Of a stretch of DNA of 64,000 nt, positions 1 to 64,000 are shown piece by piece. The stretch comes from Rhizohabitans arisaemae (GTDB taxonomy: Bacteria; Actinomycetota; Actinomycetes; Streptosporangiales; Streptosporangiaceae), in NCBI RefSeq assembly GCF_025996515.1, contig NZ_BLRH01000034.1:992001-1056000 (forward strand), read 5' to 3'. Within the stretch, counting starts at the first letter, position 1, and each line of letters opens with the position of its first letter. Made by a program: the position numbers and the translations under genes. The notes under the pieces were generated by a model. That model saw only the letters and a list, made by a program, of their open reading frames with translations. It ran no database searches and was not told the DNA's origin.

Positions 1-179
1 TCGGGGTCGGAGTCGGCCCGGAGCGCGAACACCCCGTTGAGGGACGCGTCGTCGAGGTTGCTCACCGATGCGACGGCGCCGTCCGCCTTGGTGATCCAGC
101 CGCCGGGGCGGATCCGGACCGCCGCTTCGCCCAGGGCGATCTGTGCCGCCGCCACTTCCGCCGCGACCGTCTCGGACAT
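1..179 (-). CDS. Unknown protein, 5' end only (runs off the window)
   Basis: Only the first 59 codons are inside the window. The start ATG (177-179 read on the minus strand) is preceded by a strong AAGGAGG ribosome binding site at about 186-192, so this start is secure. The visible N-terminus is acidic and alanine-rich with a GGWITKADG stretch and an SNLDDASLNGVFAL stretch; there is no signal peptide or membrane segment. I do not recognise the family. The gene is divergent from the secreted-protein pair to its right. Confidence 0.6.
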   Translation of the reverse strand, partial: MSETVAAEVAAAQIALGEAAVRIRPGGWITKADGAVASVSNLDDASLNGVFALRADSDP

Positions 180-194
180 GCTCCCGCCTCCTTG

Positions 195-218
195 CCGATC
201 GATCGATCGATCGATCGG
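195..218. repeat. GATC tetranucleotide repeat
   Basis: Five to six consecutive GATC units make a 24-bp perfectly palindromic microsatellite just upstream of the minus-strand gene starting at 179. Because of its position it could sit in that gene's promoter or leader. Confidence 0.9.
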
Positions 219-232
219 AACCTATCATGCCA

Positions 233-306
233 CACACCCACCCGATCGGGCCAGGGGACCCCCCCTTGCACCGGCGATCGTCTCCGCGCACACTCGGGAA
301 GCGACC
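233..306 (+). promoter_or_regulatory. Duplicated promoter region, copy 1
   Basis: This stretch matches 852-925 at a constant offset of 619 bases. The shared elements include a CCGATCGGGCC box (near 241) and a possible sigma-A promoter: TTGCAC at 266-271 and CACACT at 289-294 with a 17-base spacer. Conservation in both copies supports promoter function; the hexamers are only a moderate match to consensus. Confidence 0.5.
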
Positions 307-388
307 CCTCCGAGAGAGCCGGGAACAGTGGCGCCCTCCCGGCGCGGGGAGGCCGCGGAGAGATGAACCGCCCAACAGGAGGATCGTG

Positions 389-745
389 ATGCGCAAACCC
401 CCCGCCGCTGTACGCCGTCGTCTCACCGCCCTCGGCATCGCTCTCGTCACCGCCGCGAGCGGGCTCCTCGCGCTCCAGTCACCCGCGCAGGCCACCCCGC
501 CGGTCTGCGACCGGGTCCGGCACTACGAGATCGCTCCAAGCCAGGATATTTACGCGTACAACTACCTGATCTGCGAGAACAGACCAACGCGTTTCAGCCC
601 GGTGGCCATTGAGCGCTACGACCCGGCCACCGGAACATGGTCGGAGGTCGCACGGGGTTCGGGGACCGCGGTCTACTCCTGCAACGGCTATTCGCCCAAC
701 CTCTACCGGTTCATGAGCCAGGTGTTCGCCCACAACTGTGCCTGA
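389..745 (+). CDS. Small secreted protein, tandem paralogue 1
   Basis: A 118-residue protein with a classical Sec signal peptide: basic MRKPPAAVRRR, a hydrophobic core LTALGIALVTAASGLLAL, and a probable cleavage after AQA near residue 37. The mature part has four cysteines, probably two disulfides, and ends YRFMSQVFAHNCA. The AGGAGG site at 377-382 places the start at ATG 389 (GTG 386 is also possible). It is about half identical to the neighbour at 1015-1374, sharing the blocks YDPATGTWS and CNG(Y/W)SPN(L/V)YRFM. No enzymatic motif is visible; function is unknown. Both copies keep intact frames, so both are likely made. Confidence 0.85.
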   Translation: MRKPPAAVRRRLTALGIALVTAASGLLALQSPAQATPPVCDRVRHYEIAPSQDIYAYNYLICENRPTRFSPVAIERYDPATGTWSEVARGSGTAVYSCNGYSPNLYRFMSQVFAHNCA

Positions 746-851
746 TCAGCCGCCCCCGCACCGTTTCGTCCGCCCGGCCTGATCGAATCGGACTCCGTCC
801 AGGGCGATCCCGCTGGACGGAGGGCCGGGCGACGCACGGCTCGTCGGTCCG

Positions 852-925
852 CACACCCACCCGATCGGGCCGGGGGGACTCCCCTTGCGCTGAAGATCGG
901 TTGGACGCACACTCAGGGAGTGGCT
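852..925 (+). promoter_or_regulatory. Duplicated promoter region, copy 2
   Basis: Counterpart of 233-306. It has the same CCGATCGGGCC box and the same -35/-10 candidates (TTGCGC 885-890, CACACT 908-913, 17-base spacer). It precedes the second secreted paralogue by about 90 bases. Confidence 0.5.
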
Positions 926-1014
926 TCCCACCGAGACGGGTGAACAGGGTCGCTTTCGCACTGAGGACGGATGTCGCGAGAAAGAGGAATCGTCCAAGGG
1001 AGGAAAGGATCGCC

Positions 1015-1822
<808 letters not shown>

Positions 1823-1870
1823 AACCGGCGCCGACACGGCGACGGGTCCGGCCCGGCAACCGCCTTCCAG

Positions 1871-1886
1871 ATACCCACCGGGGTAT
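1871..1886 (+). promoter_or_regulatory. CstR operator before persulfide dioxygenase
   Basis: ATACCC-ACCG-GGGTAT is a perfect 6-4-6 inverted repeat overlapping a -10-like TATATA (1884-1889), about 24 bases before the downstream ATG. It has the same architecture as the sites at 1529, 24034 and 24098. Confidence 0.8.
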
Positions 1887-1909
1887 ATAGCACGTTGAAA
1901 GGGTCCGCG

Positions 1910-3250
1910 ATGAAGATCACCTCGTTCCGCACCCCAGGCCTCGGGGACCAGAGCCACCTGCTCGTCCACGAAGGCCGAGGGATCCTCGTCGACCCCCAGC
2001 GCGACATCGACCGCTTCCTCGCCGCGGCGGCGGAACAGGACGTGGAGCTCCGTTTCGTCCTCGAAACCCACCTGCACAACGACTACGTCTCCGGCGCCGA
2101 GCAGGCGGCGCTGCGCACCGGCGCCGAGCTCGTCCTCCCCGCCGCGGCGGCCCCGGCCTACCCGCATACCCCCGCCTTCCACCTGGAGGACATCCACGGC
2201 GAGGCCGGGCTGAGCATCCGCCCCGTCCACACCCCCGGTCACACCCCCGAACACACCAGCTACCTCGTGCTCATCGACGGCGAGCCGGTCGCGGTGTTCT
2301 CCGGCGGAAGCCTGCTGGTCTCCTCCGCCGGCCGCCCCGACCTGCTCGGCCGGGAGCGTGCCCGGACCCTCGCCAAGCTGCAGTACGGCTCGCTGCACCG
2401 GCTGGCGGAGCTGCCCGGCGAGGTACGACTCCTCCCCACCCACGGCGAGGGGTCGTTCTGCACCGCCACCGGCGCAGGCCGCCACACCTCCACCATCGCC
2501 GCCGAGATCGCGGGCAATCCGCTGCTCGCCATCGGCGACGCCGAGACCTTCGCCGACGAGCTGCTGGCGGCGCCCCTGCCGATCCCCGCGTTCTACCGGT
2601 ACATGGGTCCCGCCAACATCCTCGGGGTTCCGCCCATGCCGCCGCTGACCGTGCCCGAACTCACCGTAGCCGACCTGCCCGGCCTGCCCGAGGGCACCCG
2701 GCTCGTCGACATCCGGCCCCGCGCCGATCAGGCGGCCGGGCTGATCCCCGGCTCGCTCGGGATCGAGCTCAGGGCCGACTTCGGCAGCTGGGCGGGGTGG
2801 CTGCTGCCGTACCGGACGCCCGTGGTCCTCGTCGCCGGCCCCGGTCAGGACACGGCGGAGGCGATCGTCCAGCTCGCCCAGATCGGCGTCGACTCCGTGC
2901 TCGGTGTCCTCGCCGACACCGGGGACGCCGCCGTGCAGACGTTCGAGCTGCTGGACCCGGTGGCGTTCGCCGCCCGGCTGACCGGGCCCGACGCCCAGCT
3001 GCTGGACGTCCGGGCCCCCGCCGAGCACGCGGCCGTCGCGCTGCCCGGCGCGATCCACCGGTACCTGCCCGACCTGGTCACCCAGGGCATCCCCGCCGAG
3101 CTCGATCCCACCCGGCCCGTCCTGGTCGCCTGCGGGACCGGCCGCCGCGCGAGCATCGCGGCCACCCTGCTGCTCGCCGCCGGATACCGCCCGGTCGTCC
3201 TCGACGGAGCCGGCGTCCCCGACCTGGCCGAACGGCTCGCCACCACCTGA
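1910..3250 (+). CDS. Persulfide dioxygenase-rhodanese fusion (MBL fold)
   Basis: A 446-residue protein. Residues 1-240 are a metallo-beta-lactamase fold of the ETHE1/persulfide-dioxygenase type with H54-L-H56-N-D58 and the second motif HTPGHTPEH (His111). Residues about 255-345 form a degenerate rhodanese domain without cysteine; residues about 350-446 form a second rhodanese with the active loop CGTGRR (Cys408). Expected reaction: oxidise glutathione- or low-molecular-weight persulfide to sulfite and pass sulfane sulfur through the rhodanese. Oddity: the segment aligning with the usual GD metal-ligand motif reads SGGSLL, glycine for aspartate. GAAAGGG at 1897-1903 selects ATG 1910 over an upstream in-frame TTG. 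It lies downstream of a CstR operator. Confidence 0.85.
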   Translation: MKITSFRTPGLGDQSHLLVHEGRGILVDPQRDIDRFLAAAAEQDVELRFVLETHLHNDYVSGAEQAALRTGAELVLPAAAAPAYPHTPAFHLEDIHGEAGLSIRPVHTPGHTPEHTSYLVLIDGEPVAVFSGGSLLVSSAGRPDLLGRERARTLAKLQYGSLHRLAELPGEVRLLPTHGEGSFCTATGAGRHTSTIAAEIAGNPLLAIGDAETFADELLAAPLPIPAFYRYMGPANILGVPPMPPLTVPELTVADLPGLPEGTRLVDIRPRADQAAGLIPGSLGIELRADFGSWAGWLLPYRTPVVLVAGPGQDTAEAIVQLAQIGVDSVLGVLADTGDAAVQTFELLDPVAFAARLTGPDAQLLDVRAPAEHAAVALPGAIHRYLPDLVTQGIPAELDPTRPVLVACGTGRRASIAATLLLAAGYRPVVLDGAGVPDLAERLATT

Positions 3251-3285
3251 CGTCCCGTCACCCCGAGAAAGGAACCGTCCCCGCC

Positions 3286-3873
3286 ATGTCCGCACCGACC
3301 GGAGTCGACGTCCCCACCGCCCGCTCCCTGATCGAAACCAACCCGGAGGTGCTGCTCGTCGACGTCCGCACCCCCGGCGAGTTCGCCGCCGGCCACATCC
3401 CCGGCGCCGTCAACCTCCCCCTTGACCAGGTGAACCGGTACCCGCGCCGCATCGCCCAGGAAACCGAGGGCACCCTGCTGCTGATCTGCCAGACCGGCGG
3501 CCGGGCGCGCCAGGCCCAGCGCACCCTGACCCAGGAGGGCCGTGACGGCACCCTGGTCCTTGAGGGCGGGATGGCCGCGTGGACCGCCGCGTCCGCGCCC
3601 GTCGCGTCCCAGCCCGGCGGACGACCCCGCTGGGCGCTGGACCGTCAGGTCCGTCTCGTCGCCGGCGGCGTGGTCACCGCTTCGCTCCTGGTCGGCCTGC
3701 GCCTGCCCCGGGCCCGGCTCGTCGCCGGGTTCGTCGGCGCCGGACTGGTCTTCTCCGCCGTCACCGGAACCTGCGCGATGGGCGCGGCACTCGCCAAGCT
3801 GCCCTACAACCGCGACCCCGGCTTCGACCTCGACAAGGCCCTGGCCCTGCTCACCCCCGGCCGGACACGCTGA
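3286..3873 (+). CDS. Rhodanese with C-terminal DUF2892-type membrane domain
   Basis: A 195-residue protein. Residues 10-105 are a single rhodanese domain with the active-site loop CQTGGRAR (Cys68) and the VDVRTPGEF and GHIPGAVNLPL signatures. Residues about 120-185 contain two hydrophobic segments of the DUF2892 (YgaP-like) type, so the sulfurtransferase is anchored at the cytoplasmic face of the membrane. GAGAAAGGA at 3264-3272 sets ATG 3286. It lies 35 bases after the dioxygenase gene and is almost surely cotranscribed. It would move sulfane sulfur between thiols, fitting a CstR-controlled detoxification operon. Confidence 0.85.
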   Translation: MSAPTGVDVPTARSLIETNPEVLLVDVRTPGEFAAGHIPGAVNLPLDQVNRYPRRIAQETEGTLLLICQTGGRARQAQRTLTQEGRDGTLVLEGGMAAWTAASAPVASQPGGRPRWALDRQVRLVAGGVVTASLLVGLRLPRARLVAGFVGAGLVFSAVTGTCAMGAALAKLPYNRDPGFDLDKALALLTPGRTR

Positions 3874-3893
3874 AGGCGGGTACGGGAAAGCCG

Positions 3894-4511
3894 TCAGGCC
3901 GGAGGGGACAGCGCCGACCCCAGGGTGGACCTCAGCAGGCCGGGGGCCTCGCCGGAGGACAACCGACCGGCCTCGACCTCGTCACCCGCCGTGTGGATGA
4001 GGCTGAAGACGACGGTGACCATCCAGCCGATCGGCTGGTCCCGCCGGAAGACGCCCTGCTCCCGCCCTCGGGCGATCAGCTTCTCCACGCGCTGGAACAC
4101 GGGGTCGTGCTGCTCGGAAAGCCACTCCGAGCCGAGTTCGGACAACGCGTGGACGCGTAACTTGCGGTACCGGTCGAGGACCCGCCAGGTGGCGCCGATC
4201 ACCCGCGCCAGCATCCGGTCCGCGGGCGCGTCCCCGTCGGTGAGCTCGGCGTCCATCGACTGCTCGGCCTGGGCCATCGAGTGCCGGACGAGAGCTTGGA
4301 GCAGCGCCGCGCGGGAGGGGAAGTGCGCGTAGACGGTGACGCGGCCGAGCCCCGCCGAGCGCGCGACGTCGGCCATGCTGACGCCGGCGTTGGTGCTGAA
4401 CAGCTCAAGGGCCGTGGCCATGATGGTGGAGATGTTGCGCTCGGCGTCGGCCCGGCGGGGTGAGGTGTCCTCATCCTGCCGGGCCGGCGGCATACGGCTC
4501 GCGCGTCCCAT
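3894..4511 (-). CDS. TetR-family repressor of the adjacent MFS pump
   Basis: A 205-residue protein. The N-terminal DNA-binding domain (about residues 27-75) carries the TetR signature VSMADVARSAGLGRVTVYAHFPSR, and the all-helical ligand-binding domain follows. The start ATG at 4511 gives an ordinary 25-residue extension. The gene lies 20 bases downstream of the MFS transporter on the same strand, so repressor and pump are one operon. The pump's promoter carries two good 24-bp palindromes at 5970-6029, the likely binding sites (inferred). Confidence 0.85.
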   Translation of the reverse strand: MGRASRMPPARQDEDTSPRRADAERNISTIMATALELFSTNAGVSMADVARSAGLGRVTVYAHFPSRAALLQALVRHSMAQAEQSMDAELTDGDAPADRMLARVIGATWRVLDRYRKLRVHALSELGSEWLSEQHDPVFQRVEKLIARGREQGVFRRDQPIGWMVTVVFSLIHTAGDEVEAGRLSSGEAPGLLRSTLGSALSPPA

Positions 4512-4531
4512 GGTCGCCAAGTTTAGGCGCC

Positions 4532-5950
4532 TCAGTGGACGTGGGACCCCTGGGGCAACGTGGCCTTGCCGCGCGGGACCAGCACCGTCGCGACGACCGC
4601 GGCCACGGTCGCCGCGATCGCCGCGACGGTGTAGGCATCGGTGAAGGCCGGTACCGAGCGGTACTGGATGCCGGCGGCGGCGACGGTGGAGACGACGGCG
4701 ACTCCGAGGGCCCCACCCACCTCGTGGAAGGTGTTGACGATCCCCGAGGCGATCCCGGCCTCGTGATGGGGGACGAAGCCCAGCGCGGTGGTGGTGGCGG
4801 CGACGAACACCGGGACGACCCCGCTGGCTCCGACGACCAATCCGACGACGATTCCGGCCGTGTCCTCGAGCAGGATCAGCAGTACGGCGCCGATCGCCGC
4901 CACAAGCAGCCCGGCCACCGCGGTGGAGCGGGCCCCGATCCGGCCGATCAGCCGCCCCGCCAGATGACCGCCCACGGCTGTGGCGAGGGCGACCGGCAGG
5001 AACAGCACCCCGGTGACCATGGCCGACAGGCCCTTGAGGTGCTGAAGGTGCAGCGAACCGAGGAAAACGAAGCCGAGCAGCAGCCCCGTACCGATCAACA
5101 TCAGGAACGCCCCGGTCGCGACGGGCCGCCGGATCAGGACGCGCACGTCCGTCAGAGGCACCCTGACCACCCGCTCCACCAGGACGAACGCCGCGTACAG
5201 GACGATCGCTCCGGCCAGGGGGACCAACACGGCGGCCGAACCCCAGCCCGCGTCGCCGACCTTGACCACACCGTAGATGAGCGCTCCGGTCGCGCCGGTG
5301 ACGAGTACCGCGCCGGGCAGGTCGATCCGCCGGGAGCCGTGCGCCGTCGCGGTGGGGATGAGGCGGGGCAGCCAGGCGAGCACGACCAGTCCGACGGGGA
5401 TGTTGACGAGGAACGCCCATCTCCAGCCGGGGCCTGCGGTGAGGACGCCGCCGAGCAGGGCACCGGCCGCGAATCCCACGCCGCCGAGCGCGGCCCAGAC
5501 ACCGAGTGCCTTGTTGCGCTCCGCCCCGTGGAAGCGGCGCGTGATCGTGGCCAGGGCGGCCGGGGACAGCAGGGCGGCGCCCACGCCTTGGGCGAGTCGC
5601 CCGCCGATGAGGACGGCGGCCGTATCGGCCCAGCCGGTGACCAGGGAGGCGAGGGTGAAGACGGCCAGCCCTGCCACCAGAACCGGCCGGGGACCGAAGG
5701 CGTCGGTGAGACGGCCGCCCAGGAGCATCAAGCCGCCGAAGCACAGGGTGTAGCCGGTCACCGCCCAGGTCATCGTCTCCCGGTCGAGGTCCAGCTGGGC
5801 TCCGATGCCGGGCAGGGCGACGTTGATCACCGTCACGTCCAGGATCAGCATGAACTGCGCGACGCACAGCAGAACCAGCGCGGTCCACCGGCGTGGATCC
5901 GGTGGTGCCGGAGCGGTGTGGGGATCGGCGGCAGGGGTGGGGTGGGACAT
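4532..5950 (-). CDS. MFS drug:H+ antiporter, DHA2 (14-TM) family
   Basis: A 472-residue polytopic protein with about 14 hydrophobic segments, the DHA2/EmrB-QacA size. It shows the family motif LDVTVINVALP in the first helix and the GGRLTDAFGPRPV loop of motif A between helices 2 and 3. Expected role: proton-driven efflux of a lipophilic compound across the cytoplasmic membrane; the substrate cannot be read from sequence. The ATG at 5950 has an AGAGGGA ribosome site. It is transcribed with the TetR gene downstream and controlled from the palindromes just upstream. Confidence 0.9.
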   Translation of the reverse strand: MSHPTPAADPHTAPAPPDPRRWTALVLLCVAQFMLILDVTVINVALPGIGAQLDLDRETMTWAVTGYTLCFGGLMLLGGRLTDAFGPRPVLVAGLAVFTLASLVTGWADTAAVLIGGRLAQGVGAALLSPAALATITRRFHGAERNKALGVWAALGGVGFAAGALLGGVLTAGPGWRWAFLVNIPVGLVVLAWLPRLIPTATAHGSRRIDLPGAVLVTGATGALIYGVVKVGDAGWGSAAVLVPLAGAIVLYAAFVLVERVVRVPLTDVRVLIRRPVATGAFLMLIGTGLLLGFVFLGSLHLQHLKGLSAMVTGVLFLPVALATAVGGHLAGRLIGRIGARSTAVAGLLVAAIGAVLLILLEDTAGIVVGLVVGASGVVPVFVAATTTALGFVPHHEAGIASGIVNTFHEVGGALGVAVVSTVAAAGIQYRSVPAFTDAYTVAAIAATVAAVVATVLVPRGKATLPQGSHVH

Positions 5951-5969
5951 CGGAACTCCCTCTGGACCT

Positions 5970-6029
5970 AAACCGTACAGGTGTGTACGAGTTATTATCC
6001 ACATTAACCCGTACAAGTGTGTACGGGTT
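5970..6029 (-). promoter_or_regulatory. Two TetR-type operators upstream of the MFS-TetR operon
   Basis: Site 2 (6006-6029) is a perfect palindrome, AACCCGTACA-AGTG-TGTACGGGTT. Site 1 (5970-5993) is the near-palindrome AAACCGTACA-GGTG-TGTACGAGTT. Their centres are 36 bases apart, and site 1 begins 20 bases before the pump's start codon. Two phased copies suggest cooperative dimer binding by the adjacent TetR protein (inferred). Confidence 0.85.
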
Positions 6030-6185
6030 TTCGGTGAGTTCTCGTCGATCAGCCGCTCAGGCCGGACAAACATCCGTCCGAGTCGCCAAAGCCGCCGGCG
6101 TGACGGGGATGAAGGCCGGCGCGAGCCGTACACACGGGCGGTACGGCGGACGCGCACCCCGCGGCGACGCCCAGGGCGTCCCCGG

Positions 6186-6755
6186 TCAGGTGAGGCGGGG
6201 GTCGGCCCCCTCCGATGCGGGGCCCGGACCGGCATGGGGAGCCGCCTCCCCGCGAGACCGGCCGAAGGAGACCAGGCGCCGCCGGTGTGTTCGGTAGGCG
6301 AGGTATCCGGCGACCACGAGGTCGTAGTACACGCATGCGACCGGGAGATCGATCAACACCGGCGCCATGTGCCGCGCGACGGCCAGGTCCCACACGGGAT
6401 GCAGCGTCCACGCGGCGACCAGGAACCACGGGGTCCGGAACACCCCCAGCACGGCGAGGAGCGCCACAACCGCAAGCGCCGCGTACTCCATCCCGCCGTG
6501 CCCGAGGTACGTCGGCGCGAGGATCACCACCGTCACCCCCGCCCAGGCCGCGAGCTCAACCCGGTCGGGCAACAGGCTCAGCGCGGCCGTGATCGCCACC
6601 CCCATCGGCACCGCGAACGGGATGAGCAGGCCCGCCCGCGCGGCCGCCCCGATGCCGTACGACGTCGCCACCGCGACCGCCGCGACGTACAGCACCTGTC
6701 CGGCAACCGGCCATGCGCGTGCCGTCACCCTCATGCCGACGCTCCGTGGCACCAT
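6186..6755 (-). CDS. Multi-pass membrane protein of unknown function
   Basis: A 189-residue protein with about five to six hydrophobic segments between residues 13 and 155 and a hydrophilic, charged C-terminal tail. Conserved-looking polar residues sit inside membrane segments: HPVWDL near 122 and YYDL near 145. This His/Trp/Asp pattern resembles DUF6010-type integral membrane proteins, but I cannot confirm the assignment. No operon partner: the flanks are a regulatory gap and the MFS promoter region. Confidence 0.65.
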   Translation of the reverse strand: MVPRSVGMRVTARAWPVAGQVLYVAAVAVATSYGIGAAARAGLLIPFAVPMGVAITAALSLLPDRVELAAWAGVTVVILAPTYLGHGGMEYAALAVVALLAVLGVFRTPWFLVAAWTLHPVWDLAVARHMAPVLIDLPVACVYYDLVVAGYLAYRTHRRRLVSFGRSRGEAAPHAGPGPASEGADPRLT

Positions 6756-7177
6756 GCCTCCCTGTCGTCCCGCGCGACGACGATCCGCCGACGCCGATCA
6801 CCGAGATGTGAACACAGACTCCGGAGAGCCTGTCCGTGTCGGTTCAGTCGCCTGCGGAACCCTTTTGGTTCCCGGCATACGAGTGATGACGCAACCCGCT
6901 CCCGCAGGGAGGCGGCACCATGCGGGGGGACGGATCAGGATGGGCGGGCGGCCCGTACCGGGAGGACGGTCCGGGCGACGACTAAGCCGCCCACCGGCCG
7001 TACCCCCGCGGAGAACCCGGCCGGAGGCGTCACCCGTTCCGGAGAAGCCCCCCGCCGGAAAGCCGGTGATCTTTGGCCGACTGGACGAATAGTCGCCCAC
7101 GTCTTGAGCATTCTCCATGAATCATCACCGGCGGCTCTGCCCTACCGTCGGAGGAAACAGTCATCGGAGGGTGTCAC
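6756..7177. other. Intergenic region before the dipeptidase operon
   Basis: Four hundred bases with no convincing gene; open frames here lack start signals and similarity. It should contain the divergent promoters of the membrane protein at 6755 and the operon starting at 7178. A GGAGG site at 7166-7170 belongs to the latter. Confidence 0.5.
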
Positions 7178-8218
7178 GTGTTCGCCGAGCTCCACCACCG
7201 CGCCGTCGTCGCGGATACTCACAACGACCTCTTGATGTCGGTCGCCGCCCGGCCGCCGGAGCGGTGGGCGTCCTACTTCCGGGACCGGTGGCTGCCCCAG
7301 CTCCGCGACGGCGGGGTGGACCTGCAGGTCCTGCCGGTGTTCATCGACGATCGGTACCGGCCGGACGGCGCCCTCCGGGAGACCCTGCGGATGATCGAGG
7401 CCGCGCACACGCTGGCCGAGGGCAACCCCGGCGAGGTGCGGCTCTGCCGGGATGGGGCCGAGATCGGCGCCGCGCTGGCCGACGGGAGGATCGCGCTGGT
7501 CCTGGCGCTGGAGAGCGCGCCCGGGATCGACGCCAACGTGGAGCTCTTCCCGACGCTGCACCGGCTCGGGGTGCGGGTCGCCTCGATCGCGCACTGGGGT
7601 CGCACCCCGCTGGCGGACGGCAGCGGCGAGGACGCCGCCGGGAGCCGGCTCACCTCCCACGGGGTGGAGGCGGTCAAGGAGATGGAACGCCTCGGCATGG
7701 TCTTCGACGTCTCCCACCTGGGCGTCGGCGGCGTGGAGCACGTGCTGGAGCTGGCGACCAGGCCGGTCATGGCCACCCACTCCGCGGCCCGCGCGCTCCG
7801 CGACCACCACCGCAACCTCAGCGACGCGCAGCTGCGCGGGGTCGCCGCCACCGGCGGGGTGGTCTGCGTGAACTTCTTCCCCGGCTTCCTGTCCGACGAC
7901 CCCGGCGACTACACGGTGGAGCGGATCGCCGACCACATCGAGCATGTGTCCACGGTCGCCGGGATCGACCACGTGGGCCTGGGCCCGGACTTCGTCCACG
8001 AGGTCACGGTCGACCTCACCCCGCCGTGCTGCGAGGGGGACCTCGCCTACGGGGACATCGACCCGCTGGCGATCGTGCCCGGCCTGGAGGGCCCGCGCGG
8101 GCTGCCGCTGGTCACCGAGATCCTGGTCAAGCGGGGCCTCCCCGACGAGGACATCGTCAAGATCCTCGGCGGGAACGTGCTGCGGCTGTTCCAGGCGGAG
8201 CTGGGACGGCCGGCGTGA
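7178..8218 (+). CDS. Membrane dipeptidase (peptidase M19, renal dipeptidase family)
   Basis: A 346-residue zinc dipeptidase with the family's N-terminal metal motif DTHNDL, a bridging glutamate in LALES, the metal-histidine segments SIAHWG and VSHLG, and the C-terminal GLGPDF and GGNVLRLF motifs. M19 enzymes hydrolyse dipeptides, many accepting a D-amino acid at the C-terminal position. Start is GTG 7178 with GGAGG eight bases upstream. Its stop overlaps the next gene (GTGA). At the head of an operon with a deacylase, an N-acyltransferase and a racemase, it probably releases D-amino acids from dipeptides (inferred). Confidence 0.85.
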   Translation: MFAELHHRAVVADTHNDLLMSVAARPPERWASYFRDRWLPQLRDGGVDLQVLPVFIDDRYRPDGALRETLRMIEAAHTLAEGNPGEVRLCRDGAEIGAALADGRIALVLALESAPGIDANVELFPTLHRLGVRVASIAHWGRTPLADGSGEDAAGSRLTSHGVEAVKEMERLGMVFDVSHLGVGGVEHVLELATRPVMATHSAARALRDHHRNLSDAQLRGVAATGGVVCVNFFPGFLSDDPGDYTVERIADHIEHVSTVAGIDHVGLGPDFVHEVTVDLTPPCCEGDLAYGDIDPLAIVPGLEGPRGLPLVTEILVKRGLPDEDIVKILGGNVLRLFQAELGRPA

Positions 8219-9324
8219 CCCTCGAACGGATGCTGGCCGACCTGGAGGAGCTGGTCGTCTGCGAGTCCTTCTCCAGCGACCTGGCCGCGGTCGCCCGGAG
8301 CGCCAAGGTCGTCACCGAGACGGGCACCCGCCTGCTCGGCGCGCCCCCCGAGACGCTCGTCGTCGACGGCGTCACCCACCTGAAGTGGTCGTTCGGGACG
8401 CCGCGGGTGCTGCTCCTGGGCCACCACGACACGGTCTGGCCGATCGGCTCCCTGCAGACCCACCCGTGGTCGGTCGTGAACGGGATCGCCCGGGGCCCGG
8501 GCGTCTTCGACATGAAGGGCGGCCTGGTGCAGATGTTCCACGCGCTCGCCGCCCTCCCCTCACTCGACGGCGTGTGCGTCCTGGTCACCGGGGACGAGGA
8601 GCTCGGCTCCCTCACCTCCCGGTCCCTGATCGAGGACACGGCGCGGGGCTGCCGCGCGGCGTTCGTCCTGGAGGCGAGCGGGCCCGGCGGGGCGTTGAAG
8701 ATCGCTCGCAAGGGCACCTCGATGTACCGGGTCGCCGTGCGCGGACGGGCCGCCCACGCGGGGCTCGACCCGGAGAAGGGCGTCAACGCCGGGGTCGAGC
8801 TCGCCCACCAGGTCCTGGCGATCGGGGAGATCGCCGCGCGGGTCGCCCACGCGGAGCCCGGGCCGCTCGGACCGGTCACGGTCACGCCGACCGTGTTCTC
8901 CGCCGGGACCACCACCAACACCGTCCCGGCCGAGGCGAGCGTCGACGTGGACGTCCGTACCCCCACGGTGGACGCCCAGGACCAGGTGGACGCGCTGATG
9001 CGGGCGCTCACCCCCAAGCTCGCCGGCGCCCGGCTGGAGGTGCTCGGCGGACCGAACCGGCCGCCGCTTGCGGCCGAGTCCTCCCGGGAGCTCTTCGCCC
9101 TCGCCCGGCGGATCGCGACCGAGCTGGAACTGGCGCCGATCACCGGTATGGGGGTGGGCGGGGCCTCCGACGGGAACTTCACCGCCGGGGTCGGCTGCCC
9201 GACCCTGGACGGGCTCGGCGCGGTCGGCGGCGGCGCCCACGCCGACGACGAGCATCTGGTTGTCGCCGAGCTGCCGGGCCGGACGGCGCTGCTGACCGCT
9301 CTGGTGGCGGCGGTGCTCCGATGA
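8215..9324 (+). CDS. M20-family metallo-deacylase/peptidase
   Basis: A 369-residue cytoplasmic M20/M25/M40 enzyme. Metal-binding motifs are HHDTVW (His/Asp), DMKGG (bridging Asp) and GDEELGS with the catalytic glutamate pair; a dimerisation domain with RAAHAG follows around residues 175-290. The start is a GTG overlapping the previous stop, with no other plausible start. In this operon the natural reaction would be removal of an N-acyl (for example succinyl) group from an L-amino acid after racemisation, as with the desuccinylase of the Geobacillus NSAR pathway. Carboxypeptidase G2-like activity is the alternative. Confidence 0.8.
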   Translation: MTLERMLADLEELVVCESFSSDLAAVARSAKVVTETGTRLLGAPPETLVVDGVTHLKWSFGTPRVLLLGHHDTVWPIGSLQTHPWSVVNGIARGPGVFDMKGGLVQMFHALAALPSLDGVCVLVTGDEELGSLTSRSLIEDTARGCRAAFVLEASGPGGALKIARKGTSMYRVAVRGRAAHAGLDPEKGVNAGVELAHQVLAIGEIAARVAHAEPGPLGPVTVTPTVFSAGTTTNTVPAEASVDVDVRTPTVDAQDQVDALMRALTPKLAGARLEVLGGPNRPPLAAESSRELFALARRIATELELAPITGMGVGGASDGNFTAGVGCPTLDGLGAVGGGAHADDEHLVVAELPGRTALLTALVAAVLR

Positions 9325-10100
9325 ACGACATCGCGGTGCGCGTCCTGCACACCTCCGCGGAGTTCGAGGAGGCCTGCCTGTTCTTCGGCGGCATCTGGAG
9401 CGCCGACCCCGGCGGCGGGCCGTTCCCGGCCGATCTCATGCGCGCGATGGCCCACGCCGGGAACTACGTGGCCGGGGCCTTCCGCGGCGGCCGCATGGTC
9501 GGCGCCTCCGCCGGGTTCTTCGGCGCCCCCGTGGGGGAGGTACTGCACTCGCACATCACCGGGACCCTGGCCGGGCAGGGGATCGGGTTCGCGCTCAAGT
9601 CGCACCAGCGCGAGTGGGCGCTCGCCCGGGGTCTGAGCCGGATCACCTGGACCTACGACCCGCTGATCCGGCGGAACGCCTACTTCAACACGGTCAAGCT
9701 CGGCGCGCTCCCCGAGGAGTACCTGCCCTCGTTCTACGGGGTGATGACCGACTCGATCAACGCGGGCGACGAGTCCGACCGGATGCTGATGGTGTGGCGG
9801 CTGTCCGAGCCGCACGTGGCCGCCGCGGTCCGGGGGGAACGGTGGGCCGTCCAGGCCCCGCCGGACGCCGTGTACGGGCTGACCGAGGAGGCCGGGCTCC
9901 CGGTGCTCGGCCGTACCGACGCGTCCACGGTCCTGGTGTCCCTCCCCGCCGACGTCGAAGGGCTGCGCCGGACCGACCCGGGAGCCGCCAGGGCGTGGCG
10001 GTACGCGCTGCGCGAGGTCATGACCGGGCTCCTGGACCAGGGCGCCAAGGTCATCGGTTTTCACGACAAGTCCGCCTACATCGTTCAACGGACCGCCTAA
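9321..10100 (+). CDS. GNAT acyltransferase of the COG3375 type
   Basis: A 259-residue acyltransferase starting at an ATG that overlaps the previous stop by four bases. The N-terminal half has GNAT features: VAGAFRGGRMVGASAGFF strand pair and the acyl-CoA loop around HITGTLAGQGIGFALK. The stretch RITWTYDPLIRRNAYFN is characteristic of the COG3375 predicted acetyltransferases that neighbour N-acylamino-acid racemases. In Geobacillus such a protein is a succinyl-CoA:D-amino acid N-succinyltransferase. I infer the same role: N-acylation of a D-amino acid before racemisation. Confidence 0.8.
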   Translation: MNDIAVRVLHTSAEFEEACLFFGGIWSADPGGGPFPADLMRAMAHAGNYVAGAFRGGRMVGASAGFFGAPVGEVLHSHITGTLAGQGIGFALKSHQREWALARGLSRITWTYDPLIRRNAYFNTVKLGALPEEYLPSFYGVMTDSINAGDESDRMLMVWRLSEPHVAAAVRGERWAVQAPPDAVYGLTEEAGLPVLGRTDASTVLVSLPADVEGLRRTDPGAARAWRYALREVMTGLLDQGAKVIGFHDKSAYIVQRTA

Positions 10101-10147
10101 GCAGGCGGGCAGATCGGAAGGAGTCGCGGCGTCAGCCGTACACCACC

Positions 10148-11248
10148 ATGAAAGTCACCGGAATCGAACTGCGCCGGATCGCGATGCCGCTGGTCGCCCC
10201 GTTCCGCACCTCGTTCGGCGTCGAGCACGACCGCGACGTCCTCCTCGTCCGGGCCGTCACGCCCGACGCCGAGGGCTGGGGCGAGTGCGTGGCCATGACC
10301 GAACCGCTGTACTCCTCCGAGTACGTCGACGGCGCCGCCGAGGTGCTCCGCCGATTCCTGATCCCGGCGCTCCCCGAGGACGTGGACGCGTACCGCGTGG
10401 GCCGCGCGCTGGAGCCGTTCAAGGGGCACCGGATGGCCAAGGCCGCCCTGGAGACGGCGATCCTGGACGCCTGGCTCCGCACCTCCGGGGAGTCCTTCGG
10501 CCGTTTCCTCGGCGCGGCGGCCGATCGGGTGCCCTGCGGGGTCTCGGTCGGCATCATGGACTCCGTCCCCGAACTCCTGGACGCGGTGGCCGGGTACATC
10601 GACGAAGGGTACGTCCGGATCAAACTCAAGATCGAGCCGGGCTGGGACGTGGAGCCGGTCCGCGCGGTCCGGGAGCGGTTCGGCGACGACCTGCTCCTGC
10701 AGGTCGACGCCAACGCCGCCTACACCCTGGTGGACGCCCCGCACCTGGCCAGGCTCGACGCCTTCGGACTGCTCCTGATCGAGCAGCCGCTCGCCAACGA
10801 CGACCTGGTGCAGCACGCGCAGCTCGCCAAGCGGCTCACGACCCCGATCTGCCTGGACGAGTCGATCGAGTCGGCCGAGCACGCCGCCGCGGCGATCACC
10901 CTCGGCGCCTGCTCGATCGTCAACATCAAGCCCGGGCGGATCGGCGGCTACCTGGAGGCCCGCCGGATCCACGACCTGTGCCGGGCCCACGGGATCGCGG
11001 TCTGGTGCGGCGGCATGCTGGAGACCGGTCTCGGCCGCGCCGCCAACGTCGCCCTCGCCGCGCTGCCCGGCTTCACCCTGCCCGGGGACACCTCCGGCTC
11101 CCGCCGGTACTACGCGACCGACATCACCGAGCCCTTCGTCCTGGAGGACGGCCACCTGCGGGTCCCCACCGGCCCCGGCCTCGGCGTCGATCCCATCCCC
11201 GCCGTTCTGGACGAGGTCACCGTCTCCACCGAGTGGATCACGCTGTAG
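10148..11248 (+). CDS. N-acylamino-acid racemase / o-succinylbenzoate synthase family
   Basis: A 366-residue enolase-superfamily enzyme of the MenC/NSAR group. Catalytic KxK is in RIKLKIEPG, metal ligands are in QVDANAAY, LIEQPL and LDESI, and the opposite-face lysine is in NIKPGRIGG. Both lysine faces are present, as needed for 1,1-proton transfer. The family contains o-succinylbenzoate synthases and N-succinylamino-acid racemases with overlapping activity. No other menaquinone gene is nearby and the upstream genes are an acyltransferase and a deacylase, so the racemase role is favoured. ATG 10148 lies 47 bases after the GNAT gene. Confidence 0.85.
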   Translation: MKVTGIELRRIAMPLVAPFRTSFGVEHDRDVLLVRAVTPDAEGWGECVAMTEPLYSSEYVDGAAEVLRRFLIPALPEDVDAYRVGRALEPFKGHRMAKAALETAILDAWLRTSGESFGRFLGAAADRVPCGVSVGIMDSVPELLDAVAGYIDEGYVRIKLKIEPGWDVEPVRAVRERFGDDLLLQVDANAAYTLVDAPHLARLDAFGLLLIEQPLANDDLVQHAQLAKRLTTPICLDESIESAEHAAAAITLGACSIVNIKPGRIGGYLEARRIHDLCRAHGIAVWCGGMLETGLGRAANVALAALPGFTLPGDTSGSRRYYATDITEPFVLEDGHLRVPTGPGLGVDPIPAVLDEVTVSTEWITL

Positions 11249-11260
11249 CCCGGCCTCGTC

Positions 11261-11291
11261 ACGCCTCCCCGTCTCCCCCTCGGGGAGGCGT
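11261..11291. terminator. Terminator hairpin between convergent genes
   Basis: A perfect 10-bp stem (ACGCCTCCCC with GGGGAGGCGT) encloses an 11-base loop just after the racemase stop. There is no long T-run. It lies between convergent genes and could serve both. Confidence 0.75.
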
Positions 11292-11315
11292 GCCCGGTTT
11301 CACCGCGGGTACGGC

Positions 11316-11966
11316 CTAGGCGCAGACCCCGCGGATCGCGCAGACCTTGGCCGCCATCTTCCGGGCGGACTTCTCGAAGGGCTTGACCTGGGTCCAGGTC
11401 GTCCGCCCGATCTCGCCGCCGTCGGTGTAGAAGATCAACGCCTTGCCGCGGCGTACGGCGACGCCCCGCTCCCCGTGTACGCCGTACTTACCCGTCTCGT
11501 GGGCGCGGACGCGCAGGCCCCGGTCGCCGACGGCCAGACCGCTCGTCCAATAGGTCTGCACGCGGCCGGGGGCGAGCTTCTCGGTGCGGCAGCGGCGCAG
11601 ATCGGCCTGGAGCCCGGCGAACGCGGCCTTGGCCGCCGCGGTGCTCCGATAGACCACCAGCTGTTCGTACTCACCGTAGGTCGGCTGGAAGTGGCCGATC
11701 GTCCGCGCGGCGACCCTGCCGACGTCGCGGGCCTTCCGGTACGCACACGGGTTGATCGGGAACGGGGTGCTCAGCTTGCTGTCCACCTCCCACCGCTCCT
11801 CGTCGCCGGGCTTACTCGGCTTCACCTTGGGCTCCAGCAGCAGGAAGCCCTTCGGGATCGCCGTGAGCTCCGCCTGCTCGGCCACCGCCGCGCCGCCGCC
11901 GAGCACGGTGATCAAGGTCGCGCCGACCGCCGCGATGGTCGTTCTCCGTCGAAACACTGTCGTCAT
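11316..11966 (-). CDS. Secreted protein, sensor-domain-like
   Basis: A 216-residue protein with an N-terminal signal peptide (basic MTTVFRRRT, hydrophobic core to about residue 27, cleavage likely after AVA). The mature part resembles the extracytoplasmic PknH-type or sensor domains of actinobacteria: paired cysteines (NPCAYR, LRRCRTE, VCAIRGVC), the stretch QLVVYRSTAAAKAAFAGL, and a final TTWTQVKPFEKSARKMAAKVC. This is a resemblance, not a firm assignment. The start ATG is preceded by GGAGGAAAGG. Confidence 0.75.
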   Translation of the reverse strand: MTTVFRRRTTIAAVGATLITVLGGGAAVAEQAELTAIPKGFLLLEPKVKPSKPGDEERWEVDSKLSTPFPINPCAYRKARDVGRVAARTIGHFQPTYGEYEQLVVYRSTAAAKAAFAGLQADLRRCRTEKLAPGRVQTYWTSGLAVGDRGLRVRAHETGKYGVHGERGVAVRRGKALIFYTDGGEIGRTTWTQVKPFEKSARKMAAKVCAIRGVCA

Positions 11967-12117
11967 CCTTTCCTCCGCCGGTTGGACTCCGGCCGAGGTT
12001 CTGAAGTTCACGGGGAACTTTGCCCGATCCGTCTGGATGCGGGCTTGAGGAAGCCCTGCAGCGCACCCCCAGCCGTTTACAGGTGGGCTGCAAGTACCGG
12101 CGGCCAGCGTGGGCGTC

Positions 12118-12672
12118 ATGCCCCGGAAGAGAAGAACGCCGACAGGGACCGACCAGGGGCGGCAGGGTGCCGCGAAGCGGCCGTCCGGCACCGGTGGAGG
12201 CGGCGGGGCGACGGTCAACCTGATCCTCTGCGGCCTCCTGCTCGTCGTCCTGGTGGGCGCGGGCATCGCGATCACCGCGACCGACGTGCGGCTGGCGCTC
12301 GGCCACACGGGCACCCTCGGCACCGCGACCGTCACCTCCTGCACCCCCGTCCGCAAGGGGCTCCACTGCACCGCGCATTTCGCGTTCGACGACCGGGCAA
12401 GGGAGCCCATCCTCGTCGACACCGTCGCGGACGTGCAGGTGGGCGAGGTCTTCCCGGCCGTGCTCACCCCCGAGGAAGACCTGGTGCTGCCCGCGGGGAC
12501 GCGCGGCGTATGGCGGGCGATCCTGCCCCTTGTCGCCATCCCCTTCGGCATCGCCCTCATCGCGTTCCTCTCCGCCCTGGTGATCCGCTCCAGAAAGGGG
12601 ATCCTGTGGACGGGGGCGCTGCTCCTGCCGCCGACCATCGCGATGATCATCGGGTTCGTCGCCGGGTCGTGA
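12118..12672 (+). CDS. Membrane protein, DUF3592-like
   Basis: A 184-residue protein with a charged cytoplasmic N-terminus, a membrane segment at about residues 31-55, an extracytoplasmic region of about 70 residues with two cysteines (TSCTPVRKGLHC), and two further membrane segments near the C-terminus. The arrangement recalls DUF3592-type proteins. ATG 12118 is chosen; an in-frame GTG at 12109 would add three residues. No ribosome site is obvious. It is divergent from the secreted gene at 11966. Function unknown. Confidence 0.6.
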   Translation: MPRKRRTPTGTDQGRQGAAKRPSGTGGGGGATVNLILCGLLLVVLVGAGIAITATDVRLALGHTGTLGTATVTSCTPVRKGLHCTAHFAFDDRAREPILVDTVADVQVGEVFPAVLTPEEDLVLPAGTRGVWRAILPLVAIPFGIALIAFLSALVIRSRKGILWTGALLLPPTIAMIIGFVAGS

Positions 12673-12749
12673 ACCCCTCCGAGGAGGTGCCTGAGGCCCC
12701 ACGCCGACGGGGTACGGGCCGCGCCGGATCGCCGGGCCCGCCGCCCGAG

Positions 12750-13868
12750 TCAGGCGAGGGCGTCGCGGACGACTTCGCCGAGGTGGTTGAAGGTGCTGTA
12801 GTCGCCGGAGGAGACCCGGTTCTTGGTCACCGCGATCACCACGCCGGTGGCGGTGTCGGCGTAGGCGGCCGTCCCGCCGCTCCCCGCCATCCCGAACAGG
12901 GTCGGCCCGTCCAGCGGCCCGAAGAAGCCGATGTCGTAGCCGAGTCCCCGGGTGACCGGGAACCCGATGACCTCGTCGGTCCCGGAGACCGCCGGCGTGG
13001 TGACCTCGCGCAGCCGCTCGGGGGAGATCAGGCGGACGCCGTCCACCTCGTCCATGAGCGCCGCGTACATCCGGGCGATCGCGCGGGCGGAGAAGGTGCC
13101 CCCGGCCGGGATGTCAGAGGTGAGCACGTCGGTCCGGTTGCCGAACTCCGCGCTCGGGAGCGCCGCCATCGGGGCCGCGGTGTAGCCGTCCACCACCCGG
13201 AAGAATGGGATCTCCGACAGGTCGGGCATCTCACCCATGTCCATGGGGACCTCGTCGAGGACGGCCACCCGTCCCAGCTCGGCGGCCGGGACGCCGAAGA
13301 AGAGCTCGCCGTCCACGCCGAGCGGGAGGGCGATCTCCTCCCGCAGCACCTGCGAGATCGGCTTGCCGACGGCCCGGCGGACGATCTCCCCGATCAGGTA
13401 GCCGTAGCTCTGGGGGTGATACCCGGTCTTGGTGCCCGGCTCCCACCAGGGCTTGGCCGCGGCGACCGCGGCGACCATCTTGTCCCAGTCGCACAGGTCC
13501 TCCGGCGTGGTGTCCGCCGGAAGCCCCGGCACACCCGCCGTGTGGGTGAGGGCGTGCCGGATCGTCGCCTTGTCCTTGCCGTGGGCGCCGAACTCGGGCC
13601 AGAGCTCGGCGATCGGGGTGTCGTATCCGAAGACCCCGCGCTCGGCGAGGACGTGCACGACGGCCGAGGTGACGCCCTTGCCGGTGGAGGTGCCGTAGAC
13701 CAGGGTGCCGGAGGCGACCGGGCGGCCCGTGGCCGGGTCGGCGACGCCGGCCGCCACGTCGGCGAGCGGCTCCCCCCGCCGGTAGACGGCGACCTGCAAG
13801 CCCGTCTCCGCACCGGACTCGACCAGCCGCTCGGCGGCTTCCCGAACCCGCTTCGCCACATCAGTCAT
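12750..13868 (-). CDS. Serine hydrolase, class C beta-lactamase-like esterase
   Basis: A 372-residue protein of the beta-lactamase/transpeptidase-like family. The nucleophile motif is STGK (SxxK) near residue 70, the Tyr motif is in GYHPQSYGYL, and the third motif is GSGGTAAYAD in place of KTG. HALTHTAGVPG is typical of EstB/LpqK-like esterases rather than true beta-lactamases. There is no signal peptide, so it is cytoplasmic. ATG 13868 begins MTDVAKRV. A 16-bp palindrome lies 59 bases upstream (13927-13942). Confidence 0.85.
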   Translation of the reverse strand: MTDVAKRVREAAERLVESGAETGLQVAVYRRGEPLADVAAGVADPATGRPVASGTLVYGTSTGKGVTSAVVHVLAERGVFGYDTPIAELWPEFGAHGKDKATIRHALTHTAGVPGLPADTTPEDLCDWDKMVAAVAAAKPWWEPGTKTGYHPQSYGYLIGEIVRRAVGKPISQVLREEIALPLGVDGELFFGVPAAELGRVAVLDEVPMDMGEMPDLSEIPFFRVVDGYTAAPMAALPSAEFGNRTDVLTSDIPAGGTFSARAIARMYAALMDEVDGVRLISPERLREVTTPAVSGTDEVIGFPVTRGLGYDIGFFGPLDGPTLFGMAGSGGTAAYADTATGVVIAVTKNRVSSGDYSTFNHLGEVVRDALA

Positions 13869-13926
13869 GATCAATGCTCTCCCGCCCTCCGGGGCCCTCC
13901 CGGGCACCCGTCTTGTCGATAACCAC

Positions 13927-13942
13927 TTGGTTAATTAACCAA
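13927..13942 (-). promoter_or_regulatory. AT-rich 16-bp palindrome upstream of the serine hydrolase
   Basis: TTGGTTAATTAACCAA is a perfect palindrome, strikingly AT-rich for this genome, and its arms extend imperfectly to CAC and GTG. It has MarR/TetR operator geometry. No regulator gene is adjacent. Confidence 0.7.
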
Positions 13943-14099
13943 TGTGTTAACTATAGCCCACGATCGGGTGGCGTCAACCCGTGACCCACCCGAAGAGCGC
14001 ATGCTGAAATATCGCTATAAGATCCACTTCAGCCCATACCTGCTGAAGATGTCTGCACCCACCGCAAGTAGCGCAAGTACGACATGGACGGAATCTCCC

Positions 14100-14915
14100 A
14101 TGAGCACTATGAGTGACCCGGAATGGCAGCCAATCGACCTCGGAGTCGACCGACCACACTCCGCGCGAATCTGGAACTACTGGCTCGGTGGGAAGGACAA
14201 CTACGCGGCCGACCGTGACGCCGGGGACATGGTCGCCCAGCTCATCCCCGGGATCACCGACTCGGCCCGCGCCGACCGGGCCTTCCTCGGCCGCTGCGTC
14301 CGCCATCTCGTCGCCGACCTGGGCATCCGCCAGTTCCTCGACATCGGCACCGGGCTGCCCACCGCCGACAACACCCACGAGGTCGCCCAGCGACTCGCCC
14401 CGGAGAGCCGGATCGTCTACGTCGACAACGACCCGCTGGTCCTGGCGCACGCGCGGGCCCTGCTGGTGAGCTCCCCGCAGGGCACCACCCGCTACATCGA
14501 CGCCGATCTGCGCGAGCCGGCCCGCATCCTCGAATCCGCCCGGGAGACCCTCGACTTCAGCCGGCCTGTCGCGATCATGCTCCTGGGGATCCTGCACCAC
14601 ATCGTGGACGACGACGAGGCCTACCGGATCGTCCGGCAGCTGATCGACGCCGTTCCCCCGGGCAGCTGCATGGTGCTCGCGCACGCCACCGCCGAAGTGC
14701 ACGGGGAGGCGATGCACGAGGCGATGCGGCGGTTCATGGAGATGGGCGGCACCCCGATCGTGGCCCGCGACCGCCACCGCCTCGCCGGATTCTTCGACGG
14801 CCTGGAGCTGCTGGAACCCGGCGTGGTCTCCTGCTCCCGCTGGCGCCCCGAGACCGGTCCCGGCGAGGCGCCCGCCGAGGTCTCCCAGTTCTGCGCCGCC
14901 GGGATCAAGCGCTGA
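14100..14915 (+). CDS. SAM-dependent methyltransferase, DUF574 family
   Basis: A 271-residue protein with the family hallmark DRPHSARIWNYWLGGKDNY near the N-terminus, the SAM-binding loop FLDIGTGLPT, the acidic VYVDNDPLVL after strand 2, and LGILHHIVDD. DUF574 methyltransferases are abundant in mycelial actinomycetes; substrates are unknown. I take ATG 14100 (MSTMSDPEW); in-frame ATGs upstream (near 14001) would add a basic segment. The inverted repeat CTTCAG/CTGAAG (about 14027-14048) sits upstream. Monocistronic by context. Confidence 0.85.
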   Translation: MSTMSDPEWQPIDLGVDRPHSARIWNYWLGGKDNYAADRDAGDMVAQLIPGITDSARADRAFLGRCVRHLVADLGIRQFLDIGTGLPTADNTHEVAQRLAPESRIVYVDNDPLVLAHARALLVSSPQGTTRYIDADLREPARILESARETLDFSRPVAIMLLGILHHIVDDDEAYRIVRQLIDAVPPGSCMVLAHATAEVHGEAMHEAMRRFMEMGGTPIVARDRHRLAGFFDGLELLEPGVVSCSRWRPETGPGEAPAEVSQFCAAGIKR

Positions 14916-15007
14916 CCCGGGCCTGACGGGCGTACCGCACACGGGACACGGCCCGCGATACGGCATGGCTCCGGGCGGGTCGGACCTTCTTCGTCAATCC
15001 TGTCCTC

Positions 15008-15799
15008 ATGGGGTGTCCAGAAGATCGAGATTCCGGCGAAAGCGCCGTACTCCCAGTTCAGGGATTCGGTGGCACGCGTACCGCGGCGGCACGGCTCGCC
15101 GTCGCGGTCCTGTTCGCGGCGGGGACGGTCGCGGGGACGGCGGCGCCCGCCGAGGCGGTGTCGCGTGGCACCATCGTATCCGCCGCCTGGGGCGAGTACG
15201 GCGACGTGTCCCGCAACGCCGAGTATCCGCCGGGCAGCAACTGCAACTTCTACACCGGGGTCCTGCGGCGCTGGAACCCCTCGGCCCGGTGCCCGGCCAC
15301 GGGCGGGGTCCGCTGGCGGGCCAGCCCCTGGTGCGCGGACTTCGCCAGGTACGTCTGGGGCGGCAGCGGGGTGTACCACGTCGACGTCCCCGCCTACCGC
15401 GGCGCCGCCCTGACCGGGCTGGCGAGCTCGTTCCGGGACTACGGCCTCGCCTACGGGACCTGGTATCCGCGGTCCGGCGGGTACACCCCGCAGCCCGGGG
15501 ACGCGATCAGCTTCGACTGGAACGGGAACGGCCGCATCGACCACGTGGGGCTGGTCACCTCGGCCACCTCGGACACGGTGTACACCGTCGAGGGCAACCG
15601 GGGGAACCGGGTGAGCGCCCGCACCTACTCCCGGCACAACACCACCATCGCCGGCTACACCGCACCCGTGCGGACCTCCTACGACCCGGGGTACGGCGGC
15701 CCGGAGGGCTACCCGCCCTACTCCCCCTACACCCGATGCCTCGGCTTCCGCCGCCGCGACGGAAATCCGATGTGGAAGTTTGGCGGGACTAAGGCATAG
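15008..15799 (+). CDS. Secreted CHAP-domain amidase/peptidase
   Basis: A 263-residue exported protein with a signal sequence (about residues 23-50, cleavage after AEA). The mature domain has the CHAP/NlpC-type catalytic elements: WCADFARYVWGG with the cysteine nucleophile and NGRIDHVGLV with the histidine, followed by VEGNRGNRV. It would cleave peptide bonds in peptidoglycan cross-links or stems, or amide bonds at the glycan. ATG 15008 lacks a clear ribosome site. The next gene starts nine bases after the stop, so the two may be cotranscribed. Confidence 0.8.
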   Translation: MGCPEDRDSGESAVLPVQGFGGTRTAAARLAVAVLFAAGTVAGTAAPAEAVSRGTIVSAAWGEYGDVSRNAEYPPGSNCNFYTGVLRRWNPSARCPATGGVRWRASPWCADFARYVWGGSGVYHVDVPAYRGAALTGLASSFRDYGLAYGTWYPRSGGYTPQPGDAISFDWNGNGRIDHVGLVTSATSDTVYTVEGNRGNRVSARTYSRHNTTIAGYTAPVRTSYDPGYGGPEGYPPYSPYTRCLGFRRRDGNPMWKFGGTKA

Positions 15800-15808
15800 T
15801 CGAGTGCT

Positions 15809-16330
15809 ATGTCAGATTCAGTGGATATCCAGGTGCTTGATCCGGACGATGTCGACGAGGTCGGACCGCTGTGGAAGGCGCTGCACGAGCACCACCACCA
15901 AACGGCCCCCCACGTCGGCGAGGTCCTGACGATGAACGACCCGGACGAGTCCTGGCGCCGGCGGCGGCTGCGGTACGCCGAGTGGCTCGCGGCACCCGGG
16001 GCGTTCGCGCTGGTCGCCCGGGAGGACGGCCGGGTCCTGGGCTACACCGTGGTGCGGATCGAGGACCCCGAGCAGGGGGCGATGTGGGGCCGTACGGGCC
16101 GCGCCGCCGTGGTGGAGACGCTGTCGGTCCTGCCCGGGGCCCGCGGCACCGGGGTGGGCGGCGCGCTGATCGGCGCGATCAAGGATCGGGTCCGCGCCGA
16201 GGGGGTGCGGACCCTGGACCTTCACGTGCTCGCGAACAACCACGACGCGATCCGCTTCTACGAGCGGCACGGGCTGCGCCCGGTCGTGACGTTCATGGTG
16301 GGCCACCTCGACGCGGGCGGCCCGTCGTAG
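15809..16330 (+). CDS. GNAT family N-acetyltransferase
   Basis: A 173-residue single-domain GNAT. Motif A is LSVLPGARGTGVGGALIGAI (acetyl-CoA pyrophosphate loop RGTGVG) and motif B is DLHVLANNHDAIRFYERHGLRP. The acceptor substrate cannot be read from sequence. It follows the CHAP gene closely and converges with the SDR gene, their stops four bases apart. Confidence 0.85.
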   Translation: MSDSVDIQVLDPDDVDEVGPLWKALHEHHHQTAPHVGEVLTMNDPDESWRRRRLRYAEWLAAPGAFALVAREDGRVLGYTVVRIEDPEQGAMWGRTGRAAVVETLSVLPGARGTGVGGALIGAIKDRVRAEGVRTLDLHVLANNHDAIRFYERHGLRPVVTFMVGHLDAGGPS

Positions 16331-16334
16331 CCGG

Positions 16335-17111
16335 CTAAGGGCGGAGCAGGGCCTCCGCGCCGCCGTCGGCGTAGAGGATCTGCCCGGTCATGAACGAGTT
16401 GCCGGGACCCACCGTCCAGGCGAGCAGCGAGGCGATGGCGTCCACGGGGCCGGGGAAGCCCAGCGGCTGCGGCATCATGGCCGCCACCAGTTCCCGGGCG
16501 GTTGGCTCGTCGAGGATGAACCTCCTGGCGGTGGCGGTGTCCACGACGCCCGGGGCGACGGCGTTGAGCGGGATGCCGGCCCCCGCCCAGTCGGGGCCGA
16601 CGGCGGCACGGCGCAGCCACCGGTTGAGCGCCAGCTTGCTGGAGGCGTAGACGGTCTGGCCGTACCCGGCCGCGACGACCTTGGCCGCCGCCTCGGCCGC
16701 CGCCTCCTCGTCCAGCGTCAGGCACGCCTCGGCCAGGCCCTCGTCCGCCGCGACGACGGCGCTCAGCGAGGAGACGACGACGGCGCGGGGCCGGTCGGAG
16801 CGGGCCAGGAGCGGACGCACCGCGTCGAGGGTGGCGAGGGTGCCGAAGAAGTTCACCCGGACGGGGGCCGGGCTCAGGGCGCCGAGCCCGGCCACGGCCA
16901 CCAACCCGTGCACGGTGCCGCCCGAGACGGCGGCGACCCCTTCGGCCAGCCGCTTCCGGCCTTCCCGCGTGCCCAGGTCGGCGAGCACGTCGCCGTCGTT
17001 CAGGTCACAGCGGATCACCCGGTCGCCCCCCGCGGCGAGGAGATCGGCGGTGGCGGCGCCGATGCCGGAGGCGGCGCCCGTGACGACGTAGGTACGCGGT
17101 TCGTGGTTCAT
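16335..17111 (-). CDS. Short-chain dehydrogenase/reductase
   Basis: A 258-residue classical SDR with the nucleotide-binding TGAASGIG, the NAGA-equivalent VAVAGLGA (asparagine missing), the catalytic serine in VVVSSLSAV and the active-site YASSK. The short C-terminal half and insertion AEACLTLDEEAAAEAAA resemble 3-alpha-hydroxysteroid-dehydrogenase-like SDRs. ATG 17111 is chosen; an in-frame GTG six bases upstream is possible. A perfect inverted repeat (17122-17138) overlaps the likely promoter. Confidence 0.85.
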   Translation of the reverse strand: MNHEPRTYVVTGAASGIGAATADLLAAGGDRVIRCDLNDGDVLADLGTREGRKRLAEGVAAVSGGTVHGLVAVAGLGALSPAPVRVNFFGTLATLDAVRPLLARSDRPRAVVVSSLSAVVAADEGLAEACLTLDEEAAAEAAAKVVAAGYGQTVYASSKLALNRWLRRAAVGPDWAGAGIPLNAVAPGVVDTATARRFILDEPTARELVAAMMPQPLGFPGPVDAIASLLAWTVGPGNSFMTGQILYADGGAEALLRP

Positions 17112-17121
17112 GTCCACTATG

Positions 17122-17138
17122 AATACACCGAATGTATT
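17122..17138 (-). promoter_or_regulatory. Inverted repeat at the SDR promoter
   Basis: AATACA-CCGAA-TGTATT is a perfect 6-5-6 inverted repeat 11 bases before the SDR start, in an AT-rich island. Probable operator of a TetR-like repressor not encoded beside it. Confidence 0.6.
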
Positions 17139-17145
17139 TATTCAG

Positions 17146-18486
17146 TCAATGTACCGATCTGCCGGACGCGGACGACCCGTCCACCGGACCGGCCCTTTCC
17201 GGCTGAGAACGGTCCGCCGAGCGGTACACCAGGCGGCGCAACACCGTCTCGGCGGGCCCCCGGCGCCCGGCGCGTTCCAGGGCGTAGGCGGCGGCGACCG
17301 TCACCAGCCAGACCCCCACCGCGAACAGCGCCATCGAGGCGCTGGTGAGCTTCCCGCCGAGTCCGAACCCCCAGGCGGCCAGGACCGGGGAGAAGATCAG
17401 CGAGTGGGCCAGGTAGCTGGACAGGGAGCGTTTTCCCACCGCGGCCACGGCGACGACCGGGCGGCTGCGCCGTACCCGCTCCGACATGCGGTGGGCGATC
17501 AGGGTGATCAAGGCGACGTACCCCAGCCCGCCGGCGACGCCCGTCGTGGCCTGGATCGCGGCGAACGGCCCGTCGAGCGCCACCGCGCCCGCCGGGACGT
17601 CAAGCACCCCGATGTGCGCGAGGGCCTGGGGCAGGCCGCCGAGCCAGCCGACGGCGATGCCGAGCACGGCGGTCCGGCGGAGCAGCGGCAGATGGCTGCC
17701 CGGCTCCTCCAGGATGCGCCGCCGCGCCGCCCAGAACCCGAGCAGCAGGACGGCCTGGGCCGTGAACGCCGGCAGCGGGCTCACGATGGCCACAAAGACC
17801 CAGGTGGCCATCCGCGTGCCCGCGGCGGTGAGCGCGTTCTCCTCCCCGGACGCGTACGCCACCCGGCCCGTGTCCCCGGCCGCGGTTCCCACCTCCGCCA
17901 CGTTTCCGCCCGCCAGCTCCAGGATCGAGGGAAGGCCGCTCAGAACCTGAAGGGTCAGGACGGCCCCGGCCGCGATCAGCAGGACGCGGTTGCCCCGTCG
18001 CAGGAACAGCCAGCCGAAGATCAGGCTCAGCAGGCCGTAGAAACCGATGATGTCGCCGGCCATGAGCAGCGCCGCGTGCGCGAATCCGACGACGATCAGC
18101 CACAGGCTCCGCCTGCGCAGCAGGGCGACGGCGCCCTTCTCCGAGGTCCCCGCCTCGGTCTGCCGCCGGTACAGCTGCATCATCCCGTAGCCGAACAGGA
18201 AGGCGAAGAGCGGATAAATCCGCAGATCGAGCACGACGATCATCAAGAACTGCACGACGCGGTCCGCCGTGGACCCGTCGACGGCATGCCATCCGGAGGG
18301 GCCCAGCTTGGCCGCCCACAGGTGGAAACCGGTGTTGGACAGGACGATGAGGAGCAGCATGAGGCCGCGGGCGAGGTCGGGGGCGAGGGACCGCTCAGCG
18401 GGGAGCACCCCGCCGCGGGCCACCCGCCGCCGCGACGTGCGGCCGGCCACGGGATCGGCCTCCGCCTGCCGAATGGGTTCAGACAT
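17146..18486 (-). CDS. DUF418-family membrane protein (YeiB-like)
   Basis: A 446-residue polytopic protein with about ten hydrophobic segments. The segments RIYPLFAFLFGYGMMQLYRR, GDIIGFYGLLSLIFGW and the C-terminal GKRSLSSYLAHSLIF are the signatures of the YeiB/DUF418 family, which resembles membrane acyltransferases. Substrate and role are unknown. ATG 18486 (MSEPIRQAE) is taken; an upstream in-frame ATG would add eight residues. The stop lies 35 bases before the SDR gene on the same strand. Confidence 0.85.
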   Translation of the reverse strand: MSEPIRQAEADPVAGRTSRRRVARGGVLPAERSLAPDLARGLMLLLIVLSNTGFHLWAAKLGPSGWHAVDGSTADRVVQFLMIVVLDLRIYPLFAFLFGYGMMQLYRRQTEAGTSEKGAVALLRRRSLWLIVVGFAHAALLMAGDIIGFYGLLSLIFGWLFLRRGNRVLLIAAGAVLTLQVLSGLPSILELAGGNVAEVGTAAGDTGRVAYASGEENALTAAGTRMATWVFVAIVSPLPAFTAQAVLLLGFWAARRRILEEPGSHLPLLRRTAVLGIAVGWLGGLPQALAHIGVLDVPAGAVALDGPFAAIQATTGVAGGLGYVALITLIAHRMSERVRRSRPVVAVAAVGKRSLSSYLAHSLIFSPVLAAWGFGLGGKLTSASMALFAVGVWLVTVAAAYALERAGRRGPAETVLRRLVYRSADRSQPERAGPVDGSSASGRSVH

Positions 18487-18925
18487 GACCGGAAAGCTAA
18501 GGATGACCATGGTCGGCGAACCATCGGCCGCCGGTATCGCGACCGGGTGACCGAAGTCGCCGCGGGCGACGACTTCGGTCGCTCGCCCTGGTCGGCACCC
18601 ATGTCCGGTACGGCGACAAGCGGGCCCGGGGCGCCGACGCCTTTCCCCGCCGCGGGGAGGGTTCCCGGCGAATCCGATCCCGCCTTCCGGCACGCGTCCG
18701 ACGGACGGATCGGATCCCCGGAGCTCAGGGTTCCGCCCGGCGACGCGCCGACCCGTCCGTGCCCGGTACGACGCGGCGCGGGCGACGCCCACCAGGCCCG
18801 GTCGAGGCCGGGCCCGTCCCGGGGACCTGGATCACCGCTCTCCGGCGGGCACCTGTGGTTTTCCGCAGGGCGATCGGATGGATCACCGCATTACCCCAGG
18901 TAGGCGGCGTTTCTAGGGTTTTCAC
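18487..18925. other. Divergent intergenic region with an 11-bp hairpin
   Basis: No gene is convincing here. It contains a perfect inverted repeat, GACCGAAGTCG (18549-18559) and CGACTTCGGTC (18570-18580) with a 10-base loop, 63 bases upstream of the DUF418 gene. A second repeat CCGATCC/GGATCGG lies near 18676 and 18709. The region must hold the divergent promoters of the DUF418 and DedA genes. Confidence 0.6.
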
Positions 18926-19564
18926 ATGACAGAGGACTTGGGTGCCGTCGCGGAGTGGGCGGTCGGATTGATGGAGACGCTGGGGGCGCCGGGGGCCGGG
19001 CTGGCGATCGCGCTGGAGAACCTGTTTCCGCCGCTGCCGAGCGAGGTGATCCTCCCGCTCGCGGGGTTCGGTGCGAGCCGGGGCACGTTCAGCCTGGTGG
19101 AGGCGCTCGTCTGGACCACCCTGGGCTCCGTGGTCGGGGCGCTGGCGCTGTACGCGGTCGGCGCGCTGCTGGGCCGGGAACGGGTGATCGCCATTGCGGC
19201 GCGGCTCCCCCTGGTCAAGGTGGGCGACATCGTCAAGACCGAGGCGTGGTTCGCCCGGCACGGCGGGAAAACCGTATTCTTTGGGCGAATGATTCCGATA
19301 TTTCGGAGCTTGATCTCGATACCGGCCGGGGTCGAACGGATGCCGCTTGGCCGGTTCACCCTCCTGACGACCGCGGGAAGCGCGATCTGGAACACCGCGT
19401 TCGTGATGGCGGGCTATCTGCTGGGTGAGAACTGGGGAGTGGTGGAGACCTACGCGGGAGTCGGGTCGAAGGTGGTGCTCGGCCTGGTCGCGCTCGCCCT
19501 CCTCGTCTTCGCCGGGGTGCGGCTGGCCGAACTCCGCCGCAAAGGCCGTCATGTCGCTCGCTAG
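18926..19564 (+). CDS. DedA-family membrane protein
   Basis: A 212-residue integral membrane protein with the DedA (SNARE-associated, VTT) signatures: ENLFPPLPSEVILPLAGF in the first re-entrant region, the charged GGKTVFFGRMIPIFRSLISIPAG block in the middle, and GSAIWNTAFVMAGYLLG. DedA proteins act in phospholipid (undecaprenyl phosphate or PE) translocation and membrane homeostasis. The 3' end overlaps the histidine kinase gene by 14 bases, so it may belong to that operon. Confidence 0.9.
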   Translation: MTEDLGAVAEWAVGLMETLGAPGAGLAIALENLFPPLPSEVILPLAGFGASRGTFSLVEALVWTTLGSVVGALALYAVGALLGRERVIAIAARLPLVKVGDIVKTEAWFARHGGKTVFFGRMIPIFRSLISIPAGVERMPLGRFTLLTTAGSAIWNTAFVMAGYLLGENWGVVETYAGVGSKVVLGLVALALLVFAGVRLAELRRKGRHVAR

Positions 19565-20660
19565 GAAGCTGCTCGCGCTCGTCCTGGGCACCCTGGCGAC
19601 CCCCCTGGAACTGCTCTGGGTGCTCCTGACGGCGGGCCCGCTCGCCGTACCCGCCTGGCGGGGGCCGATCACGGCCGCGTCGGCCGAGCTGGTCCGGTGG
19701 CACGCCCCCCGGCTCGCCCTCCTGGACGTCCGGCCCGGGCCGATCACCGGAGCCCAGGCCCACCTCTACCTCACCGCCCGCTGCGCGGTGGGCGTCCTCA
19801 GCATCCTGGTGCTGAGCCTGCTGCTGTACGGACTGGGGTCGGTGTACTGGCTGTTCGGCGGCTGGGCGATCGGGGAACGGCCGGACAACATCGAGCCGCA
19901 CCCGTGGAACCTCGCGTACATCCTCCTCGGCGGGGGTGTCCTGTTCTTCCTGAACCTGTCCGGCATCGCAGCCCTCATCGTGCTCGAACGGCACCTGGCG
20001 CTGCGCCTGCTCACCCCGGACCCGGCCGAGGCGCTGCGACGGCGCATCGCCGAACTCGCCGAGAGCCGGGCCGGGATCGTGACCGCCGTCGACGCCGAAC
20101 GGCGCAGGATCGAACGCGACCTGCACGACGGGCTCCAGCAGCGCCTGGTCGCGCTCGCCATGCTGATCGGCCGGACCCGCCGGGGCCGATCGCCCGAGCA
20201 GCTCGACGCGCTGCTCGCCCAGGCCCACGACGAGGCCCGGCAGGCGGTGGCCGACCTGCGGGAGGTGGCCTGGCGGGTGTACCCGACCGGCCTGGACACC
20301 CTCGGCCTGGCCGAGACCCTGGCCACCCTCGCCGAACGCTCCGCCGTCCCGGTGCGGATCCGCTGCGAGGTGGCCGGCCACACGGTCGGGGCCGTGGAGA
20401 CGGCCGCGTACTTCGTCGTGTGCGAGGCGGTGACCAACGCCGCCAAGCACGCCGAAGCCACCCGGATCACCGTGGACGTCGTCCGGAACGGGGACACCCT
20501 GGTGGTGGAGGTGACCGACGACGGGCGCGGGGGCGCCGACCCCTCCGGGGGCGGGCTCTCCGGGCTCGCCCGCCGGGCCGCCGCGCTGGACGGCCGGCTC
20601 CTCGTCGGCAGCCCGCAGGGCGGGCCGACCGTGATCAGAGCGGAGTTGCCGTGCGCGTGA
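19551..20660 (+). CDS. NarL-type sensor histidine kinase
   Basis: A 369-residue kinase. The N-terminal 160 residues contain about four membrane segments with a DUF-type sensor part (PAWRGPITAASAELVRWH). The HisKA_3 dimerisation box RRRIERDLHDGLQQRLVAL carries the phosphoacceptor His near residue 190, and the ATPase domain has the N-box VVCEAVTNAAKHAEA and G-box DDGRGGADPSGGGLSGL. It pairs with the LuxR-type regulator that overlaps its 3' end. The stimulus is unknown; overlap with the DedA gene hints at an envelope signal. Confidence 0.9.
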   Translation: MSLARKLLALVLGTLATPLELLWVLLTAGPLAVPAWRGPITAASAELVRWHAPRLALLDVRPGPITGAQAHLYLTARCAVGVLSILVLSLLLYGLGSVYWLFGGWAIGERPDNIEPHPWNLAYILLGGGVLFFLNLSGIAALIVLERHLALRLLTPDPAEALRRRIAELAESRAGIVTAVDAERRRIERDLHDGLQQRLVALAMLIGRTRRGRSPEQLDALLAQAHDEARQAVADLREVAWRVYPTGLDTLGLAETLATLAERSAVPVRIRCEVAGHTVGAVETAAYFVVCEAVTNAAKHAEATRITVDVVRNGDTLVVEVTDDGRGGADPSGGGLSGLARRAAALDGRLLVGSPQGGPTVIRAELPCA

Positions 20661-21295
20661 TCCTCGCCGAGGACTCGACCCTGCTGCGGGAGGGCCTGGT
20701 CCGCCTGCTCGCCGAGGAGGGCCACCAGGTGGCGGCCGCGGTCGGCGACGGCGAGTCGCTGCTGACCGCGGTCGCCGAGCACGGCGCCGACGTGGTCGTG
20801 GCGGACGTGCGCATGCCGCCGACCCACACCGACGAGGGGATCCGCGCGGCGCTGCGCATCCGGGCCGATTACCCGGGGATCGGGGTGCTCGTGCTCTCCC
20901 AGTACGTGGAGCACCGGTACGCGGCCGAGTTGATGCACGGCGGCCTGGACGGGGTCGGCTACCTGCTCAAGGACCGGGTGGCCCAGGTGGGCGACTTCCT
21001 GGACGCCCTGGAGCGGGTCGCGGCGGGCGGCACGGCCTTCGACCCGGAGGTGGTGCGCCGGCTGCTGGCCCGGAGCACCCGCGCCGACCCGCTGGCCTCC
21101 CTGACCCCGCGGGTGCGCCAGGTGCTCGAACTCATGGCCGAGGGGCTGACGAACGCCTCCATCGCGCAGCGCCTGCACGTCTCGCAAAGCGCGGTGGAGA
21201 AGCACATCAACGCGATGTTCGACAAGCTCGCGATCTCCCACACCACCGGCTACAGCAGGCGGGTCCTGGCGGTCCTGCGCTTCCTGGGCTCATAG
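20651..21295 (+). CDS. LuxR/NarL-type response regulator
   Basis: A 214-residue regulator. The receiver domain has the acidic pair in ILAEDS, the phosphorylated Asp in VVVADVRMPP, and the conserved Lys in GYLLKDRV. The C-terminal LuxR HTH spans LTPRVRQVLELMAEGLTNASIAQRLHVSQSAVEKHINAMF. GTG 20651 overlaps the kinase gene by ten bases, showing translational coupling. It likely controls its own operon or membrane-stress genes; targets are not visible. Confidence 0.9.
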   Translation: MRVILAEDSTLLREGLVRLLAEEGHQVAAAVGDGESLLTAVAEHGADVVVADVRMPPTHTDEGIRAALRIRADYPGIGVLVLSQYVEHRYAAELMHGGLDGVGYLLKDRVAQVGDFLDALERVAAGGTAFDPEVVRRLLARSTRADPLASLTPRVRQVLELMAEGLTNASIAQRLHVSQSAVEKHINAMFDKLAISHTTGYSRRVLAVLRFLGS

Positions 21296-21922
21296 CCCCG
21301 GCGCGCGCAGGTACATCGCCTCCCCGGGGGTGGTCGTCGCGCCCCCGCCGGTCCGGGTGGCCACCCAGTCGGCGAAACCGGCCAGTTCCGGCTCCCGCAC
21401 GGCGACCTCCACGCGCACCCGCGCGCCGTACTCCACGCTCAGGACCCGGTACGGCGACGCGCGCAGGTCGTTCTCCAGACGTCCGGCCCGGTCGTGGTCC
21501 ACGGTCACCTCGACGACCCGGGCGGGGACCATCTCCACGAGTTCCGCCCGGTCCAGCGTCGCGCCGACGGTTCCGCCGTACGCCCGGATCAGCCCGCCCG
21601 CGCCGAGTTTCACCCCGCCGAAGTACCGGGTGACCACCGCCGCCACATCGCCGAGCCCCCGCCGGACCAGCATCTCCAGCATCGGGATCCCGGCGGTGCC
21701 GCCCGGTTCGCCGTCGTCGTCGGCGCGCCTGGTCCGCCCGTCGCCGAGCACGTAGGCCGAGCAGTTGTGGGTGGCGTCGCCGTACCGCCGCGCGATCCCG
21801 TCGACGAACGCCCGCGCGTCCGCCTCCGAGGCGACCGGCGCCACCGTGCACAGGAACCGGGACCGCTTGACTTCGACCTCGTGTTCGACACGGCTTGCCA
21901 GGGTGAAGTAGGGAGCGGCCAC
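21290..21922 (-). CDS. YigZ/IMPACT-family protein
   Basis: A 210-residue protein of the UPF0029/IMPACT family. N-terminal domain signature: EVKRSRFLCTVAPV, YGDATHNCSAYVLG, DDGEPGGTAGIPMLEML and VTRYFGGVKLGAGGLIRAYGG; a ferredoxin-like C-terminal domain follows. Bacterial YigZ is linked to translation-related regulation, but the molecular role is unclear. Its 3' end overlaps the convergent response regulator gene by six bases. Confidence 0.9.
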   Translation of the reverse strand: MAAPYFTLASRVEHEVEVKRSRFLCTVAPVASEADARAFVDGIARRYGDATHNCSAYVLGDGRTRRADDDGEPGGTAGIPMLEMLVRRGLGDVAAVVTRYFGGVKLGAGGLIRAYGGTVGATLDRAELVEMVPARVVEVTVDHDRAGRLENDLRASPYRVLSVEYGARVRVEVAVREPELAGFADWVATRTGGGATTTPGEAMYLRAPGL

Positions 21923-22201
21923 CGGATCAGGCTATCGGCACCCGGCGGGCCGGAAACGCGGCAGGTCCAGGTGTATCGCCGTCCTTCCCGAAGCCGGTAC
22001 GGACATCGCCGGACCAGTTCCCGCAGGCGAACGCGCCGCCTTCGGCCGTACCCGCGCCCATCGATCCCGGTTACGGGATCACGGGGGAACACCACCGCCA
22101 CGCCGGGACCGCCCGCCTTCGACCCCGGCGAGCGGGCCACCGCAGGCCGTACCGGATCCGGGGGGGCGACGGCCCCGCACAGCGGAGGATGATCGGCTAC
22201 G

Positions 22202-23194
22202 GTGGTGATCGTGAGTTTCGTCCCCGCGGTGCCGGAGCGGCTGCCGGAGGCGCACGGCGCCGACCCGTACCGGGTCTATCTGGACTCGCTGGCGAACGGG
22301 GAGTCCCGGCGGACGATGCGGGGATGCCTGGACCGGATCGCGCGGCTGCTCACCGGGGACCCGGCCGCGACCGGGTCGGGCCAGCCCTGGCATCTGCTCC
22401 GGTACGAGCACACCACCAGGATCCGGACCCTGCTGCTGGAGCAGTCCCCGGCGCCGTCGCCGTCGCACGTCAACAAGCATCTGGTCGCGTTGCGCCGGGT
22501 GCTGCGGGAGGCGTGGCGGCTCGGCCTGATGACCGCCGAGGAGCACGCGCGGGCCTGTGACCTGCCGATCGTCGTCCACACCCGGCTGCCCGCCGGGCGG
22601 CACGTCCCGGCCGAGGGGATGGGGGCGGCGCTGGCCGGGTGCGACGCCGACGACTCCCTCGCGGGCCGGCGAGACGCGGCCGTGCTCGCGGTGCTGTACT
22701 CCACGGGGTGCCGTCGCGCCGAGCTCGCCGGCCTGGCGCTCGCGGACTACGACCGGCGGGAGCGGTCGCTGACGGTGCTGGGCAAGGGCGACAAGCAGCG
22801 GATGGTCTATCTGACGGCGGAGGCGACGGCCCGCCTCGACGCCTGGTTGCTGGTGCGGGGCGAGACGCCGGGGTCGCTGTTCTCGCCGATCAGCCGGGGC
22901 GGCCGGATCCGGGCCCGCGACGGACGGCCCGTCCCGATGACGGGTCAGGCCGTCGCCGACATCGTGACCCGCCGGTTGGCCGGGGCCGGGGCCGCGCCCC
23001 GTACCCCGCACGATTTCCGGCGGACGTTCATCGGTGAACTGCTGGACGCCGGGGTCGACTTGGCGACGACCCAGGCTCTGGTCGGGCACGCGTCCCCGAC
23101 CACGACGGCGCGGTACGACCGCCGGCCCGAGCGCCGCAGGCGGGAGGCGGTGGACCGGTTGCGCATCCCCGATGCCCGCCCGCTGACCGGCTGA
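22202..23194 (+). CDS. Tyrosine recombinase (XerC/D-like integrase)
   Basis: A 330-residue site-specific recombinase. The N-terminal SAM-like core-binding domain covers about residues 15-115. The catalytic domain has the full set: Arg in TGCRRAELAGL, Lys in LGKGDKQRM, HxxR in PHDFRRTF, His in LVGHASPTTTARYDRR and the Tyr nucleophile in the same block. GTG 22202 is the earliest start; GTG 22211 is an alternative. No phage or integron genes and no repeats suggesting att sites are next to it, so it may be a stand-alone resident recombinase rather than part of an element. Confidence 0.85.
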   Translation: MVIVSFVPAVPERLPEAHGADPYRVYLDSLANGESRRTMRGCLDRIARLLTGDPAATGSGQPWHLLRYEHTTRIRTLLLEQSPAPSPSHVNKHLVALRRVLREAWRLGLMTAEEHARACDLPIVVHTRLPAGRHVPAEGMGAALAGCDADDSLAGRRDAAVLAVLYSTGCRRAELAGLALADYDRRERSLTVLGKGDKQRMVYLTAEATARLDAWLLVRGETPGSLFSPISRGGRIRARDGRPVPMTGQAVADIVTRRLAGAGAAPRTPHDFRRTFIGELLDAGVDLATTQALVGHASPTTTARYDRRPERRRREAVDRLRIPDARPLTG

Positions 23195-23239
23195 GGCGGG
23201 ATCGGCCCGCCTCAGGCCGTACGGCGCTCGGCGCGTCCA

Positions 23240-23479
23240 CTAGCGCGCGGGGGTCTGGCTCTCCGGGGGATCGGCGAGGATCACATCGGAGAACGCGTCG
23301 AAGACGAGCAGGAGAAGGCCCCCGATCACGGTGACCCCTGCTCCGACGCCGAACATGAGCCAGTTGAAGTCCATGACCAGAGCCAAACCGCAGATCGTAA
23401 AGCCCAGCAGCATCACGATGACCGCCACCCACGATTTGGGGCTTCCGGCGTGACTACCCTGGTTTCCCTGTGCCGACAT
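23240..23479 (-). CDS. Small two-TM membrane protein (HGxxPxxW-type)
   Basis: A 79-residue protein with two membrane segments (about residues 17-36 and 40-62) and the N-terminal motif GNQGSHAGSPKSWVAV. This resembles the actinobacterial HGxxPAAWT small membrane family, with the first residues diverged. The assignment is by resemblance; function unknown. Confidence 0.6.
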   Translation of the reverse strand: MSAQGNQGSHAGSPKSWVAVIVMLLGFTICGLALVMDFNWLMFGVGAGVTVIGGLLLLVFDAFSDVILADPPESQTPAR

Positions 23480-23654
23480 GGGGCGCTCGCTGTCCTATCT
23501 ATTGTTTGCCGTTGCCTTACGAACTTAGCCGACGTAGACCCCGGGCCCATAGTCAGCCCGGCACCCTGACCCCCGATACTGGATGAAAACACCCAAGTGT
23601 CGACGTTGACTCTAAAGAACGCGGCAATTTCCCCAAGCCATCGGGAGAGACCTC

Positions 23655-23837
23655 ATGTTCCACCGCAAGCCTCTGGAGCAGCGGATCGCCGAGCGCCAGG
23701 CGCTCCGCGGGCCGCTCAAGGAGGGCGCGCACTTCGAGCACGGCCCGGCCAAGTTCATCTTCATCTTCATCATGGCCTTCGTGATCGTCGGCCATCTCGC
23801 CGGTCTGCTCCTGCTGATGGCCTTGGGACTCCACTAG
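23655..23837 (+). CDS. Small single-TM protein
   Basis: A 60-residue protein: a charged N-terminal half (MFHRKPLEQRIAERQALRG) followed by one 22-residue hydrophobic helix (residues 36-57) and a C-terminal LH. GGGAGAG at 23643-23648 supports ATG 23655. No family recognised; its compact start-site organisation and clean TM make it a likely real gene. Confidence 0.55.
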   Translation: MFHRKPLEQRIAERQALRGPLKEGAHFEHGPAKFIFIFIMAFVIVGHLAGLLLLMALGLH

Positions 23838-23904
23838 CGTCACGTCCTTCCCGCGACCCACCGCCCAAGGTCGCGGCGCACCGGGGGATCCGGACGGGGT
23901 GGCA

Positions 23905-23921
23905 CCGATCACAGTGATCGG
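23905..23921. repeat. Perfect 8-bp inverted repeat, possible terminator or operator
   Basis: CCGATCAC-A-GTGATCGG. The one-base centre is too small for a stable RNA loop without opening the stem, so a protein-binding site is as likely as a terminator. It lies 68 bases after the small membrane gene. Confidence 0.6.
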
Positions 23922-24033
23922 GGGACCTGAACCCGCCCCGGCTCCCCCGTTTGTTTTTCCCCATAACCCGCAGGCATTGGGGGCTTTTTGTATCCAATGT
24001 CGGCTAAATCACATGATTTTCCATTTTCGCGGT

Positions 24034-24113
24034 ATACCCCCGGGGGTAGCCTCGACTCCGAGGGCCGGTCTGACCACGGGCCCGATCCGTCCCCGATATA
24101 CCCCCACCGGTAT
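24034..24113 (+). promoter_or_regulatory. Two CstR-type operators before the TauE/SafE gene
   Basis: ATACCC-CCGG-GGGTAG (24034-24049) and ATACCC-CCAC-CGGTAT (24098-24113) have the same 6-4-6 layout as the operators at 1529 and 1871. The second overlaps a -10-like TATAGG (24111-24116). This links the exporter to the CstR gene 22 kb away. Confidence 0.8.
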
Positions 24114-24147
24114 AGGGAATCGCCGGAGACGAGGAGCCGACTCCCCC

Positions 24148-24900
24148 TTGATCGTCCTAACCCTGCTCGCCGCCGTCGCCGTCGGCCTGACGCTCGGGCT
24201 GCTGGGCGGCGGCGGCTCCATCCTCACCGTGCCGATCCTGATCTACCTCGCCGAGATCGAACCCCGCCAGGCGATCGCCATGTCCCTGGTCGTCGTCGGA
24301 GCCACCGCGGTCGTCGCCCTCATCCCGCACGCCCGCGGAGGGCGGGTGCACTGGCGGACCGGAGCGCTGTTCGGCACGGCGGGGATGGCCGGGGCGTACG
24401 CCGGGGGCAGGCTCGCCGCCTACCTCTCCCCGGCGCTGCTGCTGGTGCTGTTCGGGGTGATGATGGCGGCCACCGCGATCGCCATGCTGCGCCCGGCCCG
24501 CCCGCGCGACGCCGTACCGCCCGCCTCCCGTCCGATCACGAAGATCCTTTTTGAGGGTACGGCCGTCGGCCTGGTCACCGGACTGGTGGGCGCCGGCGGC
24601 GGTTTCCTGGTGGTCCCCGCCCTCGTCCTCCTCGGCGGGCTGCCCATGCCCGCCGCCGTCGGCACCTCGCTCCTGGTGATCGCGATGAAGTCCGGGGCCG
24701 GGCTGGCCGGATACCTGCACAGCACCTCCCTGGACTGGGGACTGACCCTGGCGGTGACCGCGGCGGCGATCGCCGGCAGCCTCGCCGGGGCCCGCCTCAT
24801 CGGGAAATGTCCCCCCAAGGCCCTGCGTACGGCCTTCGGCTGGTTCACCGTGACCATGGCCGTGTTCGTCCTCGGCACCCAGGCCGCCGCCCTGTTCTGA
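24148..24900 (+). CDS. TauE/SafE-family sulfite/organosulfonate exporter
   Basis: A 250-residue membrane protein with eight hydrophobic segments. It has the two family repeats: GLLGGGGSILTVPIL near the N-terminus and GLVGAGGGFLVVPALVLLGG in the second half. The family exports sulfite, sulfoacetate or related anions. The start is TTG 24148, with GAGGAG 11 bases upstream; there is no better in-frame start after the promoter. In a CstR-controlled setting the cargo is probably sulfite produced by the persulfide dioxygenase. Confidence 0.85.
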   Translation: MIVLTLLAAVAVGLTLGLLGGGGSILTVPILIYLAEIEPRQAIAMSLVVVGATAVVALIPHARGGRVHWRTGALFGTAGMAGAYAGGRLAAYLSPALLLVLFGVMMAATAIAMLRPARPRDAVPPASRPITKILFEGTAVGLVTGLVGAGGGFLVVPALVLLGGLPMPAAVGTSLLVIAMKSGAGLAGYLHSTSLDWGLTLAVTAAAIAGSLAGARLIGKCPPKALRTAFGWFTVTMAVFVLGTQAAALF

Positions 24901-25408
24901 CCCGCGCACCCGGATGAGCCGGGCCGGAACCGGGGTGCTCGCCGGTATGGAGCACGATGGGCCGCCGGAGGCCCGGATGAGCGCCACGTCCAGGTCGCGG
25001 CCGCCCGTCGGGGGATCCGGGTCGGTTCCACGACCATCACGGCGTAGGACTCCAGGCCCTTGGACCCGATCACGGTGAGTACCGTCCCAGGAGGGTCCAG
25101 GTCACCCGCCGCCCCGATCAGCGTGACCGTCTCCGTGGCGGGCGTCGGGCAACCGGAACCCCCATTTTTTCCCGCCAGGCCCGCCCGTACCGAATCGGGA
25201 GCTCCCCTGCGGCGATCCACCGCGCCCACGGCATCGTCTGCCCGACCGCCGGTTTGGGGTTTCTCACCTCCCGGGGCATTGCGTCAACGGCCGACGGACG
25301 GCATGCTCCCCCTCATCCGGGTAGCCCATGCGCGCACCAGAGCCAGTCAGTCGGCATATCGGGCGATACGGCACCCGAATCCGGGACGATCAGCATGGAG
25401 ATATGACC
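24901..25408. other. Intergenic region with a possible degraded coding remnant
   Basis: About 500 bases without a complete gene. The minus strand between about 25010 and 25150 reads as protein-like sequence (VTLIGAAGDLDPPGTVLTVI, then KGLESYAVMVVEP) but has no start and soon becomes low-complexity arginine/proline, so it looks like a decayed gene piece. I do not recognise the family. Confidence 0.35.
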
Positions 25409-25798
25409 ATGGATAGGTCAGATCGCAGGCAATCTCCTGGTTCCCGTACCGTTGACCGCCAGGCCGCCGACCTTATGCTGAACATCGGCGCGTTCATCCT
25501 GGTCATTATGTGGTTCCTGCTGCAGGCGGCGGCCTACGGCCTGCTGCTGTGGTTGGCGGGAAACTGGATCTTCGGAATGCTCCAGTCGATCTGGGAGCTC
25601 ATTCCGCCGCAGTTCCACCAGGCGACTTTGATCGCTCTGGGAACCGTCGCCGGGCTGCTGGTCCTCATCGTCGCCGTCTCGGCCGTTGTGAATCTCTCCT
25701 CCGCTTCCTCCCCGTCAGCCCTCACCCGGACGCCGGACGATCACCCCGGGTCGGACGGCCATACGGCCGGCGACTGGAACGCCGCCGACCTGGGCTGA
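25409..25798 (+). CDS. Two-TM membrane protein of unknown function
   Basis: A 129-residue protein with a basic N-terminus, two hydrophobic segments (about residues 24-50 and 70-95) and a hydrophilic, acidic tail. GGAG at 25397-25400 is eight bases before ATG 25409; another ATG at 25403 is too close to the ribosome site. No family recognised. Confidence 0.6.
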   Translation: MDRSDRRQSPGSRTVDRQAADLMLNIGAFILVIMWFLLQAAAYGLLLWLAGNWIFGMLQSIWELIPPQFHQATLIALGTVAGLLVLIVAVSAVVNLSSASSPSALTRTPDDHPGSDGHTAGDWNAADLG

Positions 25799-25898
25799 GC
25801 GGTGAGAGGTGCCGGGGAGCGTCACCCGAGGCCACCGGGCCGGCCGCACCGAACAGGGCTCGCTCAGAAAGCTCCTCCTGAACCGTGCCGAAGGGGGC

Positions 25899-26267
25899 TC
25901 ACTCGGACTTGAGGCAGATGCAGAACGGGTGGCCGGCCGGGTCGAGGAGCACCCGCCAGCGGTCGGCGCCCGGCTGAAACTCCGGCTTCTTCGCCCCCAG
26001 CGCCAGCAGCGCCGCCTCGGCCTTGTCGTAGTCGTCGACGTAGAAATCCAGGTGATAGCGCTTGGGCTCCGTCTCATTGGGCCAGTTCGGCGGGGTGTAC
26101 CCCTTGACCCGGCCGAAGCCCAGCATCACCGACCCGTTGCTGAGCATCGCGTAGTCGTCCGACTCGTGGGCGACCTCCCAGCCGAGCACCTGCCGGTAAA
26201 AGGCCGCCAGGATGTGGGGGTCGTCGCAGTCCAGGTTGACCATGCCCATGCTCGCGATCGCCGTCAT
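25899..26267 (-). CDS. VOC-family (glyoxalase/bleomycin resistance fold) protein
   Basis: A 122-residue single VOC domain: first beta-alpha-beta repeat MGMVNLDCDDPHILAAFYRQVLGWEV, second repeat RYHLDFYVDDYDKAEAALLALGA, and C-terminal LLDPAGHPFCICL. The His in RYHLDF and a glutamate/aspartate set could bind a metal. AGAGGAAC precedes ATG 26267. Substrate unknown; common as a small-molecule-binding or dioxygenase-like enzyme in actinomycetes. Confidence 0.85.
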   Translation of the reverse strand: MTAIASMGMVNLDCDDPHILAAFYRQVLGWEVAHESDDYAMLSNGSVMLGFGRVKGYTPPNWPNETEPKRYHLDFYVDDYDKAEAALLALGAKKPEFQPGADRWRVLLDPAGHPFCICLKSE

Positions 26268-26727
26268 GACGTGTTCCTCTCTGTTGCTCTTCCTTTGTTC
26301 CGTTCGGATGTCCTCATCCTGTCGGACATACCTGACATCTTCTGGCAGGAATGTCCGAGCACAATGTGTGAACCTCCGGAGACGGTGACCGTCCGGATGG
26401 ACCAGGGGCTCCGGACCAAGCCCGACCGGACTCTCGGCGTCCTCGCCTATGCCGTCTGGGCCGAGACGCGGCGCCGCGAGAGATTCGCCCACGCCGAGCA
26501 GGACCGAACACCTGCCCGGTACGGCCTGGGCGGCCCAAGCCTCGAACCGAACGCATAACCCGGAAGGCCACCTTCCGCGCACAGGCCCGGGCCCGTCTCC
26601 GGAAGGCGACGGTGAGCGACCCGGCACAGCCCGTACCCACCTGGCTTGTCCCGGTTTATCGTGATCTTTCCGGCATATAGGTAAGACGGCTGGAACACGT
26701 AGGAATGCGATGGCAAGGAGCACGCCG
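26268..26727. other. Intergenic region upstream of acdS
   Basis: Divergent promoter region for the VOC protein and ACC deaminase. A -10-like CATATA lies near 26673 with AT-rich sequence around it. Short open frames exist but none has a ribosome site or similarity. Confidence 0.45.
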
Positions 26728-27735
26728 ATGACCCTGGACTCGTTCGCCCGGTACCCCCTGCTGTTCGGGCCCTCCCCCGTGCACCCGCTGGAACGGCTCA
26801 CCGCCCACCTCGACGGTGCCCGGATCTGGGCCAAGCGGGAGGACGTCAACTCGGGCCTCGCCTTCGGCGGCAACAAGACGCGCAAGCTGGAGTACCTGGT
26901 CGCCGACGCCCTCACCGAGGGCGCGGACACCCTGGTGTCCATCGGCGGGGTCCAGTCCAACCACACCCGCCAGGTCGCCGCGGCCGCCGCCAGGGCCGGG
27001 ATGAAGGCCGTCCTGGTCCAGGAGAGCTGGGTGGACTGGCCCGACTCGATCTACGACCGGGTGGGCAACATCCAGCTCTCCCGGATACTCGGCGCCGACG
27101 TCCGCCTGGTCCGCGCCGGGTTCGGCATCGAGTTCAAGGAGAGCTGGGAGCAGGCGATCGCCGACGTCCAGGCCGCGGGGAACGTCCCGTACGCGATTCC
27201 GGCGGGCGCCTCCGACCACCGGCTCGGCGGGCTCGGGTTCGCCGGCTGGATCGTGGAGCTGGAGCGCCAGGAGCGTGAGCTCGGCGTCTTCTTCGACACG
27301 GTGATCGTCGCCTCGGGCACCGGGAGCACCCAGGCCGGGATGATCGCCGGAAACGCGCTGAGCGAGCGGCCCCGGCGCATCCTCGGCGTCGACATCACCG
27401 CCACCCCCGAGCAGACCCTCGCCCAGGTGGCCAGGATCGCCCGGGCCACCGCCGAGCTGATCGGCGTCGAGCGGGAGATCGCCGACGAGGAGATCGAGCT
27501 CGACCTCCGGTACCACGGCGGGATCTACGGGATCCCCGACGAGGCCACCCTGGACGCCATCCGCACCGTGGCCCGGCTGGAAGGGATGATCACCGACCCG
27601 GTCTACGAGGGGAAGTCCATGGCCGCGGTGATCGACCTGGTCTCCCGGGGCGAGATCGCGCCGGACTCCACCGTCCTCTACGCCCACCTCGGCGGGCAAC
27701 CGGCGATCAACGGCTACAGCGCCGTCCTCGGCTGA
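26728..27735 (+). CDS. acdS: 1-aminocyclopropane-1-carboxylate deaminase
   Basis: A 335-residue PLP fold-II enzyme, the normal length. The PLP lysine is in [47 protein letters not shown] and [15 protein letters not shown] are closely ACC-deaminase-like. The glutamate in DPVYEGKSM and the leucine in [10 protein letters not shown] are the two residues that separate true ACC deaminase from D-cysteine desulfhydrase. It converts ACC to 2-oxobutyrate and ammonia, lowering plant ethylene. AAGGAG at 26714-26719 selects ATG 26728 over the ATG at 26710. No Lrp-type AcdR regulator is next to it. Confidence 0.92.
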
Positions 27736-27983
27736 CCGCGCGAGCACCCGGCGAGCGGCTCCCGGGAACCCGTCTCACCTTCCCGTCGACCTGATCACAA
27801 TCGCTCCCGCGCCCGGTCCGGTCCCCAGGCCGGAGTCGGGTACGGGCCGCACCGGGCCGCTCGGAAGGCGCGTCCGGCGCTCGTGCCGCCGCAGGCCGTA
27901 CCGGCCCCATAGGACCCAGGCATACCGCCGCAAGCGGACGGTGCCGTCCGGCCAACCCGAGGGCGCCTAATATCGTGTGGCGC

Positions 27984-29369
<1,386 letters not shown>

Positions 29370-29396
29370 AGTGAGACACCCGTTTATTCTTGAAGG

Positions 29397-29450
29397 ATGA
29401 GCGAAGTCCTGTTCACCGTGCGCCGGTACGCCACCGCGCCGGACATCTGA
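29397..29450 (+). CDS. 17-codon upstream mini-ORF (possible leader peptide)
   Basis: MSEVLFTVRRYATAPDI, with GAAGG directly before the ATG and a TATTCT-like -10 just upstream. It ends 24 bases before a strong hairpin (29474-29507) that precedes the antiporter operon. Position and size suggest an attenuator leader peptide, but it could be a fortuitous ORF. Confidence 0.35.
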   Translation: MSEVLFTVRRYATAPDI

Positions 29451-29473
29451 CCCGTACTTCGCCCCGCACCACC

Positions 29474-29507
29474 GGCGGCCATCCCACCACGGCTTGGGAC
29501 GGCCGCC
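29474..29507 (+). terminator. Strong hairpin: lpdA terminator or attenuator
   Basis: Stem GGCGGCC/GGCCGCC extended inside by TCCCA/TGGGA, followed by TTTC. It lies between the mini-ORF and the antiporter genes with no clear promoter after it, so read-through control is plausible. Confidence 0.65.
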
Positions 29508-29537
29508 TTTCGACCCCATCACCACACGGAGACTCCC

Positions 29538-30023
29538 ATGGAGCCCACAGCCCACCCCCGCATGACAGCCCTTCCCGGAGTGGGCGTCCGCTACGACCTG
29601 ATCACCGGCGGCGGGCACCATGTCTCCGTCGTCGCCCATCAGGACGGGCGCCGTTTCCTCGCCTTCCACGACCCAGAAGACGACGACAACTGTAAGGACA
29701 CCGTGCCACTCGCCCCCCATGAATCCGCCGCCCTTGCCCGCCTCCTCATCCCGGATCCGGTGGTGAACCTCCATCACGACATCGAGATCGACCTCGTCAC
29801 AGAACAGATCCCGATATGCGCAGGCTCCCCCTACTCCGGCCGCACCCTGGGCGACACCCAGGCGCGCAGCCGTACCGGTGCCTCCATCGTGGCCGTGCTC
29901 CGCAGGACCGGAGCCGTGCCATCCCCCACCCCGGACTTCCGATTCGCCACCGGCGACACCCTCGTCGTCGTGGGCACCCGCGAGGGCGTGGACGCCGTCG
30001 CGGAATTGATCACTGGAGGATAG
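29538..30023 (+). CDS. K+/H+ antiporter regulatory subunit (KhtT-like, TrkA-C)
   Basis: A 161-residue cytoplasmic protein. The N-terminal domain includes GVGVRYDLITGGGHHVSVVAH; residues about 80-160 form a TrkA-C (RCK-C) domain with the pattern LGDTQARSRTGASIVAVLRR and TGDTLVVVGTREGVDAVAEL. In KhtTU such a subunit binds a nucleotide (c-di-AMP in Bacillus) and gates the antiporter. It sits six bases before the transporter gene, confirming the pair. ATG 29538 follows CGGAGA. Confidence 0.85.
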   Translation: MEPTAHPRMTALPGVGVRYDLITGGGHHVSVVAHQDGRRFLAFHDPEDDDNCKDTVPLAPHESAALARLLIPDPVVNLHHDIEIDLVTEQIPICAGSPYSGRTLGDTQARSRTGASIVAVLRRTGAVPSPTPDFRFATGDTLVVVGTREGVDAVAELITGG

Positions 30024-30029
30024 CTCCCT

Positions 30030-31304
30030 GTGCATGGGACCACCGCTCTGCTCATCGAACTCGGCGCCATCCTTCTCGCGCTCGGCCTGCTCGGCCGGAT
30101 CGCCGCCCGGCTCGGGCTCTCCCCCATCCCCCTCTACCTCCTCGCCGGCCTGGCCTTCGGCCACGGGGGCATCCTCCCCCTCAACGCCAGCGAGGAGTTC
30201 GTCGCCACCGGCGCCGAGATCGGCGTCATCCTCCTGCTTCTCCTCCTCGGCCTCGAATACACCGCCGCCGAACTCGTCACCACCCTTAAGACCCAGTACC
30301 CGTCGGGCCTGGTCGACCTCGTCCTCAACGCCATCCCCGGCGCCGCCGTCGCCCTGATCCTCGGCTGGGGCCCGGTCGCCGCCGTCGTCCTCGCCGGCGT
30401 CACCTGGATCTCCTCCTCCGGAGTGATCGCCAAAGTCCTCGGCGACCTCGGGCGCCTGGGCAACCGGGAGACGCCCGTCATCCTCGGCATCCTCGTCATC
30501 GAGGACCTCGCCATGGCCGTCTACCTGCCGATTCTCACCGCCCTCCTCTCGGGCGTGAGCCTGGCGCGCGGCAGCCTCACGCTGGCGATCTCCCTCGCCG
30601 TCGTCGCCGTGGTGCTCTACTTCGCCCTCCGCCACGGGCGGCTGATCAGCCGCGCCGTCTCCTCCGACAACGCCGAGATGCTGCTGCTGGTCGTCCTCGG
30701 CCTCACCCTCCTGGTGGCCGGAGTCGCCCAGGACCTGCAGGTCTCCGCCGCCGTCGGCGCCTTCCTCGTCGGCATCGCCCTCTCCGGAGAGGTCGCCGAA
30801 GGCGCCCGCAACCTGCTCAGCCCCCTACGCGACCTGTTCGCCGCGGTCTTCTTCGTCTTCTTCGGGCTCAGCACCGATCCCGCCGACATCCCGCCGGTGA
30901 TCGTCCCGGCGCTGCTGCTCGCGATCGTCTCCATCTTCACCAAGATCGCCACCGGCTGGTACGCCGCGCGCCGCGCAGGGATCAAGGCCGGCGGACGCTG
31001 GCGCACCGGCGGCACCCTCGTCGCCCGCGGCGAGTTCTCCATCGTGATCGCCGGCCTCGCCGTCGCCGTCGAACCGCGCATCGGGCCCCTGGCCACCGCA
31101 TACGTGCTGATCCTGGTCGTCCTCGGCCCGCTCACCGCCCGCTGGACCGACCCCATAGCCAAACGGCTCACCCGGCGCGGCGCCACCGCGGCCCCCGTCG
31201 AACCGATACCGGCCCCGGCGCAGCCCTTCGAGGACGCCCTCCCGGCCGAGCCGATACAGCCCGCCGTGGTCAAGGCCGACGCGCCGACCCCGAACCATCC
31301 GTAG
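30030..31304 (+). CDS. CPA2-family K+(Na+)/H+ antiporter (KhtU-like)
   Basis: A 424-residue membrane protein with about 12 hydrophobic segments and a proline-rich cytoplasmic tail. CPA2 signatures: LGLSPIPLYLLAGLAFGHGG, EIGVILLLLLLGLEYTAAEL, the unwound-helix segment GVTWISSSGVIAKVL and ILGILVIEDLAMAVYLP with the essential acidic residue. It expels K+ (or Na+) in exchange for protons and is gated by the preceding TrkA-C protein. Start is GTG 30030; GGAGGATAG lies in the preceding stop region. Confidence 0.9.
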   Translation: MHGTTALLIELGAILLALGLLGRIAARLGLSPIPLYLLAGLAFGHGGILPLNASEEFVATGAEIGVILLLLLLGLEYTAAELVTTLKTQYPSGLVDLVLNAIPGAAVALILGWGPVAAVVLAGVTWISSSGVIAKVLGDLGRLGNRETPVILGILVIEDLAMAVYLPILTALLSGVSLARGSLTLAISLAVVAVVLYFALRHGRLISRAVSSDNAEMLLLVVLGLTLLVAGVAQDLQVSAAVGAFLVGIALSGEVAEGARNLLSPLRDLFAAVFFVFFGLSTDPADIPPVIVPALLLAIVSIFTKIATGWYAARRAGIKAGGRWRTGGTLVARGEFSIVIAGLAVAVEPRIGPLATAYVLILVVLGPLTARWTDPIAKRLTRRGATAAPVEPIPAPAQPFEDALPAEPIQPAVVKADAPTPNHP

Positions 31305-31441
31305 TCCGGCCTCCGCCGCCGACACCCGGTTCGATCCCACGGGCTGATCGCTTCATTCGTCGCCTCGCGCGATGTGGTCGTCGTGCGCACGTCACGTGCC
31401 CGCGCCTGTGCGCTCCGCACACCGACGTCGATCAACCCTGC

Positions 31442-31472
31442 GAGGGTGGCCTGGCATCACCAGGCCACCCTC
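31442..31472 (+). terminator. Rho-independent terminator after the antiporter operon
   Basis: Perfect 13-bp stem GAGGGTGGCCTGG/CCAGGCCACCCTC with a CATCA loop, followed by TTGT. It is 137 bases after the antiporter stop. The region 31305-31711 otherwise holds no gene. Confidence 0.9.
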
Positions 31473-31711
31473 TTGTCGTCGGGTGTTCTTGTTCAGTGAC
31501 AGCCGGACGCGCCTTCGCCGACAAGCCCGGCAAGGAGCTGAGAAGCATCAGATTCCGCCTTACCAGTCTGTTCGATACCTCGTGAACGGTCTTCAGCGCC
31601 GCGACTCCAAGCCCCCCTGTCGGCCCCTGCGGTTGGCGTATGTCCCACAATCCGCATACATCCGAATCGTCACCTGCAAGAACGGGCGCTACGGCCTCCG
31701 CTCTCGCCCGA

Positions 31712-32782
31712 TCAGGAACGCCCCTTCTCCTGCATCTCGACCCACCTGGCGTTTGGACGCCAAGGGCCGACAGCGACACCTACCGTGCCCGGCGTATCGC
31801 CGCCGAACACCACGTGCACATACCAGGAGTCGGGAACATCCTCTGGCTTACGAGGGTGGTCGACGTAGGCCCAATCACCGTTCCCGGGGTTCGGACCCGG
31901 TCGATCGATGGGATTGGTGTCGTAGAAGTCGACCGTGGCGCCCCGCCGCTGGATTATCTCCTTCAACTCACCGACTCTCAGATAGGCGTAGGTCCTCGGG
32001 TCGTGGGGGTTCGGGGGTTCGACCGGCTCACCCTCCAAGATCTCCCCTGAAGCGCTGACGTCGCCGATGAACGTGTACCGCTCATCGGGTTTGGGGGCGC
32101 GGCCGAAGTGCAGTTCCAGGGGGACCTTCAGGTCAAGGGGGACGCGGATCGTACTGACGCACCAGTGGTTGCCGCACTCAGGATTGTCATCGTTCAACCG
32201 CCCGACCCTACCGTTGCTGCGTTTGCCCTCTCTGCGCTCCTTCATCTCCTCCGGGGTGAGCTCGACGATCCGGTAGACGCCTTCCTCCACCTTTTCGTAG
32301 GTGAACCCCGCCATCTTGGCGGCCTCCTTAGCGCGTCCCTGAGGAAGAACACTGACCAGCTTTCCGACCAGACTCGGTGAGGCGGGACTCATCCGGATGG
32401 CCACGTCGAGCCCGTGCACCGCGAACTCCGTGCGGTAGCGCTGAGGGTCGACGGCCGGGTCCTTGATCGTGACGTCGATGTAGTCGCCTTCCCCGAAGAC
32501 GGCCGGTGCCAGGCTCGCACCAACCTGGACGGGGCCATCCTGACCGGGGGCCAAAACCATGGGCACGGCGAAGGCCCCCCCGACCACCAGGGCGGTCAAC
32601 GGCGCGGCCATCACCCATCGGCGCTTCGACCGTCGCCGCCGCTCGCTCGCCGACGACACGGGTCGGGAACCGCCGACGATCTCCTGGAGGGTCGCGGACA
32701 GCCCCGGTGTGTCCGCACGCACATGCCTGGCCGGGTCATGTGCTTCGAGAAGGTTCCTCAGCTCTGTGATGTCGTCGTTCAT
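31712..32782 (-). CDS. CU044_5270-family membrane protein, partner of ECF sigma factor
   Basis: A 356-residue protein: a short cytoplasmic N-terminus (MNDDITELRNLLEAHDPARH), one membrane helix at about residues 58-78, and a large extracytoplasmic domain with the cysteine pair ECGNHWC. Actinobacterial proteins of this layout (CU044_5270 family) lie directly after SigE-type ECF sigma genes and may act as their regulator, although a ZAS anti-sigma motif (HxxxCxxC) is absent. AAGGAGA precedes ATG 32782. Its start overlaps the sigma gene's stop by four bases. Confidence 0.8.
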   Translation of the reverse strand: MNDDITELRNLLEAHDPARHVRADTPGLSATLQEIVGGSRPVSSASERRRRSKRRWVMAAPLTALVVGGAFAVPMVLAPGQDGPVQVGASLAPAVFGEGDYIDVTIKDPAVDPQRYRTEFAVHGLDVAIRMSPASPSLVGKLVSVLPQGRAKEAAKMAGFTYEKVEEGVYRIVELTPEEMKERREGKRSNGRVGRLNDDNPECGNHWCVSTIRVPLDLKVPLELHFGRAPKPDERYTFIGDVSASGEILEGEPVEPPNPHDPRTYAYLRVGELKEIIQRRGATVDFYDTNPIDRPGPNPGNGDWAYVDHPRKPEDVPDSWYVHVVFGGDTPGTVGVAVGPWRPNARWVEMQEKGRS

Positions 32783-33324
32783 ACGGCGGTCTCCTTGTAC
32801 GAGGGTCGGCGGGTCGCGACCGTGGCCTCGGGTTGGTCCCCGAGCAGCCGCCGTAATCGCCGTCGTGCCCGATGCAGCCGCATCGCCGCCGTCGGCCTGG
32901 AGCACCCGGCGACTGCGGCGGCCTCACGCAGGTCGAGTCCCTCCCAGCTGACGAGCAGCACCAGCTCCCGATCGCGTTCGCCCAAGTCGTTGAGCGCCGC
33001 CACCGCCGCGATCCGCGCGGCCACCGCGCCGGCGTGATCGGCTTCGACACCGTTCCCCAGGTCGGGGCCGAGCCAGGTGGCGATTCCGTTCCGTCGTTCG
33101 TCCTTTCTGACGAGGTTCAGCACGAGGTTCTTCGCGGTGATGTACAGCCAGGGCAGGGGCCGGTCGGCGGGGACGCGGTCGAACTTCTCCCAGGCGATCC
33201 GGAACGTCTCCGCGGCGATGTCCGGGGCGTCCGCCGGGCCGACCCGCCGCCAGGCGTACCGCAGCACCGACTCGTAGTGCTCTTCGAACAGGCTGGTGAA
33301 ACCGGCCTCATCGCGCACAACCAC
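32779..33324 (-). CDS. ECF RNA polymerase sigma factor
   Basis: A 181-residue sigma factor. Region 2 is FEEHYESVLRYAWRRVG through DIAAETFRIAWEKFD and RPLPWLYITAKNLVLN; region 4 is DRELVLLVSWEGLDLREAAAVAGCSRPTAAMRLHRARRRLRRLL, with the HTH that reads the -35. Promoter specificity is unknown. GTG/ATG choice gives the N-terminus MVVRDEAG. It forms a translationally coupled pair with the CU044_5270-type gene downstream. Confidence 0.9.
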   Translation of the reverse strand: MVVRDEAGFTSLFEEHYESVLRYAWRRVGPADAPDIAAETFRIAWEKFDRVPADRPLPWLYITAKNLVLNLVRKDERRNGIATWLGPDLGNGVEADHAGAVAARIAAVAALNDLGERDRELVLLVSWEGLDLREAAAVAGCSRPTAAMRLHRARRRLRRLLGDQPEATVATRRPSYKETAV

Positions 33325-33467
33325 TCAAGCTCCGTCTCCTATCCGACAGTCGGCGCATCCGAGCGCCGTCTACCTTGTAGGTGTCGCGAGATCGCCGGAT
33401 ATCACCGGCGGCCGTACGAATGGAATCCTTGACCGCCCGAACGGGGTCGTGCCACGCCCTCTGGGGG

Positions 33468-34661
33468 TCAACGGGACAGGACGAGGAAGGAGACCGGCGT
33501 CGACGGCAGCTCGACCCGTTCGCGCACCGACCCGTCGGCCACGTCGACGAAGATCATGGTCGGACTCGGCTTGAGCAGGACGATCAACCCGCCGGGGTGG
33601 AGTTCACCCCGTTCTCCGCAGACGGTGTCGTTCCCGCGATGCTCCGTTCCCCCTCTCCTGGTCGCCGCGAGCACGGTGTGCGTTCCGGAGCCGAGGTCCA
33701 CCGCCAGCAGCCCCGTGGCGTACAGGCAGCTTCCGAGGACGTAGAGCCGACCGCTCCCCCGATCCACCGCCATCTCCATCACGTGATTGCGGGCCAGGGG
33801 TGCGATGTCCAGGCGCCTGTGCACCCGCCCGTCCGGCGTCAGTTCCACGATCTCGGTCCCACCCGTGGTGGCGTAACGCAGCCCGTCAAAACGCAGCACC
33901 CCGCCGTGCAGCCCGACGCAGCCGTGATCCGGCGACTCCTCAGCGCACTGTGACAGCCGGTCGCTCTCCGGCAGCCGCTTGATCCCGTCGCCGCCGATCC
34001 GGTAGACCTCCAGCCCCGTGGTGTCATGGCCGTGGTAACTCACCCAGAGCCGTCGCTCGTCGTCGTCAAGGTCGGCGGAGAACGGCAGCCAGGTCCTCCC
34101 CTTGGCCACGCGCAGCCTCTCCCGGCGAAGCACCTCGCCGGTGACCGGGTCGGCCACGCTCATGATCGGAGCCCAGCCCTTCCCATCCCGCGCGACACCG
34201 AGCAGATGGAGACGGCCGGTCCGCTTCCCGCGGACCATCACCTGGTAGGTGTCGGACGCCGTCAACGGTATGCGTTTGCGGATCTCCAGCGAGCCGGGGT
34301 CGACCACCACCACGCTCTGCGGCCTCGCCGGTTGCGACGTGGGAAACGGCAGCTTCTTCTCGGTGAGCACCTGCACCGAACTCCCGTCCGGTACCGCTGT
34401 GATCGCATACGACGGAGACTGCTCACCGGCGACCTCGGCCAGCCGCCGACCGGCGACGACGCCTCGCCCCAGCTCCACCGCGACCAGCCGGTTGTCGTCC
34501 AGCAGCGTGTAGACGACCACCCCCGGACGGCGGGCCTCCGTCGCCGGCGACGACGCCGTGGCCGAAGGGCTCTCCGGCGTCCCGGCGGAGCAGGCCGCCG
34601 AGACGAGCAGCGACAAGGCGAGCGCCACCCGGCTCCCGGCACCGAACGTCTTCCCGCGCAA
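33468..34661 (-). CDS. Lipoprotein/exported beta-propeller-like protein
   Basis: A 397-residue exported protein starting at TTG 34661 with GGAGAGAGG eight bases upstream. The signal peptide core is VALALSLLVSAAC; the cysteine suggests lipid anchoring, although Ser at -3 makes the lipobox atypical. The mature part contains repeated blades of the type VVVYTLLDDNRLVAVELG, VVVVDPGSLEIRKRIPL, LWVSYHGHDTTGLEVYRI, LYVLGSCLYATGLLAVDLG and MIFVDVADGSVRERVEL, so a seven-bladed WD/YVTN-like propeller is likely. It may be a surface sensor or binding protein. It lies behind the ECF sigma gene but is separated by 143 bases. Confidence 0.75.
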   Translation of the reverse strand: MRGKTFGAGSRVALALSLLVSAACSAGTPESPSATASSPATEARRPGVVVYTLLDDNRLVAVELGRGVVAGRRLAEVAGEQSPSYAITAVPDGSSVQVLTEKKLPFPTSQPARPQSVVVVDPGSLEIRKRIPLTASDTYQVMVRGKRTGRLHLLGVARDGKGWAPIMSVADPVTGEVLRRERLRVAKGRTWLPFSADLDDDERRLWVSYHGHDTTGLEVYRIGGDGIKRLPESDRLSQCAEESPDHGCVGLHGGVLRFDGLRYATTGGTEIVELTPDGRVHRRLDIAPLARNHVMEMAVDRGSGRLYVLGSCLYATGLLAVDLGSGTHTVLAATRRGGTEHRGNDTVCGERGELHPGGLIVLLKPSPTMIFVDVADGSVRERVELPSTPVSFLVLSR

Positions 34662-35136
34662 CGAAGCACCTCTCTCCTCGGCCCCGCCTTCCCCGGCGTG
34701 ACGACGTCGCGGCACCTGCGGTTCTCCTCGGAAACCACAGAGGCGGGAAGCAGCCTGAGCGCCTTCCCGGCGATGTCGGTCGGTTTGTTGGATACCGACA
34801 ACGGTGGATCTGTTCAGTACGAACGCACGGCGCTCTCCGGGTGATCGGATGGTTTCCCTCCGGATTGCGACCGCCTGGCGACTGACCCGCGCCGCCGTCG
34901 TGTCACAGCCCGGGCGGCCTGCCTTACCGGCGGAAGGTGTCGCCTCGCCGGTTGGGGTACGGGCTGCGCCGGGCCGATCACCGGCATTCCTCGAAGCGGG
35001 TTGTGGCTGATTGCCCGGGGTCGGGCGATCGGTGCCGACCGTGATGTGCGGGAGAAATGACGAGAGGGCACCTTTACCGTACAGATCACAATATTTCGGC
35101 TTGCCTACCGCACATGATCTGTGTTCATATACACAC
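34662..35136. other. Divergent intergenic region (lipoprotein / DeoR)
   Basis: No gene is supported. AT-rich DNA from 35080 to 35136 holds the DeoR promoter: CATATA at 35126-35131 is 6 bases before the ATG, so that mRNA is likely leaderless. The partial palindrome GTGTTCATATACAC overlaps it and may be the DeoR autoregulatory site. Confidence 0.5.
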
Positions 35137-35895
35137 ATGGAAAGTGCGGAACGGCTTCAAGCGATCGTTCGGGTGTTGCAGACGACGGACAGTGTCGGGG
35201 TGACCGAACTCGCCGCGGAGCACGGCTGCTCGGAGATGACGATCCGGCGCGACCTCGACCAGCTCGCTCAGCAAGGAATCCTGCGCCGCGTCCGGGGCGG
35301 CGCCGTCAGCCTGCTGCTCCGCGGCGAGAACCCCCCTTTCGGCGTCCGGGAACTGGAGGCCCACGAAAGCAAGAAACGCATCGCCGCCTCGGTCGCGGAC
35401 CTCGTCAGCGACGGGGAGGCCGTCCTGCTGGACAGCGGCACGACCACCCTGGAGATCGCCAAACGCCTCGTGGACCGGCGGCTCACCGTGGTCCCGACGT
35501 CCCTGCAGAGCGCACAGGAGCTCAGCACCGCCCCCCGGATCAAACTGGTCATCCCCGGCGGGGAACTCCGGCAGGGCGAGCTCAACCTGGCCGGGCCGCT
35601 CACCGAAGCCGCCATCCGGGCGCTCCGCTTCGACACCGCGATCATCGGCTGCTGCGCCCTGTCCGCGGAGCACGGCATGACGTCCTTCGACCTCGACGAC
35701 GCGGCGGTCAAGCAGGCGGCCATCGCCTCGGCCCGCCGGGTGATCGCGGTCACCGACTCCTCGAAATTCTCCCGTACGGCGTTCGCCTTCGTCTGCGGGC
35801 TCGACCGCTTCGACTTGCTGGTGACCGACGAGGGAATCCCCGCCGAGCAACGCACAGCCTTCGAGGCCGCCGGTGTCGCGGTACGGATCGCATGA
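35137..35895 (+). CDS. DeoR-family sugar-metabolism type repressor
   Basis: A 252-residue regulator with the DeoR HTH (SVGVTELAAEHGCSEMTIRRDLDQLAQQGILRRVRGGA) and the DeoRC sugar-phosphate isomerase-like sensor domain (DGEAVLLDSGTTTLEIAKRL, IIGCCALSAEHGMTSFDLDDAAVKQA, DSSKF). Ligands are usually sugar phosphates. The start ATG 35137 has no ribosome site and a -10 just upstream. The stop overlaps the MFS gene by four bases, so the regulator probably controls that transporter. Confidence 0.9.
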   Translation: MESAERLQAIVRVLQTTDSVGVTELAAEHGCSEMTIRRDLDQLAQQGILRRVRGGAVSLLLRGENPPFGVRELEAHESKKRIAASVADLVSDGEAVLLDSGTTTLEIAKRLVDRRLTVVPTSLQSAQELSTAPRIKLVIPGGELRQGELNLAGPLTEAAIRALRFDTAIIGCCALSAEHGMTSFDLDDAAVKQAAIASARRVIAVTDSSKFSRTAFAFVCGLDRFDLLVTDEGIPAEQRTAFEAAGVAVRIA

Positions 35896-37106
35896 CCACC
35901 TCGTCAACGGTCGTCACCCCCGACGTGCGTGCGGTACGGCGTGCGCGGATCGCGGTGTACGGGTACTTCATCCTCGCCGGGGCCCTGATCGGGGTCTGGA
36001 CCGCGCGCATCCCCACGATCAAACAGGATCTCGGCCTCAGCGAAGGCCAGCTCGGCATCGCGCTCCTCGGCATGGCGGCCGGCGCCCTCACCGCCACCTT
36101 CGCCGTGGGCCGGCTCATCGACCGGTTCGGCAGCGCCCGGATCGTGGTCCCGGCCGGAGTCATCGGCTCGCTCCTGCTCGCGGCGCCCGGCTACGCGGGG
36201 AACGTCGGCGGCCTGTTCGCCGCGCTCTTCATCCTCTGCGTCATGCACAGCTCACTCGACGTGTCCATGAACGCCCACGCCGTCGAGGTGGAGCGCGCCC
36301 ACGGACGTCCCCTCATGTCCTCCTTCCACGCGGGCTTCAGCCTCGGCGGGTTCCTCGGCGCGGTCGCCGGAGCCCTCTTCGCCTCCCTGGGCGCCTCCGT
36401 CCCGGTGACGTTCTGGACGGCGGGCATCCTCTCCGCCGTGATATGCCTGCTCATCGGCCGGTTGCTGCTCCCCCGCACCGCCTCCCCGCACCAGGAGCCC
36501 AAAGCCAGGCCGGGAGGACGGCGCCTCAACGTCGGGGTGGTCCTGCTCGGCGGGCTCGCGCTCGCCGCGATGGTCAGCGAGGGCTCGGCCGCCGACTGGA
36601 GCGGGATCTACCTCTACGAGGACCTGAACGCCTCCGCAGGCCTGGCCGCCATGGGGTTCGCGGTGTTCTCCATCGCCATGACCGCCGGGCGGCTCGCCGG
36701 GGACCGGCTCGCCGAACTGCTCGGACCGGTACGGCTGGTGCGCGGCAGCGGCCTGCTCGCCGCCGCCGGACTCACCTTCGCCCTCCTGGTCGGGGAACCC
36801 ATCCCGGCGTTGATCGGCTTCGTCCTGTTCGGCTTCGGACTCGCCTGCATCGTGCCCCAGGTCTTCTCCGCGGCCGGGAACCGCGACCCGGCCCGCGCCG
36901 GGCAGGCCATCGCCCAGGTCGCCGGGATCGGCTACGCGGGCTTCCTCGGCGGACCCATCCTGATCGGCCTGGTCGCCGAGGTCACCGGCCTCCCCCTCGC
37001 CCTCGGCATCCCCGTCCTGCTCTCCCTCTTCGTCGTCGCGGCGGCCCCCGCCGTCCGGGGCGACCGGGCGGGCGGCCAAGCCCGGTCTGGGGGTGAGCCG
37101 GCCTGA
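35892..37106 (+). CDS. MFS transporter (YbjJ/FucP-like), DeoR-coupled
   Basis: A 404-residue protein with 12 hydrophobic segments. Features include YGYFILAGALIGVWTARIPTIKQDLGLSEGQLG, RLIDRFGSARIV (motif A) and SSFHAGFSLGGFLGAVAGA, typical of the YbjJ-like branch of MFS (sugar or unknown substrates). ATG 35892 overlaps the DeoR stop, showing translational coupling. A sugar-type substrate is inferred only from the regulator. Confidence 0.88.
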   Translation: MTTSSTVVTPDVRAVRRARIAVYGYFILAGALIGVWTARIPTIKQDLGLSEGQLGIALLGMAAGALTATFAVGRLIDRFGSARIVVPAGVIGSLLLAAPGYAGNVGGLFAALFILCVMHSSLDVSMNAHAVEVERAHGRPLMSSFHAGFSLGGFLGAVAGALFASLGASVPVTFWTAGILSAVICLLIGRLLLPRTASPHQEPKARPGGRRLNVGVVLLGGLALAAMVSEGSAADWSGIYLYEDLNASAGLAAMGFAVFSIAMTAGRLAGDRLAELLGPVRLVRGSGLLAAAGLTFALLVGEPIPALIGFVLFGFGLACIVPQVFSAAGNRDPARAGQAIAQVAGIGYAGFLGGPILIGLVAEVTGLPLALGIPVLLSLFVVAAAPAVRGDRAGGQARSGGEPA

Positions 37107-37704
37107 CCCCATAGTTCGCAGACCGTCCGCGAGTTCTCCGCGGATCCGCCGCCCGCGATCGGCGGGGAAGGCCTCCCCGCTCACCGCGGTGGCCCGGCCT
37201 CAAGCCCAGCCCGATCCGTGCCCGGGATCGGATCGACCGGCCGCAGGCCGTACCACCACCGTGGCATCCGCCGAGGATCGGCGGGCAACGGATCGAAACG
37301 GGCGCGCGAGAACGGCAACCCCACGGCCGGGCGAAAGGGTGTCCTCGGCGCGCCCGATCCATCGGCCCGGCACGCGGCACCGAGCCGACCGGCTTCCGGC
37401 TGACAGCACCCGCTGAAGCCGGTCCGCGGACCGGCGATTCGATCCGGCATGCCTTCACCTGGCCGGACAGCACCTGACATCCGGTGTCACAGCGTTCGGC
37501 CACGTCCGGACACCCGTTCAACGGCTCCGCTCGACGCCGCTTCGCCGAGAAGGTCCGCGGATCCACACCCGACGGCCGCCGGAACGCCCCGGCGTGAGTT
37601 CCTGCCGCCATGCCGCCGACGGCAAGCACCCCGGCCGGGGCGGACCACACCGACGTACGAGCGACCGATTCGGGCTGTCCAGACCCCACCGCAACCCGGA
37701 AGAG
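37107..37704. other. Gene-free region with inverted repeats
   Basis: Six hundred bases without a supported gene; open frames on both strands are arginine/proline-rich with no ribosome site. It contains CCGATCC/GGATCGG (about 37209-37229) and a perfect 16-bp palindrome CCGGTCCGCGGACCGG (37419-37434). It may include the terminator of the MFS gene. Confidence 0.5.
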
Positions 37705-37809
37705 ATGACCGACATTGAAGACCGACTCCACGAAAAGACGGAGCCCCGCGCGAAGCACGGCCACCTCGCCCAGGCGACACCGAGATCGCCTGAACGTGAA
37801 CACCGCTGA
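37705..37809 (+). CDS. 34-codon ORF resembling the N-terminus of the next gene
   Basis: GGAAGAG precedes ATG 37705. The peptide begins MTDIEDRLHEKTEPRAKHG, which parallels the start of the next protein (MSSVKDRLREATGAKDG), and then stops where that protein enters its membrane helix. It could be the truncated 5' end of a duplicated copy or a small companion peptide. Confidence 0.4.
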   Translation: MTDIEDRLHEKTEPRAKHGHLAQATPRSPEREHR

Positions 37810-37861
37810 ATCCCCGGCCGTGACGGCCATGTCCGTACTCCACCATGAACGGGAGACACCA

Positions 37862-38497
37862 ATGTCCAGCGTCAAGGATCGACTCCGTGAGGCGACGGGC
37901 GCGAAGGACGGCGACGAGAAGCCGCCGCAGAGACACCGTGAGCTCCGGATCATCCTGACCGGAACGGTCGGCGTCGCCCTGGCCGCCGTCGGGACGGCGT
38001 GCGGGGTCGTACAGCCGGCGTCCTCCGCCGCGGAACCACGGCAGCAGGTCATCATGTCGCTCCTCGGTGCCGCGCCACCGCTGGACAGAGGGGTCCGGAT
38101 CTTCCTCTGCACCGCGGCCGACGGCCGTCACGCCTGCGCGGCGACGGCGGCCACCGAGTCGGAGAAGGAGTCCGTCCGGCAGCTGCTCACCGCCCGCCCC
38201 GACGTGAAGACCGTCACCTTCGAGTCCCGGGGGCAGGCCTACGAGCGCCTCCGCCAGGCGTCCGCCGACAATCCCGGCCAACCGCCCGCGGAGGAGAACC
38301 TACCCGAGTCGTTTCACGTCCGGCTTGCGGATGGTGCCGACACTTCGGCTTTGGCCAGGGCGGTAAGCGGGCTGCCCGGGGTCTTGCTCAGCGTCGACCA
38401 GTCCTGCCTGATCGAGGCGGCGGGCTCCTCCACGTCGGGAAGAAGGGCACTCACCGAGGCGAGCGCACTCTGCTCCTTCCCCGGCAAGGGCCGCTGA
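37862..38497 (+). CDS. Stand-alone FtsX-type extracellular domain protein
   Basis: A 211-residue protein. Residues 1-28 are charged and cytoplasmic, 29-46 form one membrane helix, and the rest is an ectodomain resembling the extracellular loop of FtsX. Matching elements are the strand RIFLCTAADGRHACA (Cys83/Cys92 like the FtsX disulfide), TESEKESVRQLLTARPDVKTVTFESRGQAYERLRQ, and LPESFHVRLADGADTSALARAVSGLPGV. The four-helix permease part of FtsX is absent and no FtsE is adjacent. GGGAGA at 37851-37856 supports ATG 37862. FtsX ectodomains bind peptidoglycan hydrolases such as RipC, so this could be a decoy or an additional hydrolase adaptor (inference). Confidence 0.75.
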   Translation: MSSVKDRLREATGAKDGDEKPPQRHRELRIILTGTVGVALAAVGTACGVVQPASSAAEPRQQVIMSLLGAAPPLDRGVRIFLCTAADGRHACAATAATESEKESVRQLLTARPDVKTVTFESRGQAYERLRQASADNPGQPPAEENLPESFHVRLADGADTSALARAVSGLPGVLLSVDQSCLIEAAGSSTSGRRALTEASALCSFPGKGR

Positions 38498-38551
38498 CCG
38501 GCCGGGCTCGGTGGTGACGGGGCAGTCCCGTCACCACCGGGGTCGACGACC

Positions 38552-38863
38552 CTAGCAGGGGTACGCGTCTCTGGGGTTCACCGAAAGGGCACCGCCGACA
38601 TAGAAATCGGCTCTGCTGTAGGAGCCAATCCACTTGCAGTCGGGGTCCGGCGCAGCCGGTACATCCACGCTGGCCCGGCCGGCGAAGTTGCATGCGTTGT
38701 ATACCTGCGCATACTTGAGGGGGTGGCCGGCGGGGCCTTCCGTCCATATGCGCGTAATGGTGAAACATCCGCGAGCCGACGCGGGACTCGCCGGGATCAG
38801 CAGCAGTGCCGCGACGGTGACCGCCGCTCCTGCCGCAGCCACCATCTTCCTGGCGGTGTTCAT
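38552..38863 (-). CDS. Small secreted cysteine-containing protein
   Basis: A 103-residue exported protein: MNTARKMVAAAGAAVTVAALLLIPASPASA signal peptide with cleavage after ASA, then about 73 residues with four cysteines (GCFTIT, YNACNFAG, DPDCKW, final YPC). ATG 38863 is preceded by a CGAGGG site; an upstream in-frame ATG would add nine residues. Unknown function. Another secreted protein gene follows the same strand 270 bases upstream. Confidence 0.7.
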   Translation of the reverse strand: MNTARKMVAAAGAAVTVAALLLIPASPASARGCFTITRIWTEGPAGHPLKYAQVYNACNFAGRASVDVPAAPDPDCKWIGSYSRADFYVGGALSVNPRDAYPC

Positions 38864-39134
38864 CCCTCGTGAAATGCGCTGGTCATGCATGTGTTCTCCT
38901 CAGGTCCCGATGTACAGCGCGGTTCCCGCACTGTCATGCGATCGCTCTTGCCTGTTTTGTCGTGATGGCTCATGACCACTGCGGTGGGTGGTGGTCCGGG
39001 CCGTCGGCCGGTCAGGAGGGGACAGCGCCCCTTCCGCGGTTCCAGCCGGTCACCCACAAGCTGCCTTTGGCCGAGCCGGTCGATACATTCCCCGTCCCGC
39101 TACCCCGGCGGGTCCTCATGCCGACTGGAGCGGT

Positions 39135-39599
39135 TCAGCAGGGCGAGGTGCTGTTCTGAGCAAGGATGTGCGCCTCTGCCCCGTCCCCGACCTTGACCCA
39201 AAGTGCCGATTTTCCCCTTCGGTCGTAGGTACGCCACAAACCGGCCCCGGGGAGGAACCTCACCCTGTAACACCACCCGGCGTCCACTCGGAAAGCGTCC
39301 CAATCCTGGCCACCCGGAGTGCGCCCCCCTGAGCCGATGTAGTAGGTGTTCTGTGGCTGGCCTTTGTCGTTGTTGCACGTCGGTTCGCGGTCAGTCGAGG
39401 CGCCCGTAATGTCGCGTGCCCTACACCAGTTGAAGTAGGCCAGTGCCCCCAGCGGGCTGTCGTTGAACGTCGCCGAGCAGCCCGCCCACGAACAGCTGCC
39501 TGCGAACGCAGCGTCCGTCGGAAGCACCACCAGCGCTGTGGAACCGAGCAGCATCGCAGCGAACGTGCGACCGCGACGCAAAGCGTTGTGGTTTCGCAT
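39135..39599 (-). CDS. Secreted cysteine-rich protein
   Basis: A 154-residue protein with a signal peptide (MRNHNALRRGRTFAAMLLGS, core to about residue 29, cleavage after AFA) and a mature part with six cysteines (CSWAGC, NWCRARD, TCNND, GWCYRV, final SPC) and aromatic clusters. GGGAGA lies ahead of ATG 39599. No recognised family; an extracellular protein, perhaps an antimicrobial or binding protein. The 250 bases upstream contain its promoter. Confidence 0.7.
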   Translation of the reverse strand: MRNHNALRRGRTFAAMLLGSTALVVLPTDAAFAGSCSWAGCSATFNDSPLGALAYFNWCRARDITGASTDREPTCNNDKGQPQNTYYIGSGGRTPGGQDWDAFRVDAGWCYRVRFLPGAGLWRTYDRRGKSALWVKVGDGAEAHILAQNSTSPC

Positions 39600-39845
39600 A
39601 CTCCGTTCTCCCTTGATTTCTGGTCCACATAGGGACGTCTCCACATAGAGACGTCGCACCGACCGAATACATCCCCTTTCTGGATGAGAGTCGCATTCGG
39701 CGCATTTCCCGTTTTCGCCGTTGATTTCGGCGCTTTGAGAGTGCTGAACCACATGGCGCCGGCACAAGTGATTTGCGTCCCGGCTGGCGCCTGGGATGAG
39801 AAACTTGGCCGGACCTGTACTGATTCCCCGGCCTGGGACGCGAGG

Positions 39846-41537
39846 ATGCACAACAGGGATGAGAAGGTGTCGGAGCTGGCCGCGCTCTTGCACTCACTGA
39901 AGGAACGGAGCAGCCGCAGCTACGCGGAACTCGCCGGCCGCTGTGGCGCCAGCACCTCCACATTGCATCGGTACTGCCGGGGTCAGGTCCTGCCGGACAG
40001 CTACGGAATGGTGGAGCGGATAGCGCTGGCCTGCGGGGCCAGCAAGGCGGAGCTGGCGGAGTTGTACCGGCTGTGGGCCCAAGCCGATGCGGGCCGCCTC
40101 GATGCGGGCCGCGCCCCCGTCACCGACGATCCCCAGCTCCCGGCGGTGGCTCCCGCACCCGCCGCTTCGCACCCCCGGGACCCGGTGTCCGCATCCGCCG
40201 TGCACGGCCGGCGGCCCGCCCGCTCCGGCCGCAGGACGATACGCTTCATCGCCCTCGCCTGCGTCCTGGCCGCCGCGATGGTCATCGGTGCGAGTGCTTC
40301 CTCTCCGGACCGGCGGACCTCCGGGCGTCCGACGCCGCAATTGATCCCCGGCCCGGCCTGGTCGCAGCCGCCCGCCCCGGTACCCGCGGAGTTCTACGGC
40401 GTCACGATCAACAGCGACAGCGGCGCCATGCCGACCTTCCGGGTCGGCGGGATCCGGTTGTGGGACAGCGAAACCCTCTGGTCCCTGCTCCAACCCGCGC
40501 GCAACCGGTTCGACTGGACCACCCTGGACCGCCTCGTCGGCTCCGCCCGCCGCGCGAACCTCCCCGTGCTCTACACCTTCGGCGGCACGCCGCAATGGGC
40601 TGCGCCGGGCGCGCCACTCGGCCCCTACCCCGGCGGGTCACGCACGGCGCCACCCGATGATCTGAAGGACTGGATCCGCTTCGTCAAGGCCGTCGCGACC
40701 CGATACGCGGGCCGGATCGACGCATACGAACTGTGGGCGTTCGCGCCCTCACCGCACTTCTACACGGGCGACGCCGCGACGCTGGCCCGCATGACCCAGC
40801 AAGCCGCCGCGGTCATCCGCCGCGCCGATCCGGCCGCGACCCTGGTGTGCCCCTCGATCGGGAACCTGTGGGAGCAGGCCTCCCAGCGGTTCCTGCGCGA
40901 CTTCGCCGCCGCCGGCGGGTACCAGGCGTGCGACGTCGCAGGTGTGAAACTCGCCCCGCAGCACGACGGCGACACCCCCGAGAGCCTCGTCCGTCTCGCG
41001 GCCGTCATCGACCGCACGTTCCATGAGGCCGGGGTGCATCCGCGGCTGTGGAGCACCGGGACCGTCTACCGAATCGCCCAAGACCGCAAACTGGACCAGG
41101 CGCGCGCCATCGCGTACGCGGTGCGCTTCTACCTGATCGGGATGTACGTGCGATACGACCGCATGTACTTCTACAACTGGGGCGGCACCAAGATCCCGCT
41201 GGTGCTTCAGGCCGTGGGCGGACCGCCGACCGCCGCGGCCCACGCGGTGGACACGCTCCAGCGCTGGCTGGCAGGCGCCCGCATCACCTCCTGTGGCAAC
41301 GGCCGGCCCGACGGGCTGCCGTCACAGGTCTGGCAATGCCAATTCGTCCTGGCCGGTGCGGACGGCCGGGAACCTGTCCGGGCCATCGTCCGGTGGACCG
41401 AATCGGGCACGGTCTCGATGCCGGCCGATCGGGGCGCCGACACCGTCCGATTCCTGGACGGACGCTCGATGCCCGCCCCGCATACGGTGCAGATCACCGA
41501 ACAGCCGATACTGATCACCATCCACCCGGGCCGCTGA
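39846..41537 (+). CDS. Transmembrane XRE regulator with glycosidase-like (GH39-type) ectodomain
   Basis: A 563-residue protein. Residues 9-65 are an XRE/HTH domain (YAELAGRCGASTSTLHRYCRG), 66-130 a proline/alanine linker, 131-150 one membrane helix, and about 180-470 a TIM-barrel like GH39 glycosidases (LLQPARNRFDWTTLDRLVGSARRANLPVLYTFGGTPQWAA). A C-terminal beta-sandwich follows. In active enzymes the acid/base is in WNEP; here that place reads ELWAFAPS, and the nucleophile strand reads RLWSTGT, so both catalytic glutamates seem lost. That suggests a carbohydrate-sensing receptor whose cytoplasmic domain binds DNA. In-frame ATGs further upstream are possible; 39846 gives the most compact HTH. 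Confidence 0.75.
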   Translation: MHNRDEKVSELAALLHSLKERSSRSYAELAGRCGASTSTLHRYCRGQVLPDSYGMVERIALACGASKAELAELYRLWAQADAGRLDAGRAPVTDDPQLPAVAPAPAASHPRDPVSASAVHGRRPARSGRRTIRFIALACVLAAAMVIGASASSPDRRTSGRPTPQLIPGPAWSQPPAPVPAEFYGVTINSDSGAMPTFRVGGIRLWDSETLWSLLQPARNRFDWTTLDRLVGSARRANLPVLYTFGGTPQWAAPGAPLGPYPGGSRTAPPDDLKDWIRFVKAVATRYAGRIDAYELWAFAPSPHFYTGDAATLARMTQQAAAVIRRADPAATLVCPSIGNLWEQASQRFLRDFAAAGGYQACDVAGVKLAPQHDGDTPESLVRLAAVIDRTFHEAGVHPRLWSTGTVYRIAQDRKLDQARAIAYAVRFYLIGMYVRYDRMYFYNWGGTKIPLVLQAVGGPPTAAAHAVDTLQRWLAGARITSCGNGRPDGLPSQVWQCQFVLAGADGREPVRAIVRWTESGTVSMPADRGADTVRFLDGRSMPAPHTVQITEQPILITIHPGR

Positions 41538-41551
41538 CACCCCGGCGCCTA

Positions 41552-41675
41552 CTCCGTCCGCGATGAGGTGCTCGGACAGGTGCGCGAGGATCGTCGACCT
41601 GCCCGCGCCGGACGGCCCGTCGATTGAGCTGAACAGCCCTCGTCGACGGTCGGAAAAGGGCCGGAGCCGGGTCAT
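41552..41675 (-). pseudogene. dTMP kinase 5' fragment
   Basis: Starts MTRLRPFSDRRRGLF like the intact gene at 44145-44813, then diverges after about 41 codons. Lys to Arg in Walker A would abolish nucleotide binding. Confidence 0.8.
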
Positions 41676-41725
41676 CGGGCTCTTCCTTTCCCAGCAGGCC
41701 GAGCAGCGTCAGCCCTGGGTCGTTG
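41552..41725. repeat. 174-bp direct repeat, left copy (truncated dTMP kinase 5' end)
   Basis: Matches 44690-44863 without gaps at an offset of 3138 bases with few substitutions. It contains the start (41675, minus strand) and first 41 codons of the dTMP kinase gene plus its upstream bases. The Walker A lysine is changed (GPSGAGRST). Downstream of 41552 the kinase frame runs into unrelated sequence, so it is a pseudogene fragment. Confidence 0.9.
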
Positions 41726-41845
41726 CGGAAGATCGAAGACGTTCCGTACGGCTCATCCGCATACTGGGCATCAACGGGACACGCGCCCTCTGGACAGGGC
41801 GAGAGCCGACTACGCCGGGCATCCGGCGGGAGAGAGGGCCGACCA

Positions 41846-43048
41846 ATGACCCGGTGGAGCGACTATACGACCGGCGAGCGGATCAAAATTCTGCGCGCGG
41901 AGATGACCCAGGAACAGCTCGCCGAGGCGGCCGAACTGTCGATCGCGACAATCCGCAAGGTCGAGCGAGACCTGGGGGTTGGACTTCCGTCCCTCTTGAG
42001 GATCTCGGCCGTGCTGCACACGGACGTGTCGGTGGTGCTCGGCCAGCAGGAGCCCCGTCGAGCGATGCGCCGCGACGACCGGGCGATGCTGCGAGAGCTC
42101 TCGCGGGCTGTCCACGACACCGCGGCCGGGGTCGTCGGCGACCTTGAGCCCGTATCCGTCGGCGAGGTGCAGGCCGGGCTCGTGGCGGCGTGGGACCGGT
42201 ACCGCGCCGGACAGTACGCCACGGCGGGCGCGTTGGTGGCCATCGCCGTACGGCAGGCCGCGGCCGTCGCCCATACGATGCCTGCAGGAAAGGAAGGGGC
42301 AGCCGCGTCGACGATGGCCGACGCGTTCCGGCTGGCGGCTTACGTCGCCAACCAATTCGGCGCCCGCGACCTGGCCTACGCCGGAATCGGACATGCCGCC
42401 GCGCAGGCCGATCTCGCGGGCGATGTGGTGCGGTCGGCCATGGTCACTTCGGGTCGGTCGTGGATCTACCTGCGGGACGCCCGGCTCGATCAGGCGTCGG
42501 TCACGGCCGAACGCTCCTATCTGATGATCGAGCCCCGCTACAGCGACAACGATCCCCAGCTGCTGGCCACCTACGGGTGGCACGTGACGTTCGCTGCGGT
42601 CGTGGCGGCCCGCGACGGGGACGTGGCGCGAGCCGACGACCTGCTCTCCCAAGGGCACGCTGTCGCGGCGAGAATCGGCCGGGACGTGTCGGTCAACGGG
42701 ACGGCGTTCGGCCCGGCGACCGTCCATGCCCAAGCCGTCGGCCTCCAGGTGTCGACCGGACGGCCCGGCAAGGCCCTGGAGACCTACGCCGCGATGGGCG
42801 ATATCTCCGCCCTCACCCCCGCAGCCCGCAACCGGCTCCACCTCGACGTCGCCCTCGCCCTCGCCGAGACCCGCCAATGGGACGCCTCCCTCGACACCTT
42901 GCTGGAGGTATGCACCGCCAATCCCGACTGGGCCCGCCACCAGGCGCTCCCCGACGTCATCGCCCGCCGCGCCCAACACGCCAACCCCACCGCTTCCCGC
43001 TACCGCAAACTCGCCGCGATCCTCGGTACCTCGCGCTCCGGCCACTGA
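41846..43048 (+). CDS. XRE-family regulator with TPR-like C-terminal region
   Basis: A 400-residue protein. The HTH (residues about 10-65) reads RIKILRAEMTQEQLAEAAELSIATIRKVER, followed by about 320 residues of alanine-rich helices with TPR-like pairs (AAWDRYRAGQYATAGALVAIAV, DAFRLAAYVANQFGARDLAYAGIGHAA, ALAETRQWDASLDTLLEVC). This layout is common in Streptomyces XRE regulators. GAGAGAGGGC precedes ATG 41846. It lies convergent with the radical SAM operon, between the 174-bp repeats. Confidence 0.85.
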   Translation: MTRWSDYTTGERIKILRAEMTQEQLAEAAELSIATIRKVERDLGVGLPSLLRISAVLHTDVSVVLGQQEPRRAMRRDDRAMLRELSRAVHDTAAGVVGDLEPVSVGEVQAGLVAAWDRYRAGQYATAGALVAIAVRQAAAVAHTMPAGKEGAAASTMADAFRLAAYVANQFGARDLAYAGIGHAAAQADLAGDVVRSAMVTSGRSWIYLRDARLDQASVTAERSYLMIEPRYSDNDPQLLATYGWHVTFAAVVAARDGDVARADDLLSQGHAVAARIGRDVSVNGTAFGPATVHAQAVGLQVSTGRPGKALETYAAMGDISALTPAARNRLHLDVALALAETRQWDASLDTLLEVCTANPDWARHQALPDVIARRAQHANPTASRYRKLAAILGTSRSGH

Positions 43049-43199
43049 CCGTGCTCTCCGGTTGATACGTCCGTATCACGGTGGACGCGGGCAACCTGTC
43101 TCCGGTGCTACGCGCCCTTTCCGCAAAGTGATCTTGAAAACCCTCTTCACATGCCCGCAGGCACTCCGCCGCCTCGTGATCAATTGGCAATCAATCGTC

Positions 43200-43316
43200 C
43201 TAGCGGCGTCTGCGGACCGAGTCGGCTTCCCGGACCCGTTGATAGACGATCCAGGCGAGGAATTCGGTGAAGAAGGTGGCCGGAATGGCCGTCCGGGTCC
43301 AGCCGAGTACACCCAT
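43200..43316 (-). CDS. 38-residue single-TM peptide
   Basis: MGVLGWTRTAIPATFFTEFL begins a 38-residue protein with one hydrophobic segment and a basic tail DSVRRRR. GGAGG lies eight bases before ATG 43316 inside the AKR 3' end, and the ATG is two bases from the AKR stop. It looks like the last gene of the operon; too short for confident family assignment. Confidence 0.5.
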   Translation of the reverse strand: MGVLGWTRTAIPATFFTEFLAWIVYQRVREADSVRRRR

Positions 43317-43318
43317 GG

Positions 43319-44161
43319 CTAGGCCTCCGAGGCGAGTGTGGAGGGCAGAGCGCCCGGCAGGTCGAGGTGACGTGCTTGGACGTTCTCCCGGAGATGAGCG
43401 GTGTTGGAAGTTCCGGGGATCGGGATGATGACGGGAGATCGGTGGAGAAGCCACGACAGCGCGAGCTGTCCTCCGGTGGCCTTCGTGCCATCGCAGGGTG
43501 CGATCGGATCGGGATCGGTGAGACGGCCCTTGCCGAGCGGGTGGTAGGGGATGAAGCCGATGCCGTGGTCGGTGCAGTAGCCGAGGACGTCTTCGCCGGC
43601 GTGGTCTTCGCGGTTGAAGGCGTTCTGGATGGTGGTGATCTCGGCGAGTCCGCGTGCGGCCTCGATGGTTTCGATGCTGACTTTGGACAGCCCCAGATGA
43701 CGGATCTTCCCCTCACGTTGGAGGTCAGCGAGTGTCCCGAGCTGGTCGTCCAGCGGCACAAGGGGGTCGACTCGGTGAAGCTGGTAGAGGTCGATCGTGT
43801 CGAGCCGGAGGCGTCGCAGGCTCATTTCGGTGCACTGCCGTAGGTATTCGGGGCGTCCGCAGGGTGCCCACCTGTCCGGCCCCTGCCGGGTCAGGCCGCC
43901 TTTTGTGGCGATGACGAGCCCGGCGGGGTAGGGGTGGAGCGCCTCGGCGATCAGACGCTCGCTGACGTGGGGTCCGTACGCGTCGGCGGTGTCGAGGAAG
44001 TTCACGCCGAGTTCGACAGCGATGCGCAGTACTAGAAGCGCTTCGTCCTTGTCGGCGGGTTCTCCCCAGGTTCCCGGCCCGGTGAGGGACATGGTTCCCA
44101 GGCCAAGGCGGTTGACGGGGAGGTCTCCCCCGATGAGGAACGTGTCACCTGGTCCGGTCAT
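43319..44161 (-). CDS. Aldo/keto reductase
   Basis: A 280-residue (alpha/beta)8 AKR. Catalytic tetrad: Asp and Tyr in NFLDTADAYGP, Lys in VIATKGG, His in LYQLHRVDP. NADPH loop GQLALSWLLHRSPVIIPIPGTS. The natural substrate is unknown. It overlaps the end of the dTMP kinase gene by 17 bases and so belongs to the radical SAM-exonuclease-kinase operon. Confidence 0.88.
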   Translation of the reverse strand: MTGPGDTFLIGGDLPVNRLGLGTMSLTGPGTWGEPADKDEALLVLRIAVELGVNFLDTADAYGPHVSERLIAEALHPYPAGLVIATKGGLTRQGPDRWAPCGRPEYLRQCTEMSLRRLRLDTIDLYQLHRVDPLVPLDDQLGTLADLQREGKIRHLGLSKVSIETIEAARGLAEITTIQNAFNREDHAGEDVLGYCTDHGIGFIPYHPLGKGRLTDPDPIAPCDGTKATGGQLALSWLLHRSPVIIPIPGTSNTAHLRENVQARHLDLPGALPSTLASEA

Positions 44162-44813
44162 GTGAGGTCTCCTGGTCGGGAACGGCGAAGAATGCCTGGA
44201 GCCGGTCACGGATGATCTGAGCGAGCTGATCGGGGGCCTTGTTCGCGCAGTCGACCCTCAGGACGTCGTATCCCGCTTGGATGAGGCGGTCGCACGCCTG
44301 CCGGTAGAAGTGGGATTCGGCTTGGGAGGAGCCGGGTGCGAGCTGGAAGCGGTTGTGTGCTCCGCGGGACTCCAGGCGGGCGGCGATCGTCTGCGGGTCG
44401 GCTTCAAGGACGACGGCCAGGTCAGGGTGGTCAGCGTGGACGTTCAGGCTCCATAGGAAGGCGGGGTCGACCCCGTCGAAGCGCTGCATGACCAGGCCGG
44501 ATGGTACGTACCGGTCGCAGAGGACGATCTCGCCGGTCTCCAGCCGAGGCTGGATCTCGCGTTCGAGGTGGTGGTAGCGGTCTGCGCTATACAGGCAGGC
44601 GAGGGCCGGTCCGCTGACGGTCTCGGTGAGGTCGCGGGCGAGCGCTCCGATGGGTCCGGTGGACGGCTCGGCAGTCGTATGGACCTGCTCTCCGTCTGCG
44701 ATGAGGAGCTGGGAAAGGTGCGCGAGGATCGTCGACTTGCCCGCGCCGGACGGCCCGTCGATCGAGATGAACAGCCCTCGTCGACGGTCAGAAAAGGGCC
44801 GGAGCCGGGTCAT
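44145..44813 (-). CDS. Thymidylate kinase-like P-loop kinase
   Basis: A 222-residue protein of the TMP kinase superfamily. Walker A GPSGAGKST, the DRY-type motif in CDRYVPSGLVMQRFDG, the LID-type RLESRGAHNRFQ and strand DLAVVLEADPQTI. A dTMP kinase essential for metabolism would usually sit elsewhere and be about 200-215 residues; here it is embedded in an operon with a radical SAM enzyme and an exonuclease, so a modified-nucleotide role is possible. It overlaps the exonuclease gene by 26 bases. Its first 41 codons are duplicated at 41552-41725. Confidence 0.82.
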   Translation of the reverse strand: MTRLRPFSDRRRGLFISIDGPSGAGKSTILAHLSQLLIADGEQVHTTAEPSTGPIGALARDLTETVSGPALACLYSADRYHHLEREIQPRLETGEIVLCDRYVPSGLVMQRFDGVDPAFLWSLNVHADHPDLAVVLEADPQTIAARLESRGAHNRFQLAPGSSQAESHFYRQACDRLIQAGYDVLRVDCANKAPDQLAQIIRDRLQAFFAVPDQETSHDRTR

Positions 44814-44863
44814 CGGGCTCTTCCCTTCCCAGCAGGCCGAAAAGCGTCAGCCCTGGATCGTTG
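44690..44863. repeat. 174-bp direct repeat, right copy (within the intact operon)
   Basis: The functional source of the copy at 41552-41725: it covers the first 41 codons of the dTMP kinase gene and the last part of the exonuclease gene. The two copies bracket the XRE/TPR gene, the AKR gene and most of the kinase gene. Confidence 0.9.
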
Positions 44864-45384
44864 TGGGAGGTGGCCAGGCGAACGAGGAGCCGGGCGCAGA
44901 CGATCGCGTCGTAGGCGGCTCGGTGTGGGTGCAGGTCGGGGGCGATGTCCTCGGCCAGGCCGAAGGCGTCGACGAGGTTTCCGAGCTTGTAGGAGACCTG
45001 ACCGGGCGCCAGGCGGCGGGCGGCCTTCAACGTGTCGACTACCTCGATCGGGCTGAAGCCCGGCAGCGAGCGGGTCACCACGTCGAGATCGACGTGCGCA
45101 TTGTGGGCGACGAAGACCGCGTCGTCGAGCTCTTTGCGGATCTCGTCGGCGACGTCGGCCACGGCTGGCGCTGCCGCCACCTCCTCGTCTCCGATCCGGT
45201 GGAAGCGCCGCGCCATCGAGGTGATCGGTCGCGGCGGCTGCACCAGCCACGAGCGGGGCTCGCCGACGATCCCGTTCTCGATCGGGACGATGGCGATCTC
45301 AACGAGGTCCGGCGGGCGCTGGCCGTTGCCTTCGACGTCTACGACCGCGTAGCGGTGACTGGTCCAGGGCTTCTCTGTGGTCAT
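44788..45384 (-). CDS. DnaQ-like 3'-5' exonuclease
   Basis: A 198-residue DEDD-type exonuclease. Exo I reads VVDVEGNGQRPPDLVEIAIV (Asp-x-Glu), Exo II VFVAHNAHVDLDVV, and Exo III HPHRAAYDAIVCARLL with the DEDDh histidine. It would remove nucleotides from 3' ends or degrade single-stranded nucleic acid. ATG 45384 overlaps the radical SAM stop (ATGA). Confidence 0.88.
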   Translation of the reverse strand: MTTEKPWTSHRYAVVDVEGNGQRPPDLVEIAIVPIENGIVGEPRSWLVQPPRPITSMARRFHRIGDEEVAAAPAVADVADEIRKELDDAVFVAHNAHVDLDVVTRSLPGFSPIEVVDTLKAARRLAPGQVSYKLGNLVDAFGLAEDIAPDLHPHRAAYDAIVCARLLVRLATSHNDPGLTLFGLLGREEPDDPAPALF

Positions 45385-46541
45385 GCGGGCTGTTCCCATC
45401 CGATCTCGGCGCGTCCATGGCGGTTGAGCAGGTGTGGATGAGCGGCGTCGTGGATCTGGAAGGCGAACCGGTGCTGGAGGAAGTACCGTGGTTGCTCGTC
45501 CGGGAGTCCTTCGACCTGCGCGGCCCGCTCTGTGACGTCGAGCACCTTCAACCCTGCCGCCTCGGGCAGGTCCACGATGGCTTCTTGAAGCTGACGTGCC
45601 GTGGGAATGTTGTGCGCTCCCGCGCAGAGCTGGAGCTGTCGGACCGGACAGATGTCGCAGAGCTCGCGAATGCCGTAGTGGCCGTTGTAGTCCGGGAGAC
45701 CGTGAGCGTAGGCCACGGCGCACGAGGTCTTGCGAAACAGCACGGCCGACCTGTCCGCATGAGCGAACGCCTCAAGGACCCGCTGCTCCAGCGTCTCGGG
45801 CACGATCTTGCGGCGGGCGGTGCCCTCGTAGGGCTCGGGCAGGTTGTTCGCCTTGTAGTAGTCGGCAATCTCTCCCCGGTAGAACAGCCCGGTGAAGACG
45901 GCGGCGTCAGCGTACTTGGACAACTCGGCCGCTGCGGCGAGGTGCTCCGGGCTGTCGTTGAGGCCGGGCACGAGTGGGCGCCAGTAGAAGACCGTCCGGT
46001 AGCGGCGCGGACGCAGGTCGCTCGCGAGCTTCATGGACACCGCCGCGACGATGGAGTTGAAGGGCTCGATGCGTTTGTCGGTGATGCCGGAATAGGTGAA
46101 CAGCAGGGTGACCTTCAGGTTCGCCAGCGTGTTCAGCCTCTCGCGGTCCTCGGGTTTCAGCATGAACCGGGTGATGATCAGGATGTGATTGGTCAGGCCG
46201 CGCCCGTCGAGGTCACCCAGGCACGCGAACAGGTGGTCCTTCACCCCGGGCAGTAGCGGATCGGTCGCCCGGTTGAAGATCTGCAAGGGAGTCGTGTGCG
46301 GCCGGAAGTAGCGGTGTCCCACCAGCAGCTCGACGGCCTCCGCGTCCGACATCAGCGCGGTCGGCTTGCGGGAGTCCCACAGGCCGTATGTGTGCCGGAT
46401 GCAATACGCGCAGTCCAGCGGACAGCCCTGGACATGGTTGAGGGACAGCCCGGACTTGCGGTACTCCACGACCTCCTGTGCGCGGGGTGGCAACGCGGCC
46501 ACGGCGGAGGGTTCGAGGAGGGGGACAATTACCTTGCTCAC
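45381..46541 (-). CDS. Radical SAM protein with extra C-terminal cysteines
   Basis: A 386-residue radical SAM enzyme. The [4Fe-4S]-SAM motif is CPLDCAYC (CxxxCxxC) in HVQGCPLDCAYCIRHTYGLW, followed by ALMSDAEAVELLVGH and the barrel strands HILIITRFML and KVTLLFTYSG. The C-terminal region has a further cluster-like CDICPVRQLQLC. Start: GGAGG is six bases before GTG 46541, a better fit than the ATG at 46559. The family is spore-photoproduct-lyase-like or a nucleic-acid-modifying rSAM by context; the precise reaction is unknown. It heads the operon rSAM-exonuclease-kinase-AKR-small TM. Confidence 0.85.
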   Translation of the reverse strand: MSKVIVPLLEPSAVAALPPRAQEVVEYRKSGLSLNHVQGCPLDCAYCIRHTYGLWDSRKPTALMSDAEAVELLVGHRYFRPHTTPLQIFNRATDPLLPGVKDHLFACLGDLDGRGLTNHILIITRFMLKPEDRERLNTLANLKVTLLFTYSGITDKRIEPFNSIVAAVSMKLASDLRPRRYRTVFYWRPLVPGLNDSPEHLAAAAELSKYADAAVFTGLFYRGEIADYYKANNLPEPYEGTARRKIVPETLEQRVLEAFAHADRSAVLFRKTSCAVAYAHGLPDYNGHYGIRELCDICPVRQLQLCAGAHNIPTARQLQEAIVDLPEAAGLKVLDVTERAAQVEGLPDEQPRYFLQHRFAFQIHDAAHPHLLNRHGRAEIGWEQPA

Positions 46542-46613
46542 GGAGCGCCTCCGAAGCATTGCGGGAAGGATGTCGCCGCGAGCGTGACATCAGGCACGCC
46601 ATCGAGGCGAGGA

Positions 46614-46637
46614 AATTTCTCGATATTTCTCGAAACT
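46614..46637 (-). promoter_or_regulatory. Direct repeats upstream of the radical SAM operon
   Basis: The plus strand carries ATTTCTCGA twice (46615-46623 and 46625-46633), followed by AACTTCC. The minus strand thus shows CGAGAAAT twice. A related pair CGAACTTTCG lies at 48347. Possible operator of the neighbouring XRE protein. Confidence 0.5.
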
Positions 46638-46694
46638 TCCTGCCAGTGCAGACCCTAGAAGATCGCCAGTCTATGCGGCGTGAAATCTTCGAGT

Positions 46695-47477
46695 TCAGGA
46701 ATCCCTTGCGAGGCCTTCCATAGCCTGCGTCAGGAGGGTGCGAGCGTCGGATCCGTAGGAGGCAATCGACGCCATGGCACCGAAGACCTTGGTGTGAAGC
46801 CCGATCTCCTGCGGCTGTGTCAACGTCAGTTCCGCTGAGAAGAGCTCGACGATGACCTTCTCACCGTCGAACATCCAAAAACCATGCCCCGGCGCGATCA
46901 CGTAAGAGGTTTCGAATCCGATGACGCCCAAGCGCACGTTGGGCAGGGTCGAGGCCGCAACCAGCCTGTCGAGCTGGGGCAGCATCACTTCCGGCGCACA
47001 CAGCCGGTAGCGCAAGACTGCTTCGGTGATCACAAAGTGGAAGCGCTTCCGCGGATCGTAGAGTATCTCCTGCCGGAGCATTCGAGCCCGGACGGCTCCG
47101 TCGATGTCGTTGGGGCCGCCGAAGACTGAGATGGCCTGAGCCAGCCGGTGACGTGCGTAGCCCGACGTCTGGAGCAGTCCAGGCACGAAGACGGGCTCGA
47201 AGACTCGCAGCAGGCCGGTCTGGCGCTCCATGTCGGCCCATGTCCGCTGGTGGTGGTGCACTCCCCCACGAAGCAGCCGTTGCCATTCGGCATGGGCGGT
47301 TTCAAGGTTCCGGAGCATGGCCAGCACCGCGATCGAGTCGGTCTCAGCCCCGGACGTCGCAGCAACCCACGCGACAATGTCAGCCTCAGATGGAGTCTGC
47401 CTACCGGTCTCCAGCTTCGACACCTTGGAGGCAGGCCAAGAGAGCCGCTCGGCCAGCTCGCGTCCGCTGAGCCCCAC
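46695..47477 (-). CDS. XRE-family regulator with DUF5753 (Scr1-type) domain
   Basis: At least 260 residues. The HTH LSGRELAERLSWPASKVSKLE is followed by the DUF5753 domain (ADMERQTGLLRVFEPVFVPGLLQTSGYAR, RMLRQEILYDPRKRFHFVITEAVLRY). GTG 47477 is the first conventional start, but it cuts off helix 1 of the HTH. The frame is open upstream to a CTG at 47558 and reads SVQQAREALGGELRGLRRR, which completes a typical XRE N-terminus; GGGAGA lies six bases before that CTG. So the true start is probably CTG 47558, overlapping the previous gene by eight bases. Confidence 0.8.
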   Translation of the reverse strand: MGLSGRELAERLSWPASKVSKLETGRQTPSEADIVAWVAATSGAETDSIAVLAMLRNLETAHAEWQRLLRGGVHHHQRTWADMERQTGLLRVFEPVFVPGLLQTSGYARHRLAQAISVFGGPNDIDGAVRARMLRQEILYDPRKRFHFVITEAVLRYRLCAPEVMLPQLDRLVAASTLPNVRLGVIGFETSYVIAPGHGFWMFDGEKVIVELFSAELTLTQPQEIGLHTKVFGAMASIASYGSDARTLLTQAMEGLARDS

Positions 47478-47550
47478 CCTCCTGCGAAGCCCGCGCAGCT
47501 CACCGCCGAGCGCCTCCCTCGCCTGTTGGACGCTGGTGACATCCGTCTCT

Positions 47551-48087
47551 CTAGCCAGCTGGCATCTCCCTCTTCAGCCCGGCCAGGAATTCTTCACGTG
47601 AGACCGACCGGTGCCAAGCGTCATCCCTCGCGGCCGCGAACCCCATGACCACCACTGGATCAGTGATGATTTCAGCCCCGAGCAGCCTGTCCCCATCATC
47701 GAAATGCAGAAGCGCGACACGCTTCGAATCGAACAGCCAGTAGTCCGACTCAGGGAGCCCGTCCGAGTTCGCCCGATCGAGATAGCGGATCTCCTCCCCC
47801 GCCTCGTTCGCGAACTGGGCGCACCACAACCCGAACCGCGAGTAGTCCGAGAGCGGAACTGTAACTACCCGAACTCGGTTGACGATGCGGCCGTGAGAGG
47901 CGTGCTGGGACATCAGGTCGATCCACGGGCGATTCCAGTTGAGGTCGTCAAGCTCTCCCTTGAGGAACTTCGCCAGAGGCTCATGTTCACCCGGTGAGTC
48001 GTAACGCTCCCGAGGCTCCAGCCGAAACGCCGTGTGCTCGAACGACCTGAAGAGATCTCCGAAGTCGTCCCCTGTGATCAGCGTCAA
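47551..48087 (-). CDS. DUF6879-family protein
   Basis: A 178-residue cytoplasmic protein: FEHTAFRLEPRERYDSPGEHEPLAKFLKGE, then RVRVVTVPLSDYSRFGLWCAQFANEAGEEIRYLDR and DYWLFDSKRVALLHFDDGDRLLGAEIITDP. DUF6879 proteins commonly accompany XRE/DUF5753 regulators in Streptomyces and relatives and may be toxin- or regulator-like partners; biochemical function is not established. It overlaps both neighbours. Confidence 0.8.
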   Translation of the reverse strand: MTLITGDDFGDLFRSFEHTAFRLEPRERYDSPGEHEPLAKFLKGELDDLNWNRPWIDLMSQHASHGRIVNRVRVVTVPLSDYSRFGLWCAQFANEAGEEIRYLDRANSDGLPESDYWLFDSKRVALLHFDDGDRLLGAEIITDPVVVMGFAAARDDAWHRSVSREEFLAGLKREMPAG

Positions 48088-48335
48088 GACGTCCCCTCAT
48101 CGCCTTCGCGGGCCGCCCGGTATCGTGGGTCCTCCATCATCGGCTCCTTCAAGAACCGGAGCAACTCGGCTGGGACCTCGATATCGATCTCCCCTGCCGG
48201 TACCGCCCCGAGATCCTGAAGGGCTTGCTCGTCGGTGATCGCGTAGCCCCTGACGACCACGGTCCCACGATCAGTCTCATACAAGGTCGGCGACCCGCCG
48301 TTCTGCGAATCCGTACCAAGGAACCTGACCCTCAT
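48084..48335 (-). CDS. Small conserved protein of the XRE-DUF6879 cassette
   Basis: An 83-residue protein starting MRVRFLGTDSQNGGSPTLYETD, with VVRGYAITDEQALQDLGAVPAGEIDIEVPAELLRFL. Similar short proteins precede DUF6879 genes in other actinomycetes. Its stop overlaps the DUF6879 start (ATGA). Function unknown. Downstream order is small protein, DUF6879, XRE. Confidence 0.7.
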   Translation of the reverse strand: MRVRFLGTDSQNGGSPTLYETDRGTVVVRGYAITDEQALQDLGAVPAGEIDIEVPAELLRFLKEPMMEDPRYRAAREGDEGTS

Positions 48336-48346
48336 CCCGGCCTCCT

Positions 48347-48366
48347 CGAACTTTCGCGAACTTTCT
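48347..48366 (-). promoter_or_regulatory. Direct repeats upstream of the small gene
   Basis: CGAACTTTCG followed immediately by CGAACTTTCT; the join contains TTCGCGAA. Similar in type to the repeats at 46614. Candidate operator of the cassette's XRE protein. Confidence 0.5.
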
Positions 48367-48540
48367 CCACCAGAAACTCACGCCCGGTCCCAGTACGTCA
48401 AGTGGATGTCCGGATCTGCGGCCGTTCCCGGCCAGAAGAACCATGCCGCTGAGGTGCAACATCCGCTGCTCGGCAACTTACAAACCACGGGAGGGAGGAC
48501 TGGACGGATGCGTGCGGAGCTAGTAACCCGGGCCGAGAGA

Positions 48541-48735
48541 CCTGGCCTCGCTGATCGGACTCAGCGAGGACGGCTCGACGGTGGTGATGCACCGGCTCAT
48601 CCAGCGGATGCTACGCGACCGCGCCGCTCACGACGGTGATCTGCCCGCCGCGATCGACGGAGCGCTCACGCTGCTGGAGGCATGGAACAACTGGGTCCCG
48701 GACGGCGCTCAACCCCCGACCGCCCGCGCCGCCGG
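48541..48735 (+). pseudogene. STAND ATPase fragment (third copy)
   Basis: The encoded segment IGLSEDGSTVVMHRLIQRML, then DGDLPAAIDGALTLLEAWN, matches the winged-helix and MHRLVQ region of the two intact STAND genes (54066-54260 and 60420-60610). The ATPase part before it and the TPR part after it are missing. Beyond 48735 the frame continues as unrelated arginine-rich sequence to 49156, overlapping the antisense NUDIX gene, so 48736-49018 holds no supported gene. Confidence 0.8.
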
Positions 48736-49018
48736 AGCCGCGATCGTGTACGACCCGGCCATGGCGGTCGACCACCACGACCGGCTCACGGGCCTCGACC
48801 TGCTGCGCAAGAGCATCCTCTCCGGCCAAGGACTCGCCCGGCGTGCGACCCGGTACTGGCACCGGCTGTGGTGGTGCTGCCGCTGGCGTCCCGCCCGAGT
48901 GCTGGTCCGGACCCTGCGGCAGACCGCCCCCTTCACCGATTGCCCCCTCGCTCCCGGGCTGAAAGCACTGGCCGTCACCCGCGCCATAGTGCTCCTGGCC
49001 GTTTACGCCGCCTACCGG

Positions 49019-49471
49019 CTACGGCAGGTACTCCCACTCCGCACCCGGCGCGGCCGGCTCGATGCTCCAGAACCTGGAGGCCGCCGCAGCCGCCGTGGCG
49101 AACTGCGCCTGACCCCGCTCATCGCACCCCAGCAGATCGGCCGCGTCGGCCGATGAAACCAGCAGCCGCCCGTAGACCCGACCCGTGCACGGGTCGGGCT
49201 GCCGGGGACAGGCTTCCTTCAGCACCGCAGCGAACCGTACCTGCACATAGGTGCTGCCGCCGTCCTCAGTCACGATCTGGTAGCCGACCGGCTCGGCCAT
49301 CAACAGTGTGATCTGGCTCTCCTCAAAGCACTCCCGGGCCAGCGTCTCCTCCAGCCCGGAATCCTCCGGCTCCGGCGTACCACCGGGAAGGTTGTACCGG
49401 CCAAGGTCGTCCTGGACCACGACCCGCCCCGACAGCGGCTCGAACACTCGTGATCCGGCCCCAGTGATCAC
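49019..49471 (-). CDS. NUDIX-domain hydrolase
   Basis: A 150-residue protein with a NUDIX box starting GGTPEPEDSGLEETLARECF and ending EESQI. Compared with GX5EX7REUXEEXGU there is one extra residue before REU, but R-E-x-x-E-E is intact. Substrate unknown (nucleotide derivatives or CoA esters). ATG 49471 has no obvious ribosome site. The 212 bases upstream (49472-49683) show no gene. Confidence 0.8.
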   Translation of the reverse strand: MITGAGSRVFEPLSGRVVVQDDLGRYNLPGGTPEPEDSGLEETLARECFEESQITLLMAEPVGYQIVTEDGGSTYVQVRFAAVLKEACPRQPDPCTGRVYGRLLVSSADAADLLGCDERGQAQFATAAAAASRFWSIEPAAPGAEWEYLP

Positions 49472-49683
49472 CCTCCGGCACTCGCATCTGCTAGCGAGAT
49501 CCGACCGTCCCGGCTCAACCTCCCTTTGCGGGAGACCTCGGGGTGTCCTCGACCCCCGCCACGGCTTGGCGAATCAGAACAATTCTCTGTACACGTCCGA
49601 TGGACTGTGGACGAACATCCGATGCGTCCACTGACCGAGCAGGAAAGAGGCGGCCATGGCCCGTGGGTGTCCCCCTGAGCGCG

Positions 49684-50286
49684 TCAGATCCAGCCCTCCT
49701 CCCAGGCGCGGTGCGCGGCGGCATGTCGCGAGCCGGCGCCCAGCTTGGTCATGGCCGCGGAAAGGTAGTTGCGCACCGTTCCCGGGGCGAGGTGGACCTG
49801 CGCGGCGATCTCACTGATCGAGGCGCCGGTACGGGATGCGCGCAGCACCTCCAGCTCCCGCTCGGTGAGCGGGCAGTCGCCCTCGGTCAGTGCGGACGCG
49901 GCGATGTCCGGGTCGACGTAGCGCCTCCCGGCGGCGACATCGCGGATGATCTCGGCCAGCCGGGCCGCAGGCGTGGTCTTGGGCACGAACCCGCGCACTC
50001 CGGCGGCGAGGGCGCGGCGCAGCACACCCGGCCGCGCATGCCGGGTGACCAGGACGACCCGGGTGGGCAACTCGGCGCGGATCTGCTCGGCCGCCCGCAG
50101 CCCGTCGGCCGGTGGCATCTCCAGGTCGAGCACGGCGATGTCCGGCCGGTGCTCGAGCGCCAGCCGCACCGCCTCGGTGGAGGTGGACGCCTCCGCGACG
50201 ACGACGAGGTCCTCCTCCAGCTCCAGCAGCGCCGTCAGCGCGCCTCTGACGAGGTCCTCGTCGTCGGCGAGCAGCAGCCGAATCAT
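49684..50286 (-). CDS. DesR-like LuxR-type response regulator
   Basis: A 200-residue regulator: acidic pair in LLADDED, phospho-Asp in IAVLDLEMPP, Lys in GFVPKTTP, and C-terminal LuxR HTH LTERELEVLRASRTGASISEIAAQVHLAPGTVRNYLSAAMTKLG. ATG 50286 overlaps the kinase stop by four bases. It likely responds to the DesK-like kinase upstream. Confidence 0.9.
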   Translation of the reverse strand: MIRLLLADDEDLVRGALTALLELEEDLVVVAEASTSTEAVRLALEHRPDIAVLDLEMPPADGLRAAEQIRAELPTRVVLVTRHARPGVLRRALAAGVRGFVPKTTPAARLAEIIRDVAAGRRYVDPDIAASALTEGDCPLTERELEVLRASRTGASISEIAAQVHLAPGTVRNYLSAAMTKLGAGSRHAAAHRAWEEGWI

Positions 50287-51476
50287 CCCGCGTCCACGGC
50301 TGCGTCAACCGGCAGCGACGCGGCCACCTTGAACCGTTCGCCGTCATGCTCCCAGGTCAGCGCGCCTCCGGCGGCCGCCATGCGCTCGGCCAGGGTACGC
50401 AGCCCGGTGCCTGTCCCCCGGCGAGGCGGGTCGGCCGCGCCGTCGTTGCTCACCCACAGGCGAGCCGAGCCGGCCGTGACCCGGTAGCCGACCTGGGCGT
50501 GCCGCGCCTGGCTGTGGCGCAGCATGTTGGTGGTCGCCTCCCGCATCACCAGCCCCAGCAGATGCCGGCCGGTCTCCGGCAGCACGCGGGTGACCGAGTC
50601 CGGATCCCGCTCCATCCGGGTGTCGATGTCGGCCGCGGCCAGCACCTTCACGGCGTTGGCGAGCTCCTCGTCCAGGCTCGTACGGCGGTAGCCCTGCACC
50701 ACGGCACGGGTGTCCTGAAGCGCGTCGGCGGCCAACCGCCGTACCTGTTCCATCTCCGCGGCGGCCCGCGCCGGATCGGCCGTAACGAGCCGCGCCGCCA
50801 GCTCGCTCTTGAGCGCGATCACCTGCAAATGGTGGCCCTGGATGTCGTGCAGGTCGGCGGCGAACCGCAGCCGCTCGTCCTTGACCGCCAGCTCCGCGGC
50901 CAGCCGGCGTGCCCGGTTCAGCCGCTCGGCGATGTCCCAGGCCCACAACATCCCCAGCGTCATCCAGGCGACGAAAGCGACCATCCCGGCCGGGAACGCC
51001 GCCGCGAACAGCCACGGGTCACCGGAGGCCAGGCTGACGATCCCGCCGATGGCCGCCGCGCCGATCACCGCGGCGGCGATCAGCGTCCGCCGGCGCCGCG
51101 GTGGCAGGAACGTCGCGATGATCGACACCATCGTCGCGGGCGCGAGCGACCACAGCCCGTACTCACGCAGAGTCAGCGGGATCACGCCGAGCACAGCCGC
51201 GGCCATGCTCCCGGCAACAATCCACGCGACGGGCAGATGGCGGGCATCGTCAGGCACGCGCGGCAACCGCAGGCTGAGCAGCACCACGCCGGCCACGACC
51301 AGGACAGCCAAAGCGCCGACGCCGAGAACCCTGGCCCAGACTGCCACATCCGGGTCCACCACCCAGTCTCTGACGAACAGGACCAGGAAGAGCATGATGG
51401 TCCCGGCCAGGCTCCACCACGTGTAGCGACGGAAGCCGCCCAGCTCTGCCCCGCGCTCGATCGGCACGCCACGCAC
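50283..51476 (-). CDS. DesK-like sensor histidine kinase
   Basis: A 397-residue kinase with about five to six N-terminal membrane helices (residues 20-175), a coiled region, the phosphoacceptor box RFAADLHDIQGHHLQVIAL and an ATPase domain with N-box MREATTNMLRHSQ and G-box GTGTGLRTL. In Bacillus DesK membrane fluidity is sensed; here the stimulus is unknown. It is divergent from a membrane protein gene at 51662. Confidence 0.9.
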   Translation of the reverse strand: MRGVPIERGAELGGFRRYTWWSLAGTIMLFLVLFVRDWVVDPDVAVWARVLGVGALAVLVVAGVVLLSLRLPRVPDDARHLPVAWIVAGSMAAAVLGVIPLTLREYGLWSLAPATMVSIIATFLPPRRRRTLIAAAVIGAAAIGGIVSLASGDPWLFAAAFPAGMVAFVAWMTLGMLWAWDIAERLNRARRLAAELAVKDERLRFAADLHDIQGHHLQVIALKSELAARLVTADPARAAAEMEQVRRLAADALQDTRAVVQGYRRTSLDEELANAVKVLAAADIDTRMERDPDSVTRVLPETGRHLLGLVMREATTNMLRHSQARHAQVGYRVTAGSARLWVSNDGAADPPRRGTGTGLRTLAERMAAAGGALTWEHDGERFKVAASLPVDAAVDAG

Positions 51477-51661
51477 GCGTTCATTGTCGCAGCAGGCGCC
51501 GACCTCACGGCTACGACGGTCGGCGCCCAGATGACAAATGTCACCAGACCGGGTGACAGACCCATGCGCGCACGTGCGGTTCCGGCCCTACTGGCCGCTA
51601 CCCGCGCCACCCAGTCTGGTCATCGACGGATACGCCACCCGAGTATTGGCAAGGTCTCCTC

Positions 51662-52219
51662 ATGAACAGCGCCGAACCCGCTCGAACACGCCGGACCCCC
51701 TGGCTGATCCAGCGCTGGCCAACCGCGCTGGCCGTGGCAATGTCAGCCCTGACCTTTGGCGGTAGCGAGGTGGCCCCCCTCTCGGAGGTCCTCCTGCTCC
51801 TGCCGCTGCTGTACCTGGTGGTCGCCAAACTGCGGCGACGTCAGGCGTCGTGGCCGGTGCTCGTGGCCGGGACCACCCTCTTCATGGTCCTGCGAGTGCT
51901 GGATGTGATCGCGCCGTCCGCCGTCTTCGCCGGAGCGGCGCTGATCGTTCTGATCTGGGGCGCCATGGGCGGGCAACTCCACAGGCCAGGCGTGTTCCGG
52001 ATCCAGGCGCTGGGGATGCTCGGATTCGGCGCGCTCGCCCTGGCCGGGCTGATCGTGGATCCGGCCCTGGGCCGCTATCTGGTGGCGGCCGGCTGGCTCC
52101 TGCACGGTGTCTGGGACTTCATCCACCTCAAACTCGACAAGGTCGTGGCTCGCTCCTACGCCGAATGGTGCGGCGTCCTCGACATCCTGATCGCCGTCGA
52201 ACTGGTGCTCATGCTGTAG
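51662..52219 (+). CDS. Membrane protein of unknown function
   Basis: A 185-residue protein with five or six hydrophobic segments. The segments LLHGVWDFIHLKLDKVVARSYAEWCGVLDILIAVEL are notable: HGVWDF and HLKLDKVV place His, Trp and Asp in a membrane helix, similar to the pattern in the protein at 6186. Divergent from the DesK-type kinase and a likely target or partner of it. Confidence 0.7.
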   Translation: MNSAEPARTRRTPWLIQRWPTALAVAMSALTFGGSEVAPLSEVLLLLPLLYLVVAKLRRRQASWPVLVAGTTLFMVLRVLDVIAPSAVFAGAALIVLIWGAMGGQLHRPGVFRIQALGMLGFGALALAGLIVDPALGRYLVAAGWLLHGVWDFIHLKLDKVVARSYAEWCGVLDILIAVELVLML

Positions 52220-52350
52220 CCGGACGCCCTTGGTCGTACCGGATTTTCAGGCGTGCTCGTACACCGTCCGCTGCCGCTGGCCATGGTAGGCGAAGTACGC
52301 GGGATCCAGCGCGAACTGCTCGGTCACGAACGCAACCGCGCCCGACGGAA
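52220..52350. other. Decayed gene piece, minus strand
   Basis: Reading the minus strand from 52330 to 52247 gives VTEQFALDPAYFAYHGQR and VYEHA before a stop, like the end of a lost protein whose upstream part is absent. Not assigned. Confidence 0.35.
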
Positions 52351-52623
52351 CGGTCGGCGGTTCGGCTGCGCGCCGACTGGTCCGGACGCCGGGTACAGGC
52401 CGTCCACGGACTGCGGGATCTGTCCTGGGACGACGCCATGCGCGTCGTACTGGCGGGCGCCGGCATGTCCCCGTCGCAGGTCGAAGCCGTCATGGGCATG
52501 TCGACCGGACTACGCGAGGGATTCGTCCCCGAGCAGCCGCGTACCCCCGTGACCACAACCGACACGACCCTCGAAGCATGGGCCCGGACCGAGCTGCGCC
52601 CCGCCTTCCAAACGGCCGGGTGA
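52351..52623 (+). pseudogene. NmrA/SDR-type C-terminal fragment
   Basis: Ends with AGMSPSQVEAVMGMSTGLRE and TTTDTTLEAWARTELRPAF, as in the C-terminal part of NmrA-like NAD(P)-binding proteins. The N-terminal Rossmann domain is missing and about 50 residues seem deleted between DLSWDDA and the tail. Confidence 0.55.
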
Positions 52624-52652
52624 CGAACCAGCCACGAGTCCCGGGCCTATCC

Positions 52653-52994
52653 TCGTCCTGTTCTCCGGTTCGTCGTCGCGGCGACTCCCGGTCCTCCGTA
52701 ATCGCTGAAAGGGTGACCCAGGCACAGGCTCGACACGTTGTCCGGCGATCACATGGTGTGATCTTGGAAGGTGGTCGATGATTGCCGGTATGAGCGAAGA
52801 TGTGCCGGTACGGGCCCGGGCGGCGTTGGCCAGACGGGGTGTGCGCGGGTCGGCAGTGCGGCTTGCCGCAGGGGTCGGGGTGAATCTCTGTTGATCGTTT
52901 TGATGTGCGCACCCTCTGGAGTGCATAGAGCACAACGATCATCCGAAGGTCGAGCCTCGACCATCCGGATCAACGGCGTCGGGCTCGAACGGTC
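52653..52994 (+). repeat. STAND module leader, copy A
   Basis: Matches 59000-59341 at a constant offset of 6347 without indels from about 52740. It contains the 7-3-7 inverted repeat GATCACA-TGG-TGTGATC (52747-52763). Two short ORFs are also conserved between copies: one ends RRSHGVILEGGR (stop at 52781) and a 34-codon one runs from 52790 to 52894. Substitutions are not concentrated at third positions of the 34-codon frame, so coding there is unproven. Confidence 0.85.
52747..52763 (+). promoter_or_regulatory. Palindrome in STAND leader A
   Basis: GATCACA-TGG-TGTGATC, identical to 59094-59110. Operator-like and 230 bases before the STAND start. Confidence 0.75.
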
Positions 52995-55268
52995 ATGACC
53001 ACCCTCCCCTCCCGCCCCGGCCCGAGCGAGCCGGTGACGAATTCGGTGATCGGCACCAGCGTGGGCGGCGACCTGATCCAGATCGGCCTTGTCGCCGGGA
53101 ACGTCATCTTCACCCAGGCCGGACCCGGGCGGCCCGAGCAGGTCGTGGAGGGCGACATCCCCGCTCAGCCACCCGGCTTCCAGTTGCGCGAGCAGCTGCT
53201 GCAGGATCTACACGAGCAGGTCGGCGCAGCCGGGGCGGCGGTGGTCTCGGCGGTGACCGGCACCCCGGGCGTGGGCAAGACCATGCTCGCCGCCAGCTAT
53301 GCCTGGGCCTGCCAGGCGGCGGACTGGCCGGTGGTGGCCTGGATCTCCGCCGAGACACCCGAGCAGATCGTCACCGGACTGGCCGGTCTCGCTCAGCGGC
53401 TGGGACTGCGCGACGCCGACGACGACGCGGCCACCGCCGCGAGAAAGGCCAAGGCATGGCTGTCGGCCCGCTCGACGGATGGACTACCGGGGCTGGTGGT
53501 GTTCGACAACGCGGCACAGGTGACCCACGTCGCCGCCTGGTGCCCGGCCACCGGCTCAGTCCGCGTGCTGATCACATCCCGTAACCGGGAGTTCCGCCAG
53601 CGGTACACGGCCGTCGAGGTCGCCGTCTTCACCCCTGAGCAGGCGATCGCGCTGCTGGTTGGGCAGACCGGCCTCAACGACCCGGCCGGGGCACGGGACC
53701 TGGCGCACGACCTGGGCCATCTGCCGCTGGCGCTGGGCCAGGCGGCGGCCCTCATCGCCCGCCGTGGCCTGACCTTCGCCGCCTACCGGCGGCTGCTGGC
53801 CGCATTCCCGCTCACCGACCACCTGCGCCCCAGCGCATTGAGTGCCTACCCCGTCGGCACCGCCCAGGCCATCCTGCTGTCGGTGGAGCACGCCGAGCGC
53901 ACCGTCGAAGGAGCCGGTGCGCTGCTGCGGGTGCTGGCGGTGCTGTCACCCGCCGGTGTTCCGCGCGTGCTGCTGAACGGTGGTGCCGATCCTGCGGATC
54001 CCAGCCTGCCGGTCGCCGATCTGGCTGCGGCGGCCGCGGTGCAGGAGGTGCTGGCCGCGCTGGCCGACACCTCGCTGATCGGTTTCAGCGAGGACGGCTC
54101 GACGGTGGTGATGCACCGGCTCGTCCAGCGCGTGGCACGCGACCGCGCCGACCGCGACGGTGACATGCCCGCCGCGATCGATGAGGCGATCACGCTGCTG
54201 GAAACCTGGAACGCCCGGATTCCGCACGGTGCTCAGACCTGGGCCGCCCGAGCCGCCGTGGAAACCCTTTTGGAGCAGACCGACACCCTGCACGCTCTCA
54301 CCGCCGCCTCCGCCATTCCACTCCGCCTGCTCACCCTGCGCAACTGGTGCGCCATGTACCTGACCGACCTGGCCGATCTCGCCCGAGCAATTCGCCTCCA
54401 CGAACAAACCCTCACCGACAGCACACGGGTCCTGGGCACCGACCACCCCGACACCCTGGCCTCCCGCAACAACCTCGCCTCCGCCTACCACGCGGCAGGG
54501 AACCTCACCCGCGCAATCCCCCTCTACAAACAAACCCTCACCGAACGGGAACACGTACTCGGCACCGACCACCCCAGCACCCTCACCTCCCGCAACAACC
54601 TCGCCTCCGCCTACCACGCGGCCGGGAACCTCACCCGCGCAATCCCCCTCTACAAACAAACCCTCACCGAACGGGAACACGTACTCGGCACCGACCACCC
54701 CGACACCCTGGCCTCCCGCAACAACCTCGCCTCCGCCTACCACGCGGCTGGGAACCTTAGGCGCGCAATCCCCCTCTACGAACAGACCCTCACCGACAGC
54801 ACACGGGTCCTGGGCACCGACCACCCCGACACCCTGGCCTCCCGCAACAACCTCGCCTCCGCCTACCACGCGGCAGGGAACCTCACCCGCGCAATTCACC
54901 TCCACGAACAAGCCCTCACCGAACGGGAACACGTACTCGGCACCGACCACCCCGACACCCTGGCCTCCCGCAACAACCTCGCCCACGCCTACCGGGCAGC
55001 CGGAGACCTCACCCGCGCAATCCCCCTCTACAAACAAACCCTCACCGAACGGGAACACGTACTCGGCACCGACCACCCCGACACACTCACCTCCCGCAAC
55101 AACCTCGCCAACGCCTACCGGGCAGCCGGGAACCTCACCCGCGCAATTCACCTCCACGAACAAGCCCTCACCGACTGTAAGCGGGTGCTGGGGGATGCTC
55201 ACCCGATCACCAAGACGGTGCAAGGCAATCTGAACGCGGCCAGGGGCAGGGCGTCCAGAAAGGAGTAG
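52995..55268 (+). CDS. STAND (NB-ARC) ATPase with TPR array, copy A
   Basis: A 757-residue protein. Residues 1-60 are a short N-terminal segment with NSVIGTSVGGDLIQIGLVAG. The NB-ARC ATPase starts around 75: Walker A GTPGVGKT (89-96), Walker B LVVFDNA (167-173), sensor VLITSRN, GLPLAL-type GHLPLALGQ, winged helix and MHRLVQ. Residues about 464-757 are seven 42-residue TPR repeats of the kinesin-light-chain type. STAND proteins of this form sense ligand on the repeats and oligomerise; many are antiviral. No effector domain is visible at the N-terminus, so a partner may be required. ATG 52995 begins MTTLPSRPG. Confidence 0.88.
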   Translation: MTTLPSRPGPSEPVTNSVIGTSVGGDLIQIGLVAGNVIFTQAGPGRPEQVVEGDIPAQPPGFQLREQLLQDLHEQVGAAGAAVVSAVTGTPGVGKTMLAASYAWACQAADWPVVAWISAETPEQIVTGLAGLAQRLGLRDADDDAATAARKAKAWLSARSTDGLPGLVVFDNAAQVTHVAAWCPATGSVRVLITSRNREFRQRYTAVEVAVFTPEQAIALLVGQTGLNDPAGARDLAHDLGHLPLALGQAAALIARRGLTFAAYRRLLAAFPLTDHLRPSALSAYPVGTAQAILLSVEHAERTVEGAGALLRVLAVLSPAGVPRVLLNGGADPADPSLPVADLAAAAAVQEVLAALADTSLIGFSEDGSTVVMHRLVQRVARDRADRDGDMPAAIDEAITLLETWNARIPHGAQTWAARAAVETLLEQTDTLHALTAASAIPLRLLTLRNWCAMYLTDLADLARAIRLHEQTLTDSTRVLGTDHPDTLASRNNLASAYHAAGNLTRAIPLYKQTLTEREHVLGTDHPSTLTSRNNLASAYHAAGNLTRAIPLYKQTLTEREHVLGTDHPDTLASRNNLASAYHAAGNLRRAIPLYEQTLTDSTRVLGTDHPDTLASRNNLASAYHAAGNLTRAIHLHEQALTEREHVLGTDHPDTLASRNNLAHAYRAAGDLTRAIPLYKQTLTEREHVLGTDHPDTLTSRNNLANAYRAAGNLTRAIHLHEQALTDCKRVLGDAHPITKTVQGNLNAARGRASRKE
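54384..55265 (+). repeat. 126-bp tandem repeats encoding TPRs, copy A
   Basis: Seven units, each coding the pattern RAIxLxxQTLTxxxxVLGTDHP and TLxSRNNLAxAYxAAGNL. Units within copy A are nearly identical at DNA level and differ consistently from copy B (GTDHP against GNDHP). The last unit is diverged. Confidence 0.92.
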
Positions 55269-55275
55269 CCGGGGT

Positions 55276-55500
55276 GCTGAATCTTCAATGCGGAGTGATA
55301 CTGACCATTCAGCGTCGGGCTGACCCGTTGGTGCTCACCTGACAGCCGATCACGGGATATCCGAGCAATAAAACTGCCATTCAGCCATAAAACCGGCAAG
55401 CCGCCTAGTCTGGCCACAATAATCGCGCATGACTTCCCGTGCACCCGCCCCACCGACACGCGGTTTGACTCGCCAGCTTTGTGTTTAAAGCTTTCTCAAA
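55276..55500. repeat. STAND module trailer, copy A
   Basis: Diverged match to 61690-61912 (shared blocks: TTCAATGCGGAG, ATAAAACCGGCA-like, CCACCGACACGCGGT, and the final GTTTAAAGCTTTCTCAAA). It marks the downstream border of module A. 55501-55696 holds no gene. Confidence 0.8.
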
Positions 55501-55696
55501 CTTAGTGCTGCATCAAGCGGCGGGCCCCCCATGACGGGCGCCCACGCGCAGTCGTCAACAGGCCGAACGTTGCCATCGCCCTCCCTACCCGCCGCCGTCG
55601 CGCGTGCCGTCTCCGGGATACGCGTTTCCGCAGCCGCTGACAAGGATCACGATCGTCGTCCGACAAGACCCGCCTGATTCCTCGTTGACGCATGCC

Positions 55697-55710
55697 CATA
55701 TCGGCATATG
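55697..55710 (+). promoter_or_regulatory. ArsR-type palindrome at the ArsR start
   Basis: CATAT-CGGC-ATATG, overlapping the first possible ATG. Suggests autoregulation by the ArsR protein and a leaderless or very short-leader mRNA. Confidence 0.55.
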
Positions 55711-56070
55711 ATGGCGCCCATGGCACGAGCAGCGACGACGTCGGATGTCTTCAACGCGATCGCCGAGCCGCAGCGCCGGGAGATCCTGGCACTGCTGCGG
55801 TCGGGTGAGCGGCCGGTGACCGAGTTGGCCCAGGAGCTGGGGATGACCCAGCCGAGGGCGTCCAAACACCTGCGGGTGCTCCGGGAGGTCGGGCTGGTGC
55901 GGGACCGCAAGGCAGGCAAGCAGCGCCTGTACGGCCTTGACGCCCGCGGGCTGCGCCCGATCCACGAATGGACCGGCGGGTTCGAGCGGTTCTGGAACGA
56001 GAGCTTCGACCGGCTGGACGCGTACGTACAGGACATCAAGCAGGCAAGACAGGAAGGAAGCAACCGATGA
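55708..56070 (+). CDS. ArsR-family repressor
   Basis: A 117-120 residue winged-helix regulator: FNAIAEPQRREILALLRSGERPVTELAQELGMTQPRASKHLRVLREVGLVRDRKAGKQRLYGL. No metal-site cysteines are present, so it is of the non-metal ArsR type that controls a neighbouring SRPBCC protein. ATGs at 55708, 55711 and 55720 are possible; no ribosome site is obvious. Its stop overlaps the next start. Confidence 0.85.
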   Translation: MMAPMARAATTSDVFNAIAEPQRREILALLRSGERPVTELAQELGMTQPRASKHLRVLREVGLVRDRKAGKQRLYGLDARGLRPIHEWTGGFERFWNESFDRLDAYVQDIKQARQEGSNR

Positions 56071-56573
56071 GCGAGACGGGACAAGGAGCGTCGGCGCAGT
56101 CCGCGACGACCGACCGCGAGATTGTGATCTCCCGGATCATCGACGCCCCACGGGAGCTGGTGTTCGAGGCGTTCACCGAGGTGCGGCACCTGTCGCGGTG
56201 GTGGGGGCCGGAGGGGTTCACCACCACCACGCGGTCCTTCGAGTTCCGCGTCGGCGGGGAGTGGGACTTCACGATGCACGGGCCGGACAGGACGGACTAC
56301 CAGGAGTGGATCACCTGGACCGAGATCGTCCCGCCGGAGGGGATCGCGCTGCTGCACGGCGAACACCGCGGCGACCCGAACGCCTTCGAGTCGGTCCTCA
56401 CGTTCACGCCCGAGGGGGCGGCGACCCGGATCGAGATGCGCACGGTGTTTCCCACCAAGGAGCTGCGCGACGAAGCGGTCGAGAAATACCGCGCGATCGA
56501 GGGCGGCCAACAGACCCTGAGCAACCTGGCCGCCTACGTCACCGAGATCGTTCGGAAGGAAGTCGAGGGCTGA
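56067..56573 (+). CDS. SRPBCC (AHSA1-type) protein
   Basis: A 168-residue START-like domain protein: REIVISRIIDAPRELVFEAFTEVRHLSRWWGPEGFTTT, GGEWDFTMHGPDRTDY and ESVLTFTPEGAATRIEMRTVF. It commonly pairs with ArsR proteins. Probably binds a hydrophobic ligand; activity unknown. ATG overlaps the ArsR stop by four bases. Confidence 0.85.
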   Translation: MSETGQGASAQSATTDREIVISRIIDAPRELVFEAFTEVRHLSRWWGPEGFTTTTRSFEFRVGGEWDFTMHGPDRTDYQEWITWTEIVPPEGIALLHGEHRGDPNAFESVLTFTPEGAATRIEMRTVFPTKELRDEAVEKYRAIEGGQQTLSNLAAYVTEIVRKEVEG

Positions 56574-57193
56574 TGGCCGCGAAGGTGTTCTTCAGCGTGT
56601 CGATGTCGCTGGACGGTTTCATCGCACCCGAGTCCCCCGACGATTTGATGGGGCGGCAGTGGATGGAACTGCAGCAGTGGGTATTCCCGCAGCGGTTCTT
56701 CCGGGAGAACCTGAAGCTCGGCAAGGGTGGCAAGGAAGGTCGCGACAACGACATCGTGCGGGAGACGTTCGAGCGCACCGGCGCGAGCGTGATGGGCAAG
56801 CGTATGTTCGACGCCGGCGAGCAGGCGTGGCCGGAGGAGGCGCCGTTCCGCACGCCGGTCTTCGTCGTGACGCACGAGAAGCGTGACCCCTGGGAGCGGC
56901 CGGGTGGGACCGTCTTCCACTTCGTCAACGACGGCATCGAGACCGCGCTCGACCAGGCCCGCGAGGCCGCCGGCGACCGAGACGTCCGCATCGCGGGCGG
57001 CGGCGCGACGATCCTGGAGTACGTGAACGCCGGCCTGATCGACGAGTTCTCGATCGCGCTCTCACCCGTGCTGTTCGGATCCGGAATCCGCCTGTTCGAG
57101 GGCGTGGACGCGGGCCGCGTGGCACTGGAGCAGATCCGCGCGGAGCCGACGCAGCGGGTGACCCACCTGACCTACGCGGTCCGGAAGCGGTAA
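56573..57193 (+). CDS. Dihydrofolate reductase-like (RibD C-terminal domain) protein
   Basis: A 206-residue reductase-fold protein: VFFSVSMSLDGFIAPE, GASVMGKRMFDAGEQAWP, VFVVTHEKRDP, the NADPH loop IAGGGATILEYVNAGLIDEFSIALSPVLFGSGIRLFE. It starts one base before the previous stop ends. Completes an ArsR-SRPBCC-reductase operon, a common actinobacterial set whose physiological role is unknown. Confidence 0.85.
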   Translation: MAAKVFFSVSMSLDGFIAPESPDDLMGRQWMELQQWVFPQRFFRENLKLGKGGKEGRDNDIVRETFERTGASVMGKRMFDAGEQAWPEEAPFRTPVFVVTHEKRDPWERPGGTVFHFVNDGIETALDQAREAAGDRDVRIAGGGATILEYVNAGLIDEFSIALSPVLFGSGIRLFEGVDAGRVALEQIRAEPTQRVTHLTYAVRKR

Positions 57194-57211
57194 CCGTCTC
57201 GACCTCAGCGC

Positions 57212-57835
57212 TCACCTGGGAGCGGGTGCCGTGGTGGTTGGGGCCGGCGCGTTCAAGGCCGCGGCGACGGAACGTCGTACCAGATCGGTCAGCGAGCGGT
57301 CCGGCGTTTCGTCGCGGAGGGCGCGGCCGGCCACGGCGAGGAGCGCGCCGATCGCGGCACCGGTCAGGACGTCTGCCTCGAAGTCGTCGAGCTGCCCGTC
57401 GAACACCGCCACCAGATCGGCGCTCCAGCGTTCCTGCAGCTCGGCGACCTCCAGCAGCGCGCGGGCACGCAGTGCCGGAACGGAGGCGATGACGCGGACC
57501 CGGGTCAGCACGAGGTCACGGGCCTCGGGATCGATGGTCCACAAGGGCGACTCCAGCGCCTCGTACAGCGCCCGATGCAGAGCCTGTGCCGGTGTTTCGC
57601 CGGGGCGGGGCTCGCCCAGGAAGCGGGCCGGCACCTCACCCTGAAGCAGCCGGTCAGCGAAGATCACGTCTTCCTTGCTCGGGAAGTAGTTGAAGAACGT
57701 CGCAGGTGACACCTCCGCGGCTGCCGAGATCTCCGCGACCGTGGTGGCCTCGTATCCCCGCTCCTCGAACAGGCGCAGCGCCACCTCCATCAGCGTGCGA
57801 CGTGTCCGTAGTTTCCGCTGCTCTCGCAATCCCAT
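57212..57835 (-). CDS. TetR-family regulator of the adjacent SDR
   Basis: A 207-residue repressor with HTH TVAEISAAAEVSPATFFNYFPSKEDVIFAD. The C-terminal domain is of the TetR_C type. Divergent from an SDR gene with a shared 61-base intergenic region that carries a TetR-type palindrome (57862-57876). ATG 57835 (MGLREQRK). Confidence 0.9.
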   Translation of the reverse strand: MGLREQRKLRTRRTLMEVALRLFEERGYEATTVAEISAAAEVSPATFFNYFPSKEDVIFADRLLQGEVPARFLGEPRPGETPAQALHRALYEALESPLWTIDPEARDLVLTRVRVIASVPALRARALLEVAELQERWSADLVAVFDGQLDDFEADVLTGAAIGALLAVAGRALRDETPDRSLTDLVRRSVAAALNAPAPTTTAPAPR

Positions 57836-57861
57836 GCGTGAATCTTATAGGAACTCCAAAT

Positions 57862-57876
57862 TTAGAGAGACTCTAA
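57862..57876. promoter_or_regulatory. TetR operator between divergent genes
   Basis: TTAGAG-AGA-CTCTAA is a perfect 6-3-6 inverted repeat. A -10-like TAGAGT at 57885-57890 sits seven bases before the SDR ATG, making a leaderless start likely. Confidence 0.8.
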
Positions 57877-57896
57877 GTTGGTGTTAGAGTGCGGAC

Positions 57897-58781
57897 ATGG
57901 ACCTGACGAACACCACGGCGTTCATCACCGGAGCGGCGCAAGGCATCGGGCTCGGCATCGCCCGCGCCCTAGCCCGCCAAGGCAGCAGACTCGCCCTCAC
58001 CGACATCGACGACACCGCACTCGGCGAAGCCGCCGCCGAATTGACCGAACTGACCGAGGTGGCCGCCTTCCACCTCGACGTACGCGACCGCGAGGCCTAC
58101 GCGCACGTGGCCGACGAGGCCGAAGAACGACTCGGCCCGGTCACCGTGCTGTGCAACAACGCCGGACTGGCGTTCCCCGAACGGCCCGCGGACATGACCT
58201 ATGAGCTGTGGGACCTCGCCCTGGACGTCAACCTCGGCGGCGTCGTCAACGGCATCCAGACCTTCCTGCCCCGGATGATCCGCCGCGGCGCGCCCGCGCA
58301 CCTCCTCAACACCGCCTCCGCCGCCGGGTTGATCGGCGCGGGAGTGGGCCCGATGTACACCTCGTCGAAGTTCGCCGTCGTGGGCCTGTCGGAGTCACTG
58401 CGCCATCAGCTTCAGACCGCGGGGCACCCCGTCGGCGTCACGGTCCTGTGTCCCGGCGGAGTCGCCACGAACATCGCCAAGACCTCCCGTACCCTGATCG
58501 CGGCCCAGGACGGCGGCCCGGACCTCAGACGAGCCCAGGACAACATCGACCAGCTCATGCCCAAGGTCGACGCCGCCGTGGCGAGCTTCGGCGTCCCCGC
58601 CGACACCGTCGGCGACCTTGTCGTCGAGGCCATCGGAGCCAACCGCCTTTACGTGCTCACCGACCGCGCCGGAATCGATCTCATCACCGCCCGGACACAG
58701 GACATCCTGTCCGCCATGCCCGAAACCGACCCGGTCGAGGGAGACCTGGACAACTTCCGCAGTGCGGTCTACGAACAGTGA
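57897..58781 (+). CDS. Short-chain dehydrogenase/reductase
   Basis: A 294-residue classical SDR: TGAAQGIGLGIA nucleotide site, DIDD after strand 2 (NAD(H)-preferring), CNNAG, the catalytic Ser in LLNTASAAG and YTSSK. Substrate unknown. ATG 57897 without ribosome site and a -10 immediately upstream suggest a leaderless mRNA. Regulated by the divergent TetR protein (inferred). Confidence 0.9.
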   Translation: MDLTNTTAFITGAAQGIGLGIARALARQGSRLALTDIDDTALGEAAAELTELTEVAAFHLDVRDREAYAHVADEAEERLGPVTVLCNNAGLAFPERPADMTYELWDLALDVNLGGVVNGIQTFLPRMIRRGAPAHLLNTASAAGLIGAGVGPMYTSSKFAVVGLSESLRHQLQTAGHPVGVTVLCPGGVATNIAKTSRTLIAAQDGGPDLRRAQDNIDQLMPKVDAAVASFGVPADTVGDLVVEAIGANRLYVLTDRAGIDLITARTQDILSAMPETDPVEGDLDNFRSAVYEQ

Positions 58782-58999
58782 GCGCCCCACACTTGGAACG
58801 GGCGTCGCGATAAGCCACGCGGTGGTCGCTTCACCATGCCGGGTGCCGCCTGCGACTGATCACCGTGTTGCGACGACCCCTGGAAAGCACCCACCGAGAT
58901 CGCGGAGGAATCCCGCCTCCGGGGGCTGACCATCCTCGGCGACCCAATCCAGATCAGCCTGGTCACCAAGGATGCCGACCTCCCCATCACCCCTGGCGT
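58782..58999. other. Gene-free region before STAND module B
   Basis: A frame reading IAEESRLRGLTILGDPIQIS then TPGVLVPLSGSSFRHPGPP to a stop at 59047 looks like the end of a lost gene joined to the module leader. No start or ribosome site. Confidence 0.35.
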
Positions 59000-59341
59000 C
59001 CTCGTCCCGCTCTCCGGCTCGTCGTTCAGGCACCCCGGCCCTCCGTAGCCGCTGAAGGGATGACACAAGCACAGGTTCGACGCGTCATCCGGCGATCACA
59101 TGGTGTGATCTTGGAAGGTGGTCGATGATTGCCGGTATGAGCGAAGATGTGCCGGTACGGGCCGTGGCGGCATTGGCCGGATGGGGTATGCGCGGGCCGG
59201 TAATGCGGCTTGCCGCAGGGGTCGGGGTGGACCTCCGTTGATCGTTTTGGTGTGCGCACCCTCCGGGGTACACAGAGCACAACGATCATCCGAAGGTCGG
59301 TCATCGGCTATCCGGATCAACGGCGTCGGGCTCGAACGGTC
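59000..59341 (+). repeat. STAND module leader, copy B
   Basis: Matches 52653-52994. It contains the palindrome GATCACA-TGG-TGTGATC (59094-59110), a short ORF ending RRSHGVILEGGR and a 34-codon ORF (59137-59241, starting MSEDVPVRAVAALAG). In copy A the latter starts MSEDVPVRARAALAR. Confidence 0.85.
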
Positions 59342-61606
59342 ATGACCACCCTTCCCTCCAGCTCCGGCCCGAGCGGGCCGGCGTCGAATTCGGTGGTCGG
59401 CACCGGCGTGGTCAACGACCTGATCCAGATCGGCCACGTCGCCGGGAACGTCACCGTCACCCAAGGCGGGTCCGAACGGCCCGTGAGTGCCGAGCAGATC
59501 GTGGAAGGCGACATCCCCGCCCAACCGCCCGGCTTCCAGCTGCGCGAGCGGTTGCTGCAGGATCTGCATGCGCAGGTCGGTGCGGCCGGGGCGGCGGTGG
59601 TCTCGGCGGTCACCGGCACCCCGGGCGTGGGCAAGACCATGCTTGCCGCCAGCTATGCCTGGGCCTGCCAGGCGGCGGGCTGGCCGGTGGTGGCCTGGAT
59701 CTCCGCCGAGACACCCGACCAGATCGTCACCGGGCTGGCCGGTCTTGCCCACCGGCTGGGACTGCGCGACGCCGACGACGACGCGGCCACCGCCGCGAGA
59801 AAGGCCAAGGCCTGGCTGTCGGCCCGCTCGACGGATGGACTACCGGGGCTGGTGGTGTTCGACAACGCGGCCCAGGTGACCCCCGTCGCCGCCTGGTGCC
59901 CGGCCACCGGCTCGGTCCGCGTGCTGATCACATCCCGTAACCGGGAGTTCCGCCAGCGGTACGCGGCCGTCGAGGTCACCGTCTTCACCCCTGAACAGGC
60001 GATTGCGCTGCTGGTTGGGCAGCCCGGCCTCGACGACCCGGCCAGCGCACGGGACCTGGCGCACGACCTGGGCCATCTGCCGCTGGCGCTGGCCCAGGCG
60101 GCGGCCCTCATCGCCCGCCGTGGCCTGACCTTCGCCGCCTACCGGCGGCTGCTGGCCGCGTTCCCACTGGCCGACCACCTGTCCCCCGGCACGCATAGCG
60201 CCTACCCCGACGGCACCGCCCAGGCCATCCTGTTGTCAGTGGAGTACGCCGAGCGCACCATCGAGGGTGCCGGTGAGATGCTGCGAATGCTGGCAGTACT
60301 GTCACCTGCCGGTGTCCCGCGCGTGCTGCTGAACGACGGTGCCGACCCCGCCGATCCTGAACTGCCGGTCGCCGACCTTGCCGCGACGATTGCGGCGCAG
60401 GAGGTGCTGGCTGCGTTGGCCGACACCTCGCTGATCGGTTTCAGTGAGGACGGCACCACGGTGGTGATGCACCGGCTCGTCCAGCGGGCGATCCGCGACC
60501 GCGCCGCCCGCGACGGTGACCTGCCCGCCGCGATCGACGAGGCGATCACGCTGCTGGAGACCTGGAACGCGCGGATCCCAGGCGGCGCTCAAACCTGGGC
60601 CGCACGAGCCGCCGTGGAGACCCTCCTGGAGCAAACCGACGCCCTGCACGCTCTCACCGCCCTCTCGGCCGTCCCGCCCCGCCTGCTCGCCCTGCGCAAC
60701 TCGTGCGGCCTGTACCTGAGCGACTTGGCCGATCTCGCCCGAGCAATTCGCCTGTTCGAACAGACCCTCACCGAACGGGAGCGCGTCCTCGGCAACGACC
60801 ACCCCGACACCCTGGCCTCCCGCAACAACCTCGCAAGTGCCTACTATTCGGCCGGCGACCTTAGCCGTGCCATCCCCCTGTTCGAACAGACCCTCACCGA
60901 CAGCACGTGGGTCCTGGGCGGAGGCCACCCCGACACCCTGGCCTTCCGCAACAACCTCGCAAGTGCCTACCAAGCGGCCGAGGACTTTGGCCGCGCCATC
61001 CCACTATTCGAACAGACCCTCACCGAACGGGAGCGCATCCTTGGCAACGACCACCCCCACACCCTGGCCTCCCGCAACAACCTCGCAAGTGCCTACCAAG
61101 CGGCCGAGGACTTTGGCCGCGCCATCCCACTATTCGAACAGACCCTCACCGAACGGGAGCGCATCCTCGGCAACGACCACCCCCACACCCTGAACACCCG
61201 CAACAACCTCGCCTCCGCATACCAGGCGGCCGGCAACCTGGGCCGCGCCATCCCACTATTCGAACAGACCCTCACCGAACGGGAGCGCATCCTCGGCAAC
61301 GACCACCCCCACACCCTGAACACCCGCAACAACCTCGCAAGTGCCTACCAAGCGGCCGAGGACTTTGGCCGCGCCATCCCCCTGTACGAACAGACCCTCA
61401 CCGAACGGGGGCGCATCCTCGGCAACGACCACCCCGACACCCTGGCCTCCCGCAACCACCTCGCCTCCGCCTACGAGTCGACCGGGGACCTGGGCCGTGC
61501 TATGCCCCTCTACGAACAAACCCTCAACGACTGTAAGCGGGTGCTGGGGGATGATCACCAGATCACCCGGACAGTGCAAAACAATCTGAATCGGGCCAAG
61601 GAGTAG
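59342..61606 (+). CDS. STAND (NB-ARC) ATPase with TPR array, copy B
   Basis: A 754-residue paralogue of 52995-55268, about 80% identical over the ATPase. It has the same layout: N-terminal NSVVGTGVVNDLIQIGHVAG, Walker A GTPGVGKT, Walker B LVVFDNA, VLITSRN, winged helix with MHRLVQ, and seven TPRs. The ATPase core is strongly conserved while the TPR faces differ (LFEQTLTERERILGNDHP here), as expected for sensors that diverge in ligand range. ATG 59342 (MTTLPSSSG). Confidence 0.88.
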   Translation: MTTLPSSSGPSGPASNSVVGTGVVNDLIQIGHVAGNVTVTQGGSERPVSAEQIVEGDIPAQPPGFQLRERLLQDLHAQVGAAGAAVVSAVTGTPGVGKTMLAASYAWACQAAGWPVVAWISAETPDQIVTGLAGLAHRLGLRDADDDAATAARKAKAWLSARSTDGLPGLVVFDNAAQVTPVAAWCPATGSVRVLITSRNREFRQRYAAVEVTVFTPEQAIALLVGQPGLDDPASARDLAHDLGHLPLALAQAAALIARRGLTFAAYRRLLAAFPLADHLSPGTHSAYPDGTAQAILLSVEYAERTIEGAGEMLRMLAVLSPAGVPRVLLNDGADPADPELPVADLAATIAAQEVLAALADTSLIGFSEDGTTVVMHRLVQRAIRDRAARDGDLPAAIDEAITLLETWNARIPGGAQTWAARAAVETLLEQTDALHALTALSAVPPRLLALRNSCGLYLSDLADLARAIRLFEQTLTERERVLGNDHPDTLASRNNLASAYYSAGDLSRAIPLFEQTLTDSTWVLGGGHPDTLAFRNNLASAYQAAEDFGRAIPLFEQTLTERERILGNDHPHTLASRNNLASAYQAAEDFGRAIPLFEQTLTERERILGNDHPHTLNTRNNLASAYQAAGNLGRAIPLFEQTLTERERILGNDHPHTLNTRNNLASAYQAAEDFGRAIPLYEQTLTERGRILGNDHPDTLASRNHLASAYESTGDLGRAMPLYEQTLNDCKRVLGDDHQITRTVQNNLNRAKE
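60740..61603 (+). repeat. 126-bp tandem repeats encoding TPRs, copy B
   Basis: Six full units plus a shorter final one. Units share LFEQTLTERERILGNDHP and TRNNLASAYQAAEDFG within this copy only. Confidence 0.92.
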
Positions 61607-61689
61607 AGACGGCCGGAAGGTGTGCGTTTCTGGGCACTTCATGGGCCAGGCACGAGGCTGGCCAAAAACGCCTGTCCAGAAAGTCGGCG

Positions 61690-61912
61690 CGGGAACGGCG
61701 GCTTCAATGCGGAGCGATTCAGACCATTAAACGCCGGACCGGTTCCGTCGCCCCGGGCCGATGACGGGATACACGTTCGACGAAACCGCCAATCGGCTAC
61801 AAAACCGGCAGGCCATCTGGCCTGGTCACAATAGGCGCGCACGGCTTTCCTGTGGACCGACCCACCGACACGCGGTATAACTCGCCCTCTTTGTGTTTAA
61901 AGCTTTCTCAAA
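61690..61912. repeat. STAND module trailer, copy B
   Basis: Counterpart of 55276-55500, ending in the same GTTTAAAGCTTTCTCAAA. A -10-like TATGAT (61929-61934) just beyond could serve the PglW-like gene at 62001. No gene is seen in 61607-62000. Confidence 0.8.
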
Positions 61913-62000
61913 TATCCGCTGCGGTCTCTATGATCTAGGTAAAGAGCTCGGCTTCGGGTGGCGCCGACGATACGCAGAGGGCTACAGGCGGAGTAGACGC

Positions 62001-64000
62001 ATGCGCGAAGGCCGATGGGAAACGGTCACCGAGTCCGAATTCGACCACGAGCGCCGCAGTCTGGACACCATCCGGGACCGGCTTCCCGATGCCGAGCCCT
62101 GGCGGGCCTGGTCGAATTTCACCTTCACCGCCCACACCGGTCACGTGCGCGAGGTCGATCTCCTGGTAGTCACGCCCGGCGGCGCGTACATGATCGAGCT
62201 TAAGCACTGGCACGGCACCGTCACCACAGAGAACGGCACGTGGGTGCAGACCGCCCCGAACGGCCGCCGGATCCCGCACGGCAACCCGCTCCACCTCGTC
62301 GACAAGAAGGCGAAGGAACTGGCCGGGCTGCTCGGGCGGTACGGCAGGCGCGTGTGGGTGAACGCCGCCGTCTGCTTCACCGACTCCTCGCTCCGGGTGC
62401 AGCTCGCCGCCCACGACCAGAACGGCGTCCACACGGTGGACAGGCTCCTGGAGACGCTGCGGCTGCCGGCCCGCGACGAGCGCGGCCGGATCACCCCCAC
62501 CGACTCCCGGGAGATCAAAGCTGCGCTGGGCCGGATCGGCATCCGCCGGAGCGACGCCGAGTACAAGGTCGGCCCGTACCTGCTGGAACGGAAATCCTTC
62601 GACACCGGGCCGACCTGGGCCGACTATCTGGCCCGCCACAGTGAACTTCCGGAATCGGTCCGTGTCCGTATCTACCTGCGGGAACGAGGCTCGGACGCCT
62701 CGGTCCGCGCATCGGTGGAGAACGCCGCCCGGCGGGAGGCCGCCATTTTGCGGCACTTCCCCCACCCCGGTGTCGTCCAGCTCAAGCAATACGATCCCTC
62801 CGGCCACTCGGCCGGCCCCGCCCTCATTCTCGATTACCACCCGCAAACGCTGCGCCTCGACGAATATCTCGTCCAATACGGCGACAAACTCGACATCCTC
62901 GGCCGGGTGGCCTTGGTTCGGCAACTCGCGGAAACGATACGGTCCGCGCACTCCAGCCGCATTTACCATCGTGGGCTGGCCGCCCGCTCCGTGCATGTGA
63001 TTCCCCGCAACCGCGGGCGCGCCGGACGGACCGTGAGCGAGGAGGCCGCCTGGCTCACCCCCCATCTCCAGATATCGGACTGGCACATCGCCACCCAGCG
63101 CGGCGGCGCCCAGAGCCAGGGCCTGACCCGGCACGCCCCCACGGCCCTGTCGGCGATCCACCTGGCCGAGGGCTCGGACCCCTACCTCGCGCCCGAGCTG
63201 ACCGCGCTCAACCCGGATCCGATCGCCCTCGACGTGTACGGGCTCGGCGTGCTCACCTACCTGCTGGCGACGGGCCGGGCTCCGGCCGCCAGTCAGGCCG
63301 AGCTGCTGGCCCGGCTGGAGGCCGGGGAGGGGCTGCGGCCCAGCGCGATCGTGGACGGGCTGTCGGAGGACATCGACGAGCTGGTGCAGGCCGCGACCGC
63401 GTACCTGCCGGACCGGCGCCTGGCCACGGTCGACGAGTTCCTGGAGATGCTGGAATGCGTCGAGGACTCGCTGACCGCCCCCGCCGAGATCGCTCCGGCG
63501 CAGACCCAGGACAAGGACCCCCTGGAGTCCGTCGCGGGCGATGTGCTCGCGGGCCGCTGGGAGGTACGGCGCAGGCTGGGCACCGGCTCGACCAGCCGGG
63601 CCTTTCTCGTCCGGGACCTGCGGGAGGCACGCGGAGCCCGTACCTTCGCGGTGTTGAAGGTGGCCCTGTCCGACAGCCGCGGCGAGGTCCTCGCCCGGGA
63701 GGCCGAGGTGATGCGGCGGCTCCGCCCCCACCAGGGCGTCATCCGGCTGGTGGAGCCGGAGCCGCTGACCGTGGGCGGGCGGACCGTGCTGGCGCTGGAG
63801 TACGTCGGCGACGAGCGGGACCCCGACGACGGTGAGCCGGGCGGCGCCCGCCGCCGGGAGGAGACCGTGGCGCGGCAGCTGCGGGAGGGCGGCCGGCTCC
63901 AGGTCGACCAGCTGGAGGCGTACGGGGACTACCTGTTCCGCGCGGTCGACTTCCTGGAGGGCGAGGGGGTCTGGCATCGGGACCTCAAGCCGGACAACAT
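62001..64000 (+). CDS. pglW: PglW-like NERD/dual-kinase protein, 5' part
   Basis: The frame is open from ATG 62001 to the window end (666 codons). Residues about 10-110 are a NERD nuclease-related domain (RAWSNFTFTAHTGHVREVDLLV, then MIELKHWHG). Residues about 200-490 form a first kinase-like domain whose catalytic loop reads YHRGLAARSVHV (Asp of HRD replaced by Gly), so it is a pseudokinase. A second kinase domain starts near 515 with loop GTGSTSRAF, lysine in VLKVA and an intact HRDLKPDN. This layout matches PglW, the serine/threonine kinase of Pgl (BREX type 2) phage defence. The rest of the system lies outside the window. Confidence 0.82.
   Translation, partial: MREGRWETVTESEFDHERRSLDTIRDRLPDAEPWRAWSNFTFTAHTGHVREVDLLVVTPGGAYMIELKHWHGTVTTENGTWVQTAPNGRRIPHGNPLHLVDKKAKELAGLLGRYGRRVWVNAAVCFTDSSLRVQLAAHDQNGVHTVDRLLETLRLPARDERGRITPTDSREIKAALGRIGIRRSDAEYKVGPYLLERKSFDTGPTWADYLARHSELPESVRVRIYLRERGSDASVRASVENAARREAAILRHFPHPGVVQLKQYDPSGHSAGPALILDYHPQTLRLDEYLVQYGDKLDILGRVALVRQLAETIRSAHSSRIYHRGLAARSVHVIPRNRGRAGRTVSEEAAWLTPHLQISDWHIATQRGGAQSQGLTRHAPTALSAIHLAEGSDPYLAPELTALNPDPIALDVYGLGVLTYLLATGRAPAASQAELLARLEAGEGLRPSAIVDGLSEDIDELVQAATAYLPDRRLATVDEFLEMLECVEDSLTAPAEIAPAQTQDKDPLESVAGDVLAGRWEVRRRLGTGSTSRAFLVRDLREARGARTFAVLKVALSDSRGEVLAREAEVMRRLRPHQGVIRLVEPEPLTVGGRTVLALEYVGDERDPDDGEPGGARRREETVARQLREGGRLQVDQLEAYGDYLFRAVDFLEGEGVWHRDLKPDN

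What the first reader, a model, noticed from the sequence alone, without database searches (positions are those of the whole stretch)
39846..41537. One-piece transmembrane regulator with an apparently dead glycosidase ectodomain
An XRE DNA-binding domain is fused through a membrane helix to a GH39-like barrel. The acid/base motif WNEP reads WAFAP and the nucleophile glutamate is also absent. A catalytically dead barrel outside the cell and an HTH inside suggest a polysaccharide receptor controlling transcription directly.
Basis: partly seen in the sequence, partly recalled or inferred. Interest (0 to 1): 0.7.

Follow-up and report, generated by a model that had tools for sequence, protein, structure and literature searches.

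The report
Membrane gene switch with dead glycosidase
An actinobacterium carries a one-piece switch, a DNA-binding part joined through the membrane to a sugar-cutting-enzyme fold that has lost its cutting residues, and its relatives suggest that this dead enzyme serves as a portable sensor plugged into different signalling parts.

Summary
The gene encodes an HTH_31 domain, one membrane helix and a PslG/GH39-type barrel. PslG E165 aligns with F299 and E276 with G405. This is a whole clade: 40 distinct regulator-type proteins (36 from the window's own family) lack both glutamates, and the 34 relatives kept as enzymes have both; none kept has only one. The nearest enzymes (three genomes) are encoded directly downstream of the regulator. 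In relatives the same dead barrel is joined to other cytoplasmic parts: a SARP activator (5 of 41 proteins scanned) or a Ser/Thr kinase (1 of 41), against HTH_31 in 32 of 41. The ectodomain is under purifying selection. Best reading: a transmembrane one-component regulator whose pseudo-glycosidase is the receptor; a glycan ligand is inferred, not shown. A gene of one of two small-protein families lies near 25 of 36 such loci (22 judged adjacent) and is the likeliest local target, though profiles were partly seeded there. An oriented motif, TGGGACG, is enriched upstream. The start is probably GTG 39867, not ATG 39846. The class (TTRs) is known; my searches found no description of a pseudo-glycosidase sensor with swapped outputs. 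Verdict: new variant of a known kind.

The parts
39867..41537 (+).
   Evidence: start codon from the alignment of orthologues
39873..40064 (+). HTH_31 (Cro/C1/XRE-type) DNA-binding domain, residues 10-73 in 39846 numbering
   Evidence: PF13560, E=2.5e-14; pLDDT blocks 85-98 up to residue 80
40245..40301 (+). Single membrane helix, residues 134-152, preceded by basic residues
   Evidence: Hydropathy scan; such a stretch lies 12-31 residues before the barrel in 39 of 41 family members; helix 134-147 in the model, at low confidence
40359..41525 (+). PslG/GH39-type barrel plus C-terminal beta part, residues 172-560
   Evidence: AlphaFold2 model; VIA-align Z 33.7 to PslG 9g17_A, model range 170-560
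40740..40742 (+). Acid/base position: Phe299 (WAFAP for WNEP)
41058..41060 (+). Nucleophile position: Gly405 (WSTG for WSTE)
39730..39866 (+). Upstream block conserved in two orthologues whose other neighbours differ; holds TGGGACG at 39834-39840 and CGTCCC at 39776-39781
39634..39655 (.). Perfect inverted repeat GACGTCTC-6-GAGACGTC in front of the divergent small-protein gene; the only exact copy in the genome; candidate operator, weak evidence
   Evidence: 1 of 60 shuffles as good
39135..39599 (-). Divergent gene for a 154-aa protein with signal-peptide-like start (family A, DWDAFRVDAGWCY); likeliest local target
   Evidence: all-beta model pLDDT 83.7, no PDB match with E<=0.001

Best explanation
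It is a single-pass transmembrane one-component transcription regulator. The N-terminal HTH_31 domain lies in the cytoplasm; the C-terminal PslG/GH39-type barrel lies outside and has become a receptor after losing both catalytic glutamates. Most likely a cell-surface or environmental glycan (or a fragment of one) binds the old active-site groove. Binding changes the oligomeric state or the membrane proximity of the HTH, or triggers proteolytic release, and so changes transcription of the regulator itself and of the adjacent small secreted-protein gene. Borne out by computation: the architecture, the loss of both glutamates across the clade, kinship with intact-site glycosidases of which the nearest are encoded next door in three genomes, different output domains in relatives, purifying selection, recurrent small-protein neighbours, and an enriched upstream motif. 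Inferred: direction of the change (enzyme to receptor), topology, ligand class, DNA target, and the way the signal crosses the membrane.
For: Architecture and fold. Glutamates absent in the clade, present in enzyme relatives; PslG residue mapping. Tree of 74 ectodomains: 40 regulator-type rows form one clade (SH-aLRT 99), sister to three tandem enzyme paralogues (100); SARP forms branch first (84 and 92, not starred), HTH forms are nested, and the kinase form lies inside the HTH group (quick method, no bootstrap). Outputs: HTH_31 in 32 of 41, BTAD+Trans_reg_C in 5 of 41, Pkinase in 1 of 41. 64 columns invariant in 41 rows, among them R204, W206, D207, W251, W297, Y441, Y443, W445 and cysteines 335, 362, 483, 498; that the aromatic and charged ones line the groove is inferred from their places in the motifs, not measured. 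dN/dS, window versus L004 and L039: ectodomain 0.21 and 0.30, HTH 0.17 and 0.19, linker 0.49 and 0.74; four other pairs: ectodomain 0.14-0.36, HTH 0.19-0.41. Small-protein gene of family A or C near 25 of 36 HTH/kinase/truncated-type loci. TGGGACG in 15 of 28 regulator upstream regions against 51 of 637 control regions, 19 sense to 3 antisense.
Against: No ligand, DNA target or expression data. Topology rests on hydropathy and basic residues alone. The own-genome paralogue (L002/L087) and 10 other of the 36 loci have no family A/C neighbour. With the window's own small protein as sole query in 200 genomes, 14 hits have E<1e-10 and only 3 (one the window itself) lie at such a regulator, so these proteins also live alone. 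Profiles A1 and A7 were seeded only, and A6 partly, from regulator loci: 8 of the 10 adjacent hits and all 6 are seeds. Not every neighbour has a signal peptide in my gene calls (L069, L077, L086, L180, L186). The upstream motif was picked from the regions in which it was then tested; it also occurs before 4 of 14 other HTH-TM regulators and 6 of 29 family A/C genes at other loci. Two members (L005, L056) have lost HTH and membrane helix. One fragment (L190) has Asp, not Gly, at the nucleophile column.
Confidence: 0.62

Rival explanations
1. The ectodomain is a receptor, but for a protein (a secreted partner, a cell-wall enzyme or an inhibitor) and not for a glycan; the dead barrel works as a protein-binding decoy.
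For: Small-protein genes of families A/C lie beside 22 of 36 loci (with for adjacency), and dead enzymes often become protein-binding scaffolds (general knowledge). The fold hits of the window's small protein are all insignificant, but include a thaumatin-like xylanase inhibitor (E=0.73).
Against: Ectodomains 89-93% alike sit beside unlike small proteins (family A in the window, family C in L068) or beside none (L067), which does not suit a fixed receptor-ligand pair. Aromatic and charged residues of the barrel motifs are invariant.
Confidence: 0.25
2. The barrel is still an enzyme that uses other residues or needs only one carboxylate, and the protein is a membrane-tethered hydrolase with a DNA-binding tail.
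For: Fold is kept; E295 next to the site is invariant.
Against: Acid/base column L, F, M, Y, V, N, T or S and nucleophile column Gly in all 40 regulator-type rows kept for the tree. E295 lies four residues before the acid/base position; relatives with intact WNEP also have Glu or Gln there, so it is not the catalytic position.
Confidence: 0.05
3. It works like RodZ: an HTH-membrane-ectodomain protein in which the HTH binds proteins, not DNA, and the role is in wall or cell-shape assembly.
For: Same overall order HTH - TM - ectodomain (RodZ recalled, not tested).
Against: In sister proteins the HTH place is taken by a SARP activator, a dedicated transcription module; a shared upstream motif hints at DNA binding.
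Confidence: 0.06
4. A decaying gene fusion without function.
For: Two members have lost HTH and TM (L005, L056) and some genomes hold broken copies (L173, L186, L187, L190).
Against: dN/dS 0.2-0.3 in the window's ectodomain; regulator-type genes, broken ones included, in 36 of 345 genomes of the order (40 genomes with a hit, less G481, G506, G527 and G663, whose hits I took as enzyme-type).
Confidence: 0.02

Closest known systems
Transmembrane transcription regulators (TTRs; ToxR, CadC and the general class in PMC10269533)
   Same: One polypeptide with a DNA-binding domain and a membrane segment; single pass is the commonest type (abstract, outline and Results part 1 read).
   Different: The passages read name no glycosidase-like ectodomain; the terms glycos, XRE and BTAD do not occur in that paper's main text. 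Its supplements were not seen.
RsgI anti-sigma factors of Clostridium thermocellum
   Same: Extracellular carbohydrate-binding or glycosidase (GH10) domain, one TM helix, cytoplasmic control of transcription (passages of PMC12203970).
   Different: RsgI acts by holding a sigma factor; here a DNA-binding domain is fused directly. Pfam finds HTH_31, no RsgI domain, and the barrel here lacks its catalytic residues.
PslG / GH39 glycosidases
   Same: Ectodomain fold, Z 33.7 over 363 residues; significant profile match (E=3.5e-11).
   Different: Both catalytic glutamates missing; attached to a regulator; PslG is an enzyme whose activity needs E165 and E276 (passages of PMC9075953).
Heparanase 2 (dead relative of heparanase 1)
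   Same: A dead glycosidase; the listed abstract start says it lacks catalytic activity (PMC12406646, search listing only). Heparanase structures are among the fold matches.
   Different: Animal protein, not a bacterial membrane regulator (recalled).
HTH_31-TM regulators with other ectodomains in actinobacteria (L010-L016, L018, L019, L026, L061, L062, L225, L232)
   Same: Same HTH subfamily (E 1e-24 to 6e-30 with a profile of the HTH domains here) followed by a hydrophobic helix; L225 and L232 are also divergent from a family C protein.
   Different: Ectodomains differ: short Cys-containing domain (L061, L062, L225, L232), a domain without a Pfam match, or PG_binding_1 with a sub-threshold lysozyme-like match (L011).

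Membership tests
Transmembrane transcription regulators (TTR) | Recognised DNA-binding domain | tested here: met
   HTH_31 E=2.5e-14 over cut-off
Transmembrane transcription regulators (TTR) | At least one transmembrane region in the same polypeptide | tested here: met
   Hydropathy 2.25 at residue 134; similar stretch in 39 of 41 relatives. No dedicated topology program was available
Transmembrane transcription regulators (TTR) | Controls transcription from the membrane in response to outside signals | not testable with these tools
   Needs experiment
Glycoside hydrolase family 39 (active enzyme) | GH39/PslG-type (beta/alpha)8 fold | tested here: met
   Z 33.7 to PslG, 32.1 to GH39 5jvk
Glycoside hydrolase family 39 (active enzyme) | Acid/base glutamate in WNEP-type motif | tested here: not met
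   Phe299
Glycoside hydrolase family 39 (active enzyme) | Nucleophile glutamate on strand 7 | tested here: not met
   Gly405
Glycoside hydrolase family 39 (active enzyme) | Pfam PF01229 match over cut-off | tested here: not met
   No PF01229 hit up to E=1 for the window protein; at E<=0.001 it matches 1 of 41 relatives
RsgI-type anti-sigma factor | N-terminal sigma-binding RsgI domain | tested here: not met
   Pfam up to E=1 shows only HTH-type families and a weak GH42 match
RodZ | MreB-binding HTH and role in cell shape | not tested
   Recalled only; no RodZ model was matched

The most novel reading that the evidence does not exclude
A glycosidase, duplicated beside its regulator, lost its chemistry once and became a portable outside sensor that has since been plugged into three unrelated cytoplasmic outputs (SARP activator, XRE/HTH_31 regulator, Ser/Thr protein kinase), reporting the state of a surface polysaccharide and driving small secreted proteins. 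It would be a bacterial pseudo-enzyme receptor family with its working enzyme ancestor still next door in three genomes.
Probability: 0.45. Interest if true: 0.78.

Novelty: new variant of a known kind. Interest (0 to 1): 0.66.

Why it matters
How single-piece membrane regulators act from the membrane is poorly understood (PMC10269533 abstract), and many of their ectodomains have no known ligand (recalled). Here the ectodomain has a structural relative solved with a bound pentasaccharide (PslG 9g17), an intact-site sister enzyme encoded next to it in three genomes, and natural changes of the output part. That makes ligand, signal transfer and the turning of a dead enzyme into a receptor directly testable in actinobacteria.

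Tried and rejected
Start at ATG 39846: rejected, not conserved in orthologues. The first block alignment suggested that L058-L060 and L066 lacked the nucleophile; the later alignment shows VTE, so they are Glu/Glu. Single-protein searches gave weak glycosidase signals only. Conserved synteny other than the small proteins: nothing consistent for the HTH type. Inverted-repeat operators shared between loci: none common; the window repeat was equalled in 1 of 60 shuffles, L076 and L178 have longer repeats of other sequence, and most other divergent pairs have none that stands out. Fold of the window's small protein: no PDB match with E<=0.001. Small and lipoprotein neighbours (ten tested) in Pfam and NCBIfam: nothing over a cut-off. 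Family A members away from regulators: none of the 15 loci fetched (L124-L131, L135-L141) holds a pseudo-glycosidase; one (L128) lies next to a large HTH protein with an ATPase-like part, named from memory. Rfam over 36000-46000: nothing at gathering thresholds. Papers: no description of such regulators in the listings (open-access PMC library only; one search returned nothing).

Rows left out: the tree left out L186, L187, L190 (fragments), L001 (copy of the window) and 17 rows with profile score under 170, of which 8 are Glu/Glu and 9 have Glu at the first site and a gap at the second. Enzyme rows were labelled by having both Glu, so that label is by definition; no kept row had only one. L189 is identical to L006, so the 41 rows are 40 proteins. 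L185 starts near a contig end, so its upstream neighbour is unknown. In one search a short G663 hit (C45) and weaker hits in G439 (C55) and G527 (C91) were not looked at. Gene calls are from my own codon-usage script, which misses small genes and trims starts. Motif regions run 280 bases back from the HTH-domain start, controls from called starts; controls hold some near-duplicate loci.

Full report
What was checked. The ORF at 39846-41537 (+) exists and encodes 563 residues. Pfam finds HTH_31 at residues 10-73 well over its cut-off and only a sub-threshold Glyco_hydro_42 match for the rest. The genome has 8.3 Mb. The closest named orthologues are in Sinosporangium siamense and Microbispora catharanthi, so I take it as Streptosporangiaceae (inference; taxonomy not looked up). 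It has one full paralogue, 53% identical, at C33:1303730.

Start codon. Alignment of the upstream DNA with two orthologues shows that GTG 39867 lines up with TTG and ATG, whereas ATG 39846 does not, and that indels break a shared frame upstream. About 140 bases before the gene are conserved between these genomes although the neighbouring genes differ; this looks like a regulatory region that travels with the gene (inference).

Fold. An AlphaFold2 model from a 29-row alignment has mean pLDDT 84.4 and pTM 0.71. HTH and barrel are confident; residues 89-133 and 147-161 are not. VIA-align on Foldseek's best chains puts PslG first (9g17_A, Z 33.7, rmsd 2.8, 363 residues, 17% identity), then GH39 5jvk (Z 32.1), then other glycosidases at 27.8 and below. 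Foldseek alone puts three PslG entries and 5jvk in its first four places.

Catalytic residues. A profile of 20 ectodomains matches PslG with E=3.5e-11, aligning WNEP with ELW-x-x and WSTE with W-S-T-G. The two PslG glutamates are 111 apart in the chain, which fits E165 and E276, named as key residues in passages of PMC9075953. In the window these are Phe299 and Gly405. Over the fetched relatives all 40 full-length regulator-type rows have L, F, M, Y, V, N, T or S at the first site and Gly at the second; one fragment (L190) has Asp at the second. The 34 other rows kept for the tree have Glu at both. Seventeen distant rows were dropped: 8 are Glu/Glu and 9 have Glu and a gap.

Evolution. In a quick maximum-likelihood tree of 74 ectodomains the 40 regulator-type rows form one clade (SH-aLRT 99), whose sister is three Glu/Glu proteins (100). 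Those three are encoded directly downstream of a SARP-type regulator in G577, G691 and G727. The SARP forms branch first (84 and 92, not starred), the HTH forms are nested, and the kinase form pairs with an HTH form (88). So one loss of catalysis beside the parent enzyme, then change of outputs, is the simplest reading; the root is by midpoint, so direction is inferred.

Outputs. Pfam on 41 regulator-type proteins (two of them identical): HTH_31 in 32, BTAD and Trans_reg_C in 5, Pkinase in 1. By subtraction, and, the other three are L005 and L056, which lack HTH and TM, and L168, whose SARP part lies in another frame (L173 is the same locus). The kinase form is L174:7324-9507 (Pkinase E=6.6e-37). 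A hydrophobic stretch lies 12-31 residues before the barrel in 39 of 41, often after basic residues, which fits an inside N-terminus.

Constraint. 64 columns are invariant in 41 rows, among them R204, W206, D207, W251, W297, Y441, Y443, W445 and four cysteines. dN and dS for window against L004 are 0.038 and 0.184 (ectodomain), 0.040 and 0.236 (HTH), 0.239 and 0.490 (linker); against L039, 0.059 and 0.194, 0.070 and 0.378, 0.261 and 0.352. Four other pairs give ratios of 0.14-0.36 (ectodomain), 0.19-0.41 (HTH) and 0.42-1.2 (linker). The dead barrel is thus kept by selection about as firmly as the HTH.

Neighbourhood. The window gene is divergent from a gene for a 154-residue protein with a signal-peptide-like start (39135-39599). 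Its family (A) and another (C, with a DGGxTW motif; Asp-box-like, recalled) lie near 25 of 36 HTH-, kinase- or truncated-type loci. I judge 22 directly adjacent; L074 holds only a fragment, and L076 and L183 lie 1-2.5 kb off. The eleven without are L007, L009, L067, L084, L087, L174, L176, L177, L184, L185 and L187. Some neighbours have no signal peptide in my gene calls (L069, L077, L086, L180, L186). Genome-wide, profile A1 has 18 hits at E<1e-5 in 20 genomes, 10 of them beside the regulator, of which 8 are its own seeds. Profile A7 has 21 at E<1e-5 in 22 genomes, 6 beside it, all seeds. With the window protein alone as query in 200 genomes, 14 hits have E<1e-10; besides the window itself two of the other 13 lie at such a regulator. 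Regulators are rare: 20 of the 200 genomes, from 25 with a hit at E<=1e-20 less two with an HTH-only match (G475, G536) and three enzyme-only (G481, G506, G527). So the link is more than chance but loose. Ectodomains 89-93% alike lie beside family A (window), family C (L068) or neither (L067), which favours the small proteins as targets over their being the ligand. SARP loci L080, L083, L172, L173 and L175 have a lipoprotein-like gene downstream (c54; L172, L173 and L175 judged by eye); L008 has family A.

Wider module. The same HTH subfamily is followed by a TM helix and other ectodomains in genomes of another family (f3) and in Streptosporangiaceae. Two of these (L225, L232) are divergent from family C genes, and the own genome has a broken HTH remnant beside a family C gene (L133). 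So the pseudo-glycosidase looks like one of several sensors on a modular membrane regulator.

DNA signal. Among 28 regulator upstream regions (27 non-redundant plus the window) TGGGACG occurs in 15, against 51 of 637 upstream regions of other genes in the same loci (Fisher p=2.6e-9 before correction; the motif was chosen from the same regions out of 8,192 words, so roughly 2e-5), and 19 of 22 copies run in the regulator's sense. Window and L068 share one site by descent. It also occurs before 3 of 16 family A and 3 of 13 family C genes at other loci and 4 of 14 other HTH-TM regulators. It could be the operator or a promoter element. The window also has a perfect 8-base inverted repeat at 39634-39655 before the small-protein gene, unique as an exact copy in the genome; 1 of 60 shuffles equalled it, so it is only a lead.

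Literature. TTRs are a described and widespread class (PMC10269533: abstract, outline, Results part 1). RsgI anti-sigma factors sense polysaccharides with CBM or GH10 domains and signal by proteolysis (PMC12203970: passages). I found no paper on a pseudo-glycosidase fused to HTH_31, SARP or kinase in the listings; the library holds open-access papers only.

Verdict. The regulator reading is well supported by architecture and by the changes of output domain; the glycan ligand and the DNA target remain inferences.

Noticed in passing
window 38552-38890 (-): Second small protein gene (112 aa ORF, Cys-containing, signal-peptide-like start) near the first; no Pfam or NCBIfam match up to E=1.
   Followed up: no
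window 41552-41731 and 44690-44869: 180-base direct repeat, 92% identical: the start of a gene at 44145-44813 (-), thymidylate-kinase-like by eye, is duplicated just behind the regulator gene.
   Followed up: partly
L083, L172, L173 (G577, G691, G727): Operon-like order SARP-TM-pseudo-glycosidase, Glu/Glu glycosidase, lipoprotein-like gene; G727's SARP part is in a different frame.
   Followed up: yes
L174:7324-9507 (G708): Ser/Thr protein kinase fused to the same dead barrel.
   Followed up: partly
L005:5890-7224 and L056:1447-2847: Two members without HTH and membrane helix, each beside a family A gene.
   Followed up: partly
L225, L232, L061, L062: HTH_31-type TM regulators with a short Cys-containing ectodomain (ACSMGLAxDPxxKY); L225 and L232 are divergent from a family C gene.
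   Followed up: partly
L011:1444-2718: HTH_31 regulator with PG_binding_1 and a sub-threshold lysozyme-like match outside: another cell-wall-enzyme-like ectodomain.
   Followed up: no
L177:5127-6815: SARP (Trans_reg_C+BTAD) fused to an AraC-type HTH, divergent from an HTH pseudo-glycosidase regulator.
   Followed up: no
L133:4851-5849 (G000:C34): Family C gene beside a broken HTH remnant in the window's own genome.
   Followed up: partly
L183:5203-5631 (G665): Peptidase inhibitor I36-type gene (over Pfam cut-off) near an HTH pseudo-glycosidase regulator.
   Followed up: no
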